A stretch of DNA of 64,000 nucleotides from Cohaesibacter celericrescens (GTDB taxonomy: Bacteria > Pseudomonadota > Alphaproteobacteria > Rhizobiales > Cohaesibacteraceae): NCBI RefSeq assembly GCF_002866925.1, contig NZ_PKUQ01000050.1, forward strand, positions 1-64,000, written 5' to 3'. Below the pieces are notes generated by a model that saw only the letters and a program-made list of their open reading frames with translations, made no database searches and was not told the DNA's origin. The translations under genes were made by a program, and so were the position numbers. This document shows positions 1-64,000 of this stretch, in pieces (the first letter of the stretch is position 1; each line of letters begins with the position of its first letter).

Positions 1-386
1 TCAACGAGAAACGTGATGAAGGCAAATCTGAACTAACCATTTCATCTGCCGATCTGACCTCTGATGGTCTGAACCTGACCGATGCCACGTCCCTCAGCGC
101 TGATGAATCCAACCTGAAACTGGATTCCTTGTCAGACGCTCTAACAACACTGCGCAAGCAGGCATCAACCTTCGGTTCCAACCTTTCTACAGTGCAGATC
201 CGTAAGGACTACACCAAGGAAGCCATCAACACCCTTCAAACCGGTGCGGATGCTCTGGTTCTGGCCGATGGCAACGAAGAAGGCGCAAACATGCTGGCCT
301 TGCAGACCCGTCAGACGCTGTCTACAACAGCCCTGTCTCTGGCATCTCAAGCAGACCAAGCCGTTACAAGCTTCCTTCGGGCCTAA
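1..386 (+). CDS. Flagellin, C-terminal part (5' end outside window)
   Basis: The reading frame is open from base 3 to the TAA at 384-386 and has no start in the window, so this is the 3' end of a longer gene. The last ~85 residues form the conserved C-terminal D0/D1 helix of flagellin: a segment with STVQIRKDYTKEAINTL, then GADALVLADGNEEGANML and a tail SLASQADQAVTSFLRA. Flagellin polymerises into the external filament after export by the flagellar type III system. An intrinsic terminator follows at once, and flbT and flaF, the regulators of flagellin mRNA and secretion, lie downstream on the same strand. Which flagellin paralogue this is cannot be told from the fragment. Confidence 0.93.
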   Translation, partial: NEKRDEGKSELTISSADLTSDGLNLTDATSLSADESNLKLDSLSDALTTLRKQASTFGSNLSTVQIRKDYTKEAINTLQTGADALVLADGNEEGANMLALQTRQTLSTTALSLASQADQAVTSFLRA

Positions 387-410
387 TAAGCTCCGTTACA
401 AAAATACGAA

Positions 411-436
411 AAGGCGGGGAAATCCCCGCCTTTTTT
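411..436 (+). terminator. Intrinsic terminator after flagellin
   Basis: A GC-rich stem (aaggcgggg / ccccgcctt) with a tiny loop is followed by a run of six T. It starts 25 bases after the flagellin stop codon and separates flagellin from flbT. Confidence 0.85.
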
Positions 437-651
437 CATTTTTACGGTTAGCAGCTTATCAGCCCTTGCCTTTTGACCTTTGCATACCGCTTTAACTAGA
501 CTAGAGCCTATCCATATAACATTGCGAGGTTTTTGCGATAAGTGATCTCGTTTAAAGAAAGACTTCAGCATCCTACAGTATGAGGATCGTTGGAACCGCT
601 CTGGGAAAAAAGGTGGGCTGCTGGCCTAACTGCGAAAACACAGGATTTGCT

Positions 652-1071
652 ATGTCTTTGAAAATAGAACTTCGCCCCGCCGAGCGCATCATTATTGGCA
701 ACAGCGTCATCACCAACGGAGACAATCGCGCCAAACTATATGTCGATGGCACAGCCCCTATTTTGCGCGAAAAAGACATCCTGACGAGCGATACCGCCAA
801 CAGTCCAGCTCGGCGCATTTATCTATGCATTCAGCTGATGTATTTGGGCCAGGATCTCTCCAAGCATAAAGAAACCTACTTTACTCTTATCAACGATTTT
901 TTACAGGCCGCCCCCAGTGCATTAACGATTGTAGACACCATAAATAGTAAAATATTAACTAATTCTCTCTACCCTGCTTTGAAAGAAGCCAAAGCTCTTA
1001 TTAGGTATGAAGAGGAGTTACTCCGGGATGTACAGCCAGTCCGCAGCGAAAGCCTACCAGAACACGGGTAA
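652..1071 (+). CDS. flbT: Flagellar biosynthesis repressor FlbT
   Basis: A protein of 139 residues starting MSLKIELRPAERIIIGNSVI, the normal FlbT N-terminus, with the family's RIYLCIQLMYLG segment in the middle. In Caulobacter FlbT binds the 5' leader of flagellin mRNA and couples its stability and translation to hook completion; in rhizobia it can act positively. The ATG at 652 is chosen because it matches the family start and has cagga seven bases upstream. The frame extends 24 codons further upstream to 580, but that part is not family-like. The 3' end overlaps flaF by 44 bases, suggesting translational coupling. flaF is downstream of flbT, whereas flaF-flbT is the order usually quoted for Caulobacter. 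Confidence 0.93.
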   Translation: MSLKIELRPAERIIIGNSVITNGDNRAKLYVDGTAPILREKDILTSDTANSPARRIYLCIQLMYLGQDLSKHKETYFTLINDFLQAAPSALTIVDTINSKILTNSLYPALKEAKALIRYEEELLRDVQPVRSESLPEHG

Positions 1072-1396
1072 CCAGGCAGGAAATCCACGTGAGCGAGAAG
1101 CTGCGCTTTTGATTAAGGCAGCCGCATATCTGCAACGCACCAAATTGGAAACATCGACACCCGACGATCTTGATTATGCCCTGACTTTCAATCGCAAAAT
1201 CTGGACTATGTTTGTTGGTGAACTGCTTGATGAAAACCATGAAATGCCCAAACCGTTGCGCGAAAACTTAGTCAATCTGGGACTGTTTACATTCAACCAT
1301 ACCTTGGAAATCATGACGGATCCCCAATCCAAGACAGTGGATAGCCTGATCAATATCAACCGCAATATTGCTGAAGGTCTGCGCGCCAACAACTAG
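1028..1396 (+). CDS. flaF: Flagellar biosynthesis regulator FlaF
   Basis: A protein of 122 residues beginning MYSQSAAKAYQNTG, with the conserved pattern REREAALLIKAA, LDYALTFNRKIWTMFV and a helical C-terminus containing LININRNIAEGL. FlaF works with FlbT to balance flagellin synthesis and is thought to act as a flagellin secretion chaperone. The start at 1028 has gaggag 11 bases upstream, inside the end of flbT; an in-frame ATG seven codons earlier (1007) is possible but less family-like. The 44-base overlap with flbT implies a two-gene unit. A strong terminator follows at 1426-1458. Confidence 0.93.
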   Translation: MYSQSAAKAYQNTGNQAGNPREREAALLIKAAAYLQRTKLETSTPDDLDYALTFNRKIWTMFVGELLDENHEMPKPLRENLVNLGLFTFNHTLEIMTDPQSKTVDSLININRNIAEGLRANN

Positions 1397-1425
1397 GCGA
1401 GACGCAAACAGATGATCGCATTTTT

Positions 1426-1458
1426 CTGCGCCGCCCAAACGGGTCCGGCGCAGTTTTT
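1426..1458 (+). terminator. Intrinsic terminator after flaF
   Basis: Stem ctgcgcc / ggcgcag, with an inner ccc / ggg pairing and an aaac loop, followed by five T. It is 29 bases beyond the flaF stop and oriented for flbT-flaF. The opposite strand lacks a T tract. Confidence 0.8.
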
Positions 1459-1576
1459 GTTTGTGGAGTTCCTATAAATCAAGACACCAAAGGAACCACA
1501 AGCAGACCGACACCGAACAAAAAGGGCAGCTGTTAAGCCACCCATTTTCAATTGCTCCAGTGCTATTCACAACAGG

Positions 1577-3076
1577 CTAAATATAGTTGGTCAAGGTCAA
1601 CTGATACATCATAGACGCTGCCTGATAGGAGGCTTCTATGGTATTTTTCAGGGTCATGATTTTCGCCGCGACCTCTTCCGTATCAACGCCCTCGATATTG
1701 TCTGAAACCGTCTGAAGCATGCTCGTAGTCGTCATATGCCGCGTATCCGCGTCCTTCATCACTTTACTTGCAACACCGAGTTGGGTTTGAATGGTCTTGA
1801 CCACGTCACCCTGATTGACGCTTGAAAGGCCGGACGAAATTGCATCGGCAAGAGCACCGTAGCGGTTCTTATCCAGGCTGCTATTCTCATCAAAGGTAGG
1901 CAGTGAGAAGGCGGTCATATAGGCCAACTGCCGCGCGATACTGTCTTCATTTGCTCGCGCTCCGTAGGATATATCCAGCCGACTATCGACCTGTGCCACG
2001 GCCGTATCACGAGCACTTCCGATACTATTGTCTCCCACATACCAATTCACGGTTGGTTTGCCCGCAGCAGTCGCAGTATCCAATGTGGTGGCTGTTTCAG
2101 GGGTACCAACAACGCGTTTGGGTTCCCCGCCATTTCCGGTGAGGAAAAAGTCCTGCGCGGCTTGTATTCGAGAAGCCGCCTCTCCCTCTGTCGCAACACT
2201 TTGCTCAATCTGAAAGGCCAACTCAACTTCGATTGCAGCGGCGATATCATCGGGTGTGCCATTTAGAGAGAAATTCCCCTCACCCGGCATCGTTATGCCA
2301 TTGGCAGCAACCAAACGCACCACTTTGGACGATCCATCAGGCAGTTCAAAGGTAAAACTCATGGCCTCATTAGCCGAAGGCGCCGCCGTTAGAGCCACTG
2401 AGATACTGGCGGGACTCCCCGTAGGGCCCGTAACGGTCGCATTACTCAGAGTGCTTGAGACCGCGCTCAGCTTATAACCAAAATCGGTAACCTGTTCCGA
2501 CATTGTCATGATCGAGCCGGTGGTTGAAAGGTCCAATCGACCACGCCCGTCACTACCAGCATCGGCACGCATCCGTTCATCGGTCACAGTGATCAGACCA
2601 TCCTGACCAGTCATACCATTGACGATCTGATCGTAGCTCCTTGTCGGCTGAACATCGGATGTCGTGCCTGAAAACACAAAATCACCATCGACCTCAGTAT
2701 CAAGAAGCCCCAAGGCCTCTTTCACCAAAGTCGCAGCCGTCATCTGACCAACAGACTGGTTCTCGGCGGTGATATCATATTGGGTTGACGTCGCCGAACC
2801 ACTGACCTCAGAGCCAATATCGACCAGACGCTGCAACGATACATCCATCATGGAAATCTGAAGTTGTGCTTGATCGATCGTGGAACGAAATCCATCGATT
2901 GACGAAATCTGCGCACGTAGATCCAGAGACTGTCCGACGTCCCCACCCAACCCGCTATAGGTTAGAGACTTCTTGCCCGTGCTGAGCTGGACGGTCAAAT
3001 CTTCCAGTTTGTTGGAATTGCCGCTGAGGATATTCATAAGCACAGAAGAGGAGTAACCATTAGGTCCAGTGATCAT
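1577..3076 (-). CDS. flgL: Flagellar hook-filament junction protein FlgL
   Basis: A protein of 499 residues. The flagellin-like N-terminal helix includes SSSVLMNILSGNSNKLEDLT and QLSTGKKSLTYSGLGGDVGQ. The C-terminal helix contains EEVAAKIMTLKNTIEASYQA and ends MMYQLTLTNYI. FlgL joins the hook to the filament after FlgK. At 499 residues it is clearly longer than the roughly 300-350 of many FlgL proteins; the surplus lies in the Ser/Thr/Ala-rich middle (about residues 130-390), where surface-exposed domains sit. The ATG at 3076 has agagatgg upstream. The gene follows flgK by 16 bases and is the last gene of flgE-flgK-flgL. The product could be named flagellin-like by generic searches, but its position after flgK supports FlgL. 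Confidence 0.88.
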   Translation of the reverse strand: MITGPNGYSSSVLMNILSGNSNKLEDLTVQLSTGKKSLTYSGLGGDVGQSLDLRAQISSIDGFRSTIDQAQLQISMMDVSLQRLVDIGSEVSGSATSTQYDITAENQSVGQMTAATLVKEALGLLDTEVDGDFVFSGTTSDVQPTRSYDQIVNGMTGQDGLITVTDERMRADAGSDGRGRLDLSTTGSIMTMSEQVTDFGYKLSAVSSTLSNATVTGPTGSPASISVALTAAPSANEAMSFTFELPDGSSKVVRLVAANGITMPGEGNFSLNGTPDDIAAAIEVELAFQIEQSVATEGEAASRIQAAQDFFLTGNGGEPKRVVGTPETATTLDTATAAGKPTVNWYVGDNSIGSARDTAVAQVDSRLDISYGARANEDSIARQLAYMTAFSLPTFDENSSLDKNRYGALADAISSGLSSVNQGDVVKTIQTQLGVASKVMKDADTRHMTTTSMLQTVSDNIEGVDTEEVAAKIMTLKNTIEASYQAASMMYQLTLTNYI

Positions 3077-3092
3077 AATAAGCCATCTCTCT

Positions 3093-4949
3093 TTAAATAC
3101 GCATCAACGCGTCCATCATTTCCTTAACAGCGGTCATGACACGAGCATTTGCGGAATAGGCTGTCTGCAATTCCAGCAGATTGGCCAATTCGATATCAAT
3201 GTCGACATTTGAGGTTGATTCAAACCGCGCCTGAACATTGTTCATCACAATTTCCTGGCCCTCTAGTCGGGTCTGTGCGGTATTAGCCTGTTCGGCCTGA
3301 TAGGAAATGATCTGTCTCGCAAATTCATCCACCGTCATCGTCACCGGGGCGCCGCCTGACTGATAGGTGAACTGCAGTTCAGTGTTGGTCAGCGCATCAT
3401 ACAATGCGCTCGGACGCGTCTGATCCGATGCCCCTGCAGAACTGTCATATTTAACGAGCAAACTCGGATCGTCAACAAGAGCCGAATTGATGGCAATGCG
3501 TCCAGCAAACCCCACTTGCTGAGGGATACCTTCCACTTCACCTGAATAGATACCCGGTCCTGTGCCACTATCGACAAAAAACGGTAACGCCGTTGCCTCT
3601 TGCTGCAAACCGGTTGCAGTGGCTTTGGCATCAAAAGACTGAATATCGACCGTATTTGCTGCGCCATCATCCAGAACACGCAAAGAATTACCAGATGGAT
3701 TGCTGACTGTGAAAGCCGCTCCAAGAGCTGTCTGCACCTGCGCTGCAACACTGGCCATGCCACCGGAAAAGTCAATGCCGACAACTCGATCATCATTGCG
3801 CGCGGTTACATCATCAACCAATGGCAAAGACAAAGCAGTCTCGGCCCGCACGAATGATACTGTGTTGGTATCTCCTGTTCCGACATCCTGATACGTAAAG
3901 GTGAAGACATCACCCGATTGCAAATCGCTCAGGTCAAGATCAAATCCGGCTTGCGCGCCAGATGTTGCGGCAACGCCCTCAACATCAAACTTGCTGAACG
4001 CATCGGCCATGCCGTCGGCCAAACTATCGAGTTGGTTCTGCGCTTCAACCAAAACGTCATCGCGCAATTCGATCAACGCACCAATCGTACCGCCATCAAA
4101 ACCACCCGACGACGTCATGTCCAACAGACCGCCATTGGAGTTTTTCAGAGAAATACTACCCAACATGCTTTGTGCAGGATCTGCGTTCCATTCGGTCTCG
4201 GCACTGACGGTGCCATAGGCTGTAAATTCAAATTCTGAAGCAGCTTGATCATAAAGTGACACGCCATTGGTCGTAGAAATCTTGACAGAATTATTCTCGC
4301 CATGTTCGACGCGAACTGGCACCAGTTCAGACAATTGTGTAATCAGCATATCTCGCTGATCCATCAATCCCACCGGATCCACGCCATTCAGCGTCATTTC
4401 CTGAATTTTGCTGTCAATGCTATCAATATTTTGCAAATATCCATTGAGGTTTGCAACAGTTTCCTCAATTTCAAACTCCGCGTTCTGACGCAGTCCCTGA
4501 ATGGCTTCAGAGGTTTCATTCAGTTTCTGGACCAGAACCGCAGCTTCATTGAACACTTCCAGCCGCGTTGCCTCGTCATCTGGACTTGTCTGTAGTTTCT
4601 GCAATGAACTGCCAAATTCATTGACCAGAGTATCGAGTGCGTTCGACCCACCCGGTTGCCCCAATAGGGCATCAACCTGACCGAGATATTGGTTGAGGGT
4701 GCTGGCATAACCGGTGGCAGCGGTTTCCGACCAGAATTGCTTCTGCGCAACTTCATCGAGCGTCCTCTGCATAGTCGTATTGACTACGCTGGTGACTTGC
4801 CCATTGAGAACCAGATCCTCGCGGTTGCTTGTCTTTCTAGTGTAACCAACCGTATTGGCATTGGTAATATTGGAGGACACAACCTCCAGCTCGCGGTTGG
4901 TCGCCCGCAATCCGGATTGCGCAATCGTCAATGCTGTACTCAGAGCCAT
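3093..4949 (-). CDS. flgK: Flagellar hook-associated protein FlgK
   Basis: A protein of 618 residues. The N-terminal rod/hook motif reads ALTIAQSGLRATNRELEVVSSNITNANTVGYTRK in two overlapping blocks, and the C-terminus has NVDIDIELANLLELQTAYSA followed by VMTAVKEMMDALMRI, as in FlgK. It forms the first hook-filament junction layer. The ATG at 4949 is preferred over an upstream in-frame start because of a perfect aggagg eight bases upstream. The central region (about residues 250-480) is variable and Gly/Asp/Ser-rich. It is followed after 16 bases by flgL and preceded by flgE with a 68-base gap, so the three are probably one transcript. Confidence 0.93.
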   Translation of the reverse strand: MALSTALTIAQSGLRATNRELEVVSSNITNANTVGYTRKTSNREDLVLNGQVTSVVNTTMQRTLDEVAQKQFWSETAATGYASTLNQYLGQVDALLGQPGGSNALDTLVNEFGSSLQKLQTSPDDEATRLEVFNEAAVLVQKLNETSEAIQGLRQNAEFEIEETVANLNGYLQNIDSIDSKIQEMTLNGVDPVGLMDQRDMLITQLSELVPVRVEHGENNSVKISTTNGVSLYDQAASEFEFTAYGTVSAETEWNADPAQSMLGSISLKNSNGGLLDMTSSGGFDGGTIGALIELRDDVLVEAQNQLDSLADGMADAFSKFDVEGVAATSGAQAGFDLDLSDLQSGDVFTFTYQDVGTGDTNTVSFVRAETALSLPLVDDVTARNDDRVVGIDFSGGMASVAAQVQTALGAAFTVSNPSGNSLRVLDDGAANTVDIQSFDAKATATGLQQEATALPFFVDSGTGPGIYSGEVEGIPQQVGFAGRIAINSALVDDPSLLVKYDSSAGASDQTRPSALYDALTNTELQFTYQSGGAPVTMTVDEFARQIISYQAEQANTAQTRLEGQEIVMNNVQARFESTSNVDIDIELANLLELQTAYSANARVMTAVKEMMDALMRI

Positions 4950-5017
4950 TTGACTTCCTCCTGATCGCAGCCCCCCGATCCACAAAGGATCGGGAGACTA
5001 GGATCAATTTCCATAAA

Positions 5018-6394
5018 CTAACGAATGACCTGCATGACTTCCGAAAGCATATCTCGTGCGGTCGACAACACGCGAGTATTGGCGGTATAGGCCTGTTGAG
5101 ACACGATCATCTTGGAAAATTCATCAGCAATATCAACGTTAGAGGCTTCAAGTGAGGAACCGCGAATCGAACCGGTCGCTCCCAAAATAGCTTCGCCCGA
5201 ATCTTCAGATGCGAGGAAAGCGCCGCCACTTTCTCGCGCCAGATAGTTATCACCATCAAACGACGCCAGAATGATCTCCGCCATATTGCTTGATTTGCCG
5301 TTGGAATAGTTAGCAACCACATACCCGGAAGAGTCGATGCTGATATTGGTCAATTCGCCGGCAGCTGCACCATCCTGTGACAAATTCATATTGGCCACAC
5401 CTGTGTTGGTGGAGTAGCCGGTGATGCCGTTGCCACCATGGTCGAGCACGATATTACCCAGATTATCGCCATCAACCGTCATAGCAGGCACAGTTACCGA
5501 AGCCGTAGGAGCCGTCATGTCACCTGCAACGTTAAACGTATAATCCTGCCCTACGTTGGTCCATTTGGTTGCAGTCCCTGTGGCCTCAGAATCGCTTTTG
5601 TAAAACAGGTTCCACGTATCTTCTGTCGCGGGCACCGCAGATGCGTCGCCTTCAAGGGTTTTGGCCCAACGCAGCTGTACGCTGACATTTTCACCATTAG
5701 CGACATAAGCAGTGATTGCGCCACCAGAGATGGACTGGGACAGGAAATTTGTTTCATCCTGAGCCTGAACCGTACCGGTACCAGCCGTGGTTGGATCTAC
5801 GGTATATCCTGATCCCGGGGTCAACACAGAACCGCTTGAATCTGTGGTAGATGGTGTTGCTGGCAAGTTACCGGTGTAGGTAATGGTCGTTGTTGCCTCG
5901 GCCGCCATAAAGCCTTCTTCAAAAGTAGTCGGCTTGGGAACAGAACTAACGGGGTTTCCGGTCGCATCATCCAATTCAATCACGGCCAGATAGTTGCCGG
6001 CGTCATTGACAAAATAGCCATCCTGATCGAGCGTAAAGTCACCTCGGCGGGTATAAAGCGGTGTGCCATCAAAAATTGGGGAGCCATCCACTTCGCCGAT
6101 TTTGTTATAAACCACGAAATAGCCATCGCCACTGATCGACATATGTGTCGAAGTATCCGACGCACCGACAGGTCCAGCCACTGTGTTGGTGCCGCGTGAA
6201 CTGGTCAACACAGAGCCAGATTTCTGAGCGCTTTTATCAGAGGTAAAGTTGCTTACCAAATCAACAAACGCCGTATCAACGCGTTTATAGCCCGTGGTAG
6301 AAGCGTTGGCGATGTTGCCTGAAATGTTTTGCATTGCAGTTGACTGCGCGCTCATTCCTGCGACGGAGGTCGTTAGCGCTGAATAAAGACTCAT
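5018..6394 (-). CDS. flgE: Flagellar hook protein FlgE
   Basis: A protein of 458 residues with the flagellar rod/hook N-terminus SLYSALTTSVAGMSAQSTAM followed by SGNIANASTTGYKR. The C-terminal motif contains EASNVDIADEFSKMIVSQQA and ends RDMLSEVMQVIR. The middle is a Thr/Ser/Gly-rich hook domain. FlgE subunits build the flexible hook outside the outer membrane. The ATG at 6394 is preceded by aagggaag. It is the first gene of flgE-flgK-flgL, and the upstream gap carries a sigma-54 promoter match (6439-6454) and a TTAA-N7-TTAA box (6501-6515). Confidence 0.93.
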   Translation of the reverse strand: MSLYSALTTSVAGMSAQSTAMQNISGNIANASTTGYKRVDTAFVDLVSNFTSDKSAQKSGSVLTSSRGTNTVAGPVGASDTSTHMSISGDGYFVVYNKIGEVDGSPIFDGTPLYTRRGDFTLDQDGYFVNDAGNYLAVIELDDATGNPVSSVPKPTTFEEGFMAAEATTTITYTGNLPATPSTTDSSGSVLTPGSGYTVDPTTAGTGTVQAQDETNFLSQSISGGAITAYVANGENVSVQLRWAKTLEGDASAVPATEDTWNLFYKSDSEATGTATKWTNVGQDYTFNVAGDMTAPTASVTVPAMTVDGDNLGNIVLDHGGNGITGYSTNTGVANMNLSQDGAAAGELTNISIDSSGYVVANYSNGKSSNMAEIILASFDGDNYLARESGGAFLASEDSGEAILGATGSIRGSSLEASNVDIADEFSKMIVSQQAYTANTRVLSTARDMLSEVMQVIR

Positions 6395-6438
6395 GGTACT
6401 TCCCTTTGAAGAGATACAAATCAGATTGCCTTTACATC

Positions 6439-6454
6439 AGCAAGTTTCGGGCCA
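6439..6454 (-). promoter_or_regulatory. Putative sigma-54 (RpoN) promoter of the hook operon
   Basis: On the minus strand the sequence reads TGGCCCGAAACTTGCT. This fits the RpoN consensus TGGCAC-N5-TTGC, with the invariant GG and GC exactly 12 bases apart. The implied transcription start lies about 33 bases before the flgE ATG, a sensible leader length. Sigma-54 control of hook genes is established in Caulobacter. It is less usual in rhizobia, where Rem/FtcR dominates. It is a single motif read by eye. Confidence 0.55.
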
Positions 6455-6500
6455 GTTTTGATAAATTTTTAAATTCAATAAAATCAAATACTTATCAATA

Positions 6501-6515
6501 TTAACCCTTTATTAA
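6501..6515. promoter_or_regulatory. CtrA-like box TTAA-N7-TTAA
   Basis: The bases ttaaccctttattaa match the full CtrA consensus with exact seven-base spacing. The site lies about 70 bases upstream of the predicted flgE start site, between the divergent flgE and MoxR-type genes. The surroundings are AT-rich, so a chance match is possible. Confidence 0.4.
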
Positions 6516-6734
6516 GCAGGAAGTTTTGACCTTATCGAGAGGGCAAGCGGAAATATTTGCCCGTAGGAACGAGGCCATTTGAGTCGCGGTTCTGGTTCTG
6601 AAATTGGCTCGCGCCCGGTGAAATTTGATTGCACGCCTCATTCTGGCCGATATAGTCGCACTGCGAAGATGAGCAACCTCAAGTGCTCGGACCTTAAAAT
6701 GGCCAGCCAATCCAAAAAACCACAGGGGAATGTT

Positions 6735-7577
6735 ATGCGCTTTGAAGGCACATCAAATTATGTCGCCACAGAGGATCTCAGAATTGCGGTCAATGCGGCG
6801 GTAACACTGCAACGCCCCCTTCTGGTCAAGGGAGAGCCGGGCACCGGAAAAACAGTTCTGGCGCAAGAGATTGCCAACGCCCTTGATGCCCCTTTGATAG
6901 AATGGAACATCAAATCAACCACCAAGGCGCAACAGGGCCTGTATGAGTATGACGCTGTCTCACGCCTGCGCGATAGCCAATTGGGCGATGAACGGGTCAA
7001 GGATATCGCCAATTATATTCGCCGCGGTAAGGTTTGGGAGGCGTTTGAATCTCCCAAACGGCCAGTGTTGCTGATTGACGAGATCGACAAAGCGGACATT
7101 GAATTTCCAAATGATCTTTTGCAGGAACTGGATCGCATGGAATTCCATGTCTATGAAACCGGCCAATTGGTCAAAGCAAAACAGCGCCCGATTATTCTCA
7201 TCACCTCGAACAACGAAAAAGAATTGCCCGACGCCTTTTTGCGCCGCTGCTTCTTTCACTATATCCAGTTCCCCGATGAACAAACGATGCGCGACATTGT
7301 TGAAGTTCACTATCCGGGTATCAAAAACCGGTTATTGAATCAGGCATTGTCTATCTTCTATTCTGTGCGTGATGTCTCCGGCCTGAAAAAGAAACCGTCA
7401 ACGTCTGAATTGCTCGACTGGATCAAGCTATTGCTCAACGAGGATATTGATCTGGAAACCTTGCGAGAAACCGACCCAACCAAGACAATTCCGCCTCTGC
7501 ACGGTGCCTTACTCAAGAATGAGCAGGATGTGCATTTGTTCCAACGCCTTGCTTTTATGGCCAGAGGGCAACGTTAA
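6735..7577 (+). CDS. MoxR-type AAA+ ATPase
   Basis: A protein of 280 residues with Walker A GEPGTGKT (residues 33-40), Walker B VLLIDEID (111-118) and a sensor-1 region ILITSNNEKELPDAFLRRC. This is the MoxR/YehL-like class of AAA+ ATPases that act with VWA-domain partners as metal-insertion or remodelling chaperones. The start at 6735 is chosen for aggggaa just upstream and for the family start MRFEGT; the frame stays open upstream and an ATG at 6699 is possible. The expected partner, a CoxE-like VWA protein, is on the same strand at 12626-13804, 5 kb away rather than adjacent. The client substrate is unknown. Confidence 0.85.
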   Translation: MRFEGTSNYVATEDLRIAVNAAVTLQRPLLVKGEPGTGKTVLAQEIANALDAPLIEWNIKSTTKAQQGLYEYDAVSRLRDSQLGDERVKDIANYIRRGKVWEAFESPKRPVLLIDEIDKADIEFPNDLLQELDRMEFHVYETGQLVKAKQRPIILITSNNEKELPDAFLRRCFFHYIQFPDEQTMRDIVEVHYPGIKNRLLNQALSIFYSVRDVSGLKKKPSTSELLDWIKLLLNEDIDLETLRETDPTKTIPPLHGALLKNEQDVHLFQRLAFMARGQR

Positions 7578-7617
7578 AACAGGACAACGTTAGACCCAAC
7601 ACCCAAGACAGTGGCGC

Positions 7618-8910
7618 TTAACTGCGCCACTCATCCCACCAGTCATGCATTTGCAGTCCCCAATAGACAAGCTGCGTCCCCATACGTCCGATAGGACCAC
7701 CGCCCCATTGCGCATCAAAAGGCTCAAACAGGCGATGCCGGTCTGAAAGCCCCGCGATCCCTTCCGCTGCCAGCATGCCGATGGTTGCCGTGCTGTTGAG
7801 CCCATGCCCGCCCGTCGCAGTCGCAGACCACAGTCCGGGCTCCATTTCGCGTAAGACAGGCATTTTGTGCAGGCAATAGCCCATCAAACCAGCCCAGGCA
7901 AAATCCACCCCGAAGTCGCCAAGCTGCGGATAGATCGAAAGAATGTCTTTTTTCAGCATTGATGCCAGCGCCTGAGGCTGCGACCGGCGGGTCGTCATGC
8001 GACCACCCCACAACAACCGCGAGCTATCTTCAACGAGGCGGTAATAATCCCCTGCTCGACGCGTATCCCCAATGCACCCCGCGTATCGAATGGCACGGCT
8101 TAACTGGTGCGCCATCGGCTCAGAAGTCATAACATAGGTCGCAACAGGCAGAACCGCGCGTTCGAGCTTGGGATAAAGATCTTGCATATAGGCACTGCCG
8201 CACAGCAAAACCGAACCGGCTTGCACATGCCCATTGCCCTCACAGCGCACAGTCCAATGCCCACTGGACTTTTCCAACGAACGGGCCTGTTGGCCTTCAT
8301 ATATTTGCCCGCCGCGCTGCCGAATATCCTGAGCCAAGGCCAATGCATAATTGAGAGGTTGAATATGAAAAGCCTCAGGATCTTCCATGCCCTGAAAATA
8401 GAGTTCTGAGACCAGATGCTCGCGGACGCGTTCCTTTGGCCAATAGCCATAGGCGGTGCCATACACCGAATTGAAATAATCGATGTCTCGTTGCAACCGG
8501 TCTTCATTGCTATAGCGAGACACCCGAAGCCAGCCTTCTTGGGGGCGCACACCGCGCGCGCCCAGCTCTGAGACAGCTTGCTGAACATAATTGGTCCCCA
8601 ATCTGGAGACATCGAACAGCGCCTTGGTTTGCGCCACCCCGAGCTGCCGCTCCAGCGCACCAAGCCCTTGCGCATAGCCGTCAGAGACAAAACCGCCATT
8701 GCGGCCAGAGGCACCCCAGCCAACCCGATTGCCTTCAATCAGCACCACTGACTTACCGGCTTTTAGCAACTCACGAGCAGCAGTGAGGCCTGCCAACCCC
8801 GCCCCGATGATACAAACATCCACCTGCACTAGACCATTCAGGGTCAAAGGACTTAAAGCTGGCACCATTGTGTGCTTATAAAAACTGTCAATATAGTCAA
8901 TATGTGTCAT
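7618..8910 (-). CDS. FAD-dependent amine oxidoreductase (DAO family, PuuB-like)
   Basis: A protein of 430 residues with an N-terminal FAD-binding Rossmann motif, DVCIIGAGLAGLTAARELLK (residues 31-50), followed by VVLIEGNRVGWGASGRNGGF. That pattern is typical of gamma-glutamylputrescine oxidase and related D-amino-acid-oxidase-family enzymes. A late GLWSATATGGHGLNSTATIG is the second FAD-contacting segment. It likely oxidises a primary or secondary amine substrate in the cytoplasm, producing an aldehyde or imino acid. No puu-pathway genes surround it, so the substrate is not assigned. It is a lone minus-strand gene between plus-strand genes. A perfect short palindrome (agtggcgc / gcgccact) spans its stop codon. 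Confidence 0.8.
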   Translation of the reverse strand: MTHIDYIDSFYKHTMVPALSPLTLNGLVQVDVCIIGAGLAGLTAARELLKAGKSVVLIEGNRVGWGASGRNGGFVSDGYAQGLGALERQLGVAQTKALFDVSRLGTNYVQQAVSELGARGVRPQEGWLRVSRYSNEDRLQRDIDYFNSVYGTAYGYWPKERVREHLVSELYFQGMEDPEAFHIQPLNYALALAQDIRQRGGQIYEGQQARSLEKSSGHWTVRCEGNGHVQAGSVLLCGSAYMQDLYPKLERAVLPVATYVMTSEPMAHQLSRAIRYAGCIGDTRRAGDYYRLVEDSSRLLWGGRMTTRRSQPQALASMLKKDILSIYPQLGDFGVDFAWAGLMGYCLHKMPVLREMEPGLWSATATGGHGLNSTATIGMLAAEGIAGLSDRHRLFEPFDAQWGGGPIGRMGTQLVYWGLQMHDWWDEWRS

Positions 8911-9108
8911 GCAATTGCAGTATCTTTGAGTAAAATATCAGGACTTGCGTCGCGTTCATCGCGGCTACACTATAAATGTCTTGCCAAAGATATGCCCTTG
9001 TCGTGCTGCATGCCAGCCTCTTTCCTGATGTGTAGCTTCGTTTTCACAGTTCAATCAATGATGAGTGCAACTGAAGTGCGCGTCATGGACCCGAAGGAAG
9101 TTGCATTC

Positions 9109-9678
9109 ATGCTCAGACTTTTTTTGCTGCGCCACGCCAAATCATCATGGTCTGATCCAGACCTGCATGATTTTGACAGGCCCTTGAACAAACGCGGCAA
9201 GAAGGACCCGCCCAAAATCGCCCTCGCGATGAAAGAACGGGGGTATTGTCCCGACCGCATTCTCTGTTCATCGTCCATGCGCACAAAAGAAACACTGGGC
9301 GGCATTCTTCCCGGTTTACAAGGCGACGTCAGCCTGAAGCTGCTGGATGATCTCTATGAAGGCCATGCCCCCGACTATCTTGTGATCATGCGGGCCCATG
9401 CCAAAGACAGCAACAACCTGATGATCGTCGGGCACAACACCGGCCTGCACGAAATAGCCCTTCGGCTGATCACCAACACCAACACACCGTTGGCTACCGA
9501 CATGGAAATAAAGTTCCCAACTTCGGCTCTGGCCGTGATCGACTTTGATTGTGACAGTTGGAACATGGTAACGGCCCAGAGTGGTCAGCTGATCGATTTT
9601 ATAAAACCACGAGATATAGCAATTGATATGCACGCAATCCTTCTGGAAAATCCGGCACCCGCGTTCTTTCGTCGCTAA
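9109..9678 (+). CDS. Phosphohistidine phosphatase SixA-like
   Basis: A protein of 189 residues of the histidine phosphatase (phosphoglycerate-mutase-like) superfamily. It shows the catalytic RHG-type motif as LRHAKSSW with His9, the DFDRPLNKRG segment and the second histidine in IVGHNTGLHE. SixA-type enzymes remove phosphate from phosphohistidine in phosphotransfer or PTS proteins. The ATG at 9109 is chosen because gaaggaag lies just upstream and the protein then begins directly with the family's beta strand. The frame runs upstream to 8872 and an ATG at 9085 is possible. An orphan Hpt protein is encoded at 16461-16781, but a functional link is only speculative. Confidence 0.85.
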   Translation: MLRLFLLRHAKSSWSDPDLHDFDRPLNKRGKKDPPKIALAMKERGYCPDRILCSSSMRTKETLGGILPGLQGDVSLKLLDDLYEGHAPDYLVIMRAHAKDSNNLMIVGHNTGLHEIALRLITNTNTPLATDMEIKFPTSALAVIDFDCDSWNMVTAQSGQLIDFIKPRDIAIDMHAILLENPAPAFFRR

Positions 9679-9827
9679 GCACCAGAGGCGCAACAGCCGC
9701 TCACTTTGATAAAACGCCTGCGTTATATTTGCATTCTCGCCGTGCCTTGCTTACATCCATAAGCATGCTAGAGCATGATGGATAAGCGTGGTTGCGCCGT
9801 TTCAAGCGACCAAAGACAGGCGAAGCT

Positions 9828-11372
9828 ATGAAACTATTCGATGAAGTAAGGATCGCAACGTCCAATCTAACGGATTTTGCCAGCGACTTGGCAGAGCCCA
9901 CCTTGCGTTTGGGTGTCACGGGATTGGCGCGTGCGGGCAAAACCATTTTCATATCCTCCAGTCTGCATAACATCATCCATGGGGGGCGTTTGCCACGCTT
10001 TGAAGCCCATGCGACAGGACGCATCGGCACCGCAGAAATCAGCCCCCATCCAGACACCCTCATTCCGCGCTTTCGGTATGAAGATCATATCGCAGATCTA
10101 ACCGACACCCGCGTCTGGCCCTCCTCCACCAGCAGAACCAGCCAGGTCCGTCTCTCCCTTCGATACCAATCCAAAGGAAGCTTCAAACGCACGTTCCAAT
10201 CGGACAGGTTGGCGCTCGATATTGTCGATTACCCCGGTGAGTGGTTGCTCGATCTGACCTTGATGGATCAGGACTATCGCACGTGGTCTGCACGGTCCTT
10301 CAAACAAGCCAACAAACCGCTTTACAAAACCCATTCGCACCTATGGCGGGCCTTCGCCGAGGGCATCCATGGTAAGCTGGACACACAGCTGCAAGGCGAC
10401 GAACCAGTGTTGGAGACCATCGCCCGCGAGACCACAAACAACTTTACCGCGTATCTACTTGAGGCAAAAAAGGCCCGCGGAGCCTATGCTCTCCTGACCC
10501 CTGGCCGCTTCCTTATGCCCGGCGATTTACAAGACAGCCCTGCCCTAACATTTGCTCCCTTGCCCGACGATCTGTTTAGCAAAGACCGCAAGAGCCTTTG
10601 GGCCATGATGGAACGCCGGTTCGAGGCTTATAAAAATTCGATCATTGTGCCTTTCTATCGTGATCACTTTGCCAGACTTGATCGACAGATTGTCCTGATT
10701 GACCTTCTTGCCGCTCTTAATGAAGGACCTGAAACGCTGGCCGAGCTGGAAGAAACCATCACCGAAATTCTCCGCGCCTTCCGCCCCGGCTCTCGTTTCT
10801 GGCTTCGCAATTTAGTCTCCCGCCGGATCGATAAAATCCTGTTTGCCGCCACCAAAGCAGACCATTTGCACCACACCTCCCACGACCGTTTGGAGCGCAT
10901 TCTCAATCGCCTCGTTGAGCGCGCCGCACAGCGGCTGGAATCGGCAGGTGCCGACTATGAAACCATGGCCATTGCCGCCGTCCGCGCCACCCGTGAAGCC
11001 ACACTTAATGTAGATGGTGAAGATCTACCGTCCTTGGTCGGAATCCCGATGGCCGGTGAATCTTTAGGTGAAGACGAATTTGACGGAATATCAGAATTTG
11101 CCTTATTCCCCGGAGACTTACCGACAAATTTTGAATCACTTTTTGAACCAATTGATTCAATATCTCAAAAAAAATCTAACACTAGGGATGAAGAAACCAG
11201 CAGCAAAGCGATTTCGGTTTCCGCACCGCCGCTCCACTTCAAGGACCCGTTACGGTTTGTGCGATTCCGGCCTCCCGAACTTGACAAATCCTCAAGTGGA
11301 ACGGCGCTTTCGCTGCCCCATATCCGCCTTGACCGCGCCCTTGAATTCCTGCTGGGAGATATTTTGAAATGA
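9828..11372 (+). CDS. ycjX: YcjX-family P-loop NTPase
   Basis: A protein of 514 residues with a P-loop GLARAGKT (residues 32-39) in RLGVTGLARAGKTIF, and a DIVDYPGEWLLDL segment equivalent to Walker B/G3. This is the YcjX family of GTPase-like proteins, stress-associated in gammaproteobacteria but of unknown function. The ATG at 9828 follows aggcga; a TTG 12 codons earlier opens the frame. The last ~90 residues are low-complexity and include a run of eight A at 11167-11174. The stop overlaps the start of the next gene as ATGA, so ycjX and the YcjF-like gene are translationally coupled, as in many proteobacteria. Confidence 0.88.
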   Translation: MKLFDEVRIATSNLTDFASDLAEPTLRLGVTGLARAGKTIFISSSLHNIIHGGRLPRFEAHATGRIGTAEISPHPDTLIPRFRYEDHIADLTDTRVWPSSTSRTSQVRLSLRYQSKGSFKRTFQSDRLALDIVDYPGEWLLDLTLMDQDYRTWSARSFKQANKPLYKTHSHLWRAFAEGIHGKLDTQLQGDEPVLETIARETTNNFTAYLLEAKKARGAYALLTPGRFLMPGDLQDSPALTFAPLPDDLFSKDRKSLWAMMERRFEAYKNSIIVPFYRDHFARLDRQIVLIDLLAALNEGPETLAELEETITEILRAFRPGSRFWLRNLVSRRIDKILFAATKADHLHHTSHDRLERILNRLVERAAQRLESAGADYETMAIAAVRATREATLNVDGEDLPSLVGIPMAGESLGEDEFDGISEFALFPGDLPTNFESLFEPIDSISQKKSNTRDEETSSKAISVSAPPLHFKDPLRFVRFRPPELDKSSSGTALSLPHIRLDRALEFLLGDILK

Positions 11373-12478
11373 GCAAAAAAGACCCAAAATCTGGCTCAAC
11401 ACCCTCCCACAGCAGGCGTGCTCCGCGTGCAGTCCGCCTTGACCGCGGGGCCTATGGTGACGATATTGCACGCCCCACACCAGACACTGGTGCCACAATC
11501 TCCATGGGATCAGGTTCAAACGCCAACGGCAGCGATTATTTTGACAATACCGCTCTGGAGGAAGAACCGGCCTACAAGCCCATCCGCAAGAAGGGCTGGT
11601 CTTTGGCCTCACTATTCTGGAGCGCCCTAACAGGGGTCTTGATGCTGGCGCTTGGGCTCTGGCTGGACACCCTGATCCGAGAACTTTTTGCTCGCTGGCA
11701 ATATCTGGGATGGTTCGGAATCGCACTGGTTAGCATGGCAGTTTTATCCCTGCTGTTCTTCCTTCTGCGAGAGCTACTGGCCCTGCGACGTTTATCACAT
11801 TTGGACCACCTACGCGAAAAAGTTGCAGAGCTTTATAAAGACGGAGACCGCAAACAAGCGATGAAAATCGCCAACGATCTGCTGCACCTCTATGAGCCAC
11901 AACCCTCCTTGTTTCGCGCCCGTCAGTCCTTAAAACAGGATCTTCCCCACCTGTTTGACCCCGAAGATATTCTCGCCCAAACCGAACAGACCTTGATGCC
12001 GCCGGTCGATCAGGCCGCCACCCATCGGGTACATCAAGCCGCCAAGCGCGTCGCCGTCGTCACAGCCCTCAGCCCGCGCGCACTGTTCGATATCATTGTT
12101 GTTCTGGTCGAAACCGTCCGTATGGTCCGCGCCATTGCCGAGGCCTATGGCAACCGCCCGGGCTTTGTTGCCATGCTTCGGCTAACGGGCCATATCGCAG
12201 GCAATCTAGCCGTCACCGGCGGCATGGCAGCCGGTGAAACCCTGATGCAGCAAATCATCGGTCACGGCCTTGCCGCGCGCCTCTCTGCCAAGCTGGGAGA
12301 AGGGTTGTTAAACGGCATCCTCACCGCGCGGATCGGACTGGCAACCATCGCTCTGTGTCGCCCTATGCCCTTTGTCACGCAAGAACAACCCAAGCTGGGC
12401 GCGGTCATAAGAACCTTGCGCGCCACATCTGACGAGATGGAAGGCGAGCCGGTTAAAAACAAGAAAGCCAAAACTTGA
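11369..12478 (+). CDS. ycjF: YcjF/TIGR01620-family membrane protein (DUF697)
   Basis: A protein of 369 residues. The hydrophilic N-terminus (~1-70) is followed by two transmembrane segments, LASLFWSALTGVLMLALGLW and WFGIALVSMAVLSLLFFLL. The cytoplasmic helical region contains KQAMKIANDLLHLY, and the DUF697-type end holds the amphipathic SPRALFDIIVVLVETVRMVR and a Gly/Ala-rich stretch. It is the usual partner of YcjX and may anchor or regulate it at the inner membrane; the role is not established. It overlaps ycjX by four bases. A 147-base gap separates it from the CoxE-like gene. Confidence 0.85.
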   Translation: MSKKDPKSGSTPSHSRRAPRAVRLDRGAYGDDIARPTPDTGATISMGSGSNANGSDYFDNTALEEEPAYKPIRKKGWSLASLFWSALTGVLMLALGLWLDTLIRELFARWQYLGWFGIALVSMAVLSLLFFLLRELLALRRLSHLDHLREKVAELYKDGDRKQAMKIANDLLHLYEPQPSLFRARQSLKQDLPHLFDPEDILAQTEQTLMPPVDQAATHRVHQAAKRVAVVTALSPRALFDIIVVLVETVRMVRAIAEAYGNRPGFVAMLRLTGHIAGNLAVTGGMAAGETLMQQIIGHGLAARLSAKLGEGLLNGILTARIGLATIALCRPMPFVTQEQPKLGAVIRTLRATSDEMEGEPVKNKKAKT

Positions 12479-12625
12479 GTTTGGCCCCGCGCCCTATTGG
12501 GTCCGGCATCACGCATCCTGCTAAGGACCACTTGCCCCAACCATCCAAGCGCGCCTAACTGAAGCGAACGCCCCATCTTCTCAGGGCTTTAAATCTGGCC
12601 CGCTTTGACTTTGAGATGTACCGAT

Positions 12626-13804
12626 ATGTTCATCCACTTCTTCACACAATTACGCGCTGCCAAGGTCCCCGTTTCATTGCGCGAATATTTGATGCTGATG
12701 GAAGCACTCCAAGCCGACCTTGCGGAAAAGAGAGTGGAGGACTTCTACTATCTCTCCCGTGCGATTCTGGTTAAAGACGAAGCCAATCTAGACCGGTTCG
12801 ACCAAGTCTTTGGTGCCACCTTCAGAGGCTTGGAAAGCTTGAGCGATGCGGTAAACGAGGCACCCATTCCTGAAGAATGGCTCAAAAAACTAGCCGAGAA
12901 GTATCTGACAGAAGAAGAAAAGGCGGAAATTCAGGCTCTGGGTGGTTTTGACAAACTGATGGACACGCTGAAAGACCGGCTCAAAGAACAGCAAAAGCGT
13001 CATCAGGGCGGCAACAAATGGATCGGGACGGCAGGTACATCTCCGTTTGGAGCCTATGGCTACAATCCCGAAGGCGTTCGCATCGGACAGAGTGAGTCCC
13101 GCCATCGCCGCGCGGTTAAAGTCTGGGACAAGCGCCAATTCAAAGATCTGGATGGAGATTTGCAGCTTGGCACCCGCAACATCAAGGTCGCGCTGCGTCG
13201 CCTCAGACAATTTGCCCGCACCGGTGGCACAGAAGAGTTGGACCTATCGGGCACCATCAACAGCACAGCCCACAAAGGCTATCTCGACATCACGATGCGT
13301 CCGGTGCGGCACAATGCGGTCAAGGTCTTGCTGTTTTTCGACATTGGCGGATCCATGGACGACCATGTGCGCATTTGCGAAGAGCTATTCTCGGCTGCAC
13401 GCACCGAGTTCAAGCAGCTAGAATATTTCTACTTCCACAATTGCCCCTATGAATATGTCTGGAGGACAAATGCGCGCCGCCATGCAGAGCGCATCCCTAC
13501 ATGGGATGTGCTGCATAAATTTGGCTCCGATTATAAAATTATCTTCGTCGGTGACGCTGCCATGTCACCCTATGAGATCGCCCACCCCGGTGGTTCAGTT
13601 GAACATTGGAACCAAGAGGCCGGCCATGTTTGGCTTTCTCGCATTCAGACTATTTATGACCATGCGGTCTGGCTCAACCCTACACCGCAACAGCACTGGG
13701 ACTATACCTATTCTATCGGAATGATCCGAGACTTAATGCAAAAACGCATGTATCCGCTCACGTTGGAAGGCATTGATCAGGCCATGCGCACCTTGATGCG
13801 GTGA
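12626..13804 (+). CDS. CoxE-like VWA-domain protein
   Basis: A protein of 392 residues. The N-terminal helical region (FTQLRAAKVPVSLREYLMLM) is typical of CoxE-like/COG3825 proteins. The VWA fold begins near residue 230 with VKVLLFFDIGGSMDDHV. The metal-site motif is D-I-G-G-S rather than the classical D-x-S-x-S, with Gly in the place of the first Ser; I believe this is a family variant rather than a defect. Such proteins pair with MoxR-type AAA ATPases, and the likely partner is at 6735-7577, with FAD oxidoreductase, sixA and ycjXF genes inserted between. The start at 12626 gives the family N-terminus; an in-frame start seven codons upstream has no better ribosome site. Confidence 0.83.
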   Translation: MFIHFFTQLRAAKVPVSLREYLMLMEALQADLAEKRVEDFYYLSRAILVKDEANLDRFDQVFGATFRGLESLSDAVNEAPIPEEWLKKLAEKYLTEEEKAEIQALGGFDKLMDTLKDRLKEQQKRHQGGNKWIGTAGTSPFGAYGYNPEGVRIGQSESRHRRAVKVWDKRQFKDLDGDLQLGTRNIKVALRRLRQFARTGGTEELDLSGTINSTAHKGYLDITMRPVRHNAVKVLLFFDIGGSMDDHVRICEELFSAARTEFKQLEYFYFHNCPYEYVWRTNARRHAERIPTWDVLHKFGSDYKIIFVGDAAMSPYEIAHPGGSVEHWNQEAGHVWLSRIQTIYDHAVWLNPTPQQHWDYTYSIGMIRDLMQKRMYPLTLEGIDQAMRTLMR

Positions 13805-13928
13805 CCTCAGCCCTGACATTTGTGCCCATCCTGTTGTTGCATGTCTGCAATCCATCTTCTTTATTTGACGTAAAACGGCCTTAGCTGCTAAATCAAGGCT
13901 ACCTTCCCTGATCTGACAGGCCCCCGAA

Positions 13929-15140
13929 ATGACCGCGACAAATTCCCAGACAGCCAGCAGCTGGCGCACTCCCTTTATGTTGCTCATGCTTATGAGCGCC
14001 GCTATGCAGCTGTCTTTTGCCAGTTGGTGGAACCTGTTGAACAATTTTGCGGTCAATGAGATCGGCTTCACCGGAAGAGAGATTGGCATTCAACAGTCAC
14101 TGCGCGAGGTCCCCGGCTTTCTGGCCTTTACTGCAATTTTCGTCTTGTTGATCCTGCGCGAACAGACCTTTGCACTCTTGGCGCTGCTGCTGCTCGGCAT
14201 AGGTGTGAGCCTGACAGGCATGATGCCATCAACTTGGGGGCTATATTTCACAACCATCATCATGTCCATTGGCTTTCATTATTACGAAACGACCAATCAA
14301 TCGCTGTGCCTTCAATGGCTACCCAAAGACAAAGCCCCCGCGATGATGGGGCGCATCCTGTCCGTCGCAGCCATGGCGCAATTGGTCGCCTATGCAGTGA
14401 TTTTCATCACATGGCAAACCCTGCATCTTTCCTTTGAACTGGTGTTTGCCATCGCAGGAAGCCTAACCATTGTGATGGTGATCTTCCTTTGGCGTGCCTT
14501 TCCCCAATTTGAAGCAACAACACCACAGCGCAAACATTTGGTGCTGCGCAAACGCTACTCGCTCTATTATGCCCTCACCTTTATGAGCGGCGCTCGGCGT
14601 CAGATCTTCACAGTCTTTGCCGGTTTTATGATGGTTGAGCGGTTTGGCTATCAGGTGCACGAGATTTCGGCCCTCTTCCTGATCAACTGCCTGTTCAACA
14701 TGTTCTTTGCTCCCGTTATTGGTCGCTTCATTGGCCAATTCGGCGAACGCAGAATGCTGACAATCGAATATACCGGACTGATTGTTGTCTTCCTGTCTTA
14801 TGCCTTTGTATCAAATCCATGGATGGCAGCTGGCCTGTATGTGATAGACCACGCCTTTTTTGCCATGGTGATCGGCACAAAGACCTATTTCCAGAAAATT
14901 GCCGACCCTGCAGACATTGCTCCCACTGCCGGTGTGGCATTCACGATCAATCATATCGCTGCAGTGATCATTCCGGTTGTCTTTGGTCTGATATGGTTGG
15001 CGCATCCGTCAGCGGTCTTCCTGATCGGTGCGGGCCTTGCTTGCATTTCGCTTGTTTTGGCGCGGCTCATTCCAACAGACCCGATTGAAGGAAGAGAATG
15101 GATCGGCAAAGTCACAATACCACAACAGCCCGCTGAATAA
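13929..15140 (+). CDS. MFS transporter
   Basis: A protein of 403 residues, hydrophobic throughout with about 12 predicted membrane helices. It starts MTATNSQTASSWRTPFMLLM and continues with MSAAMQLSFASWWNLLNNFA. A loop rich in Lys/Arg (QRKHLVLRKRYSLYY) lies between the two six-helix halves, as in the major facilitator superfamily. The substrate cannot be told. It is preceded by a 124-base gap after the CoxE-like gene and converges on the methyltransferase with only 17 bases between stop codons. No terminator hairpin is visible between them. Confidence 0.8.
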   Translation: MTATNSQTASSWRTPFMLLMLMSAAMQLSFASWWNLLNNFAVNEIGFTGREIGIQQSLREVPGFLAFTAIFVLLILREQTFALLALLLLGIGVSLTGMMPSTWGLYFTTIIMSIGFHYYETTNQSLCLQWLPKDKAPAMMGRILSVAAMAQLVAYAVIFITWQTLHLSFELVFAIAGSLTIVMVIFLWRAFPQFEATTPQRKHLVLRKRYSLYYALTFMSGARRQIFTVFAGFMMVERFGYQVHEISALFLINCLFNMFFAPVIGRFIGQFGERRMLTIEYTGLIVVFLSYAFVSNPWMAAGLYVIDHAFFAMVIGTKTYFQKIADPADIAPTAGVAFTINHIAAVIIPVVFGLIWLAHPSAVFLIGAGLACISLVLARLIPTDPIEGREWIGKVTIPQQPAE

Positions 15141-15157
15141 ACGGCTGCACCAAAAGC

Positions 15158-15805
15158 CTATCCTCTGCGGGCGACGCCCACATGGTGGGTACCGATAATG
15201 CGAGAGCCGAACCCCAAATCATAAATATCGTAGCGCTCAAGCTCAAACCCTGCCGCTTGGATCAGCCCACCCACATCGCGATTAAGATGGCATCCCGATG
15301 CCATCCACCGCCACGGTGGCGTTAGAACATCCTGCAATCGGGATACATGGTGTGTTTCGGACCGACCATGCTCACAAAAATACAGCCGCCCAAACGGCTT
15401 GAGCACTCTATGGGCTTCCGACAAGGCCGCTGCCACATTGGGTATAGAACAAAGCGAATAGGTCACCACCACAGAATCAGCACAGTGTGAGGACAGTGAC
15501 ATCGCTTCTGCGCTTTCAACCAACAGCTCGGCAGGGATATCCTGTTGCGCAATCGCCCGTCGCGCCAAGCGCGGCAGGCCGTCATCGGGGTTGATACCAA
15601 TTACCTTGCGCACCAATGACCGATCATAGTGCGGGAGATTGAGCCCAGAACCGAAACCGATCTCCACCACATCACCAGAGGCAAAAGGCACGACCTTCTG
15701 ACGCTGACGCGCCACCATAGGTAAGCCACAAACCAGATGCACGCCCGACGGCATAATACGGCCTAAAAGAGTGTCAGGCTTACTATCTTGGCAGCTGTGC
15801 GTCAT
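15158..15805 (-). CDS. Class I SAM-dependent methyltransferase
   Basis: A protein of 215 residues with the S-adenosylmethionine-binding motif I VVEIGFGSGLNLPHY (about residues 46-60), an acidic motif II GINPDDGLPRL and motif IV SVVVTYSLCSIPNVAAAL. HRVLKPFGRLYFCEHGRS follows, a pattern of UbiE/COQ5-like and METTL7-like enzymes. The methyl acceptor is unknown; a small lipid or metabolite is possible. The ATG at 15805 is used. It converges with the MFS gene and has no obvious operon partner. Confidence 0.8.
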   Translation of the reverse strand: MTHSCQDSKPDTLLGRIMPSGVHLVCGLPMVARQRQKVVPFASGDVVEIGFGSGLNLPHYDRSLVRKVIGINPDDGLPRLARRAIAQQDIPAELLVESAEAMSLSSHCADSVVVTYSLCSIPNVAAALSEAHRVLKPFGRLYFCEHGRSETHHVSRLQDVLTPPWRWMASGCHLNRDVGGLIQAAGFELERYDIYDLGFGSRIIGTHHVGVARRG

Positions 15806-15949
15806 GTCTCACCAATGCAATTGATATATTCGATATATCGAAACTACATATTGCGACTTCCAACACATAGGTCAACCCACGCTTTTGAGAAGGCCCGTTG
15901 CAAGAGACACAAGAACAAGAGATCGCCTGATGGGAAGATACATCTTGTT

Positions 15950-15982
15950 AAAAAAAAGCCGGCATCACGGTGCCAGCTTTTC
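15950..15982 (-). terminator. Intrinsic terminator after ferredoxin gene
   Basis: Read on the minus strand, a stem aagctggca / tgccggctt (one mismatch) is followed by a run of T derived from the aaaaaaa at 15951-15957. It is placed about 50 bases beyond the ferredoxin stop codon. Confidence 0.7.
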
Positions 15983-16028
15983 CCGTCCGAATGCAAATCC
16001 GGATCCACTCACGTGCGCGGTTGTCGTA

Positions 16029-16394
<366 letters not shown>

Positions 16395-16460
16395 CTAATT
16401 CGCCCACAAGGCAAAGAAGCAGATTGTATCGTAAAGTATCGTTTCGAATCCTAGGCACCC

Positions 16461-16781
16461 TTAAGTGTTTAGAATCGAGCGGATCTCCAGCAAGGTTTCA
16501 TCGACAGCCAGCCGCAGCGCTTGCACCAGATTTTGAGTATCACCTTTACCAGCTTCCAACGCCTCCGCGGCATGGGCCACTTGCCAAGCCCCTATGCCTT
16601 TGGCCGCTCCCTTGATACTGTGAGCATACTCTTTGCGATCAACCACTCCCACATCCAATTGGCCAAGTTTCAACACCATTTGATCGGTGAACAATTGCAA
16701 AACCTCACGTTGGAGATCTTCATCTTCCATCGTTTGCCGCGCCAAATGATCGCGATCTAATATCACCGTCTGACTTTGCAT
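16461..16781 (-). CDS. Single-domain Hpt histidine phosphotransfer protein
   Basis: A protein of 106 residues, all-helical, with the Hpt signature AHSIKGAAKGIGAWQVAHAA. The phospho-accepting His is in AHSIKG (about residue 54), followed by the characteristic G-x-x-G turn. Hpt proteins shuttle phosphate between hybrid kinases and response regulators; no kinase or regulator is adjacent, so this is an orphan. The ATG at 16781 is preferred because gagggcgga precedes it; the frame continues eight codons upstream to a TTG at 16805. A ttaaccat sequence, like a CtrA half site, lies 68 bases upstream at 16849-16856. Confidence 0.85.
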   Translation of the reverse strand: MQSQTVILDRDHLARQTMEDEDLQREVLQLFTDQMVLKLGQLDVGVVDRKEYAHSIKGAAKGIGAWQVAHAAEALEAGKGDTQNLVQALRLAVDETLLEIRSILNT

Positions 16782-16805
16782 TCCGCCCTCACTGCCCAGC
16801 CTCAA

Positions 16806-17343
16806 CAGACCACTCCAATTTTGAAAAATCCAATTTTAACGACCTCTGTTAACCATAAAACCCTATTTTGCCGCAAACCAAAGCAATTAATTTGCAGACA
16901 AGCAAAGCCGTCGGCAGCAAAGCCAATGAAGGCATGCACAGAGGCAAAATAATCAAATTTTCCAAGCTCTTAATGACGGCAATCTGGGCTACAATCTGGC
17001 GATGTCAAACCTTTGATCGCCGAATGGTTAACAAATAGCGACAAGGGTCGGAAAATTATGGTTTCTTTGCCTTTCCTCTCCTTGTACGATGCTCCTCTAT
17101 ATATCGGACATCTGCGACCAATCGGCATTTGCACAATTTCGCTCTTTTCGCTGCCTAACTTTGTTACAGTCAGAATAGCGCTAAAAAGAAGTTTGTTGTT
17201 GGATTGATCGACTGTGGTGATATCAAAAAATTCCCGCAAGGGTGGCATTGTTGTCTCTATGAGGCAGAAACCCGATGGATGACATCGGGGGTTAGAAACG
17301 ACAATGAGTTGGCGAGTATCGAGTAAATAAGGCTAGAACCGAC
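16806..17343. other. Intergenic region before the growth-pole protein
   Basis: 538 bases without a convincing gene. Short open frames on both strands have no family features. It holds TTAACCAT-like CtrA half sites at 16849-16856 (ttaaccat) and 17024-17031 (atggttaa), and two TTAA cores at 16836 and 16849 spaced nine bases rather than the consensus seven. It should contain the promoters of both the Hpt gene (leftward) and the giant gene (rightward). Confidence 0.4.
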
Positions 17344-20300
17344 ATGGTAAGAAAGTCTCCAAAGATTCAGGACCCGACAGAAGCGGCTTTGTCGGCAGTT
17401 GAAGATGCTTTGAAACTGGATTTCGATGTCTCAGAAGAGACTGGCGAAAGCAAATCCACAGACAGCGCTGTGACTTCACGCGATTCCCTATCAGACAATG
17501 GCTCAGCCACGTCTGATGCGAGAAGCAACAGGGTCAAACCAAGACCTGCCAACGACGATCAGCAGTCGGTCGGCCATTTGCTTCATGCTTTGCAGCAACC
17601 ACCCAGCTCAACACCCTATTGGTTTGCAACCCTGCTCTCTGGTGCCTGGTTCGCCATTGGCGGTGCAGCTTTCTATTTTGGGTTGGCCAAGGACCTCCTC
17701 GCCACGGGAGGCATGGATGCCCTTTTGACCTCTCCCACCGCATTGGCATCGCTTGCAGGGGTCGTCCTGCCCGTCATCCTATTCTTTATGATGGCTTATA
17801 TGATTGTCCGCTCGCATGAAATGCGTCAGGTCTCTTATACCATGACCGAAGTTGCCATGCGTCTGGTTGAGCCGGAAAATGTCGCCAAAGAATCTGTCGT
17901 TAACGTTGGACAAGCCATTCGCCGCGAAGTGGCTTCCATGAGTGATGGCATCGAACGGGCATTGGCCCGCGCTTCCGAACTGGAGGTGATGGTGCATAAT
18001 GAAGTGTCTTCACTGGAGCGCGCTTATTCAGAAAATGAATTGCGCATCCGCTCACTCATCGAAGAATTGATCACCCAGCGCGAAGCCATTGTTACCAACT
18101 CCGAGCGTGTGCGTGCATCAATCTCTGGCGCCCACACAAGCCTGACCGACGAGTTGAGCACATCAAGCGAATCTATCTCCAAAAGTGTTTCGGACGCAGG
18201 GTCACGCGTTACCTTGTCTTTGGCTGAAAAAGGCGAGCAAATCACCATTGCTCTGGCCAATGCAGGCGAGACCATGGTCAATGTCCTGTCCAACCGTGGT
18301 TCCGATCTGGTTGACCGCCTCTCTTCAACCGGTTCAAACGTTACTGAGTCGCTCTCGACAGCCGGTGAAAGCATCACCAATCAGCTCAACATGTCCGGCA
18401 CCGACATTTCCCAAAAACTGGAACTCACCGGTAGTGATCTGACCAGCCAACTCGCAAGCATTGGCCATGAAGTCACGGACCGTTTCATCGGAGCGGGTCA
18501 GGAATTGACCACAACATTGTCCGAAACCGGAGCCAATGTTACACAGAATATTTCGCAAGTCGGCGATGGCCTGAATGCCAATCTGAAGTCCATCGGTAGC
18601 GAAGTCACCGAGAATTTGGCCAACACCGGCGGCGCACTGACGCACGAGCTGAAAGAAATCGGCGCCAATGTTACCGGTAGCCTGACCGAGATCAGCACCA
18701 ATGTGACCACCAGCCTGACCGAAATCAGCGCCAACATGACCAATACCATGTCGGAGACCGGTTCAACGGTTGCCGAAAACATCCGCGAGCAAGGCACCCA
18801 GATTGTTACGGCGATCACCGAACGCTCTGCCGATGTTTCCGAAGCACTCAAAGGGACAGGCGACGCATTGTTGGTCGATTTGTCCTTGCGCGGCAACGAA
18901 ATCAACGAAAAACTGGATGAAACGGGCAGCAACATTGCCCATACCATTTCCGGTGCTGGCGACAGCCTCACCTTGAATATGACCGAAACCGGTACACGCA
19001 TTGCAGAAACCATCTCCAGTCAGGGCGACAGCCTCACAAGCAAGCTGGACCAAACGGCAGACCGTATACATCAGACCGTTACGGTCAAAGGCTCCGAGCT
19101 CAACCAGCAGCTTGAAGGCCATGCAACCAATCTGGGCGCAATCCTCGATGAGCGTTCACAATCCATGGGCACTTTGCTCGAAGGCCAGACCAACAATCTT
19201 ACAGAACGTCTCGATGAAGCGGCAGGCAAAGCAAGTCAGGCCCTCAACAGCCGTTCAATGGAAGTGACCGAACGTCTCGCAATGGTTGGCACCGAAATCG
19301 CCAAAGTCATAGCGCAACGTGGTAACAAAGTTAAAGAGCTGTTCGAGACGACCGGTGGCGAACTCACGGACGCCCTGCAAGGCCAGAGCGAGGCAATACG
19401 CCAAGCTATGGAAGAACGGGTCAAAGCCTTTGATGACGTCATTGGAGTACAGGGCACAAATCTGGTCAGCCACCTGGGTGACAGACTGGATACGCTCAGC
19501 CAATCCATGGACCAGCGCATCAATACGCTGGATCAAACCCTGTTTGCCCGTGCTGGCGAAATAGAAAGCATGCTGGACACCCGTCTGGAAGGCTTCTCTG
19601 TCAGTGTTTCAACCAAAGCACAGGAAGTGGCCAGCACTCTTATCAGCCACACCACCGGATTTGAAAAAGGTATCTCGGAACGCTTGGGCGGGTTCGAACA
19701 AAATATCTCCAGCCTAACGCAGACATTTGCCTCCAAGGCAGACACACTCAATACGACATTGGACGAACGCACATCCAAACTCGACGATACTTTGGATAAT
19801 CGTGCACGGCAGATCAACGAAACGCTGTTGGAACGCACCACCGACATTGCCGCGGCCTATTCCAAAGGGCAGAAAGACATCAACGAGAGTATGGACAACC
19901 GTCTCACGATGGTTGGCGACACCTTGTCCCGTCAAGCCCACGAGCTTACGGAAACACTTTCTGATCGTGTTGCCGAGATCAATGTCTCACTCGGTAGCAA
20001 AGTCTTTGAAGTGGCCGAAACCCTTGATAGCCGCTCGGCTCAAATCGAGGCTATTCTCAATGATCGCATGAACGCCATTTCGACCAATTTCGCGACAGAG
20101 AGCGCCAAAGCGCGCGATTCACTGGCTTCGACCCTCACCACCGCCAGCGCCGAAATCACCGAGAAAACAGAAAACTTCAATGCAGTTCTAGGCTCCCGGT
20201 CTGCCGAATTGTCCTCCATTTTGGATGAAAAAGGCAATGCGGTTGTGCATGCTCTGGACAGTCGTTCAGAAAATATCACCAGCACATTCCAAAAAGCGGG

Positions 20301-22464
20301 TGAAAGCATCATTCATAGTCTCGCAAGCCGCGGTGGTGAGATTGCTAAAGCTGTGGCTCAGGAAAGTGCCCGCGCTTCTCAGACTCTGGCTCAAACCGGA
20401 GAGAATCTGGTCGCAGCCATCACCGAGAACAGCACACGTGCAACAGAAACACTGGATCTAAGCGCCAGCAAAGCAGTTCAGGCAATCACAGAAAGCTCAG
20501 ATCGTTCTGTCGGTTCCCTAACCAGCAGCACAGAGCGTGCAGCACAAACGATGATCGCCAGTTCCGAAAAGGCGGTACAAACGCTGGAAGAAAGCACCAA
20601 CAGGACCCAGCAATCATTGGTCGCAACCTCTCATCAAGCTGTACAGACTTTGGAAGAGACCACCACCCGCACGCAAGAAACAATGTCTGCCAGCTCACAA
20701 ATTGCGGTTCAGGCACTTGAAGAGAGCACCAACCGTACCCAGCAATCACTGGCGACAAGTGCACAGCAGGCAGCAGAATCTCTCAGCCAAAGCTCCAGCG
20801 AAACACTTTCTGCAATGAATGAAAGTTCGCAGCGTACGGTCAATGCCCTGAACCTCAGTTCCGAGCAAGCCAAAGCCGCTCTGGAAGCGTCTTCCAGTAA
20901 TCTGGTTAAAGCAATCGCCCAGAGCAGCCATGATGCCATCATCGATCTGGACACCTCCAACAAGCGTCTTGTTGAAGCGATCCGAACCTCTGCCGAGGAA
21001 GCATCGCAGTCGATGAACAGCACCAACGAGTTGTTGCGCTCGGACGGAACCGAAATCGTAGAGCGCCTGAAAAATGCCAACGACACCTTGTCCGAGCTCT
21101 TGCTCAATGCTGGACGCAGCTTGTCGACCATAGAGACCAGCCTGTCAGCCCAGACCGGACAGTTCCGCGATGTTGTTGAAACAGTGGTTGCGGAAGCAGG
21201 CAACTCAACACAGCAGCTCACAAGTCATGTTCACGATTTGCGCAACGTCTCCAGTGGTATTCTTGGGCAAGTCGCATCCCTGACCGACAAATTCGAAGAA
21301 CAGGCCTCTGCATTGGTCAATACCACCCAACTGATGGAATCCACCAACCATCGCCTGGAAGGAACGACTGAGGAACGCCGCGCCATGTTGGCGTCCATGA
21401 CGGACGACCTCACACGACGCACCGAATCTATCGAGGCTGTGCTTAATAACTTCACCTCAATCATTGCAAGCACCCTTTCCACTGCGGAAGGCCGCGCACG
21501 CGATGTAGGCATGTTGCTCAGCCAAAGCACCGAAGGTGTTTCAAAAGAAGTGATGGATCAACTCGAGCAACTGCGTATCAGCGCCTCTTCCGAGGGACGC
21601 CGCGCAGCGGAATCCATCCGTGAAGTTCAGCGTGAAATGAGCGAAGAAATGGCTCAGTCCATGGCGGAAGCCAACGAGCGCTTTGAAAAGGCAACTCACG
21701 ACATTCGCTCAATCACACAAGAAGTGAAACGAGATCTAGATGCCACACGGGCTGAGCTCAAACATGGTCTTGCGGAACTACCCGGCGAAACGCGGGAAGC
21801 AACAGGCGCAATGCGCCGCGTTGTATCAGAGCAGATAGACGCTCTGAAAGAACTGTCGCGTGTGGTCCAACGCCACGGTAACAGCTTCGATACAGTGCCA
21901 GCTGAAAGGCCTGCCCAACGCCCTGCACCAGCGGCACGCACCTTGCCTCCTGTCCCTGTGCAACAACCGACCCGTCATCCAGAGCCGCAAGCGCCTGTAG
22001 CCCCTGCTCCAAGCAGCTATACCGCACCGGCACATCATGACGACGACGACAATCGGTCCGGTGGATGGGTTTCCGACTTACTGCGCCGAGCGTCCCAGGA
22101 AGACTCGATGCCACAACCCGGCGACGCTGCCGCTCTAGCCCCGCTGAGCAATGACATTGTCAGAGGAATCGATGGGTCAAATCAGTCTCTAGCTTGGGAA
22201 AGCTATCGTCGCGGCGAAGGGGGAAGCTTCACTCGTAGGCTCTACACTTTGAAAGGCCAACAAACGTTTGAGGATATTCGCACCCGCTATCAGCGTGACA
22301 ATGACTTCCGCACAACGGTGAATCGTTATGTTGCAGACTATGAGCGCATTCTCGATGACATTTCCAGAAAAGACCGTGATGGCTCGGCGACGATGAACTA
22401 TCTCACCTCCGAGACGGGCAAGGTCTACACCATGCTGGCTCATGCAAGTGGTCGCTTGGGCTAA
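17344..22464 (+). CDS. GPR/RgsE-like growth-pole protein, giant hendecad coiled coil
   Basis: A protein of 1706 residues. The hydrophilic N-terminus (1-90) is followed by two membrane helices at about 93-115 and 132-155. A very long region, about 275-1230, is built of 11-residue repeats of the type S-x-V/L-T-x-x-L-x-x-x-G, and further helices run to about 1515. Next come a Pro-rich linker (1517-1572) and a conserved C-terminal domain containing LAWESYRRGEGGSFTRRLYT and ending TGKVYTMLAHASGRLG. Databases often call such proteins kinesin-like or apolipoprotein-like. The architecture fits the Agrobacterium growth pole ring protein GPR and Sinorhizobium RgsE, which organise polar growth. That assignment rests on architecture and the remembered C-terminal motif. 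A bidirectional-looking terminator follows, and a CheZ-like gene converges on it. Confidence 0.78.
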   Translation: MVRKSPKIQDPTEAALSAVEDALKLDFDVSEETGESKSTDSAVTSRDSLSDNGSATSDARSNRVKPRPANDDQQSVGHLLHALQQPPSSTPYWFATLLSGAWFAIGGAAFYFGLAKDLLATGGMDALLTSPTALASLAGVVLPVILFFMMAYMIVRSHEMRQVSYTMTEVAMRLVEPENVAKESVVNVGQAIRREVASMSDGIERALARASELEVMVHNEVSSLERAYSENELRIRSLIEELITQREAIVTNSERVRASISGAHTSLTDELSTSSESISKSVSDAGSRVTLSLAEKGEQITIALANAGETMVNVLSNRGSDLVDRLSSTGSNVTESLSTAGESITNQLNMSGTDISQKLELTGSDLTSQLASIGHEVTDRFIGAGQELTTTLSETGANVTQNISQVGDGLNANLKSIGSEVTENLANTGGALTHELKEIGANVTGSLTEISTNVTTSLTEISANMTNTMSETGSTVAENIREQGTQIVTAITERSADVSEALKGTGDALLVDLSLRGNEINEKLDETGSNIAHTISGAGDSLTLNMTETGTRIAETISSQGDSLTSKLDQTADRIHQTVTVKGSELNQQLEGHATNLGAILDERSQSMGTLLEGQTNNLTERLDEAAGKASQALNSRSMEVTERLAMVGTEIAKVIAQRGNKVKELFETTGGELTDALQGQSEAIRQAMEERVKAFDDVIGVQGTNLVSHLGDRLDTLSQSMDQRINTLDQTLFARAGEIESMLDTRLEGFSVSVSTKAQEVASTLISHTTGFEKGISERLGGFEQNISSLTQTFASKADTLNTTLDERTSKLDDTLDNRARQINETLLERTTDIAAAYSKGQKDINESMDNRLTMVGDTLSRQAHELTETLSDRVAEINVSLGSKVFEVAETLDSRSAQIEAILNDRMNAISTNFATESAKARDSLASTLTTASAEITEKTENFNAVLGSRSAELSSILDEKGNAVVHALDSRSENITSTFQKAGESIIHSLASRGGEIAKAVAQESARASQTLAQTGENLVAAITENSTRATETLDLSASKAVQAITESSDRSVGSLTSSTERAAQTMIASSEKAVQTLEESTNRTQQSLVATSHQAVQTLEETTTRTQETMSASSQIAVQALEESTNRTQQSLATSAQQAAESLSQSSSETLSAMNESSQRTVNALNLSSEQAKAALEASSSNLVKAIAQSSHDAIIDLDTSNKRLVEAIRTSAEEASQSMNSTNELLRSDGTEIVERLKNANDTLSELLLNAGRSLSTIETSLSAQTGQFRDVVETVVAEAGNSTQQLTSHVHDLRNVSSGILGQVASLTDKFEEQASALVNTTQLMESTNHRLEGTTEERRAMLASMTDDLTRRTESIEAVLNNFTSIIASTLSTAEGRARDVGMLLSQSTEGVSKEVMDQLEQLRISASSEGRRAAESIREVQREMSEEMAQSMAEANERFEKATHDIRSITQEVKRDLDATRAELKHGLAELPGETREATGAMRRVVSEQIDALKELSRVVQRHGNSFDTVPAERPAQRPAPAARTLPPVPVQQPTRHPEPQAPVAPAPSSYTAPAHHDDDDNRSGGWVSDLLRRASQEDSMPQPGDAAALAPLSNDIVRGIDGSNQSLAWESYRRGEGGSFTRRLYTLKGQQTFEDIRTRYQRDNDFRTTVNRYVADYERILDDISRKDRDGSATMNYLTSETGKVYTMLAHASGRLG

Positions 22465-22500
22465 ACCAGCGGCGATTTAAGCAACGATTGAAAACAAAAA

Positions 22501-22525
22501 AGGGTGCCAAATGGCACCCTTTTTA
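22501..22525. terminator. Terminator between growth-pole gene and CheZ-like gene
   Basis: Perfect stem agggtgcca / tggcaccct with a two-base gap, flanked by A-rich sequence upstream and a T run downstream. It can therefore end transcription from both the rightward 1706-residue gene and the leftward CheZ-like gene. Confidence 0.85.
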
Positions 22526-22572
22526 TTCGCACTTCTTTTAGGTGCTCTAAATAGAGACGTTAAAGATTGGAC

Positions 22573-23805
22573 TTAACTGAAATCAGCAACACGGTCTCTT
22601 AAATCAGCAAGTCGCATTTCCATGTCTCCGACCATGACATCCCGCTCAGCCTTAGCATCAGACTTATCCGCTTTAGCAGAAGCAAATACATCTGCATCAG
22701 CGCTGTGCACATCAGAACCAGTGAGAACTTTTGCTTGCGCAGAAGCCTCTTCATTCTGCTGACCTGTTTCCTCAACAAGGGCAGAAGCAAAAACATCCGC
22801 CTCTTCCATTTTGTCGTTTGACGACACAGCGACAGCATCTACCGTTTCAGTCGCCCAATCGAGATCGTTCATGTCAAGAGTGGCAAACTCGACGGTCTCA
22901 GCAGTCAATTCCGAGATCGGCTCATCAGCGGTAACGGAGGTTTCAGAATCGGTTTCGGTTTCTATGGAGTCAAAATCAATATCAATCGATGCATTGTCAA
23001 ACACATCAGTTGCATCCGCAACATCTGACATCTGATCAAAAAGAGCATCGACATCATCTTGACTGGAATCATGTTGTTCCGCAGATTGACTCAGGATCAC
23101 ATCCACATCACTCTGCTCAACACCTTCACCATTCAGAGAAGGGCCATTAAGCAAGTGGGAATCAGGGCGCGCATCCTGAGATTTGGCCTGTGTATGATCA
23201 ATCTCAACACCTTGGGATTCAAATCCCCAGATGTTGATCATGGAATTGATGCGGGTTTCAACATAACTCATCGCATCTACGATTTTCTTGATACGTTGCC
23301 CTGTCAAATCCTGGAATGAACAAGCCATATAGATATTTGTTGCTTCACCATCCAACGCATTGCAATCTTCTTCATTGGCGCCCTGTTCACGTAAAGTCCA
23401 AGCATATTCCTGAATCTTTTCAGCAGCACCGAGAATTTCACTGGTCGCGTTTTCAGTCTGGGAAACAATGGCATCCAGTTCGACGGTTGCTCGCTCAAAG
23501 CGCTCGGCACCATCGTTGTCTTCGTGCTTGATCTGAGCAATTTCCAGTTTGGTTTTTTCAATGGCGGCCGCCATATCCGCCAGATCCAGCTTAACCCGGT
23601 TCATCACAGACGCAGGAGCACGCTCACGAACAACTGATTTTTCCAGTTTATCTATCGCGTTTAATAGAGTATCTGTATCAGCATTCCGATTTCGTCTCGC
23701 ATATTCCGACAAGAACCACCGACCTCGAGCGGTCTCCATCACAGCGGCTTCAATTGCCAGATAGTCCTCTTGTCTCAGAGGTGTTGGTGGCATGGGCTTG
23801 CTCAT
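22573..23805 (-). CDS. CheZ-like protein with long acidic tail
   Basis: A protein of 410 residues. The N-terminal half is helical and includes the CheZ-type signature SFQDLTGQRIKKIVDAM (about residues 170-186); in CheZ this segment carries the residues that dephosphorylate CheY-P. The C-terminal ~210 residues are strongly acidic and rich in Asp, Glu, Ser, Ala and Val, with no recognisable fold. The ATG at 23805 gives the N-terminus MSKPMPPTPLRQEDY; a GTG four codons upstream (23817) is equally possible and neither has a strong ribosome site. It is convergent with the growth-pole gene, sharing a terminator. No che operon is nearby, so a role in chemotaxis is inference. Confidence 0.7.
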   Translation of the reverse strand: MSKPMPPTPLRQEDYLAIEAAVMETARGRWFLSEYARRNRNADTDTLLNAIDKLEKSVVRERAPASVMNRVKLDLADMAAAIEKTKLEIAQIKHEDNDGAERFERATVELDAIVSQTENATSEILGAAEKIQEYAWTLREQGANEEDCNALDGEATNIYMACSFQDLTGQRIKKIVDAMSYVETRINSMINIWGFESQGVEIDHTQAKSQDARPDSHLLNGPSLNGEGVEQSDVDVILSQSAEQHDSSQDDVDALFDQMSDVADATDVFDNASIDIDFDSIETETDSETSVTADEPISELTAETVEFATLDMNDLDWATETVDAVAVSSNDKMEEADVFASALVEETGQQNEEASAQAKVLTGSDVHSADADVFASAKADKSDAKAERDVMVGDMEMRLADLRDRVADFS

Positions 23806-23924
23806 CTGTTTGACCACAATCCTATAGTAATTGGCTCGAATCAGCGTCTGGATTACGCATATTCATACTCAGATGCTACAGCCGAATCCTTAACGTTTTT
23901 TTACTTTTCATCAGGCGGCCCAAA

Positions 23925-25130
23925 ATGCAAGCACCATCACCAAAGGGATATGCGCTCCGCATGTCGGCTTTCTTTGGAGCCTTTTTCTTTCCACTTGGCA
24001 TTTATATTCCATTTTTTGCCGTTTGGCTAAACAGCCTCGGCGTGGAACCAAAAGAAATTGGTCTCATACTGACCATTCCAATGGCAACGCGCGTGATTTT
24101 CACCCCTTTCATGGCAGGAATCGCTGATAAAATTGGAGACCGCCGGCTGACATTGCAAATTTATTGTGTTGTTTTTGCAGTTACTTTTGCCATGATCACA
24201 ATCAGCGACAATCTCCTATGGATCGCGCTGGTCATGGCAGTATCCCACATCGCCCAGAGTGCCATTATTCCCGTATCTGACTCTCTAGCCATGGCAGGAA
24301 CAAGACGCTTTGATCTGGATTACGGACGGATGCGCAGCTGGGGATCCCTCGCCTTCATGGTCGCCAATTTGATTGGCGGGGTGGTTCTTGATGCCTTTGG
24401 TGCTGCAAATATTATTTGGGTTATGGTGATCGGAAATATGCTGCACATCATCTTTTCCATGACATTACCCTCAGATCCAAGGTTAAATGACAACCGTAAT
24501 CTGTCCAAAGGTGCAAATTTAAACTGGGCTCAACTTAAACAATTTGCGCAGTTAGGTTTCTGGATCATTTTATTTGCCGCCAGTTTTGTACAAGCCTCAC
24601 ACAGCGTACTCTATGCTTTTGCGACAATTTTTTGGCAAAAAATCGGCATTTCGGCCAACATGACTGGAATCTTCTGGTCGGTTTCCATTCTGGCTGAGGT
24701 AACGCTATTCTTCTATTCCAAAAAGATTTCAGGCAGACTTAGCTGGAAATCCTTGCTTATAGTCGGGGCATGTTTGGCGACATTACGTTGGCTTCTGTTC
24801 CCGCTAGAACTGCCCGTTAGTGGCTATTTTCTCTTGCAAATACTACATGCTGGAAGCTTCGCCTGCACCCATCTTGGCATGATGTTCTTCCTCACCAAAA
24901 TGGTAGATGATGAATTGTCAGGCACCGCTCAAGGACTTTTTACCATGTTAACGGGCTTGTTAATGGCCATCGCGACCTTTTTGTCCGGTTACCTTTATTC
25001 ACTTCTGGAAGGCGATGCCTTTTACATAATGGCTGGGATCAGCCTGTTCGGACTAGTGCTGTTCCTCATCGCGCCTATGTTCTCACTCGGTCATATCAAT
25101 GCCGACACAGTGCCTCTAGACAGAGACTAA
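23925..25130 (+). CDS. MFS transporter, phenylpropionate-permease-like
   Basis: A protein of 401 residues with 12 likely membrane helices. An early segment contains FFGAFFFPLGIYIPFFAVWL, followed by GIADKIGDRR, the family's loop 2-3 motif. The pattern RMRSWGSLAFMVANLIGG is common in the MFS_1_like/LacY-type group that includes HcaT (3-phenylpropionate). The true substrate is unknown. The ATG at 23925 is preceded by ggcgg. It lies directly upstream of the mla operon but is separated from mlaE by a 185-base gap, so co-transcription is uncertain. Confidence 0.8.
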   Translation: MQAPSPKGYALRMSAFFGAFFFPLGIYIPFFAVWLNSLGVEPKEIGLILTIPMATRVIFTPFMAGIADKIGDRRLTLQIYCVVFAVTFAMITISDNLLWIALVMAVSHIAQSAIIPVSDSLAMAGTRRFDLDYGRMRSWGSLAFMVANLIGGVVLDAFGAANIIWVMVIGNMLHIIFSMTLPSDPRLNDNRNLSKGANLNWAQLKQFAQLGFWIILFAASFVQASHSVLYAFATIFWQKIGISANMTGIFWSVSILAEVTLFFYSKKISGRLSWKSLLIVGACLATLRWLLFPLELPVSGYFLLQILHAGSFACTHLGMMFFLTKMVDDELSGTAQGLFTMLTGLLMAIATFLSGYLYSLLEGDAFYIMAGISLFGLVLFLIAPMFSLGHINADTVPLDRD

Positions 25131-25315
25131 AACACCGAGCACCATAAAATCGTGACGAAACCATCGATCTTTCCTTGCCTCACAGTAAGGATGTGGGGCA
25201 TGTAACACATGAGAAAAGCCTTCCTATCGACAGATTCTTGCGTCATTATAAAGCAAGCATCAATCCCAAGGAGCTGGCTAAAATCAGGACCTGTGACCGA
25301 AGCGTGAGACCGAAC

Positions 25316-26482
25316 ATGACTCCAGACAAGATCGACCAAGGAGCACAGATCACAACGGTCTTTCAAACACCACAAATCGTGTTGGGGAACGCTGGCGCCG
25401 AAGGCACCCTTTTTATCAAAGGTGACTGGACGATTGAGACCATCAAGGACGCCGACAAACTTGTCTCCGATGCCTTTCAGCAACAGTTACATCCCACTGC
25501 TATTGATTTCTCGGATCTATCAATCCTGGATACATCGGGCGCTTGGGTGATTGTGCGCCTTATGCGCGGATTAAATCTAGAACTCTTCGCGACAAGCCCA
25601 ATCCAATCTGACCACCGCATTCTGTTTGATGCCGTGTGGCAAACCAACCGCGTCCAGCCCCAAACCCAGCCTCCCCCCAATATGTTTATACAAGCCGCCG
25701 AACAAACAGGCCGTGATGTATTCGAAATCTATAAAGACATCAAAATTCTGACCTTTTTGATGGGCAGCGTGATCGCTGGTTTGGTGCAAAGTCTGATTAA
25801 TCCGCGTAAGCTGCGCATAACCGCCATTGTGCATCATCTCGAACAAACCGGTCTGAAAGCTGTTCCTATCGTTGCAATGATGTCCTTTCTCGTCGGCGCG
25901 ATTGTTGCTCAGCAAGGGGCATTCCAACTTCGCCAGTTTGGGGCCGAGCCATTTGTGATTGATCTGGTTGGCATTCTGGTGTTGCGCGAAGTCGGTATTT
26001 TGCTAACGGCCATTCTCGTTGCGGGCAGATCCGGTAGTGCTTTTACGGCAGAAATCGGCTCCATGAAAATGCGCGAAGAAATTGATGCCATGCGCGTCAT
26101 GGGTCTGAATGTAACGCAAGTGCTCATCACGCCACGCGTGATCGCCCTTGTTATTGCTCTGCCCTTGTTGGGGGTGGTGGCCAACTTCTCTGCCTTGTTT
26201 GGTGGCGGGATATTGCTTTGGGTTTATTCAGATATAACGCCCATTGCCTACATCAACTGGTTGCGAGAAGCGATCGCTGTCAACACATTCATGGTTGGCG
26301 TTATCAAGGCGCCTTTCATGGCTTTGATCATCGCGCTGATCTCCTGTTCAGAAGGTCTTCAAGTCGGAGGCAGTGCAGAATCTCTAGGTCGTCGCACAAC
26401 AGCAGCGGTCGTGAAATCCATTTTCCTGATGGTTCTTGTCGACGGCGTCTTTGCCATTTTCTTCGCAGCCATTGGATATTAG
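25316..26482 (+). CDS. mlaE: MlaE-family lipid ABC transporter permease with STAS domain
   Basis: A protein of 388 residues. The N-terminal ~100 residues form a STAS-like domain (IDFSDLSILDTSGAWVIVRL), fused to the MlaE permease. Permease segments include VPIVAMMSFLVGAIVAQQGA, VLREVGILLTAILVAGRSGS and the coupling region EIGSMKMREEIDAMRVMG. With MlaF and MlaD it moves phospholipids between inner and outer membrane leaflets. The fusion with STAS is common in alphaproteobacteria, where a separate MlaB is absent. The ATG at 25316 is chosen since the STAS fold starts soon after; the frame continues upstream to a TTG at 25175. Eleven bases separate it from mlaF. Confidence 0.9.
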   Translation: MTPDKIDQGAQITTVFQTPQIVLGNAGAEGTLFIKGDWTIETIKDADKLVSDAFQQQLHPTAIDFSDLSILDTSGAWVIVRLMRGLNLELFATSPIQSDHRILFDAVWQTNRVQPQTQPPPNMFIQAAEQTGRDVFEIYKDIKILTFLMGSVIAGLVQSLINPRKLRITAIVHHLEQTGLKAVPIVAMMSFLVGAIVAQQGAFQLRQFGAEPFVIDLVGILVLREVGILLTAILVAGRSGSAFTAEIGSMKMREEIDAMRVMGLNVTQVLITPRVIALVIALPLLGVVANFSALFGGGILLWVYSDITPIAYINWLREAIAVNTFMVGVIKAPFMALIIALISCSEGLQVGGSAESLGRRTTAAVVKSIFLMVLVDGVFAIFFAAIGY

Positions 26483-26492
26483 GGAAGATTGC

Positions 26493-27305
26493 ATGACCGT
26501 AAATAATCTTCACCAGCATTCTAAACCCGGAGCAGGCAATCAGGACGATATCCTGCTTGCTGTGCGCGGCCTAACGGTCGGCTTTGGTGATCGGGTGATC
26601 CTTGAGAATCTGGATTTGGACGTCAGACAAGGCGAGATTATCGGCATTGTTGGCGCCTCCGGCACCGGTAAGTCGGTCCTTCTGCGCGCCATCCTTGGCC
26701 TCACCCCAAAACAGAGTGGAACCTTTATTCTGTTCGGTCAGAATACAGACCAGCTCAAAACGGCTGAACGCATGAAGATTGAGCGCAAACTGGGCGTATT
26801 GTTCCAACATGGTGCGCTTTTTTCTTCGCTGTCAGTGTTGCAAAATATTCAGGTGCCAATGCGCGAATATCTTTCGTTGCCCAAGCGCCTCATGGATGAA
26901 TTGGCAATCTCCAAACTTGAACTGGTCGGACTGTCCCCTGACGCAGCCCACAAGCACCCGTCAGAGCTGTCAGGCGGCATGATCAAACGAGCCGCCCTAG
27001 CCCGCGCGCTCGCGCTCGATCCCGACATGGTGTTGTTGGATGAACCAACCTCCGGTCTAGATCCAATCAGCGCCGAAGAGTTTGATGACCTCATATCCAA
27101 ACTCAGAAACACTTTGGGCCTGACTGTTTTTATGGTAACTCATGACTTAGACAGCCTGAATCAAGCCTGCGACCGTATTGCCGTTTTGGCAGAACGTCGG
27201 GTCCTGACGACAGGCACCATGCACCAAATGCAAAACAATGATCACCCCTGGATCCGGAAGTATTTCACCGGCAAGCGCGCCATCCGACAGTGGGACAGGA
27301 ACTGA
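26493..27305 (+). CDS. mlaF: MlaF-family lipid ABC transporter ATPase
   Basis: A protein of 270 residues with Walker A GASGTGKS (54-61), ABC signature LSGGMIKRAALARAL, Walker B MVLLDEPTSGLDP and the switch histidine in MVTHDLD. LSGGMIKR is the variant typical of Mla/Ttg2A ATPases. It powers lipid transfer by MlaE. The ATG at 26493 has agggaag six bases upstream; the frame runs further upstream into the end of mlaE but lacks family features. It is followed after three bases by mlaD. Confidence 0.92.
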   Translation: MTVNNLHQHSKPGAGNQDDILLAVRGLTVGFGDRVILENLDLDVRQGEIIGIVGASGTGKSVLLRAILGLTPKQSGTFILFGQNTDQLKTAERMKIERKLGVLFQHGALFSSLSVLQNIQVPMREYLSLPKRLMDELAISKLELVGLSPDAAHKHPSELSGGMIKRAALARALALDPDMVLLDEPTSGLDPISAEEFDDLISKLRNTLGLTVFMVTHDLDSLNQACDRIAVLAERRVLTTGTMHQMQNNDHPWIRKYFTGKRAIRQWDRN

Positions 27306-27308
27306 CAC

Positions 27309-28706
27309 ATGGAAACCAAAGCCAACTTTATACTCATTGGCCTGTTTACCCTGCTGTTGACCGCAGTCGGCTTCGGCTTTGTCTTTTGGATCGCACGTTA
27401 TGATGACGTGAAGCCAATGAAAGAAGTCATTGTGCGCTTTGAAGGCTCTGTAGCAGGGCTTTTCAAGGGAGGGCAGGTTCAGTTTAACGGCATCAAAGTC
27501 GGTGAAGTCTCCAATCTCAACTATGATCCTATCAATCCAAAATATGTAAAAGCCCATCTGCTGGTGGATTCAGAGATCCCGCTGAAACAAGACAGCAAAG
27601 TCGAGCTTGCCTTTCGCGGCCTAACTGGCGTTGGCAATGTCGAGATCAAAGGAGGCACACCAGAGCTTCCAGATCTGCTGGATCAGGAGAAAGTGCCACA
27701 ATTGATCGCCACCAATTCTGCCATGCAGGACTTGATGTCCGGTGCACGGCAAATACTAACACGCGCCGACACTCTTCTGGCCAAAGTAGAAGACGTGGTT
27801 GATACCAATGAAAGCAGTATCAAAAATTCAATCAGCAATGTCGAGACCTTCACCGCTGCCCTGAAAAACAATGCCGGCAACATAGATACATTTCTTGCAG
27901 ATGCCTCTGGAGCAGCAAAAGGCCTGACGTCTTTATCCGCCCGTCTTGAAACACTCAGCGACAAAGCGGAATCGCTTCTGGCCGCAGTTGACCCCAAAAG
28001 CATTGAGAACAGCGTCGAAAATGTCGAAAAATTCAGCCAAAAGCTGGCAAGTGCATCCGAAAAGTTTGATGTGGTTGTCGAAGATGCGTCTGAAGCGGCA
28101 AAAGGCATCAACCAATTCTCGGCAAGCCTGACCACCTCATTGAGCAAAGTCGATACATTGGTTGAAAGCGTTGATCCAAATGTGGTCCGCACTGCGGTGG
28201 CTTCTTTGGGAACCTTTGCAAAGTCTCTCGAGACTTCTTCCAGCGATATTGACGCCATCCTGTCCGAAGCCAAACTGGCTGCCGGCAACATCAATACCTT
28301 TTCCCAAACAATGTCGTCACGCACAGAAGACTTCAATACGATCATAACCGATGCCAAACAGCTTGCATCTCGCCTTAACGCCGCATCCAAGCGCGTCGAC
28401 GGGATTCTGGGCAAAGTTGATGGCATCCTGTCGGATGAAGAAGGTGGCAAAGGCTTGGTACAAGAAGCCACCTTGGCAGCCCGTTCGATTCGCATCGTCG
28501 CAGAACGCTTTGAATCGCGCGCTGATGAAATTGCCAGCGGATTGGCCCGCTTCTCGGGCAAGGGCCTGCGTGATGTGGAAGGCATGGTTTCGGAGGCGCG
28601 CCAAACACTTCGGCGCCTTGAAGGAGCTGTTGGGAAGCTGGAAGACGACCCGTCAAGCCTGATTTTTGGTGGCAACAAAGTCAAAACCTTCAACCGTCGC
28701 CACTAA
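27309..28706 (+). CDS. mlaD: MlaD-like MCE-domain protein
   Basis: A protein of 465 residues. The N-terminal anchor helix is NFILIGLFTLLLTAVGFGFV (about 6-25). An MCE domain at about 38-117 contains FEGSVAGLFKGGQVQFNGIK and LTGVGNVEIKGG. A long C-terminal helical region follows (about 135-465), rich in Ala, Ser, Asp and Lys. It is longer than E. coli MlaD (about 180) because of that helical extension, as usual for alphaproteobacterial MCE proteins, which may form a periplasmic tunnel or needle. It binds the periplasmic face of MlaEF and passes phospholipid. The gene begins three bases after mlaF. Confidence 0.9.
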   Translation: METKANFILIGLFTLLLTAVGFGFVFWIARYDDVKPMKEVIVRFEGSVAGLFKGGQVQFNGIKVGEVSNLNYDPINPKYVKAHLLVDSEIPLKQDSKVELAFRGLTGVGNVEIKGGTPELPDLLDQEKVPQLIATNSAMQDLMSGARQILTRADTLLAKVEDVVDTNESSIKNSISNVETFTAALKNNAGNIDTFLADASGAAKGLTSLSARLETLSDKAESLLAAVDPKSIENSVENVEKFSQKLASASEKFDVVVEDASEAAKGINQFSASLTTSLSKVDTLVESVDPNVVRTAVASLGTFAKSLETSSSDIDAILSEAKLAAGNINTFSQTMSSRTEDFNTIITDAKQLASRLNAASKRVDGILGKVDGILSDEEGGKGLVQEATLAARSIRIVAERFESRADEIASGLARFSGKGLRDVEGMVSEARQTLRRLEGAVGKLEDDPSSLIFGGNKVKTFNRRH

Positions 28707-28861
28707 CCCGTCCCAACGCTCACTGCAGCGTGATGTGGAGATGCCTCGTTGAGATCATCTCGGGTGGCACGATGAAGTCTTCTGCAAATATGTGGCAAAA
28801 TCGCATAAATCCATCAAAAATCCGCCCAAAACGTCAAAAAGAAGTTGGTTTGTCCGGCCAC

Positions 28862-29515
28862 ATGGTTAGAGTAGGCGCCATTGGGTTTCGGGTATTTGAG
28901 GTTCTGCGTTTGTTTGGTTTTCGGTCATATGCAAGGTATTTTGCCATCATCGGTGCGTGCACCATACTGGCATCCTGCTCGTCCCTCACAGGTGGCAAGG
29001 AACTAACCACCTATGACCTCAGCGCGCCGGACAATTTCTCCAATTTGCGAGGGCGGACAAATGCGCAAATTCTAGTCGCAGTTCCGACCGCTCTGAAGTC
29101 TCTGGACAGTGAGATGATTGTCGTCCGCCCCGGTGGATCGGAAATAACCTATTTTGGTGATGCCCAGTGGAGTGACCGTCTTCCTCGTGTTGTTCAGGAA
29201 AAGCTGGTTCAAACGTTTGAAAATTCCCACCGAGTGCGTTCTGTTGCCAAACCGGGCGATGGTGTTGTGGTCGATTACAAAATCGTCACATCCATTCGTG
29301 CATTTGAGCTAAGCGATGAAGCTGGAGCTTCGGCTCACGTGGCTCTTTCAGTCAAAATCATCAATGACCGCAATGGTCGCGTCCGCGCTTCCAAGCAATT
29401 CAACGCTACATCGCCAGCCAATCTGAGCAACTCTCAAAAGGGTGTCGAGGCCATCGATCGTGCCATGGATGTAGTGTTACGTGACATCTTGGTTTGGGTG
29501 CTAGACACGATTTGA
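28862..29515 (+). CDS. ABC-type transport auxiliary lipoprotein of the Mla system
   Basis: A protein of 217 residues with a type II signal: hydrophobic FAIIGACTILASC, giving a lipidated Cys within the first 40 residues if the ATG at 28862 is used. The mature domain starts TTYDLSAP, typical of the ABC_trans_aux/PqiC-like family that accompanies MCE transporters in alphaproteobacteria. Upstream in-frame ATGs at 28772 and 28730 would place the Cys too far in for a usual lipoprotein signal, although the ATG at 28772 has the better ribosome-site spacing, so the start is uncertain. It is the last gene of the mla operon and probably sits at the outer membrane. Confidence 0.75.
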   Translation: MVRVGAIGFRVFEVLRLFGFRSYARYFAIIGACTILASCSSLTGGKELTTYDLSAPDNFSNLRGRTNAQILVAVPTALKSLDSEMIVVRPGGSEITYFGDAQWSDRLPRVVQEKLVQTFENSHRVRSVAKPGDGVVVDYKIVTSIRAFELSDEAGASAHVALSVKIINDRNGRVRASKQFNATSPANLSNSQKGVEAIDRAMDVVLRDILVWVLDTI

Positions 29516-29587
29516 TGATGCCCAAAGGCCCGACCAAATAGACCAACAGGCACACTTCACCGACCCACATACATTGTTAGAAGCCAA

Positions 29588-30583
29588 TCAGATTTCAATA
29601 TTGCTCTGAAACTGCTTTGCGCTGGCTTCCCAGCTAAAACCGGCAGCATAATCAACACAGGCCTGTCTATCGATTTTCAAGGCCTCTCGCACAGCGGTTG
29701 CTAAATCGTCGTTCAGCGCACCCACGCTGCTATCACCAATCACATCAAGCGGTCCCATGACAGGATAAGCAGCAACCGGTAGGCCGGACGCCAGAGCCTC
29801 TAACAACACGATACCAAAAGTATCTGTCTTGGATGGAAAGACAAATACATCACACGACGCATAAATGGCCGCCAACTCTTCACCTTCTTTCAATCCAAGA
29901 AAGTACACCTCAGGGTGTTTTGCTTCAAGCTCGGGCCTCTGGGGACCATCGCCAACAACTATTTTGGTGCCTGGACAGTCGAGTTCGAGAAAAGCATTGA
30001 TATTTTTCTCCACCGCCACACGCCCGACATACAACAACAAAGGCTTGGCATCGTCCAAAATCTTTTCATTCCGAGGGTGAAACAACTCCAAATCAACACC
30101 ACGCCCCCAATAATGTAGATCGGTGAAACCTCGATCTTCCAGATCGCGCTTCAAGCTGGGTGTTGCAACCATGCAGCAGCGACCTGCGTTATGAAACCAA
30201 CGCAAAGCCGCATAGGTCCATGCAACCGGCACAGGAAAGCGTGCTGCGAGATATTCAGGAAAGCGGGTATGATAGGACGTGGTGAAAGACACATGACGCT
30301 GCATACAATAACGCCGCGCCCAAAACCCCAGCGGCCCTTCCGTCGCGATATGAACATAGTCAGGCTTAATCGCATTGATTTTCTTGGCCACCCCATGTCC
30401 AAGGGTTAAGGAAAGGCGGATTTCCGGATAGGTCGGGCATGGCAGGGTCTTGAAACAAAGAGGCGTTAAGTAGTGAACATCTCGGCCCTGTTTTTTTAAT
30501 TCCAGACCTAAACGGTCCAAAGAACGCACCACACCATTCACTTGCGGGTGCCACGCATCTGTCACGATTAAAATTCGGGTCAT
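29588..30583 (-). CDS. Glycosyltransferase family 4 (GT-B fold)
   Basis: A protein of 331 residues. The N-terminal Rossmann half contains ILIVTDAWHPQVNGVVRSL, the family GT4 acceptor-side start. The C-terminal half holds LLYVGRVAVEKN and the donor-binding FVFPSKTDTFGIVLLEALASG with the E-x7-E motif. It resembles alpha-mannosyl or glucosyl transferases that act on glycolipids or phosphatidylinositol; donor and acceptor are not assignable. Its ATG overlaps the stop of the LpxH-like gene by four bases (ATGA), so the two are translated together. It converges with the mla operon. Confidence 0.85.
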   Translation of the reverse strand: MTRILIVTDAWHPQVNGVVRSLDRLGLELKKQGRDVHYLTPLCFKTLPCPTYPEIRLSLTLGHGVAKKINAIKPDYVHIATEGPLGFWARRYCMQRHVSFTTSYHTRFPEYLAARFPVPVAWTYAALRWFHNAGRCCMVATPSLKRDLEDRGFTDLHYWGRGVDLELFHPRNEKILDDAKPLLLYVGRVAVEKNINAFLELDCPGTKIVVGDGPQRPELEAKHPEVYFLGLKEGEELAAIYASCDVFVFPSKTDTFGIVLLEALASGLPVAAYPVMGPLDVIGDSSVGALNDDLATAVREALKIDRQACVDYAAGFSWEASAKQFQSNIEI

Positions 30584-31389
30584 GCAAGAGCCTTGGCTGG
30601 CACAGGGCCTGTCAATTTTGGCATAGCACCGACGGTTTCACCCCATCGGATCAGTTCAAACCGGCCGTCACCATGCTCGACAATCGCGGTACAGCTCTCG
30701 ACCCAGTCACCTGTATTATAATAAGCAATGCCAAATTTTTCGTGCATTTCTGGATGATGGATATGTCCGCAGATCACTCCATCGACATCGAATTTTTTGG
30801 CTTCCTGACACAGGGTTTCCTCGAACGTACCAATAAAATTGACAGCGTTTTTCACCTTCAACTTGGCCCATGCTGATAATGACCAATAGCCAAACCCTAA
30901 CTTGCGACGCACCGCGTTCAATCCTGTATTGATAGCCAACGCAAGCCCATAGGCCCAGTCACCCAAGTAGGCGAGCCACTTAGCATGGCGCACCACCATG
31001 TCATACTGATCCCCGTGGATCACCAACAGGCGGCGACCATCTGCCGTTTCATGAATGTCATGTGCCAGCAGTTCAACATCGCCAAAATGCGCGCCGACAT
31101 ATTTGCGCAAAAACTCATCGTGGTTGCCAGGCACATATACCACGCGGGCCCCTTTACGCGCTTTACGCAGCAATTTCTGCACCACATCATTATGGGGCTG
31201 CGGCCAATACCAACGGCTTTGCAACCGCCACCCATCAACGATATCGCCAATCAAATAGATCGTATCGGCATCATGATATTTTAGAAACTCAAGCAGCATT
31301 TCGGCCTGACATCCGCGCGTGCCCAAGTGAACATCGGACAAAAAGAGCGTGCGGTGTTTAAAAAGTCCTTCGTCACTGGTCTGGGTCAT
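30580..31389 (-). CDS. UDP-2,3-diacylglucosamine diphosphatase-like metallophosphoesterase
   Basis: A protein of 269 residues of the calcineurin-like superfamily with the full metal-ligand series: D-x-H in LFLSDVHLGTRG (Asp19, His21), GDIVDGW (Asp49), GNHDE (Asn89, His90), VIHGDQYD (His125) and GHIHHPEMH. These are features of LpxH-like proteins, which hydrolyse UDP-diacylglucosamine in lipid A synthesis. The longer family linked to a glycosyltransferase may act on another lipid-linked diphosphate. The ATG at 31389 fits the family start; the frame extends to 31452. It is coupled to the downstream glycosyltransferase through a four-base overlap. Confidence 0.8.
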   Translation of the reverse strand: MTQTSDEGLFKHRTLFLSDVHLGTRGCQAEMLLEFLKYHDADTIYLIGDIVDGWRLQSRWYWPQPHNDVVQKLLRKARKGARVVYVPGNHDEFLRKYVGAHFGDVELLAHDIHETADGRRLLVIHGDQYDMVVRHAKWLAYLGDWAYGLALAINTGLNAVRRKLGFGYWSLSAWAKLKVKNAVNFIGTFEETLCQEAKKFDVDGVICGHIHHPEMHEKFGIAYYNTGDWVESCTAIVEHGDGRFELIRWGETVGAMPKLTGPVPAKALA

Positions 31390-31546
31390 AGATCTGCTCT
31401 GAATTGGAGGCGGCAAACATTTGTGACACTTTTTAAGAACCCCGCGTCTCACTTTTGTGACAGCGAGAAAAAAAGCAGTTCAAATGCAAAACAGCCCCCA
31501 AGTTAGAGCAAGATAGCGGTCTTTTTCACAGAGAAACCTAGCCAAT

Positions 31547-31574
31547 AAAAAAAGGAGAGCCATTGGCTCTCCTT
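31547..31574 (-). terminator. Intrinsic terminator after FadL-like gene
   Basis: Read on the minus strand: stem ggagagcc / ggctctcc with a three-base loop, then a run of T from the aaaaaaa at 31547-31553. It lies about 30 bases after the FadL-like stop codon. Confidence 0.85.
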
Positions 31575-31602
31575 CAATCATGCGTCTGATTTCCGATCAA
31601 AT

Positions 31603-32883
31603 TCAGTATTTTCGTTCAAACGGCTCATCACCTGCAAACAAGGGGGCTGGATGCCACTGATAACGAAGAGAAGCGGAGATGATGTCGGCACTGGAATCGG
31701 CCCTGCCCGTATAACTCCCAAGACCATTACTTCCAGACACTTGAACATCATCCTTGATAAACAAATGGCTATATCCGACATCCACGGACAGCTTCTCACT
31801 CACGTTGTAGGAGGCACCCAAACTTGCCCAGACACGGTCTGCATCAGGGAGGCGCAGGTTGCGATGCTCGGTCGGAATAGGCGATTTTTCATAACCGACA
31901 CCGGCACGCAACATCAGATTGTCATCATAGGCATATTCACCGCCAAGCGATGCAAACCAGCCATCTTCATAACCGAAATGCAACGTTGTTCCAGCGAGGC
32001 TACCATTAATCACAATCGGATCTTTCAGCGTGCTCCAATCGGACCATTCAAAGCCCGCCAGCAGTGCAAACCGTTTTGATATATCCTGGCGCAGCCCCAC
32101 CGTAATGCTCGATGGAAGGTTTAAATCCGCAGTAATCGGCGTCCGAGCTGATCCAACCGATGTCAGATATTGGGTTCCGGACAGTTTTAAATTTGTCTCG
32201 GAGCGATAACCAACACCGATCGTAGTTCCTTCAAATGGCTTAAAAGTAGCGCCAAGACTAAATGTCGGCGCCCACGCATCACCCTTTAGCTCATGATCAT
32301 AAACACCCACTTGTGCTGCAGTCATGCGAACCTTTGCATAAGTTACTCCCACACCAACCCCGACACTGAAGGCATCACTGATGCGATAGGCGATATTCGC
32401 TTTTGCATCAGTTGTGAAGATTTCGGATGTGGCAGCATGATAGGCAGAACCCGACGGGTTTTTGGCCTTGGTCGCCATGCCATAAGGTGCATTCACACTC
32501 AAACCAACATACAAATCATTCATCAGTTGCATTGCGGAATAGGAAGCAGGAATGAGAGCATCCAACCCAACATCGCCGGGGTCCGCAGTGCCATATGGCC
32601 CGCTGAGCAAACTAACATCCGTTTTGGGAATAACAGCAGTCAATACGCTTTCGGTGTTCACACCGTCTATCTGTGTGAGCGTAGCTGGGTTCCAGAACGC
32701 CGAAGACAGAGCACCACCCGCAGCTACACCTGCAAACGAAGATCCCTGACCAATGGCACTTTGTTCGCGCAGAGCAAAGCCCCCTGCCTGCGCGGCCGGA
32801 ACGGAAGCTGCGGCCATGACGCTCAAAACGGCGACAGAGGCAACGCTTAATTTTAAGGTTTTTTGGCTGCGATTTTCGGACAC
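31603..32883 (-). CDS. OmpP1/FadL-family outer-membrane transporter
   Basis: A protein of 426 residues. The signal peptide (about 1-33) ends ASVPAAQA and is followed by the FadL hatch start GGFALREQSAIGQGSSFAG and AFWNPATLTQIDG. Alternating beta strands follow, ending with an aromatic-rich terminal strand that includes SASLRYQWH. FadL proteins form a 14-strand barrel that lets long-chain fatty acids and other hydrophobic compounds cross the outer membrane. The start ATG at 32883 gives a standard Sec signal. The gene is monocistronic with a strong terminator. Fatty-acid degradation genes are not adjacent. Confidence 0.88.
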   Translation of the reverse strand: MSENRSQKTLKLSVASVAVLSVMAAASVPAAQAGGFALREQSAIGQGSSFAGVAAGGALSSAFWNPATLTQIDGVNTESVLTAVIPKTDVSLLSGPYGTADPGDVGLDALIPASYSAMQLMNDLYVGLSVNAPYGMATKAKNPSGSAYHAATSEIFTTDAKANIAYRISDAFSVGVGVGVTYAKVRMTAAQVGVYDHELKGDAWAPTFSLGATFKPFEGTTIGVGYRSETNLKLSGTQYLTSVGSARTPITADLNLPSSITVGLRQDISKRFALLAGFEWSDWSTLKDPIVINGSLAGTTLHFGYEDGWFASLGGEYAYDDNLMLRAGVGYEKSPIPTEHRNLRLPDADRVWASLGASYNVSEKLSVDVGYSHLFIKDDVQVSGSNGLGSYTGRADSSADIISASLRYQWHPAPLFAGDEPFERKY

Positions 32884-33364
32884 TCATTCCTCCAGCATCT
32901 TAAAGACATTTGCCATGTTTTTGACAATTGGAAATGAACTTCACATACGCAATTTTATCAAATCAAGCCCTCCAAACGGGCGCCTTTGTCCAAAGGTGTC
33001 AAATTGTCGCCATATCGCGCTCTATCGACACAATGAAAACTAACAAGTGTTCATTCGTTAAATTTGTAGCAGTCGCAAATGAGTATATTTTTTTGAAAAC
33101 AATCAGATACTTACCAAAGAACATTCGAGATTACATAACTAAGCCCCACAGAGCTGACCTTAGGGAATACCCTTACGTCACTGATTTCATTATCTTTATT
33201 ATGAAAATAAGGGGATAACTTGAAAACCAGGCATTGATCTGCACGATCGAATGCAACGAGTTGGAAAAAATCTTACTGTTTTCGAATCTTTTCAAGTAAT
33301 AATTGCCTTACTCTTGACACCGTATATTTACGCACAATTTTCAAACCAAGTGAGCATCTATTCA
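32884..33364. other. Intergenic region between FadL-like gene and a small secreted-protein gene
   Basis: About 480 AT-rich bases with no supported gene. A 96-codon open frame at 32928-33218 has no family features and an untypical composition. The area presumably holds the divergent promoters of both neighbours. Confidence 0.35.
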
Positions 33365-33772
33365 ATGAACAAAACATTCATAAAGCTGACATTTGCCGCC
33401 TGCTTGCTGGCGTCAAACTTTGTATCGGGAACAAGTCAGGCGCAAAGTCTTCCGCCCGAGCAAATAAAATCTATTCTAAAGCTAACGAAAGCCAATTGGG
33501 TTGCCTACCGAAACTACAATGGTCAACAGCTCGTCTATTTCACACATCTAGAAAGCTGGAAATGCGGACTAACCACAGTGCAGTATGGTCTCAACGATCA
33601 ACCACTCAACAACAATTGGCCACTCGCAAAATGCGACGAAAAGCAGCCCAACCAAGTCACAAAAGAGCGCCCCTATCTGGCCTTCCCGCTCGGACATGTA
33701 AAAAGCATTAAGCTAAAGCTTACCTTCATTGACCAAACAGACAGCGAGATCGTTGAATTCAAAGCCCCATAA
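33365..33772 (+). CDS. Hypothetical secreted protein
   Basis: A protein of 135 residues with a clear Sec signal peptide: MNKTFIKLTFAACLLASNFV then SGTSQAQS, probably cleaved after AQA or nearby. The mature part has two Cys (in WKCGLTTVQYGLND and LAKCDEKQP) that could form a disulphide, and several Trp and Tyr. I do not recognise the family. The ATG at 33365 is chosen because the frame's earlier part (from 33251) is not signal-like. It sits alone between the FadL-like gene and an EamA transporter, converging on the latter with 50 bases between them. It is probably periplasmic. Confidence 0.6.
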   Translation: MNKTFIKLTFAACLLASNFVSGTSQAQSLPPEQIKSILKLTKANWVAYRNYNGQQLVYFTHLESWKCGLTTVQYGLNDQPLNNNWPLAKCDEKQPNQVTKERPYLAFPLGHVKSIKLKLTFIDQTDSEIVEFKAP

Positions 33773-33822
33773 CCATCTAGTCAGAGGGCAGACTGTCAGC
33801 AGGTTGCGTTATTGCCGTTTGA

Positions 33823-34770
33823 CTAGAGCGGCTTCACGCGCAATTCAGCCTTACGGGCCAAACCGAGGGCGCGCTCGCGATAGACAACAAACATGCCAGC
33901 GAGAATAACGATCGTGCCTCCAATGATAACAGGCATACTGGGATATTCATCGAATACCAAAATCCCGATGATCACAGCCCAAATCATATTCACATAATCA
34001 AACGGGGCCAAAAGCGAAGCCTCGGTCAAGCGAAAAGCCTGTGTCATCAGCATTTGGCCAAGCCCACCCATCACACCTGCCAAAACCAACAAACCAATGA
34101 TTTGCCAATCCGGCAACACCCAGCCCCAAATAAGGCTGACGAGCGAGAAACAAGATGTCGCAACAAAAAAGTAAAAGATGATTGCAGCGTTCGTCTCGCT
34201 GCGTGTCATTTGACGAACCATGATTGATGTGGATGCTATGAAGATAGTCGAAATCGCAGCAAAAAAGGCTCCCAACAACGCAACGTCTCCATCCGATTGG
34301 GACAAGCGCGGCCACAGAATGATCAACACACCAATAAATCCCGCTGCCACAGCGGTCCAGCGATAAAACCGCACTTTCTCCTTCAAAAATATTGCAGCCA
34401 GTGCCACCACCATCAACGGTGATAAGAAAGATATCGCGGTGGCTTCAGGCAATGGCATCAACCCCACCGCAGAGAACCAACAAAACATGCCCGAAGCCCC
34501 AACAAGAGCGCGCCGAAAGTGTAACCAAGGCCGTGCTGTTCGAAGGCTGTCGCGTAATTTCCCCTGCATTATCGCAACAATCAACAACGGAAATAGAGCG
34601 AAAAAACAGCGATAAAAGACAACTTGCCCCGTAGGAACCGTTGCCGATGCATATTTTATGATTGCAATCATGACTGCAAAAAAACAGGTCGCAGCGAGTT
34701 TCCAAACAATGCCAACAAGGGAATTCATGACGCGATCTTTCCAATCATCATGGTGTGAAAGCACCAACAT
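33823..34770 (-). CDS. EamA/DMT-family transporter (first of a divergent pair)
   Basis: A protein of 315 residues with ten likely membrane helices in two EamA halves. The first half has FYRCFFALFPLLIVAIM and a PLPEATAISFLSPLMVVALA segment; the second ends LLAPFDYVNMIWAVIIG followed by VFDEYPS. Such drug/metabolite transporters export or import small metabolites; the substrate is unknown. The ATG at 34770 has ggcgga at good distance; an ATG at 34728 starts closer to the first helix and is an alternative. It resembles the protein encoded divergently at 35172-36119. Confidence 0.83.
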   Translation of the reverse strand: MLVLSHHDDWKDRVMNSLVGIVWKLAATCFFAVMIAIIKYASATVPTGQVVFYRCFFALFPLLIVAIMQGKLRDSLRTARPWLHFRRALVGASGMFCWFSAVGLMPLPEATAISFLSPLMVVALAAIFLKEKVRFYRWTAVAAGFIGVLIILWPRLSQSDGDVALLGAFFAAISTIFIASTSIMVRQMTRSETNAAIIFYFFVATSCFSLVSLIWGWVLPDWQIIGLLVLAGVMGGLGQMLMTQAFRLTEASLLAPFDYVNMIWAVIIGILVFDEYPSMPVIIGGTIVILAGMFVVYRERALGLARKAELRVKPL

Positions 34771-35171
34771 TCCGTTCGTTCCGCCACAGTCGGCTGAACG
34801 AGCCTAATCAAACCCGAATTAAAATTTGAAACATCAAAATGAACCCATAGATGTGAAATCAGTTTGACCAAAGGAAGATTTACAATTCTTCACGCTTTGA
34901 CAAAAAGATCAAGCGGTAAGCAAAAAAAATGCTCATTAACCACCGCCGCACTTATGACACCAAATCCGATTGCTCCAAAAACAGGCTTGGCTGCCCGATG
35001 AATAGAGGCAGCAAACGACTGATTAGAACACCTTGGATCTTTACATACTGAATTGATCACTGATAGATTGGCAAAGATCTTCCAACCGACTTCAGCGTTC
35101 ATCGCTCTACTGACAAACCTCATTGGCTTGTCAAAAAAGCCCCCCGCCTTTTGCAGAGATTCGGCCGCGTT
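34771..35171. other. Shared upstream region of two divergent EamA genes
   Basis: About 400 bases between divergent transporters. A 99-codon open frame at 34890-35189 (-) shows no recognisable domain and overlaps the start of the next transporter, so I do not call it a gene. No clear operator palindrome was found by eye. Confidence 0.3.
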
Positions 35172-36119
35172 ATGACTTCTGTGCCTCAATTCATACAGAA
35201 AATGACGGCAGTATTTGAAAGACTGCCCCTGAACATCCGCGCAATCCTGATTATGTTCATTGCAATGATGTGCTTTTCAACAATGTCCGCAACGATCAAA
35301 GAGCTTGGGCAATCGCTTCACGTCACCGTAATCATAGTCATTAGACAAGGCTTCATGGTCTTATTCCTCGTGCCACCCTTGCTAAAATCTAGCAAAGGCA
35401 AGATAAGAATTGTAAGAAAAGACCTGTTTTTGTTGCGTGCTTTTTTGACATTTTTCAGCATACTTGGTGGGCTGACAGCGATCATCAATCTGCCACTAGC
35501 CACAGCGACCACACTGAGTTTCACGCGGACTTTCTTCATTACGGTTTTCGCTGTGGTGATCCTGAAAGAAACCGTTGGCATCAGACGCATTGGCGCTCTT
35601 GTCGTCGGATTTACCGGTATCCTGATTATCGCGCGCCCCTTTGATATGTTCAGTGGTGGCTTGGCCGCTCTAGACAACAATATCATCTTTGCAATGGTTG
35701 CTGCCGCCACCATCGCCGCCAATCAAGTGATCATTCGCATTCACACACGCTATGACCAACCAACCGTCATGGTAACTGGCCAAGCGCTGCTCATCGGATT
35801 GGCGATGATACCCCTCGCCTATCTTTACTGGACAACGCCCAGTTGGAAGCAGATCGGCCTGATTGCGCTAACCGGCGCTTTGGCAAGTTTTGCCCAATGG
35901 TTGATGGTGCATGCATTTAAATGGACCAAAGCGACAACACTCGCGCCGTTTGATTATATGCGATTGCTTTTCTCGACCGCCTTTGGCTGGTTCCTGTTTG
36001 ATGAGTTCCCCGACGGCTATACTTGGCTGGGGGCAGCGGTCATTTTTGCTTCGACCTTCTACATCATGCGCCGGGAAGCCAAGCTCAAAAAGTCAACCAC
36101 ACCGCAAACCGTCGAATAG
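35172..36119 (+). CDS. EamA/DMT-family transporter (second of a divergent pair)
   Basis: A protein of 315 residues with ten likely membrane helices. It shows LPLATATTLSFTRTFFITVF in the first EamA repeat and TTLAPFDYMRLLFSTAFGWF then LFDEFPDGYTW in the second. The segments match those of the divergent neighbour at equivalent positions (LAPFDY ... FDE-P), implying they are paralogues. The substrate is unknown. The ATG at 35172 is used; the frame begins at a TTG (35151) and another ATG exists at 35202. A terminator follows at 36152-36178. Confidence 0.82.
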   Translation: MTSVPQFIQKMTAVFERLPLNIRAILIMFIAMMCFSTMSATIKELGQSLHVTVIIVIRQGFMVLFLVPPLLKSSKGKIRIVRKDLFLLRAFLTFFSILGGLTAIINLPLATATTLSFTRTFFITVFAVVILKETVGIRRIGALVVGFTGILIIARPFDMFSGGLAALDNNIIFAMVAAATIAANQVIIRIHTRYDQPTVMVTGQALLIGLAMIPLAYLYWTTPSWKQIGLIALTGALASFAQWLMVHAFKWTKATTLAPFDYMRLLFSTAFGWFLFDEFPDGYTWLGAAVIFASTFYIMRREAKLKKSTTPQTVE

Positions 36120-36151
36120 AGTGGTTTATCAGAAATCAGGACACTACAGAC

Positions 36152-36178
36152 AAAAAGTCAGGCCAAAGCCTGACTTTT
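36152..36178. terminator. Terminator between EamA gene and DUF465 gene
   Basis: Perfect 11-base stem aaaagtcaggc / gcctgactttt with a four-base loop. A-rich and T-rich flanks make it usable by both converging genes. Confidence 0.8.
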
Positions 36179-36197
36179 CAAACTTGGTCTCCGAGCC

Positions 36198-36434
36198 TCA
36201 GTTTCTGAGTTTTACCGCCACCCGATCCTTCAAAACCAATCGTTGCCTCTTTAGATTGTCGAGATAAAAATCGGAAGCATGGTCTTCCTCATGCTCTATC
36301 CGGATTATTTCGCGGTTAACCTCGGTGTAGCGCGCAGCAAGCTTTAAAAAATCCTCATCATCAATCATCAAAGCTTGCAGTTTCTCAATGGCATCAGGAA
36401 ACTCCTCGCGCAATTTATGCGTTTCGTAAAACAT
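36198..36434 (-). CDS. YdcH-family (DUF465) small protein
   Basis: A protein of 78 residues, two predicted helices, with LREEFPDAIEKLQALMIDDEDF and ARYTEVNREIIRIEHEEDHAS in two blocks, then a basic LKRQRLVLKDRV. This is the conserved pattern of DUF465/YdcH, small cytoplasmic proteins of unknown function widespread in proteobacteria. Length is normal for the family. The ATG at 36434 has ggaggagag just upstream. It is followed by the bidirectional terminator and is probably transcribed alone. Confidence 0.85.
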   Translation of the reverse strand: MFYETHKLREEFPDAIEKLQALMIDDEDFLKLAARYTEVNREIIRIEHEEDHASDFYLDNLKRQRLVLKDRVAVKLRN

Positions 36435-36552
36435 TGCTCTCTCCTCCCGTGGAACACATTTTCAGTCTGCATCTGGTAAAACCCTGACACCATGAAACAG
36501 ATCAAAATCACAACCAAAAGACACTTAAAACAAAACCCACAAACCACCGCAT

Positions 36553-36584
36553 AAAAAAAGGGAGCAGATTAAAATCCGCCCCCT
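36553..36584 (-). terminator. Probable terminator after leuA
   Basis: On the minus strand an imperfect stem (gggggcggat / atctgctccc) is followed by a run of seven T. It lies 30 bases beyond the leuA stop. Confidence 0.6.
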
Positions 36585-36613
36585 TCATATCTCACATTTC
36601 AAACCGTCAAAGC

Positions 36614-38161
36614 TTACTCAGCAGCGCTGGTCTGTGCATTCTGAATTTGCTTTTCGCGACGCGTCACCAGCTTGTTCAAGGCCGACACATAAGCCTTGGC
36701 TGACGCCACCATCGTATCGGTATCAGCAGAACGACCGGTTACAGTGGTCTCATCTTCGCTCAAACGGCAAGAGACCTCAGCCTGTGCGTCTGTACCAGCC
36801 GTCACGGCACTCACTTGATACAGTTGCAACCGAGCGCGATGCGGGAACATTTCTTTAATCGCATTAAAGATCGCATCGACAGGGCCATCGCCAGTGGCTT
36901 CCTTGGTTACATGGGCGCCATCCATATCCAGCGTTACGATCGCTTTCTGTACACCGCCAGTACCGGCAATCACCGTCATGGCAATTACCTTAATCTTCTC
37001 GGAAGCATTAGAGACCTCGTCGTCAACCAAAGCCTCGATGTCTTCGTCGAAGATATGTTTCTTTTTGTCAGCCAAATCCTTGAAACGGGTAAACGCGTCC
37101 TGCAAGGCATTTTCGCCCAACTGATACCCCAAGTCTGACAGCTTTTCTTTAAACGCATGGCGACCCGAGTGCTTGCCCATAACCAAATCTGTACCACCCA
37201 CACCCACATCTTCAGGCCGCATGATTTCGTAGGTTTCAGCATTTTTCAACATGCCGTCCTGATGAATACCGGACTCGTGGGCAAACGCGTTTTTGCCCAC
37301 GATGGCTTTGTTATACTGCACAGGGAAGGCAGACACAGCGGAGACCAGCTTAGAGGCACGGGTCAGCATCTTGGTATTGATGCCGGTTGTATAGGCGAAC
37401 ACATCATTGCGTGTGCGGATCGCCATGATGATTTCTTCCAACGCCGCGTTCCCGGCACGCTCACCCAGCCCATTGATGGTGCATTCGATCTGGCGTGCAC
37501 CACCCTTGGCCGCGGCCAAAGAGTTGGCTACTGCCATGCCCAAATCGTTGTGACAATGCGCCGAGAAAATGGCTTTGTCAGAATTGGGCACATTTTCAAT
37601 CACGCGGCGGAACAGGGATTCGATTTCATCCGGTGTTGTATAGCCCACGGTGTCAGGGATATTGATGGTCGTCGCACCGGCGTTGATTGCTGCTTCGACA
37701 CAGCGACACATAAAGTCAAACTCGGTGCGGGTGCCATCTTCGCAGGACCATTCCACGTCATCGGTCCAGTTGCGCGCCCGTGTGACCGAAGAGATCACTT
37801 TTTCATAGACAGTTTCAGGTTCCATTTGCAGCTTGAATTTCATGTGCAACGGGCTGGTGGAAATAAAAGTATGGATCCGGCTTTTATTGGCATGTTTAAC
37901 CGCCTCACCGGCGCGATCAATATCCTTATTGCCAGCACGGGCCAAGCCGCAAACAGTGGAGTTCTTGACCACTTTGGCAATCTCGGAAACAGCTTCAAAG
38001 TCTCCGTTGGAAGCGATCGGAAAACCCGCTTCAATCACATCCACACCCATTTCATCCAGCAATTTAGCGACTTGAATTTTTTCTTCCAAGGTCATGGATG
38101 CTCCGGGAGATTGTTCGCCGTCGCGCAAGGTGGTGTCAAAGATAATGATATTGTCGGTCAT
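36614..38161 (-). CDS. leuA: 2-isopropylmalate synthase
   Basis: A protein of 515 residues, the long form of LeuA. The TIM-barrel start [20 protein letters not shown] (residues 5-24) carries the catalytic Asp9 and Arg13. The metal-binding histidines are in [18 protein letters not shown], with [14 protein letters not shown] near by, and a C-terminal LeuA dimerisation/regulatory domain binds leucine. It condenses acetyl-CoA with 2-oxoisovalerate, the first step of leucine synthesis. The ATG at 38161 is preceded by aggat and fits the family; 17 in-frame codons upstream do not. A 35-codon leader ORF with a four-Leu run lies 140 bases upstream. Confidence 0.96.
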
Positions 38162-38258
38162 GGGATTTATCCTGAATTTGGCCGTTCCAGCCAATAAATG
38201 AAAATTGGTCAAGGCTAGTCACACGGCAAGAATGTCTCTGGCTGCTTTGAAATGTCAT

Positions 38259-38309
38259 CCCCTGAAGATCCGCCGTAAACCGAAGTCAACGCCTGTCGAT
38301 GTTCAGGGG
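38259..38309 (-). promoter_or_regulatory. RNA stem within the leuA leader
   Basis: The sequence ttcagggg at 38302-38309 pairs perfectly with cccctgaa at 38259-38266. The stem includes the stop region of the leader ORF, so a ribosome stalled on the Leu codons just upstream would change its folding. This is a plausible antiterminator or pause structure. Confidence 0.45.
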
Positions 38310-38410
38310 CAGATTAGGAGTAGTAGAGCGGAGTTTAGACGTGCAGCTGTGGCGGGAGCTTTGGGCTCAACCGTAACAACTTGACCAATTGTGCTCAAAG
38401 GAGCGGTCAT
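38303..38410 (-). CDS. leuL: Leucine leader peptide (leuA attenuator)
   Basis: A 35-codon ORF on the minus strand ending ...ARLNSALLLLICP, with five Leu among the last 11 residues, four of them consecutive and encoded CTA CTA CTC CTA. It is preceded by cgagagacgg and ends 141 bases before the leuA ATG. Such a run directly upstream of leuA is the hallmark of ribosome-mediated attenuation. An eight-base stem (38259-38266 with 38302-38309) overlaps the leader stop. I see no clear T-tract terminator, so the exact switch is unresolved. It was found by translating the gap by eye. Confidence 0.7.
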   Translation of the reverse strand: MTAPLSTIGQVVTVEPKAPATAARLNSALLLLICP

Positions 38411-38760
38411 TTCCGTCTCTCGCATATAATAAAAGAAAAACCTAAGATGGTTTTCATATCTCGATCCATTTGTCATAAACGATCAATACCAACTCCACAA
38501 GGCCGAATTTTCAATTTTTTTGAACCCGACAAAAACAATAAATTTTAATTATAGAAGTATAACAAACAATATTAGAAATATTCTAATAGAATAAAAATTA
38601 CATAAACCGAAAAATAAAAACTATGACGATAATTAAATATAAGAATTCAAGTAATTAATTATATTTCCGAAAATAAAATCAATTTATTAACTCTTTTTGT
38701 ACAGTAATGAACTTTAGAAATTATACGCGACCAGCATAATAGGACCGAAGGTTTACAAAA
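38411..38760. other. Very AT-rich intergenic region
   Basis: 350 bases upstream of both the leuA leader (leftward) and the chemoreceptor gene (rightward). From about 38510 to 38720 the sequence is almost entirely A and T with repeated aata/taaa words and no gene. A -10-like tattatat near 38426-38433 (minus strand) could serve the leuA leader. Confidence 0.5.
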
Positions 38761-40473
38761 ATGAATTTCTTGTCCAAGATGAAGATGACACAGAAAGTCA
38801 CGCTTCTAATCGTCGCCTCTGTCGTGGTTTCGATGGTGTCATTGGCAACTGTTGCATGGATCACTGTCAGCAACAAAGTCAGACAGGACGTTATAATACA
38901 ACAGTCTACAAGCATACGTGTAGCCGCCCAGGTGTTGGAAACGTCCATCGAAGGTGTGGGAGTCGATCGCACCGGCGATGGCGACATCAGCCGCTTGACA
39001 ATGCAGACCATTCCCGCTTTTGAAAACCACACATTGATCGACCGAGTTGGTGGTATAACCAACGAAACCGCAACAATCTTTGCTTGGGATGAGAAGACCA
39101 AGGATTTCTGGCGCAAAACAACCAACATCGTAAAACCCAATGGAGAACGAGCAGTCGGCACACCGCTTGGCCAGAAAGGCGCGGTCTATCCGATTATAGC
39201 CAGTGGCAAAAGCTTCGTTGGCGAAGCTGTTATTCTCGGCATACCTTACTACACACTCTATCAGCCGATATTCTCACCGTCTAATGACGTTGTAGGCATT
39301 CTTTATGTAGGTATCGAGCGTTCCAACGTTGAAGCTGTGTTGGGTGACGTGTCCTCCCAAATGCTTCTTTGGGCGTCGATAGTATCTGTCATTATTCTAG
39401 CCTTGGCTTTCGCAATCGTCAGCAAAATGATGAGACCACTGCCCGTGATTACCGGCTTGCTCACACTGATCGCAAAAGACGAGCAGCTTGAAAAGATTGA
39501 CTATCAAGAACGCAAAGATGAAATTGGCGATATTGCCCGTTCTGTCAATGTCCTGAACCAACACAACGCGCAACGCCGCGAGTTGGAGCATCAGAAGGCA
39601 GAAACAGATAGAGCAAATATCGAGCGGCATACCAATACACAACGAATTATTGATGCGTTCCAAGGCGGCATTCAATCGGTTCTTGAGGAGTCTGCAGAGA
39701 ACTCCCGCACCATGGAAGCCACGGCGCAACGTTTGAACGAGATCGCGCTGAACACCACAGCTCAGACCAACGACGCCTCCAAAATTTCCCATGATGCAGC
39801 AACCAACGTGCAAGCGGTCGCCTCGGCAGCCGAAGAATTGACAGCGTCAATCGAGGAAATCTCCAGCCAGCTTGGACGCACCCAGCAAGTTGTTTCCACC
39901 ACCACCAATGAAGCACAAGCAACCAACGAAAAAGTCTCCAGTTTAGACCTTGCTGCCCAAAAAATTGGTGAGGTGGTTAGCCTCATTCAGGCCATCGCCG
40001 AGCAGACCAACCTTCTCGCACTCAATGCCACCATTGAAGCGGCCCGAGCCGGTGAATCAGGCAAAGGCTTTGCGGTTGTGGCGGCCGAAGTGAAAGAGTT
40101 GGCTAACCAGACATCAAAAGCGACGGAAGAAATCTCAAGCCAGATTTCAGGCATTCAGAGCTCTTCCAAAGAAGCTGTGTCAGCCATTGCTAAAATCACC
40201 CAAACGATGGATGAGGTCAATGAATACACCAATTCAATTGCATCCGCTGTAGAACAACAAGGGGCTGCGACCTCCGAAATTAGCAACAATGTTCAGCAGG
40301 CATCTCAGGGGACTTCGTTGGTCACTCAGCGGGTCGCCGCGGTTAGCGATTCTGTCACCGATACCCAACAATCAGCCACTCAGGTGCTCAATGCATCTCG
40401 TTCATCTGCAGAACAGGCTAAAGATTTGCGTTCGAAAATTGAGCAATTCCTGCAAGAGATACAGGCAGCATAA
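38761..40473 (+). CDS. Methyl-accepting chemotaxis protein with Cache sensor
   Basis: A protein of 570 residues. Membrane helix 1 spans about 12-33. A periplasmic Cache-type sensor (about 35-195) has the pattern [20 protein letters not shown] and [23 protein letters not shown]. Membrane helix 2 (about 200-220) leads to a HAMP segment. The signalling domain carries the highly conserved hairpin [20 protein letters not shown] followed by [17 protein letters not shown]. It clusters at the pole and controls CheA in response to a ligand, probably a small carboxylate or similar, though the ligand is not assignable. It ends with a strong terminator and lies downstream of an extremely AT-rich region. 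Confidence 0.93.
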
Positions 40474-40511
40474 CCCTCAAAATTGCTTGGATTCCAAGAT
40501 TGCCAAAAGAC

Positions 40512-40546
40512 AAAAACCGCAGTCCCAATGGGGCCGCGGTTTTTTT
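40512..40546 (+). terminator. Intrinsic terminator after chemoreceptor gene
   Basis: Stem aaaaaccgc / gcggttttt with extra inner pairing (ccc / ggg), followed by a T run, about 40 bases after the stop codon. It could also end the leftward racemase-like transcript. Confidence 0.8.
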
Positions 40547-40582
40547 ATGCCTTATCAAATATATTGAAACCAAGAGGCCTCC

Positions 40583-41248
40583 CTACATGGCAGCCAGATA
40601 AGCACGTGTTGCACCAGTGATAGTCCAAACCGAGTTGGCGCGTGGTGACTGACAAAAGGCCAGAGCAGGCCCCATAGACGCCTGCCCCAGAGCAACATGG
40701 CTAAAAGCATCAGCTCCAGTCAGAAAAGCATCAATCGCTTTGGCCAAAGCCTGACGATATGCCTCAAGATCACCAGACAGGAACAAAGACCAGACATCAG
40801 GCAAAAGAATGACCTTAAGACCAACAGCCTCTGCCCCCATCTCTACTCGGCATTGTTCAAATAGCGTACGCGTGGGGACAACGGTTGTCGGGGCTGCAAT
40901 AAGAACAGCAACACTCTGCGCCCCCGGGGTCTTCATAGCACCCGCAAAAACCGCCTCTGCTAGTAACCGGTCCGTTCGTTCAGCCGGCACTCCGCTCGCC
41001 TTGACACCATCAACCACCGAACTGAGACTTGAACAGGTGAGCAGCAACAGATCAACATCCAAAGCGTAAGAGTGAAGAGCGTCAGCAATTTCCACCGACA
41101 GCGCCTCATCGATGCCGCCCTGTGCAGTGGCTTTATCCAACAGGTCCGCACGAACATAATGCGCTTTTGGTGATAAATTAGTGCCGTTAATTGCGTCTTC
41201 AAACAAAGGCACCAAACTCTGGGAACTATGGAGAAATGAAAAAGTCAA
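40583..41248 (-). CDS. Asp/Glu/hydantoin racemase-family protein
   Basis: A protein of 221 residues of the Asp/Glu racemase fold. The first catalytic-type Cys lies in LLLTCSSLSSVVDG and the C-terminal half has VALGQASMGPALAFC, with the second Cys seven residues after the usual position. These features suggest a racemase or arylmalonate-decarboxylase-like member, possibly not a true amino-acid racemase. It starts with MTFSFLHSSQSLVPLF, as in family members annotated aspartate/glutamate racemase. It follows a PhzF gene 63 bases upstream on the same strand; the pairing suggests small-molecule metabolism, but the substrate is unknown. Confidence 0.75.
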   Translation of the reverse strand: MTFSFLHSSQSLVPLFEDAINGTNLSPKAHYVRADLLDKATAQGGIDEALSVEIADALHSYALDVDLLLLTCSSLSSVVDGVKASGVPAERTDRLLAEAVFAGAMKTPGAQSVAVLIAAPTTVVPTRTLFEQCRVEMGAEAVGLKVILLPDVWSLFLSGDLEAYRQALAKAIDAFLTGADAFSHVALGQASMGPALAFCQSPRANSVWTITGATRAYLAAM

Positions 41249-41311
41249 ATGAGCCTCAAATTACAAATGGAGAAGACCTGTTAGCGACAGGATCAGCGAA
41301 CAGTAAAATAA

Positions 41312-42247
41312 CTAGATATAAAGTACTCCCGAGGCCACAATCACGGCTTTCCCGCCAATGCGTTCCGCGCTCAAACGTCCATCAGCGACTTCAAACTCCA
41401 AATTGATGATAGAGGCACGCCCCATCTCAAACCCTTGTTCAATAACGAAGCTGTGCGTCCCTTTCCCTGGCTGATCAAATCGGCAAATACAACCGGCAAA
41501 AGCTGCCGCAGCCGACCCCGTTGCCGGGTCTTCTACGATCCCCATCGTTGGGGCAAACATTCGTGTATGAAAGCTGGACCCATGGCGCACGGTCTCGCGT
41601 GTATAAAGATAGGCATCATTGTGGTCGTGCGACCCAAAGGCAGTGTTCCAACTGGGCAACACCGGGCTGGCCCGTCCGATCGCTTCCATATCTCGGATCG
41701 GCACCATAACAAAAGGCACTCCGGCGGCAAAAACAGTCGGCACGTGATTTTCAAACCCGATGTCTTTGATATGCAGCCCCAAAGCGGCGGCAATCTCGTC
41801 TTTCGATCCCAATTGAATATCAAATGGCTTTGACAGGCTAGGCACATCAAATACAGCATCCCCTGCCCCACCTCCTGCGCCATTGGCATAGAGCTTGACC
41901 CGTGCGCGAACCAGTCCGATCTTCTCCTCCAGCATCATCACACTGTCCATATCACGTTCAAGGTCAGGAAAGCGCTGAGAACCGAGCAAGACGGCAGCAC
42001 CGACTGTGGGATGCCCTGCAAAAGGCAATTCACATGATGGCGTAAAAATCCGCAAGGCGGCGTTGTGGGCAGGATTTTTTGGAGGACTAACAAAAACCGT
42101 TTCGGAGAGATTGAATTCTCGTGCGATTTTCTGCATCTCACCATCACTCAACCCGTCAGAATCGAGCACCACTGCCAGAGGATTACCCGCGAGAACTTCA
42201 TGTGTGAATACATCGAGAATGAAGTAGGCGCGCTCTGACTTAGACAT
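41312..42247 (-). CDS. PhzF-family isomerase/epimerase-like protein
   Basis: A protein of 311 residues with the PhzF hallmarks: [20 protein letters not shown] at the start, the catalytic Glu in FNLSETVFV (about residue 49), [17 protein letters not shown], and a C-terminal [15 protein letters not shown]. PhzF folds resemble diaminopimelate epimerase; characterised members isomerise trans-2,3-dihydro-3-hydroxyanthranilate, but most have unknown substrates. No phenazine genes are present, so the function is not assigned. It lies upstream of the Asp/Glu racemase-like gene and probably shares a transcript with it. Confidence 0.88.
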
Positions 42248-42381
42248 TTGGCAAAATCCTCAAACTGACAGGCAAAATTACGGGTGTTCACTAACGGGTG
42301 TCCACTATAAGCGCATTGCCGATACAGGAACAGCACACAACGCTCGGTAAACACAAATTACTCTTAATAATCCCCTAAACG

Positions 42382-42408
42382 AAAAATCCCGGCCATTGGC
42401 CGGGATTT
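42382..42408 (-). terminator. Intrinsic terminator after ilvC
   Basis: Perfect 11-base stem aaatcccggcc / ggccgggattt with a three-base loop; on the minus strand it is followed by a short T run. It is 27 bases after the ilvC stop. Confidence 0.85.
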
Positions 42409-42434
42409 CGATCAAGTCAACGAAAAAGATGAGC

Positions 42435-43469
<1,035 letters not shown>

Positions 43470-43474
43470 CTAGA

Positions 43475-43516
43475 GCGTATCCCGAAAATGATTTCACATT
43501 TTGGATAAGGATACGC
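43475..43516. repeat. Long palindromic element upstream of ilvC
   Basis: An outer perfect eight-base inverted repeat gcgtatcc / ggatacgc encloses a second pairing aaaatg / catttt around a short loop. It starts 21 bases upstream of the ilvC ATG. The look is that of dispersed palindromic repeats of Hyphomicrobiales genomes, but a role in the ilvC mRNA leader is equally possible. Only one clear copy is seen in this window. Confidence 0.5.
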
Positions 43517-43702
43517 GTCAAACAAAGACTTAAGTCACTCCGCAATGCAACAATTGCGAAAATTGCTCTTATGTCAGCTCATAAAATTTCTCGATCAGCC
43601 TCTGAAACAACAGAAACCGAAAATGTTTGAACAGGGCCTAAAAGATGACAAAGCCAAGGTCAAGTCCAAACAAGGATTCAACGCTTCAGTGAAGCGTAAA
43701 AA

Positions 43703-44446
43703 TCAAATCTCACCCATCGCGCGCTGAAAACGTCTTACGCTCTCGGCAAAGCCATGGAGCAGGGCGTCGGCAGTAAAACCATGCCCAATGGATACTTCTT
43801 CGATAAAGCCCGCCTCTTTCATCAGAGCCGGCAGATTCTCCGGTGTCAGATCGTGACCGGCATTGACACCCAAACCAGCGGCCTTGGCGGCATGAGCGGT
43901 TGCCACAACATCTGCCAAATGCTTTTTGGCTTCCTTTGTATCAACCTGACAGGCACCATAGGGCCCTGTGAAAATCTCGATCCGGTCGGCCCCCACAGCA
44001 GCAGCTTTTGCCGGTTGGGTTGGGTCGGGATCGACAAAAACAGAAACCCGAATACCGGATCGTTTCATCAAGGCGATCACATCACGCAACAATACCTCAT
44101 TGACCTCGAAATCCCAGCCATGGTCTGAAGTCGTCTGAGCCGGAGCATCTGGCACAAACAGCACCTGATCAGGTTTGGCTTCCTGACACAGGGCCAAAAA
44201 TCCTTTGTCAGGATATCCCTCGAGGCAAAGCTCTTTGCCAGCAAAATCCTTCCGGATCATTGCCACCAGATCTCGCACATCTTGTCTGCGAATATGCCGC
44301 TGATCCGGACGCGGATGCACAGTTATACCTTTGGCACCCGCTTCCAATGCAATTGCAGAAAGCCCGGTGACACTCGGCCATGGCAGGTCCCGCCGATTGC
44401 GCAACATCGCCACCGCATTCACATTCACACTCAGTCGTGTTTTCAT
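43703..44446 (-). CDS. pdxJ: Pyridoxine 5'-phosphate synthase
   Basis: A protein of 247 residues, normal for PdxJ. It starts RLSVNVNAVAMLRNRR and continues with a GAKGITVHPRPDQRHI segment. A central RIEIFTGPYGACQ and the late LGVNAGHDLTPENLP are diagnostic. It condenses 1-deoxyxylulose 5-phosphate with 3-amino-2-oxopropyl phosphate to give pyridoxine phosphate in the de novo B6 pathway. It follows ilvN by 40 bases on the same strand, so it may be co-transcribed with ilvI-ilvN. The related gene pdxA is not in the window. Confidence 0.95.
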   Translation of the reverse strand: MKTRLSVNVNAVAMLRNRRDLPWPSVTGLSAIALEAGAKGITVHPRPDQRHIRRQDVRDLVAMIRKDFAGKELCLEGYPDKGFLALCQEAKPDQVLFVPDAPAQTTSDHGWDFEVNEVLLRDVIALMKRSGIRVSVFVDPDPTQPAKAAAVGADRIEIFTGPYGACQVDTKEAKKHLADVVATAHAAKAAGLGVNAGHDLTPENLPALMKEAGFIEEVSIGHGFTADALLHGFAESVRRFQRAMGEI

Positions 44447-44486
44447 AGATTTTTCAATCCAATATCAGAGCAAATCAAGCAACGGA

Positions 44487-45029
44487 TCAGGTTTTTTCCG
44501 GACCACGTCGCAGAGCAATCACACCGGTTCTACAAACCTCAACCAAACCGAGAGGCTGCATAATACTGACGAACTGCTCAATTTTCTGCTGACGTCCGGT
44601 CATCTCAAACACAAAATGCTCCGCAGTGGCATCAATCACAGTGGCCCGGAAAGCATCAGCAAGACGCAAGGCTTCCACCCGTTTCTCACCTGTACCAGAT
44701 ACTTTGATCATAGCCAATTCACGTTCCAGCGGAGCAATCTGATCAATCGACAAATCCGCCACTTCATGAATTGGCACCAAGCGCCCCAATTGGGAGCGGA
44801 TCTGTTGAATGACTTGCGGCGTAGCTGTCGTTACGATGGTAATGCGGGAAATATGCTCCTCATGAGAGGTCTCCGACACAGTCAGCGAGTCAATGTTATA
44901 CCCCCGTCCGGAGAAAAGGCCAATCACTCGTGCTAGAACACCCGGCTCGTTATCAACGAGCACAGACAAAGTATGAGTTTCTTCCACTGTCGACACTTCT
45001 TCGATGAAATAGGCAGATCCGTGTTGCAT
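44487..45029 (-). CDS. ilvN: Acetolactate synthase small (regulatory) subunit
   Basis: A protein of 180 residues. The N-terminal ACT domain is HTLSVLVDNEPGVLARVIGL then FSGRGYNIDSLTVSETSHE, followed by the C-terminal ALS_ss_C region (VEALRLADAFRATVIDAT). The ACT domain binds valine and confers feedback inhibition on the large subunit. The gene follows ilvI by 86 bases, in the standard IlvI-IlvH/N order. Either ilvN or ilvH is an acceptable name. The start ATG at 45029 fits the family. Confidence 0.95.
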   Translation of the reverse strand: MQHGSAYFIEEVSTVEETHTLSVLVDNEPGVLARVIGLFSGRGYNIDSLTVSETSHEEHISRITIVTTATPQVIQQIRSQLGRLVPIHEVADLSIDQIAPLERELAMIKVSGTGEKRVEALRLADAFRATVIDATAEHFVFEMTGRQQKIEQFVSIMQPLGLVEVCRTGVIALRRGPEKT

Positions 45030-45115
45030 CTTGCCGTTCCTTATATTTGCATATTGCGGGGTGCTTCATCTCAGTAATTGAATAGAAACACACACGCACA
45101 TCAATGATACGCGGA

Positions 45116-46885
45116 TCAAACCAGCTTCTTGCCAGCTTCTCCGATGGCCGTTGCAATCTTGCCCTCATCTTCGGCTTCATCCGACAACAACATGTCATTA
45201 TGGGCTCTGCCTGATGGGATCATGGGGAAGCAGTTGGCCAGTTTAGCAACGCGACAATCAAACAGCACAGGTCCGTCATGGGCAATCATCTCGTCAATGG
45301 CCGCATCCAGATTATCTGGATGATCACACCGAATGCCATGTGCTCCATAGGCTTCAGCCAATTTCACAAAATCCGGCTGAGACTCGACATAGGAATTAGA
45401 CATCCGATTGCCATGCAACAGTTGCTGCCACTGACGCACCATCCCCATATACTCATTATTCAGGATCATGACCTTGACCGGCAAATTATACTGGATAGCT
45501 GTCGACAGTTCCTGAATACACATTTGGATCGAAGCATCACCTGCGATATCGATGACCAAGCTCTCTGGATGCGCAACCTGAATACCGAGCGCAGCAGGGA
45601 ATCCATATCCCATGGTACCCAATCCTCCGGACGTCATCCAGCGGTTCGGTTCTTCAAATCCAAGATATTGCGCAGCCCACATCTGGTGCTGCCCCACTTC
45701 CGTCGCGATGTAGCTGTCTTTATCCTTGATCTTGGCGCTCAGACGCTCCAAAGCATATTGAGGCATGATTATATCGGCATTCTTACGATAGGCCAGACAC
45801 TCGCGCTTGCGCCAAATCTTGATCTGCTCCCACCAGTCAGCCTGCGCCGAACGATCAGGCTCCTGCCCACTGGCGCGCCAAATGCGCACCATATCTTCAA
45901 GCACATGCCCGACGTCACCCACAATGCCCAAATCAACCCGCACAATTTTGTTGATCGATGAAGGATCAATGTCGATGTGAATTTTCTTAGAGTTTGGCGC
46001 AAAAGCATCCAGACGCCCTGTGATCCGGTCATCGAAACGTGCTCCGATACAAACCATGACATCACAATCATGCATCGCCATATTGGCTTCATAGGTGCCG
46101 TGCATACCCAGCATGCCCAGCCAATTATCACCAGACGCAGGATAAGCACCCAGCCCCATCAGGGTCGACGTGATGGGAATATTGGTCAATGCAACCAGTT
46201 CACGCAACATCTGGCAGGCTTCCGTGCCAGAGTTGATTACTCCACCACCCGTATAGAACACCGGTTTCTTGGCGTTGATGAGCATTTCGACCGCTTGCCG
46301 AATAGAGTTAAGGTCGCCCTTAACCTGCGGATGATAGGTCTTGTGACTAATGTTAGATGGTCCCTGATAGGTACCTGTGGCAAACTGCACATCTTTCGGG
46401 ATGTCGATCACAACCGGCCCCGGACGACCAGAGCGTGCAACATAAAAAGCCTCATGCAGAACGCGCGGCAAATCCTCAACATCGCGAACCAGATAATTAT
46501 GCTTGGTGCAGGGCCGTGTGATGCCGGATGTGTCGCATTCCTGAAAAGCATCAGAGCCGATCAGGGCTGTCGGGACCTGCCCTGTAATGCAGACAAGAGG
46601 AATGGAATCGAGCAAAGCATCAGCAAGTGCGGTCACAGCGTTGGTAGCACCAGGGCCTGAAGTCACCAACATCACGCCGACTTTGCCCGTTGACCGAGCA
46701 TACCCTTCGGCCGCATGCCCTGCGCCTTGTTCATGGCGCACCAAAAAATGTTGAACATCTTCCTGCTGGAAAATTTCGTCGTAAATTGGGAGGACAGCTC
46801 CTCCAGGATAGCCAAATATATGGTCTACGCCCTGATCTTTCAGAGCTTGGATAACCATTTCAGCACCTGTCATCTGCCGTGTCAT
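45116..46885 (-). CDS. ilvI: Acetolactate synthase large (catalytic) subunit
   Basis: A protein of 589 residues of the thiamine-diphosphate enzymes: [16 protein letters not shown], the catalytic Glu52 in [20 protein letters not shown], a central FAD/Rossmann region, and the ThDP-binding motif starting [15 protein letters not shown] and ending LNNEYMGMV (about 445-475). It makes acetolactate from two pyruvates, or acetohydroxybutyrate with 2-oxobutyrate. It forms an operon with ilvN and perhaps pdxJ. A leader peptide and a terminator at 46960-46983 lie upstream, indicating attenuation. The paralogue name ilvB is equally usable. Confidence 0.96.
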
Positions 46886-46959
46886 TTATCCATTCCTTAA
46901 ATTGACATTGGTTCAAACCAACCAATTGCCTGTCCAAAGCTGCCATTCTTGCGAGCAAT

Positions 46960-46983
46960 AAAAAAGGGCCCCTGAAAGGCCCT
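46960..46983 (-). terminator. Attenuator terminator upstream of ilvI
   Basis: On the minus strand agggcc / ggccct with a seven-base loop is followed by a run of T from 46960-46965. It lies between the leader-peptide ORF and the ilvI start, 75 bases before the ATG, where an attenuator is expected. Confidence 0.75.
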
Positions 46984-47008
46984 AGATGCGCACTACCATT
47001 TGCAACGG

Positions 47009-47065
47009 TTACTCAACCATCGCAGCAGCGCGCCTTCCCACTAGAATCACAACAATATTTTTCAT
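47009..47065 (-). CDS. Branched-chain leader peptide (ilv attenuator)
   Basis: An 18-residue ORF on the minus strand, MKNIVVILVGRRAAAMVE. It has six Ile/Val/Leu residues in a row (IVVILV) just after the start and ends 123 bases before the ilvI ATG. An intrinsic terminator (46960-46983) lies between it and ilvI. That layout is typical of ribosome-mediated attenuation, with starvation for branched-chain aminoacyl-tRNA allowing read-through. There is no strong Shine-Dalgarno sequence; ggaaaag lies about 12 bases upstream. A putative promoter is at 47100-47128. Confidence 0.7.
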   Translation of the reverse strand: MKNIVVILVGRRAAAMVE

Positions 47066-47099
47066 CACAAGTACAGCTTTTCCGTTTGTTTCGAGAGGG

Positions 47100-47128
47100 A
47101 CGTTAATCGCTCCAAACTGGCAGGTCAA
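47100..47128 (-). promoter_or_regulatory. Putative sigma-70 promoter of the ilv leader
   Basis: On the minus strand TTGACC and TAACGT are separated by 17 bases. They lie just upstream of the leader ORF, implying a short leader of under 30 bases before its ATG. Confidence 0.4.
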
Positions 47129-47182
47129 CCCGGAAGGAACAAGATTCTCCGGTCAAGACGCAATTTTAAGCTAGTTTCCCAC

Positions 47183-48139
47183 CTAATTTTTTTCCATTTC
47201 TATCAAAAATTGAGCAATTGCGGCTTCAGCTGTTTCAAACTGCGACCATTCGCCCATTTGATTTCGGATCCACGTCATCTGTCTTTTGGCATAGCGACGC
47301 GTATCGCGCTTGCACAATCTGATCGCCTCTTCATAAGGCATTTCCCCACGATCAAAAGCCGAAAGATGGGCGACCCCAATCGCTTTCATGGCAGGCAAGT
47401 CTGGAGACAAACCAAGGCCCGTTAGATGAACGGCCTCGATGATGCCGCCCAGCTCCACCATCTGATCAAAGCGATTTTCTATTTTTTGATACACTTGAGC
47501 GCGGGGTGGATTGAGCGCCAGACACAGCGCATCTTGCGCAATGGCCGGATCTTGGCGCATATCGTCTCCAGCATGCCATTGCGCCAAAGACTTGCCAGTG
47601 GCATCCAGAATTTCCAAAGCGCGCAAAGTCCGTTGCGCATCCCCCGGCTTCAGTGTCGATGCCACCACGGGGTCTCGATCGGTCAAAATGGCATGCAGCG
47701 CTTCAGGGCTCCCCAGGCGCACCAATTCAGCGGCCCAGAAATCGCGCACCTGTTGCGGGATATCGGGCATCGCATTCAGCCCCTCAAGCAGCGCCTTAAA
47801 ATAAAGTCCGGTTCCACCCACCAGAATAGGACATTGCCCTTTGCTGCGCACATCCTTTATTGCAGCAACCGCATCATCCAGCCAACGGCCAACCGAATAA
47901 CGCTCAGACGGGCTAACATAGCCATAAAGGCGATGTTCTACGTCTCCCATCTCGTCAGCGGTCGGACGCGCAGACAAGATCGACATTTGATCATAAATTT
48001 GCATGGAGTCAGCGTTGATAATTACGCCATTGACCAATTGCGCCAACTTAACCGCAAGAGAAGACTTGCCGCTGGCCGTTGGCCCCGCTATCAACACCGC
48101 AGTCGGTGCACAAGAATTTTTTGTTCCGTCCATAATCAT
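47183..48139 (-). CDS. miaA: tRNA dimethylallyltransferase
   Basis: A protein of 318 residues with the P-loop GPTASGKSSLA (residues 19-29), NADSMQIYDQMSILSARPTA, the VGGTGLYFKALLEGL segment and a C-terminal RYAKRQMTWIRNQ, all standard MiaA motifs. It adds a dimethylallyl group to A37 of tRNAs reading UNN codons. The ATG at 48139 (MIMDGTKN...) or 48133 are both possible; an extended frame to 48169 is less likely. It is divergent from serB, 48 bases apart. An unusually long open frame occupies the complementary strand (47426-48187). Confidence 0.95.
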   Translation of the reverse strand: MIMDGTKNSCAPTAVLIAGPTASGKSSLAVKLAQLVNGVIINADSMQIYDQMSILSARPTADEMGDVEHRLYGYVSPSERYSVGRWLDDAVAAIKDVRSKGQCPILVGGTGLYFKALLEGLNAMPDIPQQVRDFWAAELVRLGSPEALHAILTDRDPVVASTLKPGDAQRTLRALEILDATGKSLAQWHAGDDMRQDPAIAQDALCLALNPPRAQVYQKIENRFDQMVELGGIIEAVHLTGLGLSPDLPAMKAIGVAHLSAFDRGEMPYEEAIRLCKRDTRRYAKRQMTWIRNQMGEWSQFETAEAAIAQFLIEMEKN

Positions 48140-48187
48140 ACGGTCTTTACAGCCTCGCACGAGAGGCATTTATCCTTCGGGGGTTCC

Positions 48188-49081
48188 ATGTCCTTCACCT
48201 TGACCATTATCAGCGCACCCGCCAATCCTGCCGTTAGCGCCGATCTTGTGGCCAAAATCCAGGCCGCCATCAAGGTCGATACAGAGTTTGTTTGGCTTAT
48301 GGAAGGGGTCGCTTGCGATTTTATCATCCCGAACCATCCCGACCTAGACAATTTATATGCCCAATTGCGCAGCCTTCTGGCGGACATTCCAGTCGACATA
48401 GCACTACAACCCAGCCAAGGACGCCGCAAAAAACTGCTTCTCGCGGATATGGACTCGACCATGATCCAGCAAGAATGCATTGACGAACTGGCCGACGAAG
48501 TGGGCCTCAAAGACAAGGTCTCTACCATCACCGCACGTGCCATGCGCGGAGAAATCGAGTTTGAACCAGCCCTTAAAGAGCGCGTCTCGCTACTTGAAGG
48601 GCTGGACTTGTCCATCGTCGATAAATTGTTCGCCGACCGGATCACCTATACGCATGGCGGCATGGCCCTTGTCCAGACAATGAAAGCTCATGGTGCCTAT
48701 TGTGCATTGGTGTCGGGTGGCTTCACGCATTTCACGTCCCGCGTTCGCGAGAAACTGGGGTTTGATGAAGACCGCGCCAATCTCCTGTTGGAAGAAAACG
48801 GTACTCTGAGCGGCAAGGTCGGCATGCCCATTCTGGGCAAAGAAGCCAAACGCGATCGTCTGCACGCTTTGGCCCAAGAGCTCAAACTGAACCTGTCCGA
48901 AACAATGGCTGTCGGTGACGGGGCCAACGATTTGGCCATGATCATGGATGCTGGCGCTGGCGTGGCCCTACATGCCAAACCCGCAGTCGCCGCACAGGCT
49001 GAATTCGTGATTGATCATGGCGATCTGACCGGACTTTTGTTTTTGCAGGGATATAAGGCCGAGGAATTTGTGTTGGGCTAG
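48188..49081 (+). CDS. serB: Phosphoserine phosphatase
   Basis: A protein of 297 residues. An N-terminal ACT-like region (1-75) precedes the HAD catalytic domain with LLLADMDSTMIQQECIDELA (nucleophile Asp87, Asp89), the TYTHGGMALVQTMKAHG and SGGFTHFT segments, and the motif IV GDGANDLAMI. It releases phosphate from phosphoserine in the last step of serine synthesis. The ATG at 48188, with cgggggtt upstream, gives the family N-terminus. The open frame continues upstream to 47426 across the antisense of miaA, but that part is not serB and would be a spurious extension. Confidence 0.95.
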   Translation: MSFTLTIISAPANPAVSADLVAKIQAAIKVDTEFVWLMEGVACDFIIPNHPDLDNLYAQLRSLLADIPVDIALQPSQGRRKKLLLADMDSTMIQQECIDELADEVGLKDKVSTITARAMRGEIEFEPALKERVSLLEGLDLSIVDKLFADRITYTHGGMALVQTMKAHGAYCALVSGGFTHFTSRVREKLGFDEDRANLLLEENGTLSGKVGMPILGKEAKRDRLHALAQELKLNLSETMAVGDGANDLAMIMDAGAGVALHAKPAVAAQAEFVIDHGDLTGLLFLQGYKAEEFVLG

Positions 49082-49105
49082 ACGCCATCCAACGAACAAA
49101 ATGAC

Positions 49106-49126
49106 GAAGGGGCCACAAGCCCCTTC
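49106..49126. terminator. Weak hairpin between serB and degP
   Basis: Stem gaaggggc / gccccttc between the converging serB and degP genes. It has no T tract on either side, so termination efficiency is doubtful. Confidence 0.4.
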
Positions 49127-49149
49127 AACCCTGTTGGGCTTTGATCGGA

Positions 49150-50712
49150 TCAATCTTTAGGAGGCAAGCCCCCCTCAGGGGCACTGTCATCAAGCTTGAT
49201 CGGCACGAACACCAATTCGCCCCCATCCGGTCTTGCCAAAAGAAACACTATGGTGCTTTTGCCTTCTGCCTTGAGCGTTTCTACGCGTTTCACAACGCTC
49301 TGAGGTGTCGAGACTATTTCCTGATTGATCTCAACGATTACCATTCCGGTCTGGATGCCCTTTTGACCTGCGAGGCTGTGCGGCTCTACTTCATGCACAA
49401 CAACGCCTTCAACGCTGTCTCCAAGATTGTGTTTTCTGCGTTCAGCGGGTGTCAGCTCAGACAAAGACATTCCAAACAAGCGGCTTAGTTTATCCGCATT
49501 TTTGGCGATTGGCACCTTGCTTTCACTGGCTTCCAAATGGCCTGCAACCACTGACAAGGCCATAAGCTGACCTTTACGGTAAAACTCAACCTCAACCTCG
49601 GCACCAATAGTCGTCTCGGCAACAAAGCGAGTCAAATCCCTCACCTCACTGACAGCTTCCCCCCCATACCGGACAATAACATCGCCGGGCTTCAAACCGG
49701 CTTTCTCTGCAGGACCGGCCTCATTCACCCAAGCAATCAACACCCCACGCGCATCACTCAATCCCAGCCCTTCAGCCAGATCTTCAGACACTTGTTGAAT
49801 CCGGATACCAAGCCAGCCACGCCGCGTCTCACCAAACTCTTTCAATTGTGTAACAACACGGCTGGTAATATCGGCAGGAATGGCAAAGCCCAGTCCAATT
49901 GAGGCCCCACTTGGGGAAATAATTGCGGTATTCACCCCGACCACGTTGCCATACATGTCAAACAACGGGCCACCAGAATTGCCGCGATTGATGGCAGCGT
50001 CGGTCTGAATAAAGCTATCATACGGCCCGGTATTGATATTACGATTGCGCGCAGAAACAATACCAATAGAGACAGACCCACCCAAACCAAACGGGTTACC
50101 AATGGCCATAACCCAATCGCCGACACGCACGTCCTTTTCCAAACCGAAGGGAACTGTGGACAGCGGCTTCGGCGTATCCACTTTAAGCAGAGCCAGATCG
50201 GTCTTGGTATCGCGACCTACGATTTCGGCGTCATACTGGCCTCCATCAGAAAATTTAACACGGATCTTATCCGCTCCGGCAATCACATGATTGTTGGTGA
50301 CGATCAGGCCAGACGCATCGATAACAAACCCTGAGCCGAGTGACTGTACACTGCGCTTTCGTCCCCCCTCTTCCTGATTTTTCTCAAAGAAATCTTCGAA
50401 AAAATCCTGAAAAGGCGACCCGTCAGGCACTTTGGGTAGAGGTATACTGTCTTTGCTGTCCACCAATGATCGGGTTGAAATATTCACCACCGCTGGAATC
50501 AGCCGCTCTGCAAGGTCGGCCACACTTTTAGGCCCCATAGATGTCTGATGAGGCATTTGGCCGGACGCGGCCTGCCCCTGCTCTGCATCTTTCGCATCCA
50601 CATCGCACGGTAGGCCAGCCATCACCGCAAGAGCAATGGTACCACCTATGAGGCCAAAGCGTCGCAGACCATGAGCGCAATGTGACAATCGCTCCAAAAC
50701 CAACATCAACAT
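49150..50712 (-). CDS. degP: DegP/HtrA-family periplasmic serine protease
   Basis: A protein of 520 residues. The N-terminal signal or anchor (about 15-40) is followed by a trypsin-like domain with catalytic His142 (TNNHVIAGA), Asp172 (TDLALLKV) and Ser246 (INRGNSGGPL). Two PDZ domains follow (about 300-390 and 415-505). It degrades or refolds damaged proteins in the periplasm. The Q-rich/acidic insertion after the signal (DGSPFQDFFEDFFEKNQEEG) is the usual loop of alphaproteobacterial DegP. It is transcribed in the same direction as hflK-hflC-DUF2065 but is separated from them by a strong terminator. Confidence 0.94.
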   Translation of the reverse strand: MLMLVLERLSHCAHGLRRFGLIGGTIALAVMAGLPCDVDAKDAEQGQAASGQMPHQTSMGPKSVADLAERLIPAVVNISTRSLVDSKDSIPLPKVPDGSPFQDFFEDFFEKNQEEGGRKRSVQSLGSGFVIDASGLIVTNNHVIAGADKIRVKFSDGGQYDAEIVGRDTKTDLALLKVDTPKPLSTVPFGLEKDVRVGDWVMAIGNPFGLGGSVSIGIVSARNRNINTGPYDSFIQTDAAINRGNSGGPLFDMYGNVVGVNTAIISPSGASIGLGFAIPADITSRVVTQLKEFGETRRGWLGIRIQQVSEDLAEGLGLSDARGVLIAWVNEAGPAEKAGLKPGDVIVRYGGEAVSEVRDLTRFVAETTIGAEVEVEFYRKGQLMALSVVAGHLEASESKVPIAKNADKLSRLFGMSLSELTPAERRKHNLGDSVEGVVVHEVEPHSLAGQKGIQTGMVIVEINQEIVSTPQSVVKRVETLKAEGKSTIVFLLARPDGGELVFVPIKLDDSAPEGGLPPKD

Positions 50713-50803
50713 TTCGGCTTTCCTCTCCCGACACCAAAGGCGTGATTTCTCAACTCAAAAAGCAAGAGCATACACAAACTAACATATTGCGCGTAGTAGG
50801 CAT

Positions 50804-50842
50804 AAAAAACGCCCCATTGTGCAAGATGACAAAGGGGCGTTT
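50804..50842 (-). terminator. Terminator after hflK-hflC-DUF2065
   Basis: Stem aaacgcccc / ggggcgttt extended by ttgt / acaa in the loop; on the minus strand it runs into a T tract (aaaaaa at 50804-50809). It ends the hflKC transcript before degP. Confidence 0.85.
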
Positions 50843-50864
50843 AAACAACAAATCTGCAAGATGA

Positions 50865-51050
50865 TCAGGCTCTTACCATCCAGACAATACCGACACCGAT
50901 CGCCATTGCCAGCAAACCACCGACACGCAAATTGCTTCCCGGTATTGTGGCAACCTCAATCATCATCCGTTTCATCGACTCTGGCAGGAGGGCATATAAC
51001 AACCCTTCGATGACAAGAACCAAACCAACCGCCGCTAGGAAATCAGACAT
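50865..51050 (-). CDS. DUF2065 small membrane protein
   Basis: A protein of 61 residues with two membrane helices, FLAAVGLVLVIEGLLYALLP and VGGLLAMAIGVGIVWMVRA, separated by a short amphipathic ESMKRMMIEVATIPGSNL. That is the standard DUF2065 layout, and the family is usually encoded right after hflC, as here. Its function is unknown; an accessory role in the HflKC complex is only inferred from this constant neighbourhood. The ATG at 51050 is used rather than a TTG one codon upstream. It ends the hflK-hflC transcript, just before a strong terminator. Confidence 0.83.
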   Translation of the reverse strand: MSDFLAAVGLVLVIEGLLYALLPESMKRMMIEVATIPGSNLRVGGLLAMAIGVGIVWMVRA

Positions 51051-51121
51051 CAAAGCCCACTTTCTCCCTATGCAGCTGATAAAGCCCCCTTCCCCTTAGG
51101 CGGAGAGAGGAGGCTTCAGCA

Positions 51122-52003
51122 TTATTGGGCAGTTTTTTCCGAAGGAACAGATCCACTGAAGTAGTTGAAGAACTCTCCATCGGGCGACAGCACAAGGCGT
51201 GTGTCTCCATTGGAAAGGCTTCTCTCATAGGCCTGCATCGTGCGATAGAATTCAAAGAATCCCGTGTTTTTGCCATAGGCTGCAGCAAAGATACCGTTAC
51301 GTTCCGCATCACCTTCACCGCGTGTGATTTCTGAGTCGCGACGCGCATTAGCAACAATCACCGTTGCGTTACGATCAGCAATCGAACGGATCTGCAAAGC
51401 CAACTGCTCACCGTCAGCACGAATACCGTTGGCTTCCTGTTGGCGTTCTGTCTGCATCTGACGATACACCGCTTCGGAGTTTTCTTTTGGCAGATCTGCG
51501 CGACGCACGCGGAAATCGACCACTTCAACACCAAGACGGGCAGCTTTGTCATTCACAGCAACACGAATGGCTTCCACCAACAGATCACGCTTGTCACGAA
51601 CGATTTCCTGAAAATCAAAATCGGCCGCCACATCGCGCAGGGACGAGCCCATAAAGCCGCTGAGTTGGCTTTCAAAGTTCGGAATGAACTTGGCTTTCTG
51701 TTTGAACAGGATGGGGTCTGTGATTTTGTAACGCGTGAAAGAATCGATCAGCAGGCGCTTTTTATCAGACGCGATGACTTCGCGTGCAGACTCTTCAAGA
51801 TAGCGTGCGCGTTTGTCGATATATTCCACGTTCTGGATGAAAGGCACTTTTACATAAAGACCAGGTTCTTGCACGGCCCGCTCAATACGGCCAAACTGCG
51901 TAATCACAGCTTGCTCATATGGATAGACAATAAACACCGAGCTAAGCCCCACCACAGCAACAACAGCTGCGATGATAAGGGAAAGAATTGCTTTACCGGA
52001 CAT
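51122..52003 (-). CDS. hflC: HflC, SPFH-domain membrane protease regulator
   Basis: A protein of 293 residues. One N-terminal membrane helix (about 5-27) precedes the SPFH/band-7 domain beginning YPYEQAVITQFGRIER, with the typical DKRARYLEESAREVIASDKK and late YRQMQTERQQEANGIRADGE helix. HflC and HflK form a complex around the FtsH protease and modulate its activity on membrane proteins. The ATG at 52003 starts two bases after the hflK stop, so the genes are coupled. The tail contains EFFNYFSGSVPSEKT. Confidence 0.95.
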   Translation of the reverse strand: MSGKAILSLIIAAVVAVVGLSSVFIVYPYEQAVITQFGRIERAVQEPGLYVKVPFIQNVEYIDKRARYLEESAREVIASDKKRLLIDSFTRYKITDPILFKQKAKFIPNFESQLSGFMGSSLRDVAADFDFQEIVRDKRDLLVEAIRVAVNDKAARLGVEVVDFRVRRADLPKENSEAVYRQMQTERQQEANGIRADGEQLALQIRSIADRNATVIVANARRDSEITRGEGDAERNGIFAAAYGKNTGFFEFYRTMQAYERSLSNGDTRLVLSPDGEFFNYFSGSVPSEKTAQ

Positions 52004-52005
52004 AA

Positions 52006-53142
52006 TCAGTTCCCCGCCTTTTTCGTCAGTTCATTAAGGGGCAAATACGGCACGACACCTTGGGAGCCGGCACCTTTGCTATCAAGAATGATCTTCTCGG
52101 AATTGCCCATAACTTTTTCCATGGTCTCCAGATAAAGACGCTTGCGTGTGATTTCTGGCGCTTTTTCATATTCGCCAAGAACGTTCAAGAAACGCTCTGC
52201 TTGACCGCGGGCTTCTGCAACGGTCTGCTCACGATACGCATTGGCAGCTTCCAAAATCTGAGCAGACTGACCTTTTGCTTCTGGCACAACCTTGTTGGCA
52301 TAAGCTTGAGCTTCGTTCTGCATGCGCACATTATCCGCCTTGGCAGCCTGCACATCACGGAACGCATCAATCACCTGTTCTGGGGGCTCCACGCCCTGAA
52401 GCTGAACCTGCACGATCGCAATACCCGATTGGTATTTATCGAGCATGGCTTGCGTCAGTTCTTCTGCAGCACGCTGAACGGCAACACGGTCACCGGTCTG
52501 GATCTCATCCATATTGTTGCGACCAACGATCTCACGCATGGCGCTTTCAGCCACTTGTTTGACGGCCACTTCAGGATTGTCAATATTGAAAAGATATTGC
52601 TCTGGATCCTTGATGTTCCACTGCACTTTGAAATCAACATCAATGATGTTTTCATCACCGGTCAACATCAGGCTTTCTTCAGGCACATCCTGCCTGCGAA
52701 TGCCGCGCTGGGATGCAGATTCACGCGTCCCAATGGTAATATCACGAATCTGGGTCACATTGACCTTTTCAACACGACCAATTGGATATGGGAAATTATA
52801 GTTCAAACCCGGGCTAGAAACGCCGACCGCTTCGCCGAGCAACAATTCAACCCCAAGCTCTTCCTGAGCAACGGTGTAAAAACCAGTTACCATCCAGATT
52901 GCCACGGCACCGGCAGCCAAAAGGCCAATACCTTTGGCACCCAGAGAACCGCCACCGGATCCACCGCCGCCAGGGAAAACCTGACGCAGGCGCTCTTGGC
53001 CTTTTCGGATCAAATCTTCCAGATCAGGAGCATTGGGACCCTGATTTTGAGGGCCTTGACCCCATGGACCGCCATTCTTGCCGCCGCCGTTGCCCCAAGG
53101 GCCACCGCCGTCGCCACCACCGTTCTGATTGCTCCAAGGCAT
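52006..53142 (-). CDS. hflK: HflK, SPFH-domain membrane protease regulator
   Basis: A protein of 378 residues. A Gly/Asn-rich N-terminus (MPWSNQNGGGDGGGPWG...) ends at a single membrane helix (about 70-92) followed by the SPFH domain with VAQEELGVELLLGEAVGVSS and VDFKVQWNIKDPEQYLFN. The glycine-rich leader is normal for HflK. It pairs with HflC to surround FtsH. The upstream region carries a perfect 18-base palindrome (53175-53192) 33 bases before the ATG. It is the first gene of hflK-hflC-DUF2065. Confidence 0.95.
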   Translation of the reverse strand: MPWSNQNGGGDGGGPWGNGGGKNGGPWGQGPQNQGPNAPDLEDLIRKGQERLRQVFPGGGGSGGGSLGAKGIGLLAAGAVAIWMVTGFYTVAQEELGVELLLGEAVGVSSPGLNYNFPYPIGRVEKVNVTQIRDITIGTRESASQRGIRRQDVPEESLMLTGDENIIDVDFKVQWNIKDPEQYLFNIDNPEVAVKQVAESAMREIVGRNNMDEIQTGDRVAVQRAAEELTQAMLDKYQSGIAIVQVQLQGVEPPEQVIDAFRDVQAAKADNVRMQNEAQAYANKVVPEAKGQSAQILEAANAYREQTVAEARGQAERFLNVLGEYEKAPEITRKRLYLETMEKVMGNSEKIILDSKGAGSQGVVPYLPLNELTKKAGN

Positions 53143-53648
53143 AGTCTATCCTTATTCTTGAGCGTTTCCATACTGTCTTGACTTATCAAGACGACAAGGG
53201 AACGCCATGTTTCAATAGGTTGCAGCAATTTTCGCGATTTCTCGCCCATCAAAATTGCCCGAGACACCCGTTGAGCTGCTTTTAGCCCACAAACCGTAAC
53301 ATGACCGTAAACAGGTCTTAAATTAATATGGCATCGGCCACACAAGTCGCAAACGCCACTTTGATGACAAGGTGGGAAGCAAGCGCCGCAAAATCAAGAG
53401 CTAACTGGCCTTTTCTGCGCGCAAACTCGATTTACCTGAGGAAAGCACGCTTCAATCGGCAATTTGATGTCTATAGCCCCACTGTTTGCAACAAAACAGC
53501 ATCAATTACGCACACTGAAGCCCCCGCCCCACACGCGGTACCATGACATGCCATGCATTGCCAGAGGCACCATCTCCTGCTTCTCTGGTAAAGTAGATGC
53601 GCCTTCCCTAACGCAGGAAAAGCGGATCTAGATAGACAAGACCAAGCC
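53143..53648. other. Intergenic region between hflK and folA
   Basis: About 500 bases with the hflK promoter region and the folA 3' end. Apart from the palindrome at 53175-53192 and a weak inverted repeat (ccagag / ctctgg near 53570-53590), no gene or structure is evident. Confidence 0.4.
53175..53192. promoter_or_regulatory. 18-base palindrome upstream of hflK
   Basis: gtcttga-ctta-tcaagac, a perfect seven-base inverted repeat located 33-50 bases before the hflK start codon. It could be an operator or an mRNA hairpin. No matching site is seen elsewhere in the window. Confidence 0.4.
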
Positions 53649-54179
53649 TTAAGAACGCCTCTGACGTTCATACACGACAAAACTCATCGCAGCGCTGTCA
53701 TTCTCGCCCTGCACGGCCTCTTGGCGCGACGTTTCGTGCCAAATGGCTTCATCAATGGCCGGCAAATGCGTATCACCCTGAGGCTCTGCATGAATATGCG
53801 TCACATACAAGCGATCGGCTTTGTCCCAAAGAGCGTTATAGATCGTGCCACCACCGATAACAGCGATCTCATCAACACCATCCAGCAAGGCCTGAGCTCG
53901 GGATTGCGACAGTGCATCTTCAACAGATGGCACCAAGACAACACCATCAGCAGAAAAAGCTTGATCGGCTGTGACCACAAAATTGACCCTTCCGGGCAAA
54001 GCGCGCCCAATGGATTGAAAGGTGCGGCGCCCCATGATGATTGGTTTGCCCATCGTCATCGCCTTGAAACGTTTGAGATCGCTCGAAACATGCCAAGGCA
54101 TCCCATTGTCCTTGCCAATGACGCCATTGTCAGCGACCGCATAGTGAAACACCAGTTTGGGTTCATCGTTCAAAGTCAT
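53649..54179 (-). CDS. folA: Dihydrofolate reductase
   Basis: A protein of 176 residues with DHFR landmarks: YAVADNGVIGKDNGMPWHVSS near the start in two blocks, DLKRFKAMTMGKPIIMGRRTF, GRALPGRVNFVVT and the later VIGGGTIYNALWDKADRLYV. It reduces dihydrofolate with NADPH. The ATG at 54179 is chosen because the preceding 14 codons, rich in Cys, are not part of the family; aggt lies upstream. thyA, often found next to folA, is not in the window. A gap of about 500 bases separates it from hflK. Confidence 0.94.
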   Translation of the reverse strand: MTLNDEPKLVFHYAVADNGVIGKDNGMPWHVSSDLKRFKAMTMGKPIIMGRRTFQSIGRALPGRVNFVVTADQAFSADGVVLVPSVEDALSQSRAQALLDGVDEIAVIGGGTIYNALWDKADRLYVTHIHAEPQGDTHLPAIDEAIWHETSRQEAVQGENDSAAMSFVVYERQRRS

Positions 54180-54740
54180 GCCAATACCTGCAATCAGACA
54201 GCCACAACACCCGCAACACACGGATGAGAGACACAGTTAGTGAGTTCAAAGTCGCCAGTTCCAAAGCGCTGATTTGCGCCACCCTCATGGGCACAGCCTC
54301 CGCAATATCAAACAGCCGAGATTACCCCAAAGTCCATTCACGGACTGAAATATCATCATCGGCGTAAGATCGCGACGAAAAAAACATCCATAAGTGCGGG
54401 ACATCTGGCTTTGTCGCAGCAAAGATCGAGTGAGACCACCAAATATCAAACCGACCTCGACCGCGCGGCCCCCTACGCATAGGTTACACACGCCAACGCC
54501 CACCCATACGAATAATGAACCATCTCATTTCGTTTTGGCGATAGCGGAGCCACACCTTCGGCCATCATGGCCATTGTTGATCAACTCACGGGTAAACTTT
54601 TGGCAGGTAGGGCGCTATTATCATAGCGTTAGTTTCGAAAATACTCAGGTTTGTATATATATCTATGAAACGAAAGAATGCTTTCAATGCAGACTGTTGA
54701 GGGCAAGGCTTTTAATGAAAGCCGTTTTTCTTTACTCGCT
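54180..54740. other. Intergenic region between folA and ftcR
   Basis: About 560 bases without a supported gene; overlapping short frames on both strands have no recognisable features. A hairpin ggcttt / aaagcc followed by ttttt lies near 54708-54733, reading as a terminator on the plus strand only. Confidence 0.35.
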
Positions 54741-55427
54741 TTAGGCATTTTCCAATCCGCTTTTGAACATATAGCCAAGATACCGTTTGGAATCGATCGG
54801 ATCATATCCCAAACGCACTTTCAGTTTTTTGCGCAACTTGCTGATATGACTTTCAACGACGGTTTCTTCAACCCCCTCGTTGAGGAGACCATAGACGGCG
54901 TTATAGATCTGGGCTCGACTGACACGGCGTTCTTGGTTTTTAAACAAAAATTCTAAGATGCGCCGTTCACGTCTCGGGAGTTCAAGAATCTCACCACCGA
55001 TTTCAGGTGCTCTTCCATCAAAAAATACACGAATATTTCCCTCCGGCAGCATATCTTTCAGCTCTCCTGTTCGGCGACGTATAGCAGCAGCTCTCACCAG
55101 AATTTCCCTGACGTGAACAGGCTTACGCACAACATCGTCTACTCCAGCGGCAAATAGATTAAGCGTTAATTCAAGTGATGATGTATCGTTGAGCGCAATT
55201 ACCGGAGTGTTCTTGCATCTTTTTCGTATCAACCCCGGATAATTTACCCTTCTTTCGCAATCCCCCAAAAGAAAGGCTTCCACAGATCCAATATCTGTTT
55301 CTGATATACTGGTCACCCAGCTATCAAATTCTTGCGGCATGATCCCAATAGATGCCACACCTTCGCGCTCAAATCCTGAAGTGTATCCTTCAGCTACAAT
55401 ACCACGATTATCAATTATAACTATCAT
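54741..55427 (-). CDS. ftcR: FtcR/Rem-like flagellar transcriptional regulator
   Basis: A protein of 228 residues. The N-terminal receiver-like half begins MIVIIDNRGIVAEGYTSGFE and contains DIGSVEAFLLGDCERR and AAGVDDVVRKPVHVREILVR. The C-terminal OmpR-type winged helix has LELPRRERRILEFLFKNQER and VVESHISKLRKKLKVRLGYD. The order and motifs match FtcR of Brucella and Rem of Sinorhizobium, the master activators of flagellar genes. The receiver lacks the standard acidic pair near the N-terminus, so it may work without classical phosphorylation. The ATG at 55427 has agggag upstream. It lies downstream of the rod/ring genes on the same strand. Confidence 0.88.
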   Translation of the reverse strand: MIVIIDNRGIVAEGYTSGFEREGVASIGIMPQEFDSWVTSISETDIGSVEAFLLGDCERRVNYPGLIRKRCKNTPVIALNDTSSLELTLNLFAAGVDDVVRKPVHVREILVRAAAIRRRTGELKDMLPEGNIRVFFDGRAPEIGGEILELPRRERRILEFLFKNQERRVSRAQIYNAVYGLLNEGVEETVVESHISKLRKKLKVRLGYDPIDSKRYLGYMFKSGLENA

Positions 55428-56410
55428 CGTAATACTCCCTCTTGCTGCCAATAGGAATATTTCAAATCGGCGCAAGCGTCATTACAAATCTGATAGATAT
55501 AGAGGGGAAATAGAAATCTCTGGAAATAAATTTAAAACTTGGGAAGCAAATTTTTAGCTGAATTATGAATAGATATGCATAAATATAGCGAAAGATTTAA
55601 ACTAACTTCTCGATAGCCAATAATTAAGCGAAATTTATAGCCAGACTTTCCAAGAGTTTTATATTCCCAGTTCCGTTTGATTTCAAGAATGGAGACTGTA
55701 CTTGGTAAATCGGCATTTGATGAATAAGAATCGCGATCCAGATTTGCTATACAATTCAATGGATTATAGTATTTTAGAATTATTGAAAGTGTTAACAAAT
55801 GGAGATAGCACGGTTCCAGATCAAGTTGTACCAACAAGCGTCAGTTGATCTGAGGTAGATTTATCGTTCAAATCCACCGGGCTTTATGATTGAGGGTGCC
55901 CACCCTTTAACATCTCGGCCTCAGCCTGCCGCAGCTAAAACGAATAACTGCCCGCCACCGAAAAACGAGACCTCAAGATATATTTGGAAACATTGAGCCT
56001 TAACTCGACATGGATATATGGCCTAGGCTTGGTGGGATAGATTAACCCGTTGCTGTGAAGCAGGGCGTCCTTGCCCAAACAAACCGATACCACCAGAATA
56101 ATAAACAGCTGTCATAATTGACACTATCCGTTTTTTCGGGCTGCCACCTGGCTCTGATACCTGCGTAGGTTGGCCAACAGGAGCAAACCTTAGAGTTATT
56201 CTCCAAACCTGTTCGTGGGCAACAATTGGATCAAAGACACAAATCATTACCCACATAAGGACAGGCTAAAAAACGACAACTGGGCAACGCGGGAGACATA
56301 TCGCACCGACTAACATCAAATAGGCTCTGATCGCCTGTTTGGTTTGGAAGAGTGCCATCCCGCAATTGGGCACATTGGAGGCTCCATATAATTTGCATAA
56401 ACAGACCGGC
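55428..56410. other. Gap between ftcR and flgI
   Basis: About 980 bases. The part 55500-55850 is AT-rich, with only a doubtful 101-codon open frame. On the minus strand 56023-56256 holds a 77-codon ORF (MWVMICVFDPIVAHEQVW..., ending LFGQGRPASQQRVNLSHQA) with an acceptable start but no recognisable family; I treat it as unproven. No mobile-element sequence was recognised. Confidence 0.4.
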
Positions 56411-57523
56411 CTATTGAATTACCAGTTCGGCCTGAAGAGCGCCCGCTGTCTTGATCGCTTGCAGGATGGAAATAACTCCCGACGGGCGCAAGCCAATGCG
56501 ATTCAAACCACTGACCAATGTTTGCAGATCGGTGCCGCCGATGATTTTCAAAGGGCCACCACTCTGAGCTGCCTCAATATTGGTTTCCGGCAGAACAACA
56601 GTCTCCCCCCCTCGCGAGAAGGGCTGCGGTTGGCTCGCGACAGGTTGCTCTGTTATGCGCACCACCAGATTGCCATGGGTCACAGCGACCGTTGATATTT
56701 GCACTTGGCTGCCGATCACAACGGTACCGGTACGCTCATCAACGACGACGCGTGCAGGTGTATCCGGTTGAACTGCCAACCCCTCAATTTCTGCGATAAA
56801 CCGCGTTGGGGTGATATTGCTGGGTTTTCTCAGGATTACAGACCGGAAGTCTCGTTCCTTGGCCAATTTCACTCCATAACGGGCCCTCGAAAAGGCATTG
56901 ATTGCATCTGCGACCCTAACCGCCGTTTTGAAATCTGGGTTGGAAAGCTGCAGCACATAGTTTGGTAGATTGGCAAAGGAATCCCCTAACGCGCGCTCCA
57001 CGATGGCACCATTCGAGATAAGACCTGATGTTGCTGTGCCCACTTGCAAGCTTTGCGCATCTCCCTTGGCAGAGAGACCGGATACAGCAAGGGACCCTTG
57101 CGCTATGGCATACACCTGTCCATCAGCCCCCATCAGCGGAGTAACGATGAGTGTGCCACCCGAGAGTGAACTCGCATCCCCCAAAGAGGAGACCGTCACA
57201 TCGATACGCGTTCCCTTTTGTACAAAGGCAGGGAAATTTGCCGTTACGACAACAGCCGCGACATTGCGTGTTCTAAGGCGTGCATCACGAACATTGACGC
57301 CCATGCTGTCGAGCATCGACTGTAAGGACTGTTCTGTGAAAGGCGCGTTGCGCAGGGTGTCTCCGGTGCCGAGCAAGCCGATGACCAAGCCATATCCGAC
57401 GAGTTGGTTATCCCTCACCCCCTCCAAGGAGGTAATATCTTTGATGCGAACCGCCGCATGACCCGGAATTGAGAGCGTCAAACACAGAATACCAGCTAAA
57501 AACCATTTGAAGAGATGTTGCAT
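56411..57523 (-). CDS. flgI: Flagellar P-ring protein FlgI
   Basis: A protein of 370 residues. The signal peptide (about 1-23, ending GHA) is followed by VRIKDITSLEGVRDNQLVGY and GLVIGLLGTGDTLRN. A central MGADGQVYAIAQGSLAVSG and the terminal LNRIGLRPSGVISILQAIKT complete FlgI. It forms the periplasmic P ring around the rod. Its start is three bases after the flgA stop. It is the last gene of flgB-flgC-fliE-flgG-flgA-flgI; no terminator is evident immediately downstream. Confidence 0.96.
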   Translation of the reverse strand: MQHLFKWFLAGILCLTLSIPGHAAVRIKDITSLEGVRDNQLVGYGLVIGLLGTGDTLRNAPFTEQSLQSMLDSMGVNVRDARLRTRNVAAVVVTANFPAFVQKGTRIDVTVSSLGDASSLSGGTLIVTPLMGADGQVYAIAQGSLAVSGLSAKGDAQSLQVGTATSGLISNGAIVERALGDSFANLPNYVLQLSNPDFKTAVRVADAINAFSRARYGVKLAKERDFRSVILRKPSNITPTRFIAEIEGLAVQPDTPARVVVDERTGTVVIGSQVQISTVAVTHGNLVVRITEQPVASQPQPFSRGGETVVLPETNIEAAQSGGPLKIIGGTDLQTLVSGLNRIGLRPSGVISILQAIKTAGALQAELVIQ

Positions 57524-57526
57524 TTT

Positions 57527-58051
57527 CTACGGCCCTATAGAGATGGTGCCATTGGCTTGCACCCGTCCACGAACAATCAGTCCAGAATCCATATTGCGCA
57601 CGCGAACGATATCGCCAACGGTTCCATCTTCCAGCGGTTCGACATGCGCAATGATACTGAGCCCTTGCTCTTTGAAGATCAGTTGCGCCGGATTCCCGCG
57701 CTTAATAACGTTGCGATGGAAAACGGATGAGCGACTGATCGGCTGCCCGGGGGGCAATGTATAAATAACTTCTTTGCCTATAAGCTCGGCACTTTTCGGC
57801 ACCACGGAAAATCGGTCGATCCGGAAGGACTGGAACCTCTTTTGTTCCAACACCGCCAAGCTGATGACATCGCCGGGTTTCAGCGTCACCTTAGGGACTG
57901 GCAACGAGACAACATGTCCCGAGGCCGCACTTGCTGTCTGTACAAAAGCCCCCCCCAATAGCAGCAGGCATGCCGCAAATGCGACCCCCAGATGCCTTGG
58001 CGATCCCGCCGTTTCTGCAGGTCGCCCAGAAGTGTCAGACCGATATGCCAT
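57527..58051 (-). CDS. flgA: Flagellar P-ring chaperone FlgA
   Basis: A protein of 174 residues. An N-terminal signal (about 20-43) is followed by the SAF/FlgA domain with LKPGDVISLAVLEQKRFQSF and TLPPGQPISRSSVFHRNVIK. The C-terminus, DIVRVRNMDSGLIVRGRVQA, is diagnostic. FlgA is a periplasmic chaperone that aids FlgI assembly into the P ring. Its ATG overlaps the flgG stop by one base (TAATG), giving translational coupling. It is followed by flgI after three bases. Confidence 0.93.
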   Translation of the reverse strand: MAYRSDTSGRPAETAGSPRHLGVAFAACLLLLGGAFVQTASAASGHVVSLPVPKVTLKPGDVISLAVLEQKRFQSFRIDRFSVVPKSAELIGKEVIYTLPPGQPISRSSVFHRNVIKRGNPAQLIFKEQGLSIIAHVEPLEDGTVGDIVRVRNMDSGLIVRGRVQANGTISIGP

Positions 58052-58839
58052 TAGCGAATTCCTTGGGTCACAACACCAGCCATGTCATCGGCAGCCTGGA
58101 TGACCTTGGAATTCATTTCATAACCGCGCTGAGCACTAATCAAAGCCGTAATTTCTTTTACGGGATCAACGTTCGAGGTTTCCAGATAGCCCTGCCGGAT
58201 ACGACCAAAACCAGCGTTGCCAGCAACACCGTCTACGGCCCCACCTGACGCTTCGGTTTCTTTAAACAGATTGCCGCCCTTTGCTTCGAGGCCAGCGTCA
58301 TTGGCAAAAATCGCCAGTTGCAGTTGCCCCAGTCTCTGCGGTGCAGGTTGGCTGTCAAGCTTGGCATAGACCTCGCCATCTTCATTGATTTCGACAGCAA
58401 CAGTGTCTTGGGGGAACAGAATGGCAGGCTCTACTGGATAACCATCCGCTGTCACTAAGCGCCCTTCCCCGTTTGTGTTAAAGGCCCCTGCGCGGGTGTA
58501 TAGAGTTTCGCCATCTGCATTGGAGACGACAAACCAGCCTCGACCATCAACGGCGAGATCAAAACTATTGGTCGTATTGTCCAGATTGCCCTGGGTGTGT
58601 AGATTTCGAATGGCTGCGGTGCGAACACCAAGCCCCAGTTGAGCACCTTCCGGAATAGGATCTTCACCGGTCCGGTTGGGAACGCCCTGCAAGCGATGGG
58701 CCTGATAAAGAAGGTCGGTAAATTCAGCGCGGGCGCGTTTGAAACCGGTCGTATTCATATTGGCAATATTGTTGGCGATCACTTCAACATTGAGCTGTTG
58801 AGCGCTCATGCCGGTCGCCGCAATAGCAAGGGACTTCAT
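58051..58839 (-). CDS. flgG: Flagellar distal rod protein FlgG
   Basis: A protein of 262 residues, the normal length. The N-terminal rod motif is [20 protein letters not shown] followed by [13 protein letters not shown]; the centre has [18 protein letters not shown]; the C-terminal motif contains [20 protein letters not shown] and ends [14 protein letters not shown]. FlgG forms the distal rod that passes through the P and L rings. It follows fliE by 57 bases and overlaps flgA by one base. flgF is not present in the window. Confidence 0.96.
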
Positions 58840-58896
58840 GATTGCAATCCTTGTGTTGTTTCAAAGGTCAGAACAAAAGAGCAGGAAAATGCCCAA

Positions 58897-59244
58897 TCAA
58901 ATGGCCATTCGGCTGACTTCTTGATAGGCCGTTACGATTTTGTTGCGGATCGCAATCGCGCTCTGCAATGTCAGCTCCGCATTCATCACGGCTTCCACAA
59001 CAGATTGGACAGATTGTTTGCCCTGAATACTCGCGATCGAGGCGCTTTCACCCTGCTTGATGGTTTGGATCGCATCTGTCGACACTTTGGCAAAATAGTC
59101 CGTAAAGGATTGACCGGTTTCGTCGACATCTCCGGTTACATTGACCGCAGCCCTATCGGTGTTGACAAAGCGACTTTCCGATACATTATTCATGCCCGTG
59201 GTGGGGGACGAAAGACTGGACGTAGCGTTGAGTGCGTCAATCAT
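58897..59244 (-). CDS. fliE: Flagellar MS-ring/rod adaptor FliE
   Basis: A protein of 115 residues. The C-terminal half, SIQGKQSVQSVVEAVMNAEL followed by QSAIAIRNKIVTAYQEVSRM, is the conserved FliE region; the N-terminus is variable. FliE links the MS ring to the proximal rod and is exported early. Its start codon overlaps the flgC stop by one base, so the genes are coupled. Confidence 0.95.
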   Translation of the reverse strand: MIDALNATSSLSSPTTGMNNVSESRFVNTDRAAVNVTGDVDETGQSFTDYFAKVSTDAIQTIKQGESASIASIQGKQSVQSVVEAVMNAELTLQSAIAIRNKIVTAYQEVSRMAI

Positions 59245-59666
59245 TATGAGCTCCTTAGAAGGTCAATTGTACGCAACACCATGCTGCGGGTTTGGGAAAT
59301 GACTTTGAGGTTGGCTTCGTAACTGCGGTTGGCTTCGCGCATGTCGGACAATTCAATCATGGCATTCACATTAGGCAGCTTGACCATGCCATTTGCATCG
59401 GCAGCAGGGTGCCCAGGTTGATATTCGACTTGAAACGGGGCTTTATCGAAACCAACATCCTTGATCGAAACGAGATCAGCACCAAGTGCGCGATCCATTT
59501 CACTTTTGAAAGTAACAGTTTTGCGTTGATAGGGGTCTGAGCCTGCGGTTTCCCCCGTAGAGTGGGCATTGGCAAGATTTTCCGAGATCACGCGCAAGCG
59601 CTGCGATTGTGCAGACATGCCATTGGCCGAGATCTGGAAGGTTGCGGAGAGTGGATCAATCATCAT
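59244..59666 (-). CDS. flgC: Flagellar proximal rod protein FlgC
   Basis: A protein of 140 residues. The N-terminal rod motif includes ISANGMSAQSQRLRVISENL and ANAHSTGETAGSDPYQRKTV; the C-terminal motif is MREANRSYEANLKVISQTRS followed by MVLRTIDLLRSS. This is a normal-length FlgC. It overlaps flgB by four bases and fliE by one, consistent with a tightly coupled operon. Confidence 0.96.
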   Translation of the reverse strand: MMIDPLSATFQISANGMSAQSQRLRVISENLANAHSTGETAGSDPYQRKTVTFKSEMDRALGADLVSIKDVGFDKAPFQVEYQPGHPAADANGMVKLPNVNAMIELSDMREANRSYEANLKVISQTRSMVLRTIDLLRSS

Positions 59667-60046
59667 TGTACCTTCGTGCTCAACAGCATCATGCTGTGCA
59701 TAGATTTCATCAAATTGGTTGTAAGGGCATGAGAGCGGGCGACTTCATTGGCCTTCATCATTTCTTGTTCAAGGGACACGGAATTGCCTGAATAGGTCAC
59801 ATCCCAGCTGTCTTTCTTTTCGACAACCTGCCCCTGCTTTACAGCAGCAGAGGCAGTCATATGACCTGCTTGTGTGCTACGCATTTGGATATGGGCTTTG
59901 TCAAAGAGTGCACTGAAAGATTCAACATCCTTTGCCCGATACCCAGGCGTGTTGGCATTAGCCACATTTTGGGCAATGGTGGCTTCGCGCGCAGCGAGCC
60001 AGTCTTGATGCTTGCTCGCAAGTTTCATGAAATAGACAGGTTCCAT
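59663..60046 (-). CDS. flgB: Flagellar proximal rod protein FlgB
   Basis: A protein of 127 residues. The N-terminal segment includes LASKHQDWLAAREATIAQNV and ANANTPGYRAKD, the FlgB rod motif; the C-terminus has EQEMMKANEVARSHALTTNL and ends SMMLLSTKVQ. It is the first gene of flgB-flgC-fliE-flgG-flgA-flgI. The 260-base AT-rich region upstream, after the fliP terminator, presumably contains its promoter; no sigma-54 match was found there. Confidence 0.95.
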   Translation of the reverse strand: MEPVYFMKLASKHQDWLAAREATIAQNVANANTPGYRAKDVESFSALFDKAHIQMRSTQAGHMTASAAVKQGQVVEKKDSWDVTYSGNSVSLEQEMMKANEVARSHALTTNLMKSMHSMMLLSTKVQ

Positions 60047-60243
60047 AAATTCTCTCCGACTGGTTCTGATAGTTCATTCATAATCAGGCAAACTTGCCTG
60101 AAGCTGTCGAAGCCTCACTATCTATTTGAAATAATTATATAATTTTTAATTTTATTCAAATTTTTTACGTATTTTCATTGCTCCCAAGAGGACGAGAGCA
60201 CCGGCAAAGCAAAAAAATCCGGATCGAATATTGGGCGAGTTGA

Positions 60244-60279
60244 CAAAAAAAGCCGCCAAACACATAAGTGAATGACGGC
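60244..60279 (-). terminator. Probable terminator after fliP
   Basis: On the minus strand gccgtca / tggcggc (one G-U pair) with a longer loop is followed by a run of eight T (plus-strand A run at 60244-60251). It lies about 30 bases beyond fliP and would separate fliP from flgB transcription. Confidence 0.65.
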
Positions 60280-60306
60280 AGTTTGGGCTGTATTACTGTG
60301 TAGTCT

Positions 60307-61050
60307 CTAGAAAAATGAACGAACCAATCCTCCTACCAAAATATTCCAGCCGTCAAGCAAAACGAAAAACAGCACTTTAAATGGAAGCGAGATGACCGTC
60401 GGAGGAAGCATCATCATACCCATAGACATGGTGAGTGTCGCAACAATCAAATCAATGACAAGAAAAGGCAGAACGACCAAAAAGCCGATCTCAAAGCCGC
60501 GTCTTAATTCTGAAATCATAAAAGAGGGTATCAATACGCGCATTTCAACCAAATTGGGATCATCAGCCTCACTGCCTTGCATGCGAGAGGCAGCCAGATC
60601 ATTAAACAGAGCCAAATCCGATTCCCTGACATGATCAAGCATGAACTCCTTGAATGGTGCAGCCACCTTTTCATAAGCCTCTGTTTCCGATATTTGGTTT
60701 TCCATCAGCGGTTGGAGGCCATTTTTCCAAGCTTGGTCAAAGGTTGGCGCCATGACATAAAAAGTCATAAACAGCGCAAGGCTGATGAAGACGATGTTGG
60801 ATGGCGTTGTCTGCAAGCCAAGACCTGACCGAAGAAAAGAAAATGCAACGGAGAAGCGAATAAAACTTGTCACCATGATGAGCAGCCCAGGTGCCAGTGA
60901 CAAAACCGTTAGCAGGGCAACCATCTGCACCATGCGCCCGGTTGCCGCTCCCTCACCGGCTGGCAGTAGACTGCTCAGATCGGGGACTTGCGCGTAAGCC
61001 GGTACTGCCATAATCAGGCAAAAAGCAGCCGCTGAAAAAATACGTTTCAT
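60307..61050 (-). CDS. fliP: Flagellar export protein FliP
   Basis: A protein of 247 residues with an N-terminal signal (about 1-20) and four membrane helices. The conserved segments include LSLAPGLLIMVTSFIRFSVA, the second-helix LALFMTFYVMAPTF and the C-terminal GFLVVLPFLVIDLIVATLTM followed by MGMMMLPPTVISLPFKVLFF. FliP is a core gate subunit of the flagellar type III export apparatus. Its start overlaps fliL by four bases. fliQ and fliR, often adjacent in other species, are not seen here. Confidence 0.97.
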   Translation of the reverse strand: MKRIFSAAAFCLIMAVPAYAQVPDLSSLLPAGEGAATGRMVQMVALLTVLSLAPGLLIMVTSFIRFSVAFSFLRSGLGLQTTPSNIVFISLALFMTFYVMAPTFDQAWKNGLQPLMENQISETEAYEKVAAPFKEFMLDHVRESDLALFNDLAASRMQGSEADDPNLVEMRVLIPSFMISELRRGFEIGFLVVLPFLVIDLIVATLTMSMGMMMLPPTVISLPFKVLFFVLLDGWNILVGGLVRSFF

Positions 61051-61553
61051 TGGACCACCATTGTTTCAAGAATAAACTCGTTGATTTTGCCCTTGGAGCG
61101 GATTTTGGCCCGTTGATTTAAATCTTCACGCAAGTTCACCAGCCCTCCCGCCCCTTCCAGATCGGCGAGCGTGAGTGTGCGGATGTAGGCGGAAATATCA
61201 CTTTCGATCTTGCTGGTCAGGACAGACGCTTCTTCCATCGCATCTTTTTGGAAGATGACAGTGCCTTGCACACGAACAAACACATTTCTAGGTTCGGCCA
61301 AATTGGCGACGACAGGTTTGATTGATTTTGCATAGCTGGCTGCATGATAGAGCGGCTTAACATTGATTTTGGCTTGCACCCGCTCGGTCTTGAGCACTGC
61401 GAGGCGGGTTTGATCCACCAAATTCATGCCCGCAAAGGCGCCTGCTCCAGCGGTCAGCATCGTCAGAATAAATATATTAATAAATAGCCTACGGTCATTA
61501 CCCGAACTTGAAACAGAGGAAGACGATAGGCTTGGGGAGACAGGATCACTCAT
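61047..61553 (-). CDS. fliL: Flagellar basal body-associated protein FliL
   Basis: A protein of 168 residues with a Ser-rich N-terminus, one membrane helix (LFINIFILTMLTAGAGAFAG), and a periplasmic domain ending SKGKINEFILETMVVQ, as in FliL. It associates with the stator and supports motor torque. The ATG at 61553 is chosen; an upstream TTG at 61643 would overlap flgH by 40 bases. The end overlaps fliP by four bases. Confidence 0.85.
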   Translation of the reverse strand: MSDPVSPSLSSSSVSSSGNDRRLFINIFILTMLTAGAGAFAGMNLVDQTRLAVLKTERVQAKINVKPLYHAASYAKSIKPVVANLAEPRNVFVRVQGTVIFQKDAMEEASVLTSKIESDISAYIRTLTLADLEGAGGLVNLREDLNQRAKIRSKGKINEFILETMVVQ

Positions 61554-61603
61554 TTTAAGCGGCTTTTCTGATAAACGATTTTCGAAAAAGGACTTTGATT
61601 GCT

Positions 61604-62320
61604 CTAGAATGGCGTCAAAGTTTGGTAAATCCGCTGGCCCCAAGCTGGCTTCTGAACTTCACTGACACGTCCGCGGCCGCCGTAGGAAATGCGTGCCTCT
61701 GCAATCTTGTCGTAAGTAATGACGTTATTCGGCCCTATATCTCGAGGGCGCACAATGCCTTCAACGCTTAGGACCCGCACTTCAAAGTTGACGCGCACTT
61801 CCTGACTGCCCGAAATAACCATATTTCCGTTGGGCAAGCGTTGCGTGACGATAGCAGCCACCTGAAGGTTGATATTCTCACTTCGATTGATGGCCCCTTT
61901 GCCGTTGGATCCACTGTTCGAAGATATATCGAGGTCGCCCTCGCCTTCTTCGTTCATACCAAACAAACCAAATCCGAGGTCCATGCCAAAATCGTTGTTC
62001 GAGCTGCGGCTACGACCGGACTCATTGTCAAGATTTGCTTCATCTGAAATATCGATGCTGACCGTCAGAACATCTCCGACGGATTTGGCGCGCGGTTCCT
62101 TGAAGAATTCGGTTCGGCTTTGATCCCACATGGATTGATAGCTTTTGTATGGTTGCGGCTGATATTGCGCCAAAGGCGGGTGCAAATCTTTGCGATTAAG
62201 CCCCTCGCCCACAGGCGAAAGCCCCGGTGGATCCCTGAATTCCTTGATGACATCGGAGCAGCCCGCCAGCATAAATAAGCTGAGCATTGTCAGGATTGGT
62301 TTGGCCCTATGTGGTGTCAT
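61604..62320 (-). CDS. flgH: Flagellar L-ring lipoprotein FlgH
   Basis: A protein of 238 residues. A lipoprotein signal (LTMLSLFMLAGC) gives a lipidated Cys at about residue 21. The mature domain includes KSVGDVLTVSIDISDEANLD and GSNGKGAINRSENINLQVAA, and ends with ISGSQEVRVNFEVRVLSVEG and TYDKIAEARISYGGRGRVSE. FlgH forms the L ring in the outer membrane. Its start overlaps the upstream MotE-like gene by four bases. Confidence 0.96.
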   Translation of the reverse strand: MTPHRAKPILTMLSLFMLAGCSDVIKEFRDPPGLSPVGEGLNRKDLHPPLAQYQPQPYKSYQSMWDQSRTEFFKEPRAKSVGDVLTVSIDISDEANLDNESGRSRSSNNDFGMDLGFGLFGMNEEGEGDLDISSNSGSNGKGAINRSENINLQVAAIVTQRLPNGNMVISGSQEVRVNFEVRVLSVEGIVRPRDIGPNNVITYDKIAEARISYGGRGRVSEVQKPAWGQRIYQTLTPF

Positions 62321-62892
62321 TTTATGTCCTCCCCTGTTTCCAGTTCAACGAGAGAGGCCATGCCTTGTGTCAAGACGGACGCTCTGTCCGGATCCATTTC
62401 ATTGAGAATACCGCCAACAATGCGGGGCTGCATTTTGGTAAGAAGCGCAATCGCGATGTCATTATCGAGTTTGGCCAGGCGTTCGGCGGCCGCATCAGGC
62501 CGCATCCGCTCATAGACAGAAACGATGTGCGCTTTCACATCCAGAAGAATCTTGTCCCGTTTTTCAATCCAGCTTCGGACATCCGCCCTCAGTTGGGAAA
62601 GCTTTTGGGTGCGTTCATCGATATCGGTTTGCAGAGCAACAAGATTGTGAATTTGCCAAGCGATGCGCTGCTCTTTGGCAACGTTGGCAATATTGGCGCA
62701 ATAATTTTTGGCATCCGTTTCACTGGCTACATTGGTTGCCTGTTCGGATTGCTTAATCACAGCGGGGCTCTTTGCGTGAGCGCCGCTCGCCATAGCAAGC
62801 CCGAGCAAGGCGCACAAAGCCAATCGAATACCCGCCTTACAGGAGGGGTGGTCGGGGGAAGAGTTCAGCATCAAACCTGACAAGCTGATCAT
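62317..62892 (-). CDS. motE: MotE-like flagellar protein
   Basis: A protein of 191 residues. The signal region (about 20-40) ends SGAHA. A helical/coiled region VALQTDIDERTQKLSQLRAD follows, and the C-terminal MgtE-N-like part is YERMRPDAAAERLAKLDNDI, ALLTKMQPRIVGGILNEMDP and DRASVLTQGMA. This layout is that of MotE in rhizobia, a periplasmic chaperone for the motility protein MotC. The name rests on domain layout and position before flgH. The ATG at 62892 has gagg upstream. It overlaps flgH by four bases. Confidence 0.82.
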   Translation of the reverse strand: MISLSGLMLNSSPDHPSCKAGIRLALCALLGLAMASGAHAKSPAVIKQSEQATNVASETDAKNYCANIANVAKEQRIAWQIHNLVALQTDIDERTQKLSQLRADVRSWIEKRDKILLDVKAHIVSVYERMRPDAAAERLAKLDNDIAIALLTKMQPRIVGGILNEMDPDRASVLTQGMASLVELETGEDIK

Positions 62893-63052
62893 GTTTGCCT
62901 CGCAATTTTACGCATTTGAATGCGGTATAATTGATAACTGGAGGCAGTTTGCAGGCGCAAACTTGTGTCAGGCTGTATAGAATTTTACGAAGGCAATAAA
63001 CTGATTTATTTTTAAAAAAGGAGCCTTAGATGAAGACCCGTAGAGCAACAGA

Positions 63053-63553
63053 TTAGTTGAGCATTGCTCGGCTTGACCATTTTGTCGCCATTGGTTTGAG
63101 GCGCGCGTCAACCAGCGCATAAACCAAATGATCGATTTGCTCCATATCAGGTGCCTCTGGCACGTTGAACTGGATCTCACGCAATGTGATGTCCGTCACA
63201 TTGCCGACGAGTGACAAATCGAACCTTGCTATGACACCATTATTGTTGAACTCCATACCGAGAATAATGAGGGGAGAATGATCCCAATCAACAGACATTT
63301 CGGCCGCGCGGCAATAAACTAGAGTATCTTCTTTAAAAAGAAGCTCTGTAGAAGATGAAATAATATCCTGAATACTATCGTGAGAATCCCTTAAGACATA
63401 AGAAATCATATGACTTGCATCAACAAGCCTTAACTCTGCCCCAAAATCACTTAGGGCCCAAATGAGGGCCCTAGTCAAAGATTCTTCATTACTACCGGTT
63501 TTCATGGTTTTATATGTATTTATTCCTGTAGCATTCTGGTTGTTTTTATTCAT
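63053..63553 (-). CDS. Hypothetical protein coupled to flhB
   Basis: A protein of 166 residues, soluble and rather acidic, with no signal peptide or membrane segment and no family I recognise. Segments include ALIWALSDFGAELRLVDASH and the C-terminal PEAPDMEQIDHLVYALVDAR. The start ATG at 63553 lies inside the end of flhB (eight-base overlap) and has gaggg just upstream, strong evidence for translation and coupling to the flagellar operon. A 160-base gap follows before the MotE-like gene. A role in flagellar assembly or export is inferred only from position. Confidence 0.65.
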   Translation of the reverse strand: MNKNNQNATGINTYKTMKTGSNEESLTRALIWALSDFGAELRLVDASHMISYVLRDSHDSIQDIISSSTELLFKEDTLVYCRAAEMSVDWDHSPLIILGMEFNNNGVIARFDLSLVGNVTDITLREIQFNVPEAPDMEQIDHLVYALVDARLKPMATKWSSRAMLN

Positions 63554-64000
63554 ATGCCCTCAGAGCCGGTTTAAAGTTCTCATCCTTCGCAGTATACACA
63601 TAATAAAGTAGTTCTGCAACGACACGGAAAAACTGCGGGGGAATCTGTGTGTCTACTTCACATTGTGCATAGAGGGCACGTGCCAACTGGATGTCTTCAA
63701 TGACTGGAATGTCGTTATCTTCCGCTATTTGACGGATTTTCAACGCAATAAGATCTTGACCTTTTGCAATCACCAACGGCGCTTTATCTTCATTATGTGT
63801 ATAGCGGACAGCCACCGAATAGTGTGTCGGATTGGCAATAACCACGGTTGCCTTCGGGACTGAGGCCATCATGCGATTGCGCGCCCGATCGCGAGCAAGC
63901 GAACGCATCCGCCCTTTGACCGCCGGATCGCCTTCGGTGTCCTTATATTCGTCTTTCAATTCCTTGCGGCTCATGCGCAGATTGCGGCGCCAATGGCCAC
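63546..64000 (-). CDS. flhB: Flagellar export protein FlhB, C-terminal part (5' end outside window)
   Basis: The frame is open to the window edge with no start. It begins ...WRRNLRMSRKELKDEYKDTE and has the autocleavage motif NPTH in VVIANPTHYSVAVRY, then PVIEDIQLARALYAQCEVDT and QIPPQFFRVVAELLYYVY. This is the cytoplasmic C-terminal domain that switches export from rod/hook to filament substrates. The gene should continue to the right of the window with its membrane domain. It overlaps the downstream hypothetical gene by eight bases. Confidence 0.95.
   Translation of the reverse strand, partial: GHWRRNLRMSRKELKDEYKDTEGDPAVKGRMRSLARDRARNRMMASVPKATVVIANPTHYSVAVRYTHNEDKAPLVIAKGQDLIALKIRQIAEDNDIPVIEDIQLARALYAQCEVDTQIPPQFFRVVAELLYYVYTAKDENFKPALRAYE

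Follow-up and report, generated by a model that had tools for sequence, protein, structure and literature searches.

A predicted hendecad-repeat rod in the GPR/RgsE protein of Cohaesibacter celericrescens and other Hyphomicrobiales, with length differences mostly in units of 11 residues among close relatives

What is the very long helical middle of GPR/RgsE, and what constrains its length? GPR/RgsE, although poorly understood, is central to the organisation of polar growth in the Rhizobiales, and its middle part has so far been treated as apolipoprotein-like. The DNA analysed here, referred to as the window, is a stretch of 64,000 nucleotides from Cohaesibacter celericrescens (contig NZ_PKUQ01000050.1), and it includes a single open reading frame at 17344-22464 (+) that begins with ATG and encodes 1,706 aa. 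An earlier note, made from the sequence alone, placed this protein in the GPR/RgsE family and described long arrays of 11-residue repeats (hendecads) in it. The parts of the gene are as follows, with the basis for each in brackets.

17344..22464, + strand: gpr/rgsE ortholog, 1,706 aa (open reading frame and comparison with RgsE)
17551..18123, + strand: membrane (N) domain, residues 70-260 (match in 195/199 genomes of the order)
17620..17685, + strand: likely first membrane helix, approximately residues 93-114, weakly hydrophobic (predicted hairpin; below the hydropathy cut)
17752..17808, + strand: second membrane helix, residues 137-155 (hydropathy)
18082..19713, + strand: hendecad block 1, residues 247-790, 544 residues in one phase (autocorrelation and HMM)
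18655..18742, + strand: 33-bp tandem array, 2.7 copies (DNA tandem-repeat search, score 40)
19714..21024, + strand: hendecad block 2, residues 791-1227, 437 residues, phase +7 relative to block 1 (HMM)
21025..21780, + strand: mixed hendecad/heptad tail, residues 1228-1479 (autocorrelation and HMM)
21661..21888, + strand: conserved tail block, residues 1440-1515, which holds Pro1480 (Pro1480 in 115/115 proteins)
21889..22140, + strand: Pro-rich linker (the interval containing it has no mod-11 pattern)
22141..22461, + strand: C-terminal all-helical domain, residues 1600-1706 (no convincing Pfam match)

The family assignment made in the earlier note was borne out by direct comparison with RgsE of Sinorhizobium meliloti, and no placement in another family was obtained. 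The sequence used for RgsE was the 2,089 aa protein annotated as a kinesin in S. meliloti record CP090106.1, and 2,089 aa is the length given for RgsE in PMC7327166. This 3.7-Mb record is titled plasmid pSymB and carries both rgsE and cytochrome c1, and is probably a mislabelled chromosome. The window protein and RgsE are 45.9 % identical over 196 columns in the N domain, 49.3 % over 67 columns in the tail block and 48.7 % over 152 columns in the C domain (whole-protein BLASTP, E = 4e-85). RgsE and GPR resemble the window protein in having a membrane domain, a very long helical middle, a tail block with the same Pro and a C-terminal domain, and upstream of S. meliloti rgsE as well as of the window gene there is a divergent Hpt-domain gene and, beyond it, a 2Fe-2S ferredoxin gene. 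RgsE also has an 11-residue periodicity (z = 8.1 at lag 11 and 11.3 at lag 22), and the distance from its N-domain anchor to the conserved Pro is in class 1 modulo 11, as in the window protein. Judged by sequence, the window protein is an ortholog of S. meliloti RgsE and hence, by the literature, also of Agrobacterium GPR. However, it is shorter (1,706 aa versus 2,089 aa for RgsE and 2,115 aa for GPR), and its hendecads are purer, with a period of 3.665 and a power of 138 compared to 3.655 and 50 in RgsE for hand-chosen stretches.

In the literature, apolipoprotein-like domains and 21-residue coiled-coil segments are described for GPR/RgsE, and RgsE is described as repeat-containing (PMC7327166 and others); we found no description of hendecads in either. 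According to PMC8262873, GPR is a polar protein that forms a 200-nm ring of six foci, and it is predicted to have a membrane anchor and to lie mostly in the cytoplasm. TolQ, RgsA and RgsS are named as interaction partners of RgsE (PMC7327166), and GPR is said to be similar (PMC8546619) or analogous (PMC13170164) to TipN, a polar protein of Caulobacter.

The N domain matches 195 of 199 genomes of the order Hyphomicrobiales, once in each except for the window's own genome, and the four genomes that lack a match are 56-88 % complete. The closest named matches are from Cohaesibacter (80 % identity). The window's genome carries the gene twice with 100 % identity on two contigs (C1:228613-233730 and C46:17344-22461, the latter at the window's own coordinates), which probably reflects a redundant assembly, as genome completeness is 91.5 % and contamination 8 %.

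For comparisons within the order, 120 loci were fetched. These were picked from the approximately 150 best matches, taking about one per genus and then further members of genera, and the weakest families are under-represented. The rod statistics exclude six loci that lack an in-frame C domain (four reach a contig end and two look frameshifted), and the remaining 114 full-length relatives together with the window make up the 115 proteins used. Loci L068 and L123 encode the N and C domains of GPR in separate reading frames, likely owing to a frameshift or sequencing error. The neighbouring genes that recur in these loci are listed below as found in the window.

16029..16349, - strand: 2Fe-2S ferredoxin (homologue within 2.5 kb in 111/120 loci)
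16461..16805, - strand: Hpt-domain protein, single domain, divergent neighbour (homologue within 2.5 kb in 89/120 loci)
25175..29515, + strand: MCE/Mla-type lipid transport genes, namely permease, ATPase, MCE protein and auxiliary lipoprotein (Pfam)

The ferredoxin and Hpt genes (16029-16805, -) are divergent from gpr and upstream of it, and a phosphorelay link to polar growth is possible. Directly downstream of gpr is a gene for a CheZ-domain protein (22573-23817, -); CheZ-like genes were seen in 47 of the 120 loci at varying distances, upstream in five of them.

The N-terminal region was claimed to contain two helices that anchor the protein. The second (residues 137-155) is clear from hydropathy. 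The first falls below the hydropathy cut, and what supports it is a predicted helical hairpin and the family. In the predicted structure of the N domain (mean pLDDT 86, pTM 0.40), this hairpin is followed by a single helix that enters the repeat. At the other end, the C domain is predicted to consist of six helices (mean pLDDT 93); it has no convincing match in Pfam (53 members scanned; best E = 0.0058, single members only) and no match in PDB at E 0.001.

Between these ends, the 11-residue rhythm that the earlier note had placed at about residues 275-1230 was confirmed, and the motifs and end points it gave are right to within about 30 residues. Identity autocorrelation over residues 275-1230, with z scores calculated against 200 shuffles, peaks at lag 11 (z = 12.7) and its multiples (23.5 at lag 22, 14.6 at lag 33, 14.1 at lag 44 and 13.8 at lag 55), while z is 1.4 at the heptad lag of 7. 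Over the same residues, hydropathy peaks at 3.66 residues per turn, equal to 11/3, with a power of 86.5 where the expectation is about 1. If the protein is laid out with 11 residues per line, the register can be recognised by eye from residue 259 onwards. A cyclic 11-state HMM, for which the window protein was the starting point and the family the training set, assigned 981 residues (247-1227) to the repeat in two blocks, 247-790 and 791-1227, separated by a single phase change of +7 (equivalent to -4) near residue 790. Past residue 1227, the spacing is a mixture of 11 and 7 as far as the conserved Pro1480. In the HMM profile, columns 1 and 8 are 94 % and 86 % I, L, M, V or F, column 5 is mostly small residues and column 4 is Arg in 30 %. 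Residues 247-1227 include no Pro, Trp or Cys.

It had been suggested that hendecads would explain apolipoprotein-like labels, and the best stretch for the Pfam Apolipoprotein label (PF01442) is indeed in the hendecads. PF01442 scores 175.6 bits on the whole window protein, against a cut-off of 90, and single stretches in a six-frame search are below the cut-off. A second frame of 742 aa with Apolipoprotein-type matches is found in the same genome (G000:C8:542537-543544, -). The helices of apolipoproteins A-I, A-IV and E and of perilipin 4 are amphipathic and based on 11 residues. The window protein differs from these in that it is predicted to be membrane-anchored and cytoplasmic, and in having N and C domains with no convincing Pfam match. 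In other profile libraries, the hendecad region is labelled ZorA (best match to the rod, 6.7e-28). However, the PADLOC matches to ZorA are at their best within residues 331-1037, in the rod/repeat only, and no MotA/ExbB/TolQ-type motor domain was found in the window protein by Pfam at E 0.01. As the Pfam hits include no MotA/ExbB-type domain and the best-matching stretches are in the repeat only, identification as ZorA of a Zorya system was rejected. The likeness is that ZorA is also a membrane protein and has a long helical rod in the cytoplasm, and an extended pentameric rod is reported for it from cryo-EM and models (PMC11890865). By analogy, a helical rod of this kind, cytoplasmic and anchored in the membrane, can be pentameric, and ZorA would be something that works in a like manner, not a relative.

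The hendecad rod is widespread in the Hyphomicrobiales. Among the first 95 loci, the open frames are 862 to 2,752 aa (measured from stop to stop and hence upper bounds), and in 89 of the 95 proteins identity autocorrelation is strongest at lag 11, 22 or 33. At lag 11, z exceeds 5 in 86 of these, compared to six at lag 7. The best hydropathy period is 3.655-3.68 in 70/95, and the shortest proteins tend to about 3.62. Among the 115 proteins, the repeat is phase-locked to the membrane domain: its start phase relative to the N-domain anchor is identical in 111. The longest run in a single phase has a median of 682 residues and a maximum of 1,652, and is at least 500 residues in 75 proteins and at least 1,000 in 35; it was never above 32 when the rods were shuffled. 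The rods have a median Pro count of zero and a median net charge of -6.2 per 100 residues (5-95 % range, -8.0 to -0.4).

Phase changes between adjacent blocks are almost all in classes 3 (n=352), 7 (n=196), 10 (n=90) and 6 (n=62), with ten in class 4, a single one in class 8 and the remaining four classes empty, although it should be noted that the HMM profile was trained on the same proteins and that its two hydrophobic columns, 7 apart, favour the calling of shifts of 7. Classes 7, 3, 10 and 6 correspond to one to four heptads modulo 11. Phase changes of this type are consistent with coiled-coil behaviour, short of proof.

Two landmarks were used to examine length, an N-domain anchor column, which is Glu in 91 of the 115 proteins, and Pro1480, which is found in all 115. 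The distance between them ranges from 276 to 2,178 residues across the order, about eight-fold. Modulo 11, these distances concentrate in class 1 (n=35) and class 5 (n=32), with p = 3e-23 by a chi-square test that treats related proteins as independent. By the same test, with kinship likewise ignored, the distribution modulo 7 is flat (p = 0.93), and the smallest p among the tried moduli that are not multiples of 11 is 0.004 (modulo 18).

Comparison within genera limits the effect of shared ancestry and is a better test than the chi-square on 115 proteins. Of the steps between distinct lengths within genera, 24/38 are multiples of 11, and the null has a mean of 6.3, an sd of 2.1 and a maximum of 16 in 20,000 draws. 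The other 14 steps do not follow the rule. Five genera (g30, g36, g42, g45 and g63) have no steps in class, and phase changes are more frequent in the rods from these genera that were looked at. The control interval, which holds the Pro-rich linker, has 7/44 steps in class (raw count) and is flat overall (p = 0.64).

The six proteins from the window genus have five lengths and are all in one mod-11 class. Their alignment has gaps of 22, 22, 22, 44, 55, 77, 88 and 99, all eight multiples of 11, a result that holds at three of four gap costs, the lowest cost giving 7/9. Pairwise counting also gives one gap of 17 and one of 50, which we attribute to overlap between the gaps of two rows. Named loci gave a similar distribution. 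Both landmarks are present in 72 of 82 proteins (80 named loci, RgsE and the window), and class 5 accounts for 33 and class 1 for 17 of the 72, noting that several named loci are from the same genomes as in the 115-protein set and that unlabelled genera, including Afifella, were pooled and only counted. Taking each genus by itself, one class includes 12/12 Roseibium proteins (8 distinct lengths), 5/5 from Stappia (5 lengths), 3/3 from Pannonibacter (3 lengths), 3/3 from Phreatobacter, 2/2 from Labrenzia and 4/5 from Pseudovibrio. In Pleomorphomonas and Xanthobacter, 2/3 each are in class, those two being equal in length. The loci of family f24, for which the matches listed include Bartonella, Liberibacter and Pseudochrobactrum, have mixed 11/7 rods. 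Among close relatives, length changes mostly in units of 11.

The distribution outside the order was surveyed in a sample of 240 genomes of the class, which includes three or more genomes of the order itself. The N domain was found in 40 of these and the C-domain profile in 88, and protein length is very variable. From the best N-domain hits, 20 loci outside the order were taken, and 18 have both domains at i-E 1e-6. A hendecad signal, defined as z > 4 at lag 11, was found in none of these 18 (highest 3.7), and 16 have a hydropathy period of 3.57-3.62. Because these relatives have the two domains and no lag-11 signal, the hendecad rod looks like an elaboration made in the Hyphomicrobiales between two older end domains.

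We consider it probable that the protein is a membrane-anchored, nearly straight cytoplasmic helix, likely to bundle with itself, that forms a stiff strut at the growth pole and whose register is conserved. Columns 1 and 8, with the mostly small column 5, would provide an unbroken stripe along which parallel copies could pack, and this stripe is narrow, as would suit the packing of helices. At 0.15 nm per residue, the 981 residues would make a strut of approximately 147 nm that starts at the inner membrane, projects into the cytoplasm and has the C domain at its distal end; beyond the flexible Pro-rich linker, that domain would hold partners from the growth machinery. Gain or loss of 11 residues would alter the length of the strut by about 1.6 nm with the register kept, and any length change other than a multiple of 11 would rotate the C-terminal end about the long axis with respect to the membrane end. 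Heptad-sized phase shifts, which are also common, would displace the stripe only a little. The oligomeric state and handedness attributed to the rod, and its role in the ring, are what we infer.

It is unlikely that the rod is instead a giant amphipathic helix lying along the inner membrane and organising lipid at the growth pole, in the style of perilipin 4 or apolipoproteins, although 11-residue repeats are typical of such helices, as in perilipin 4. Pfam labels the stretch Apolipoprotein, and the best PDB sequence match of the window protein is apolipoprotein A-IV (E = 4e-5). However, the label depends on the library, two of them giving ZorA, the stripe of bulky hydrophobic residues is narrow (two columns of eleven) and the rods are net acidic, which disfavours lying on an anionic membrane. 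What keeps this reading alive is the presence of the MCE/Mla-type genes near gpr, the best contextual hint of a lipid link. A permease, MCE or auxiliary homologue is within 8 kb downstream in 67/120 loci, and the association is found in 23/36 family labels, where six unplaced loci are pooled under one label. These genes are convergent with gpr in most loci and co-directional in the window. A link of GPR to lipid synthesis has been proposed by those working on GPR (PMC8262873), and the MCE system of Brucella, Mpc, is said to be conserved in the Hyphomicrobiales (PMC12436622); the names RgsE and GPR do not occur in the accessible part of PMC12436622. Still less probable is a ruler of fixed length that sets the diameter of the ring or its distance from the pole. 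The part of the window protein from the anchor to Pro1480 would measure approximately 185 nm if fully helical, compared to the 200 nm given for the GPR ring in Agrobacterium (PMC8262873). However, this distance varies from 276 to 2,178 residues across the order and from 1,156 to 1,409 residues among the likely Cohaesibacter relatives, and a fixed ruler is unlikely as length varies widely while the phase is kept.

Duplication of units as the cause of the 11-unit rule is a serious alternative. Unequal exchange between repeat units would add or remove whole units, and the rule would then be merely mutational, with no selection on register; we regard this as a real possibility, if somewhat doubtful. 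The best self-match is in phase in all seven indel segments examined (at overlapping sites), and three of the seven are above the background maximum (22 aa, 0.64 versus 0.45; 22 aa, 0.86 versus 0.77; 77 aa, 0.48 versus 0.47), but the segments of 44, 55, 88 and 99 residues are not. The gene includes a 33-bp tandem array, but this single short array was all that was detected, with no other DNA-level tandem repeat in the gene at score 40. The phase changes are also non-random, being almost wholly in the classes equal to 1-4 heptads. Selection on the register of the strut is thus a tentative reading. It is possible, though doubtful, that the GPR-type chassis (membrane hairpin, coil and C domain) is spread over much of the class and that the giant rod added to it in the Hyphomicrobiales can vary about eight-fold in length, largely in steps of 11 with rarer heptad shifts, because the register between the membrane end and the end that holds the growth machinery has to be preserved.

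If that were true, loss of 22 or 33 residues from a pure hendecad block would be tolerated, and loss of 20, 21 or 25 would not. For a pure hendecad rod, a deletion of 20 residues was calculated to turn the downstream stripe by approximately 164 degrees and one of 21 by approximately 98 degrees, and one of 22 keeps it in place. Coiled-coil deletions in GPR given as 20 or 21 residues are reported to cause severe defects beside wild-type GPR (PMC8262873). However, the A-IV-1 deletion in Agrobacterium GPR, which removes 20 residues of coiled coil, is reported there to give significant complementation, with paired foci when expressed alone. In at least one case, therefore, GPR largely tolerates a deletion whose length falls outside the multiples of 11. 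We also note that one deletion is given in PMC8262873 both as 413 to 433 and as 413 to 434, i.e. 21 or 22 residues. The published deletions leave a strict 11 rule undecided and partly speak against it.

A hendecad rod that changes length mostly in units of 11 provides a concrete structural rule for this organiser of polar growth and accounts for the misleading database labels. It sets the rod of the Hyphomicrobiales apart from the end domains, which are spread more widely in the Alphaproteobacteria, and register becomes a directly testable variable in the existing depletion strains.
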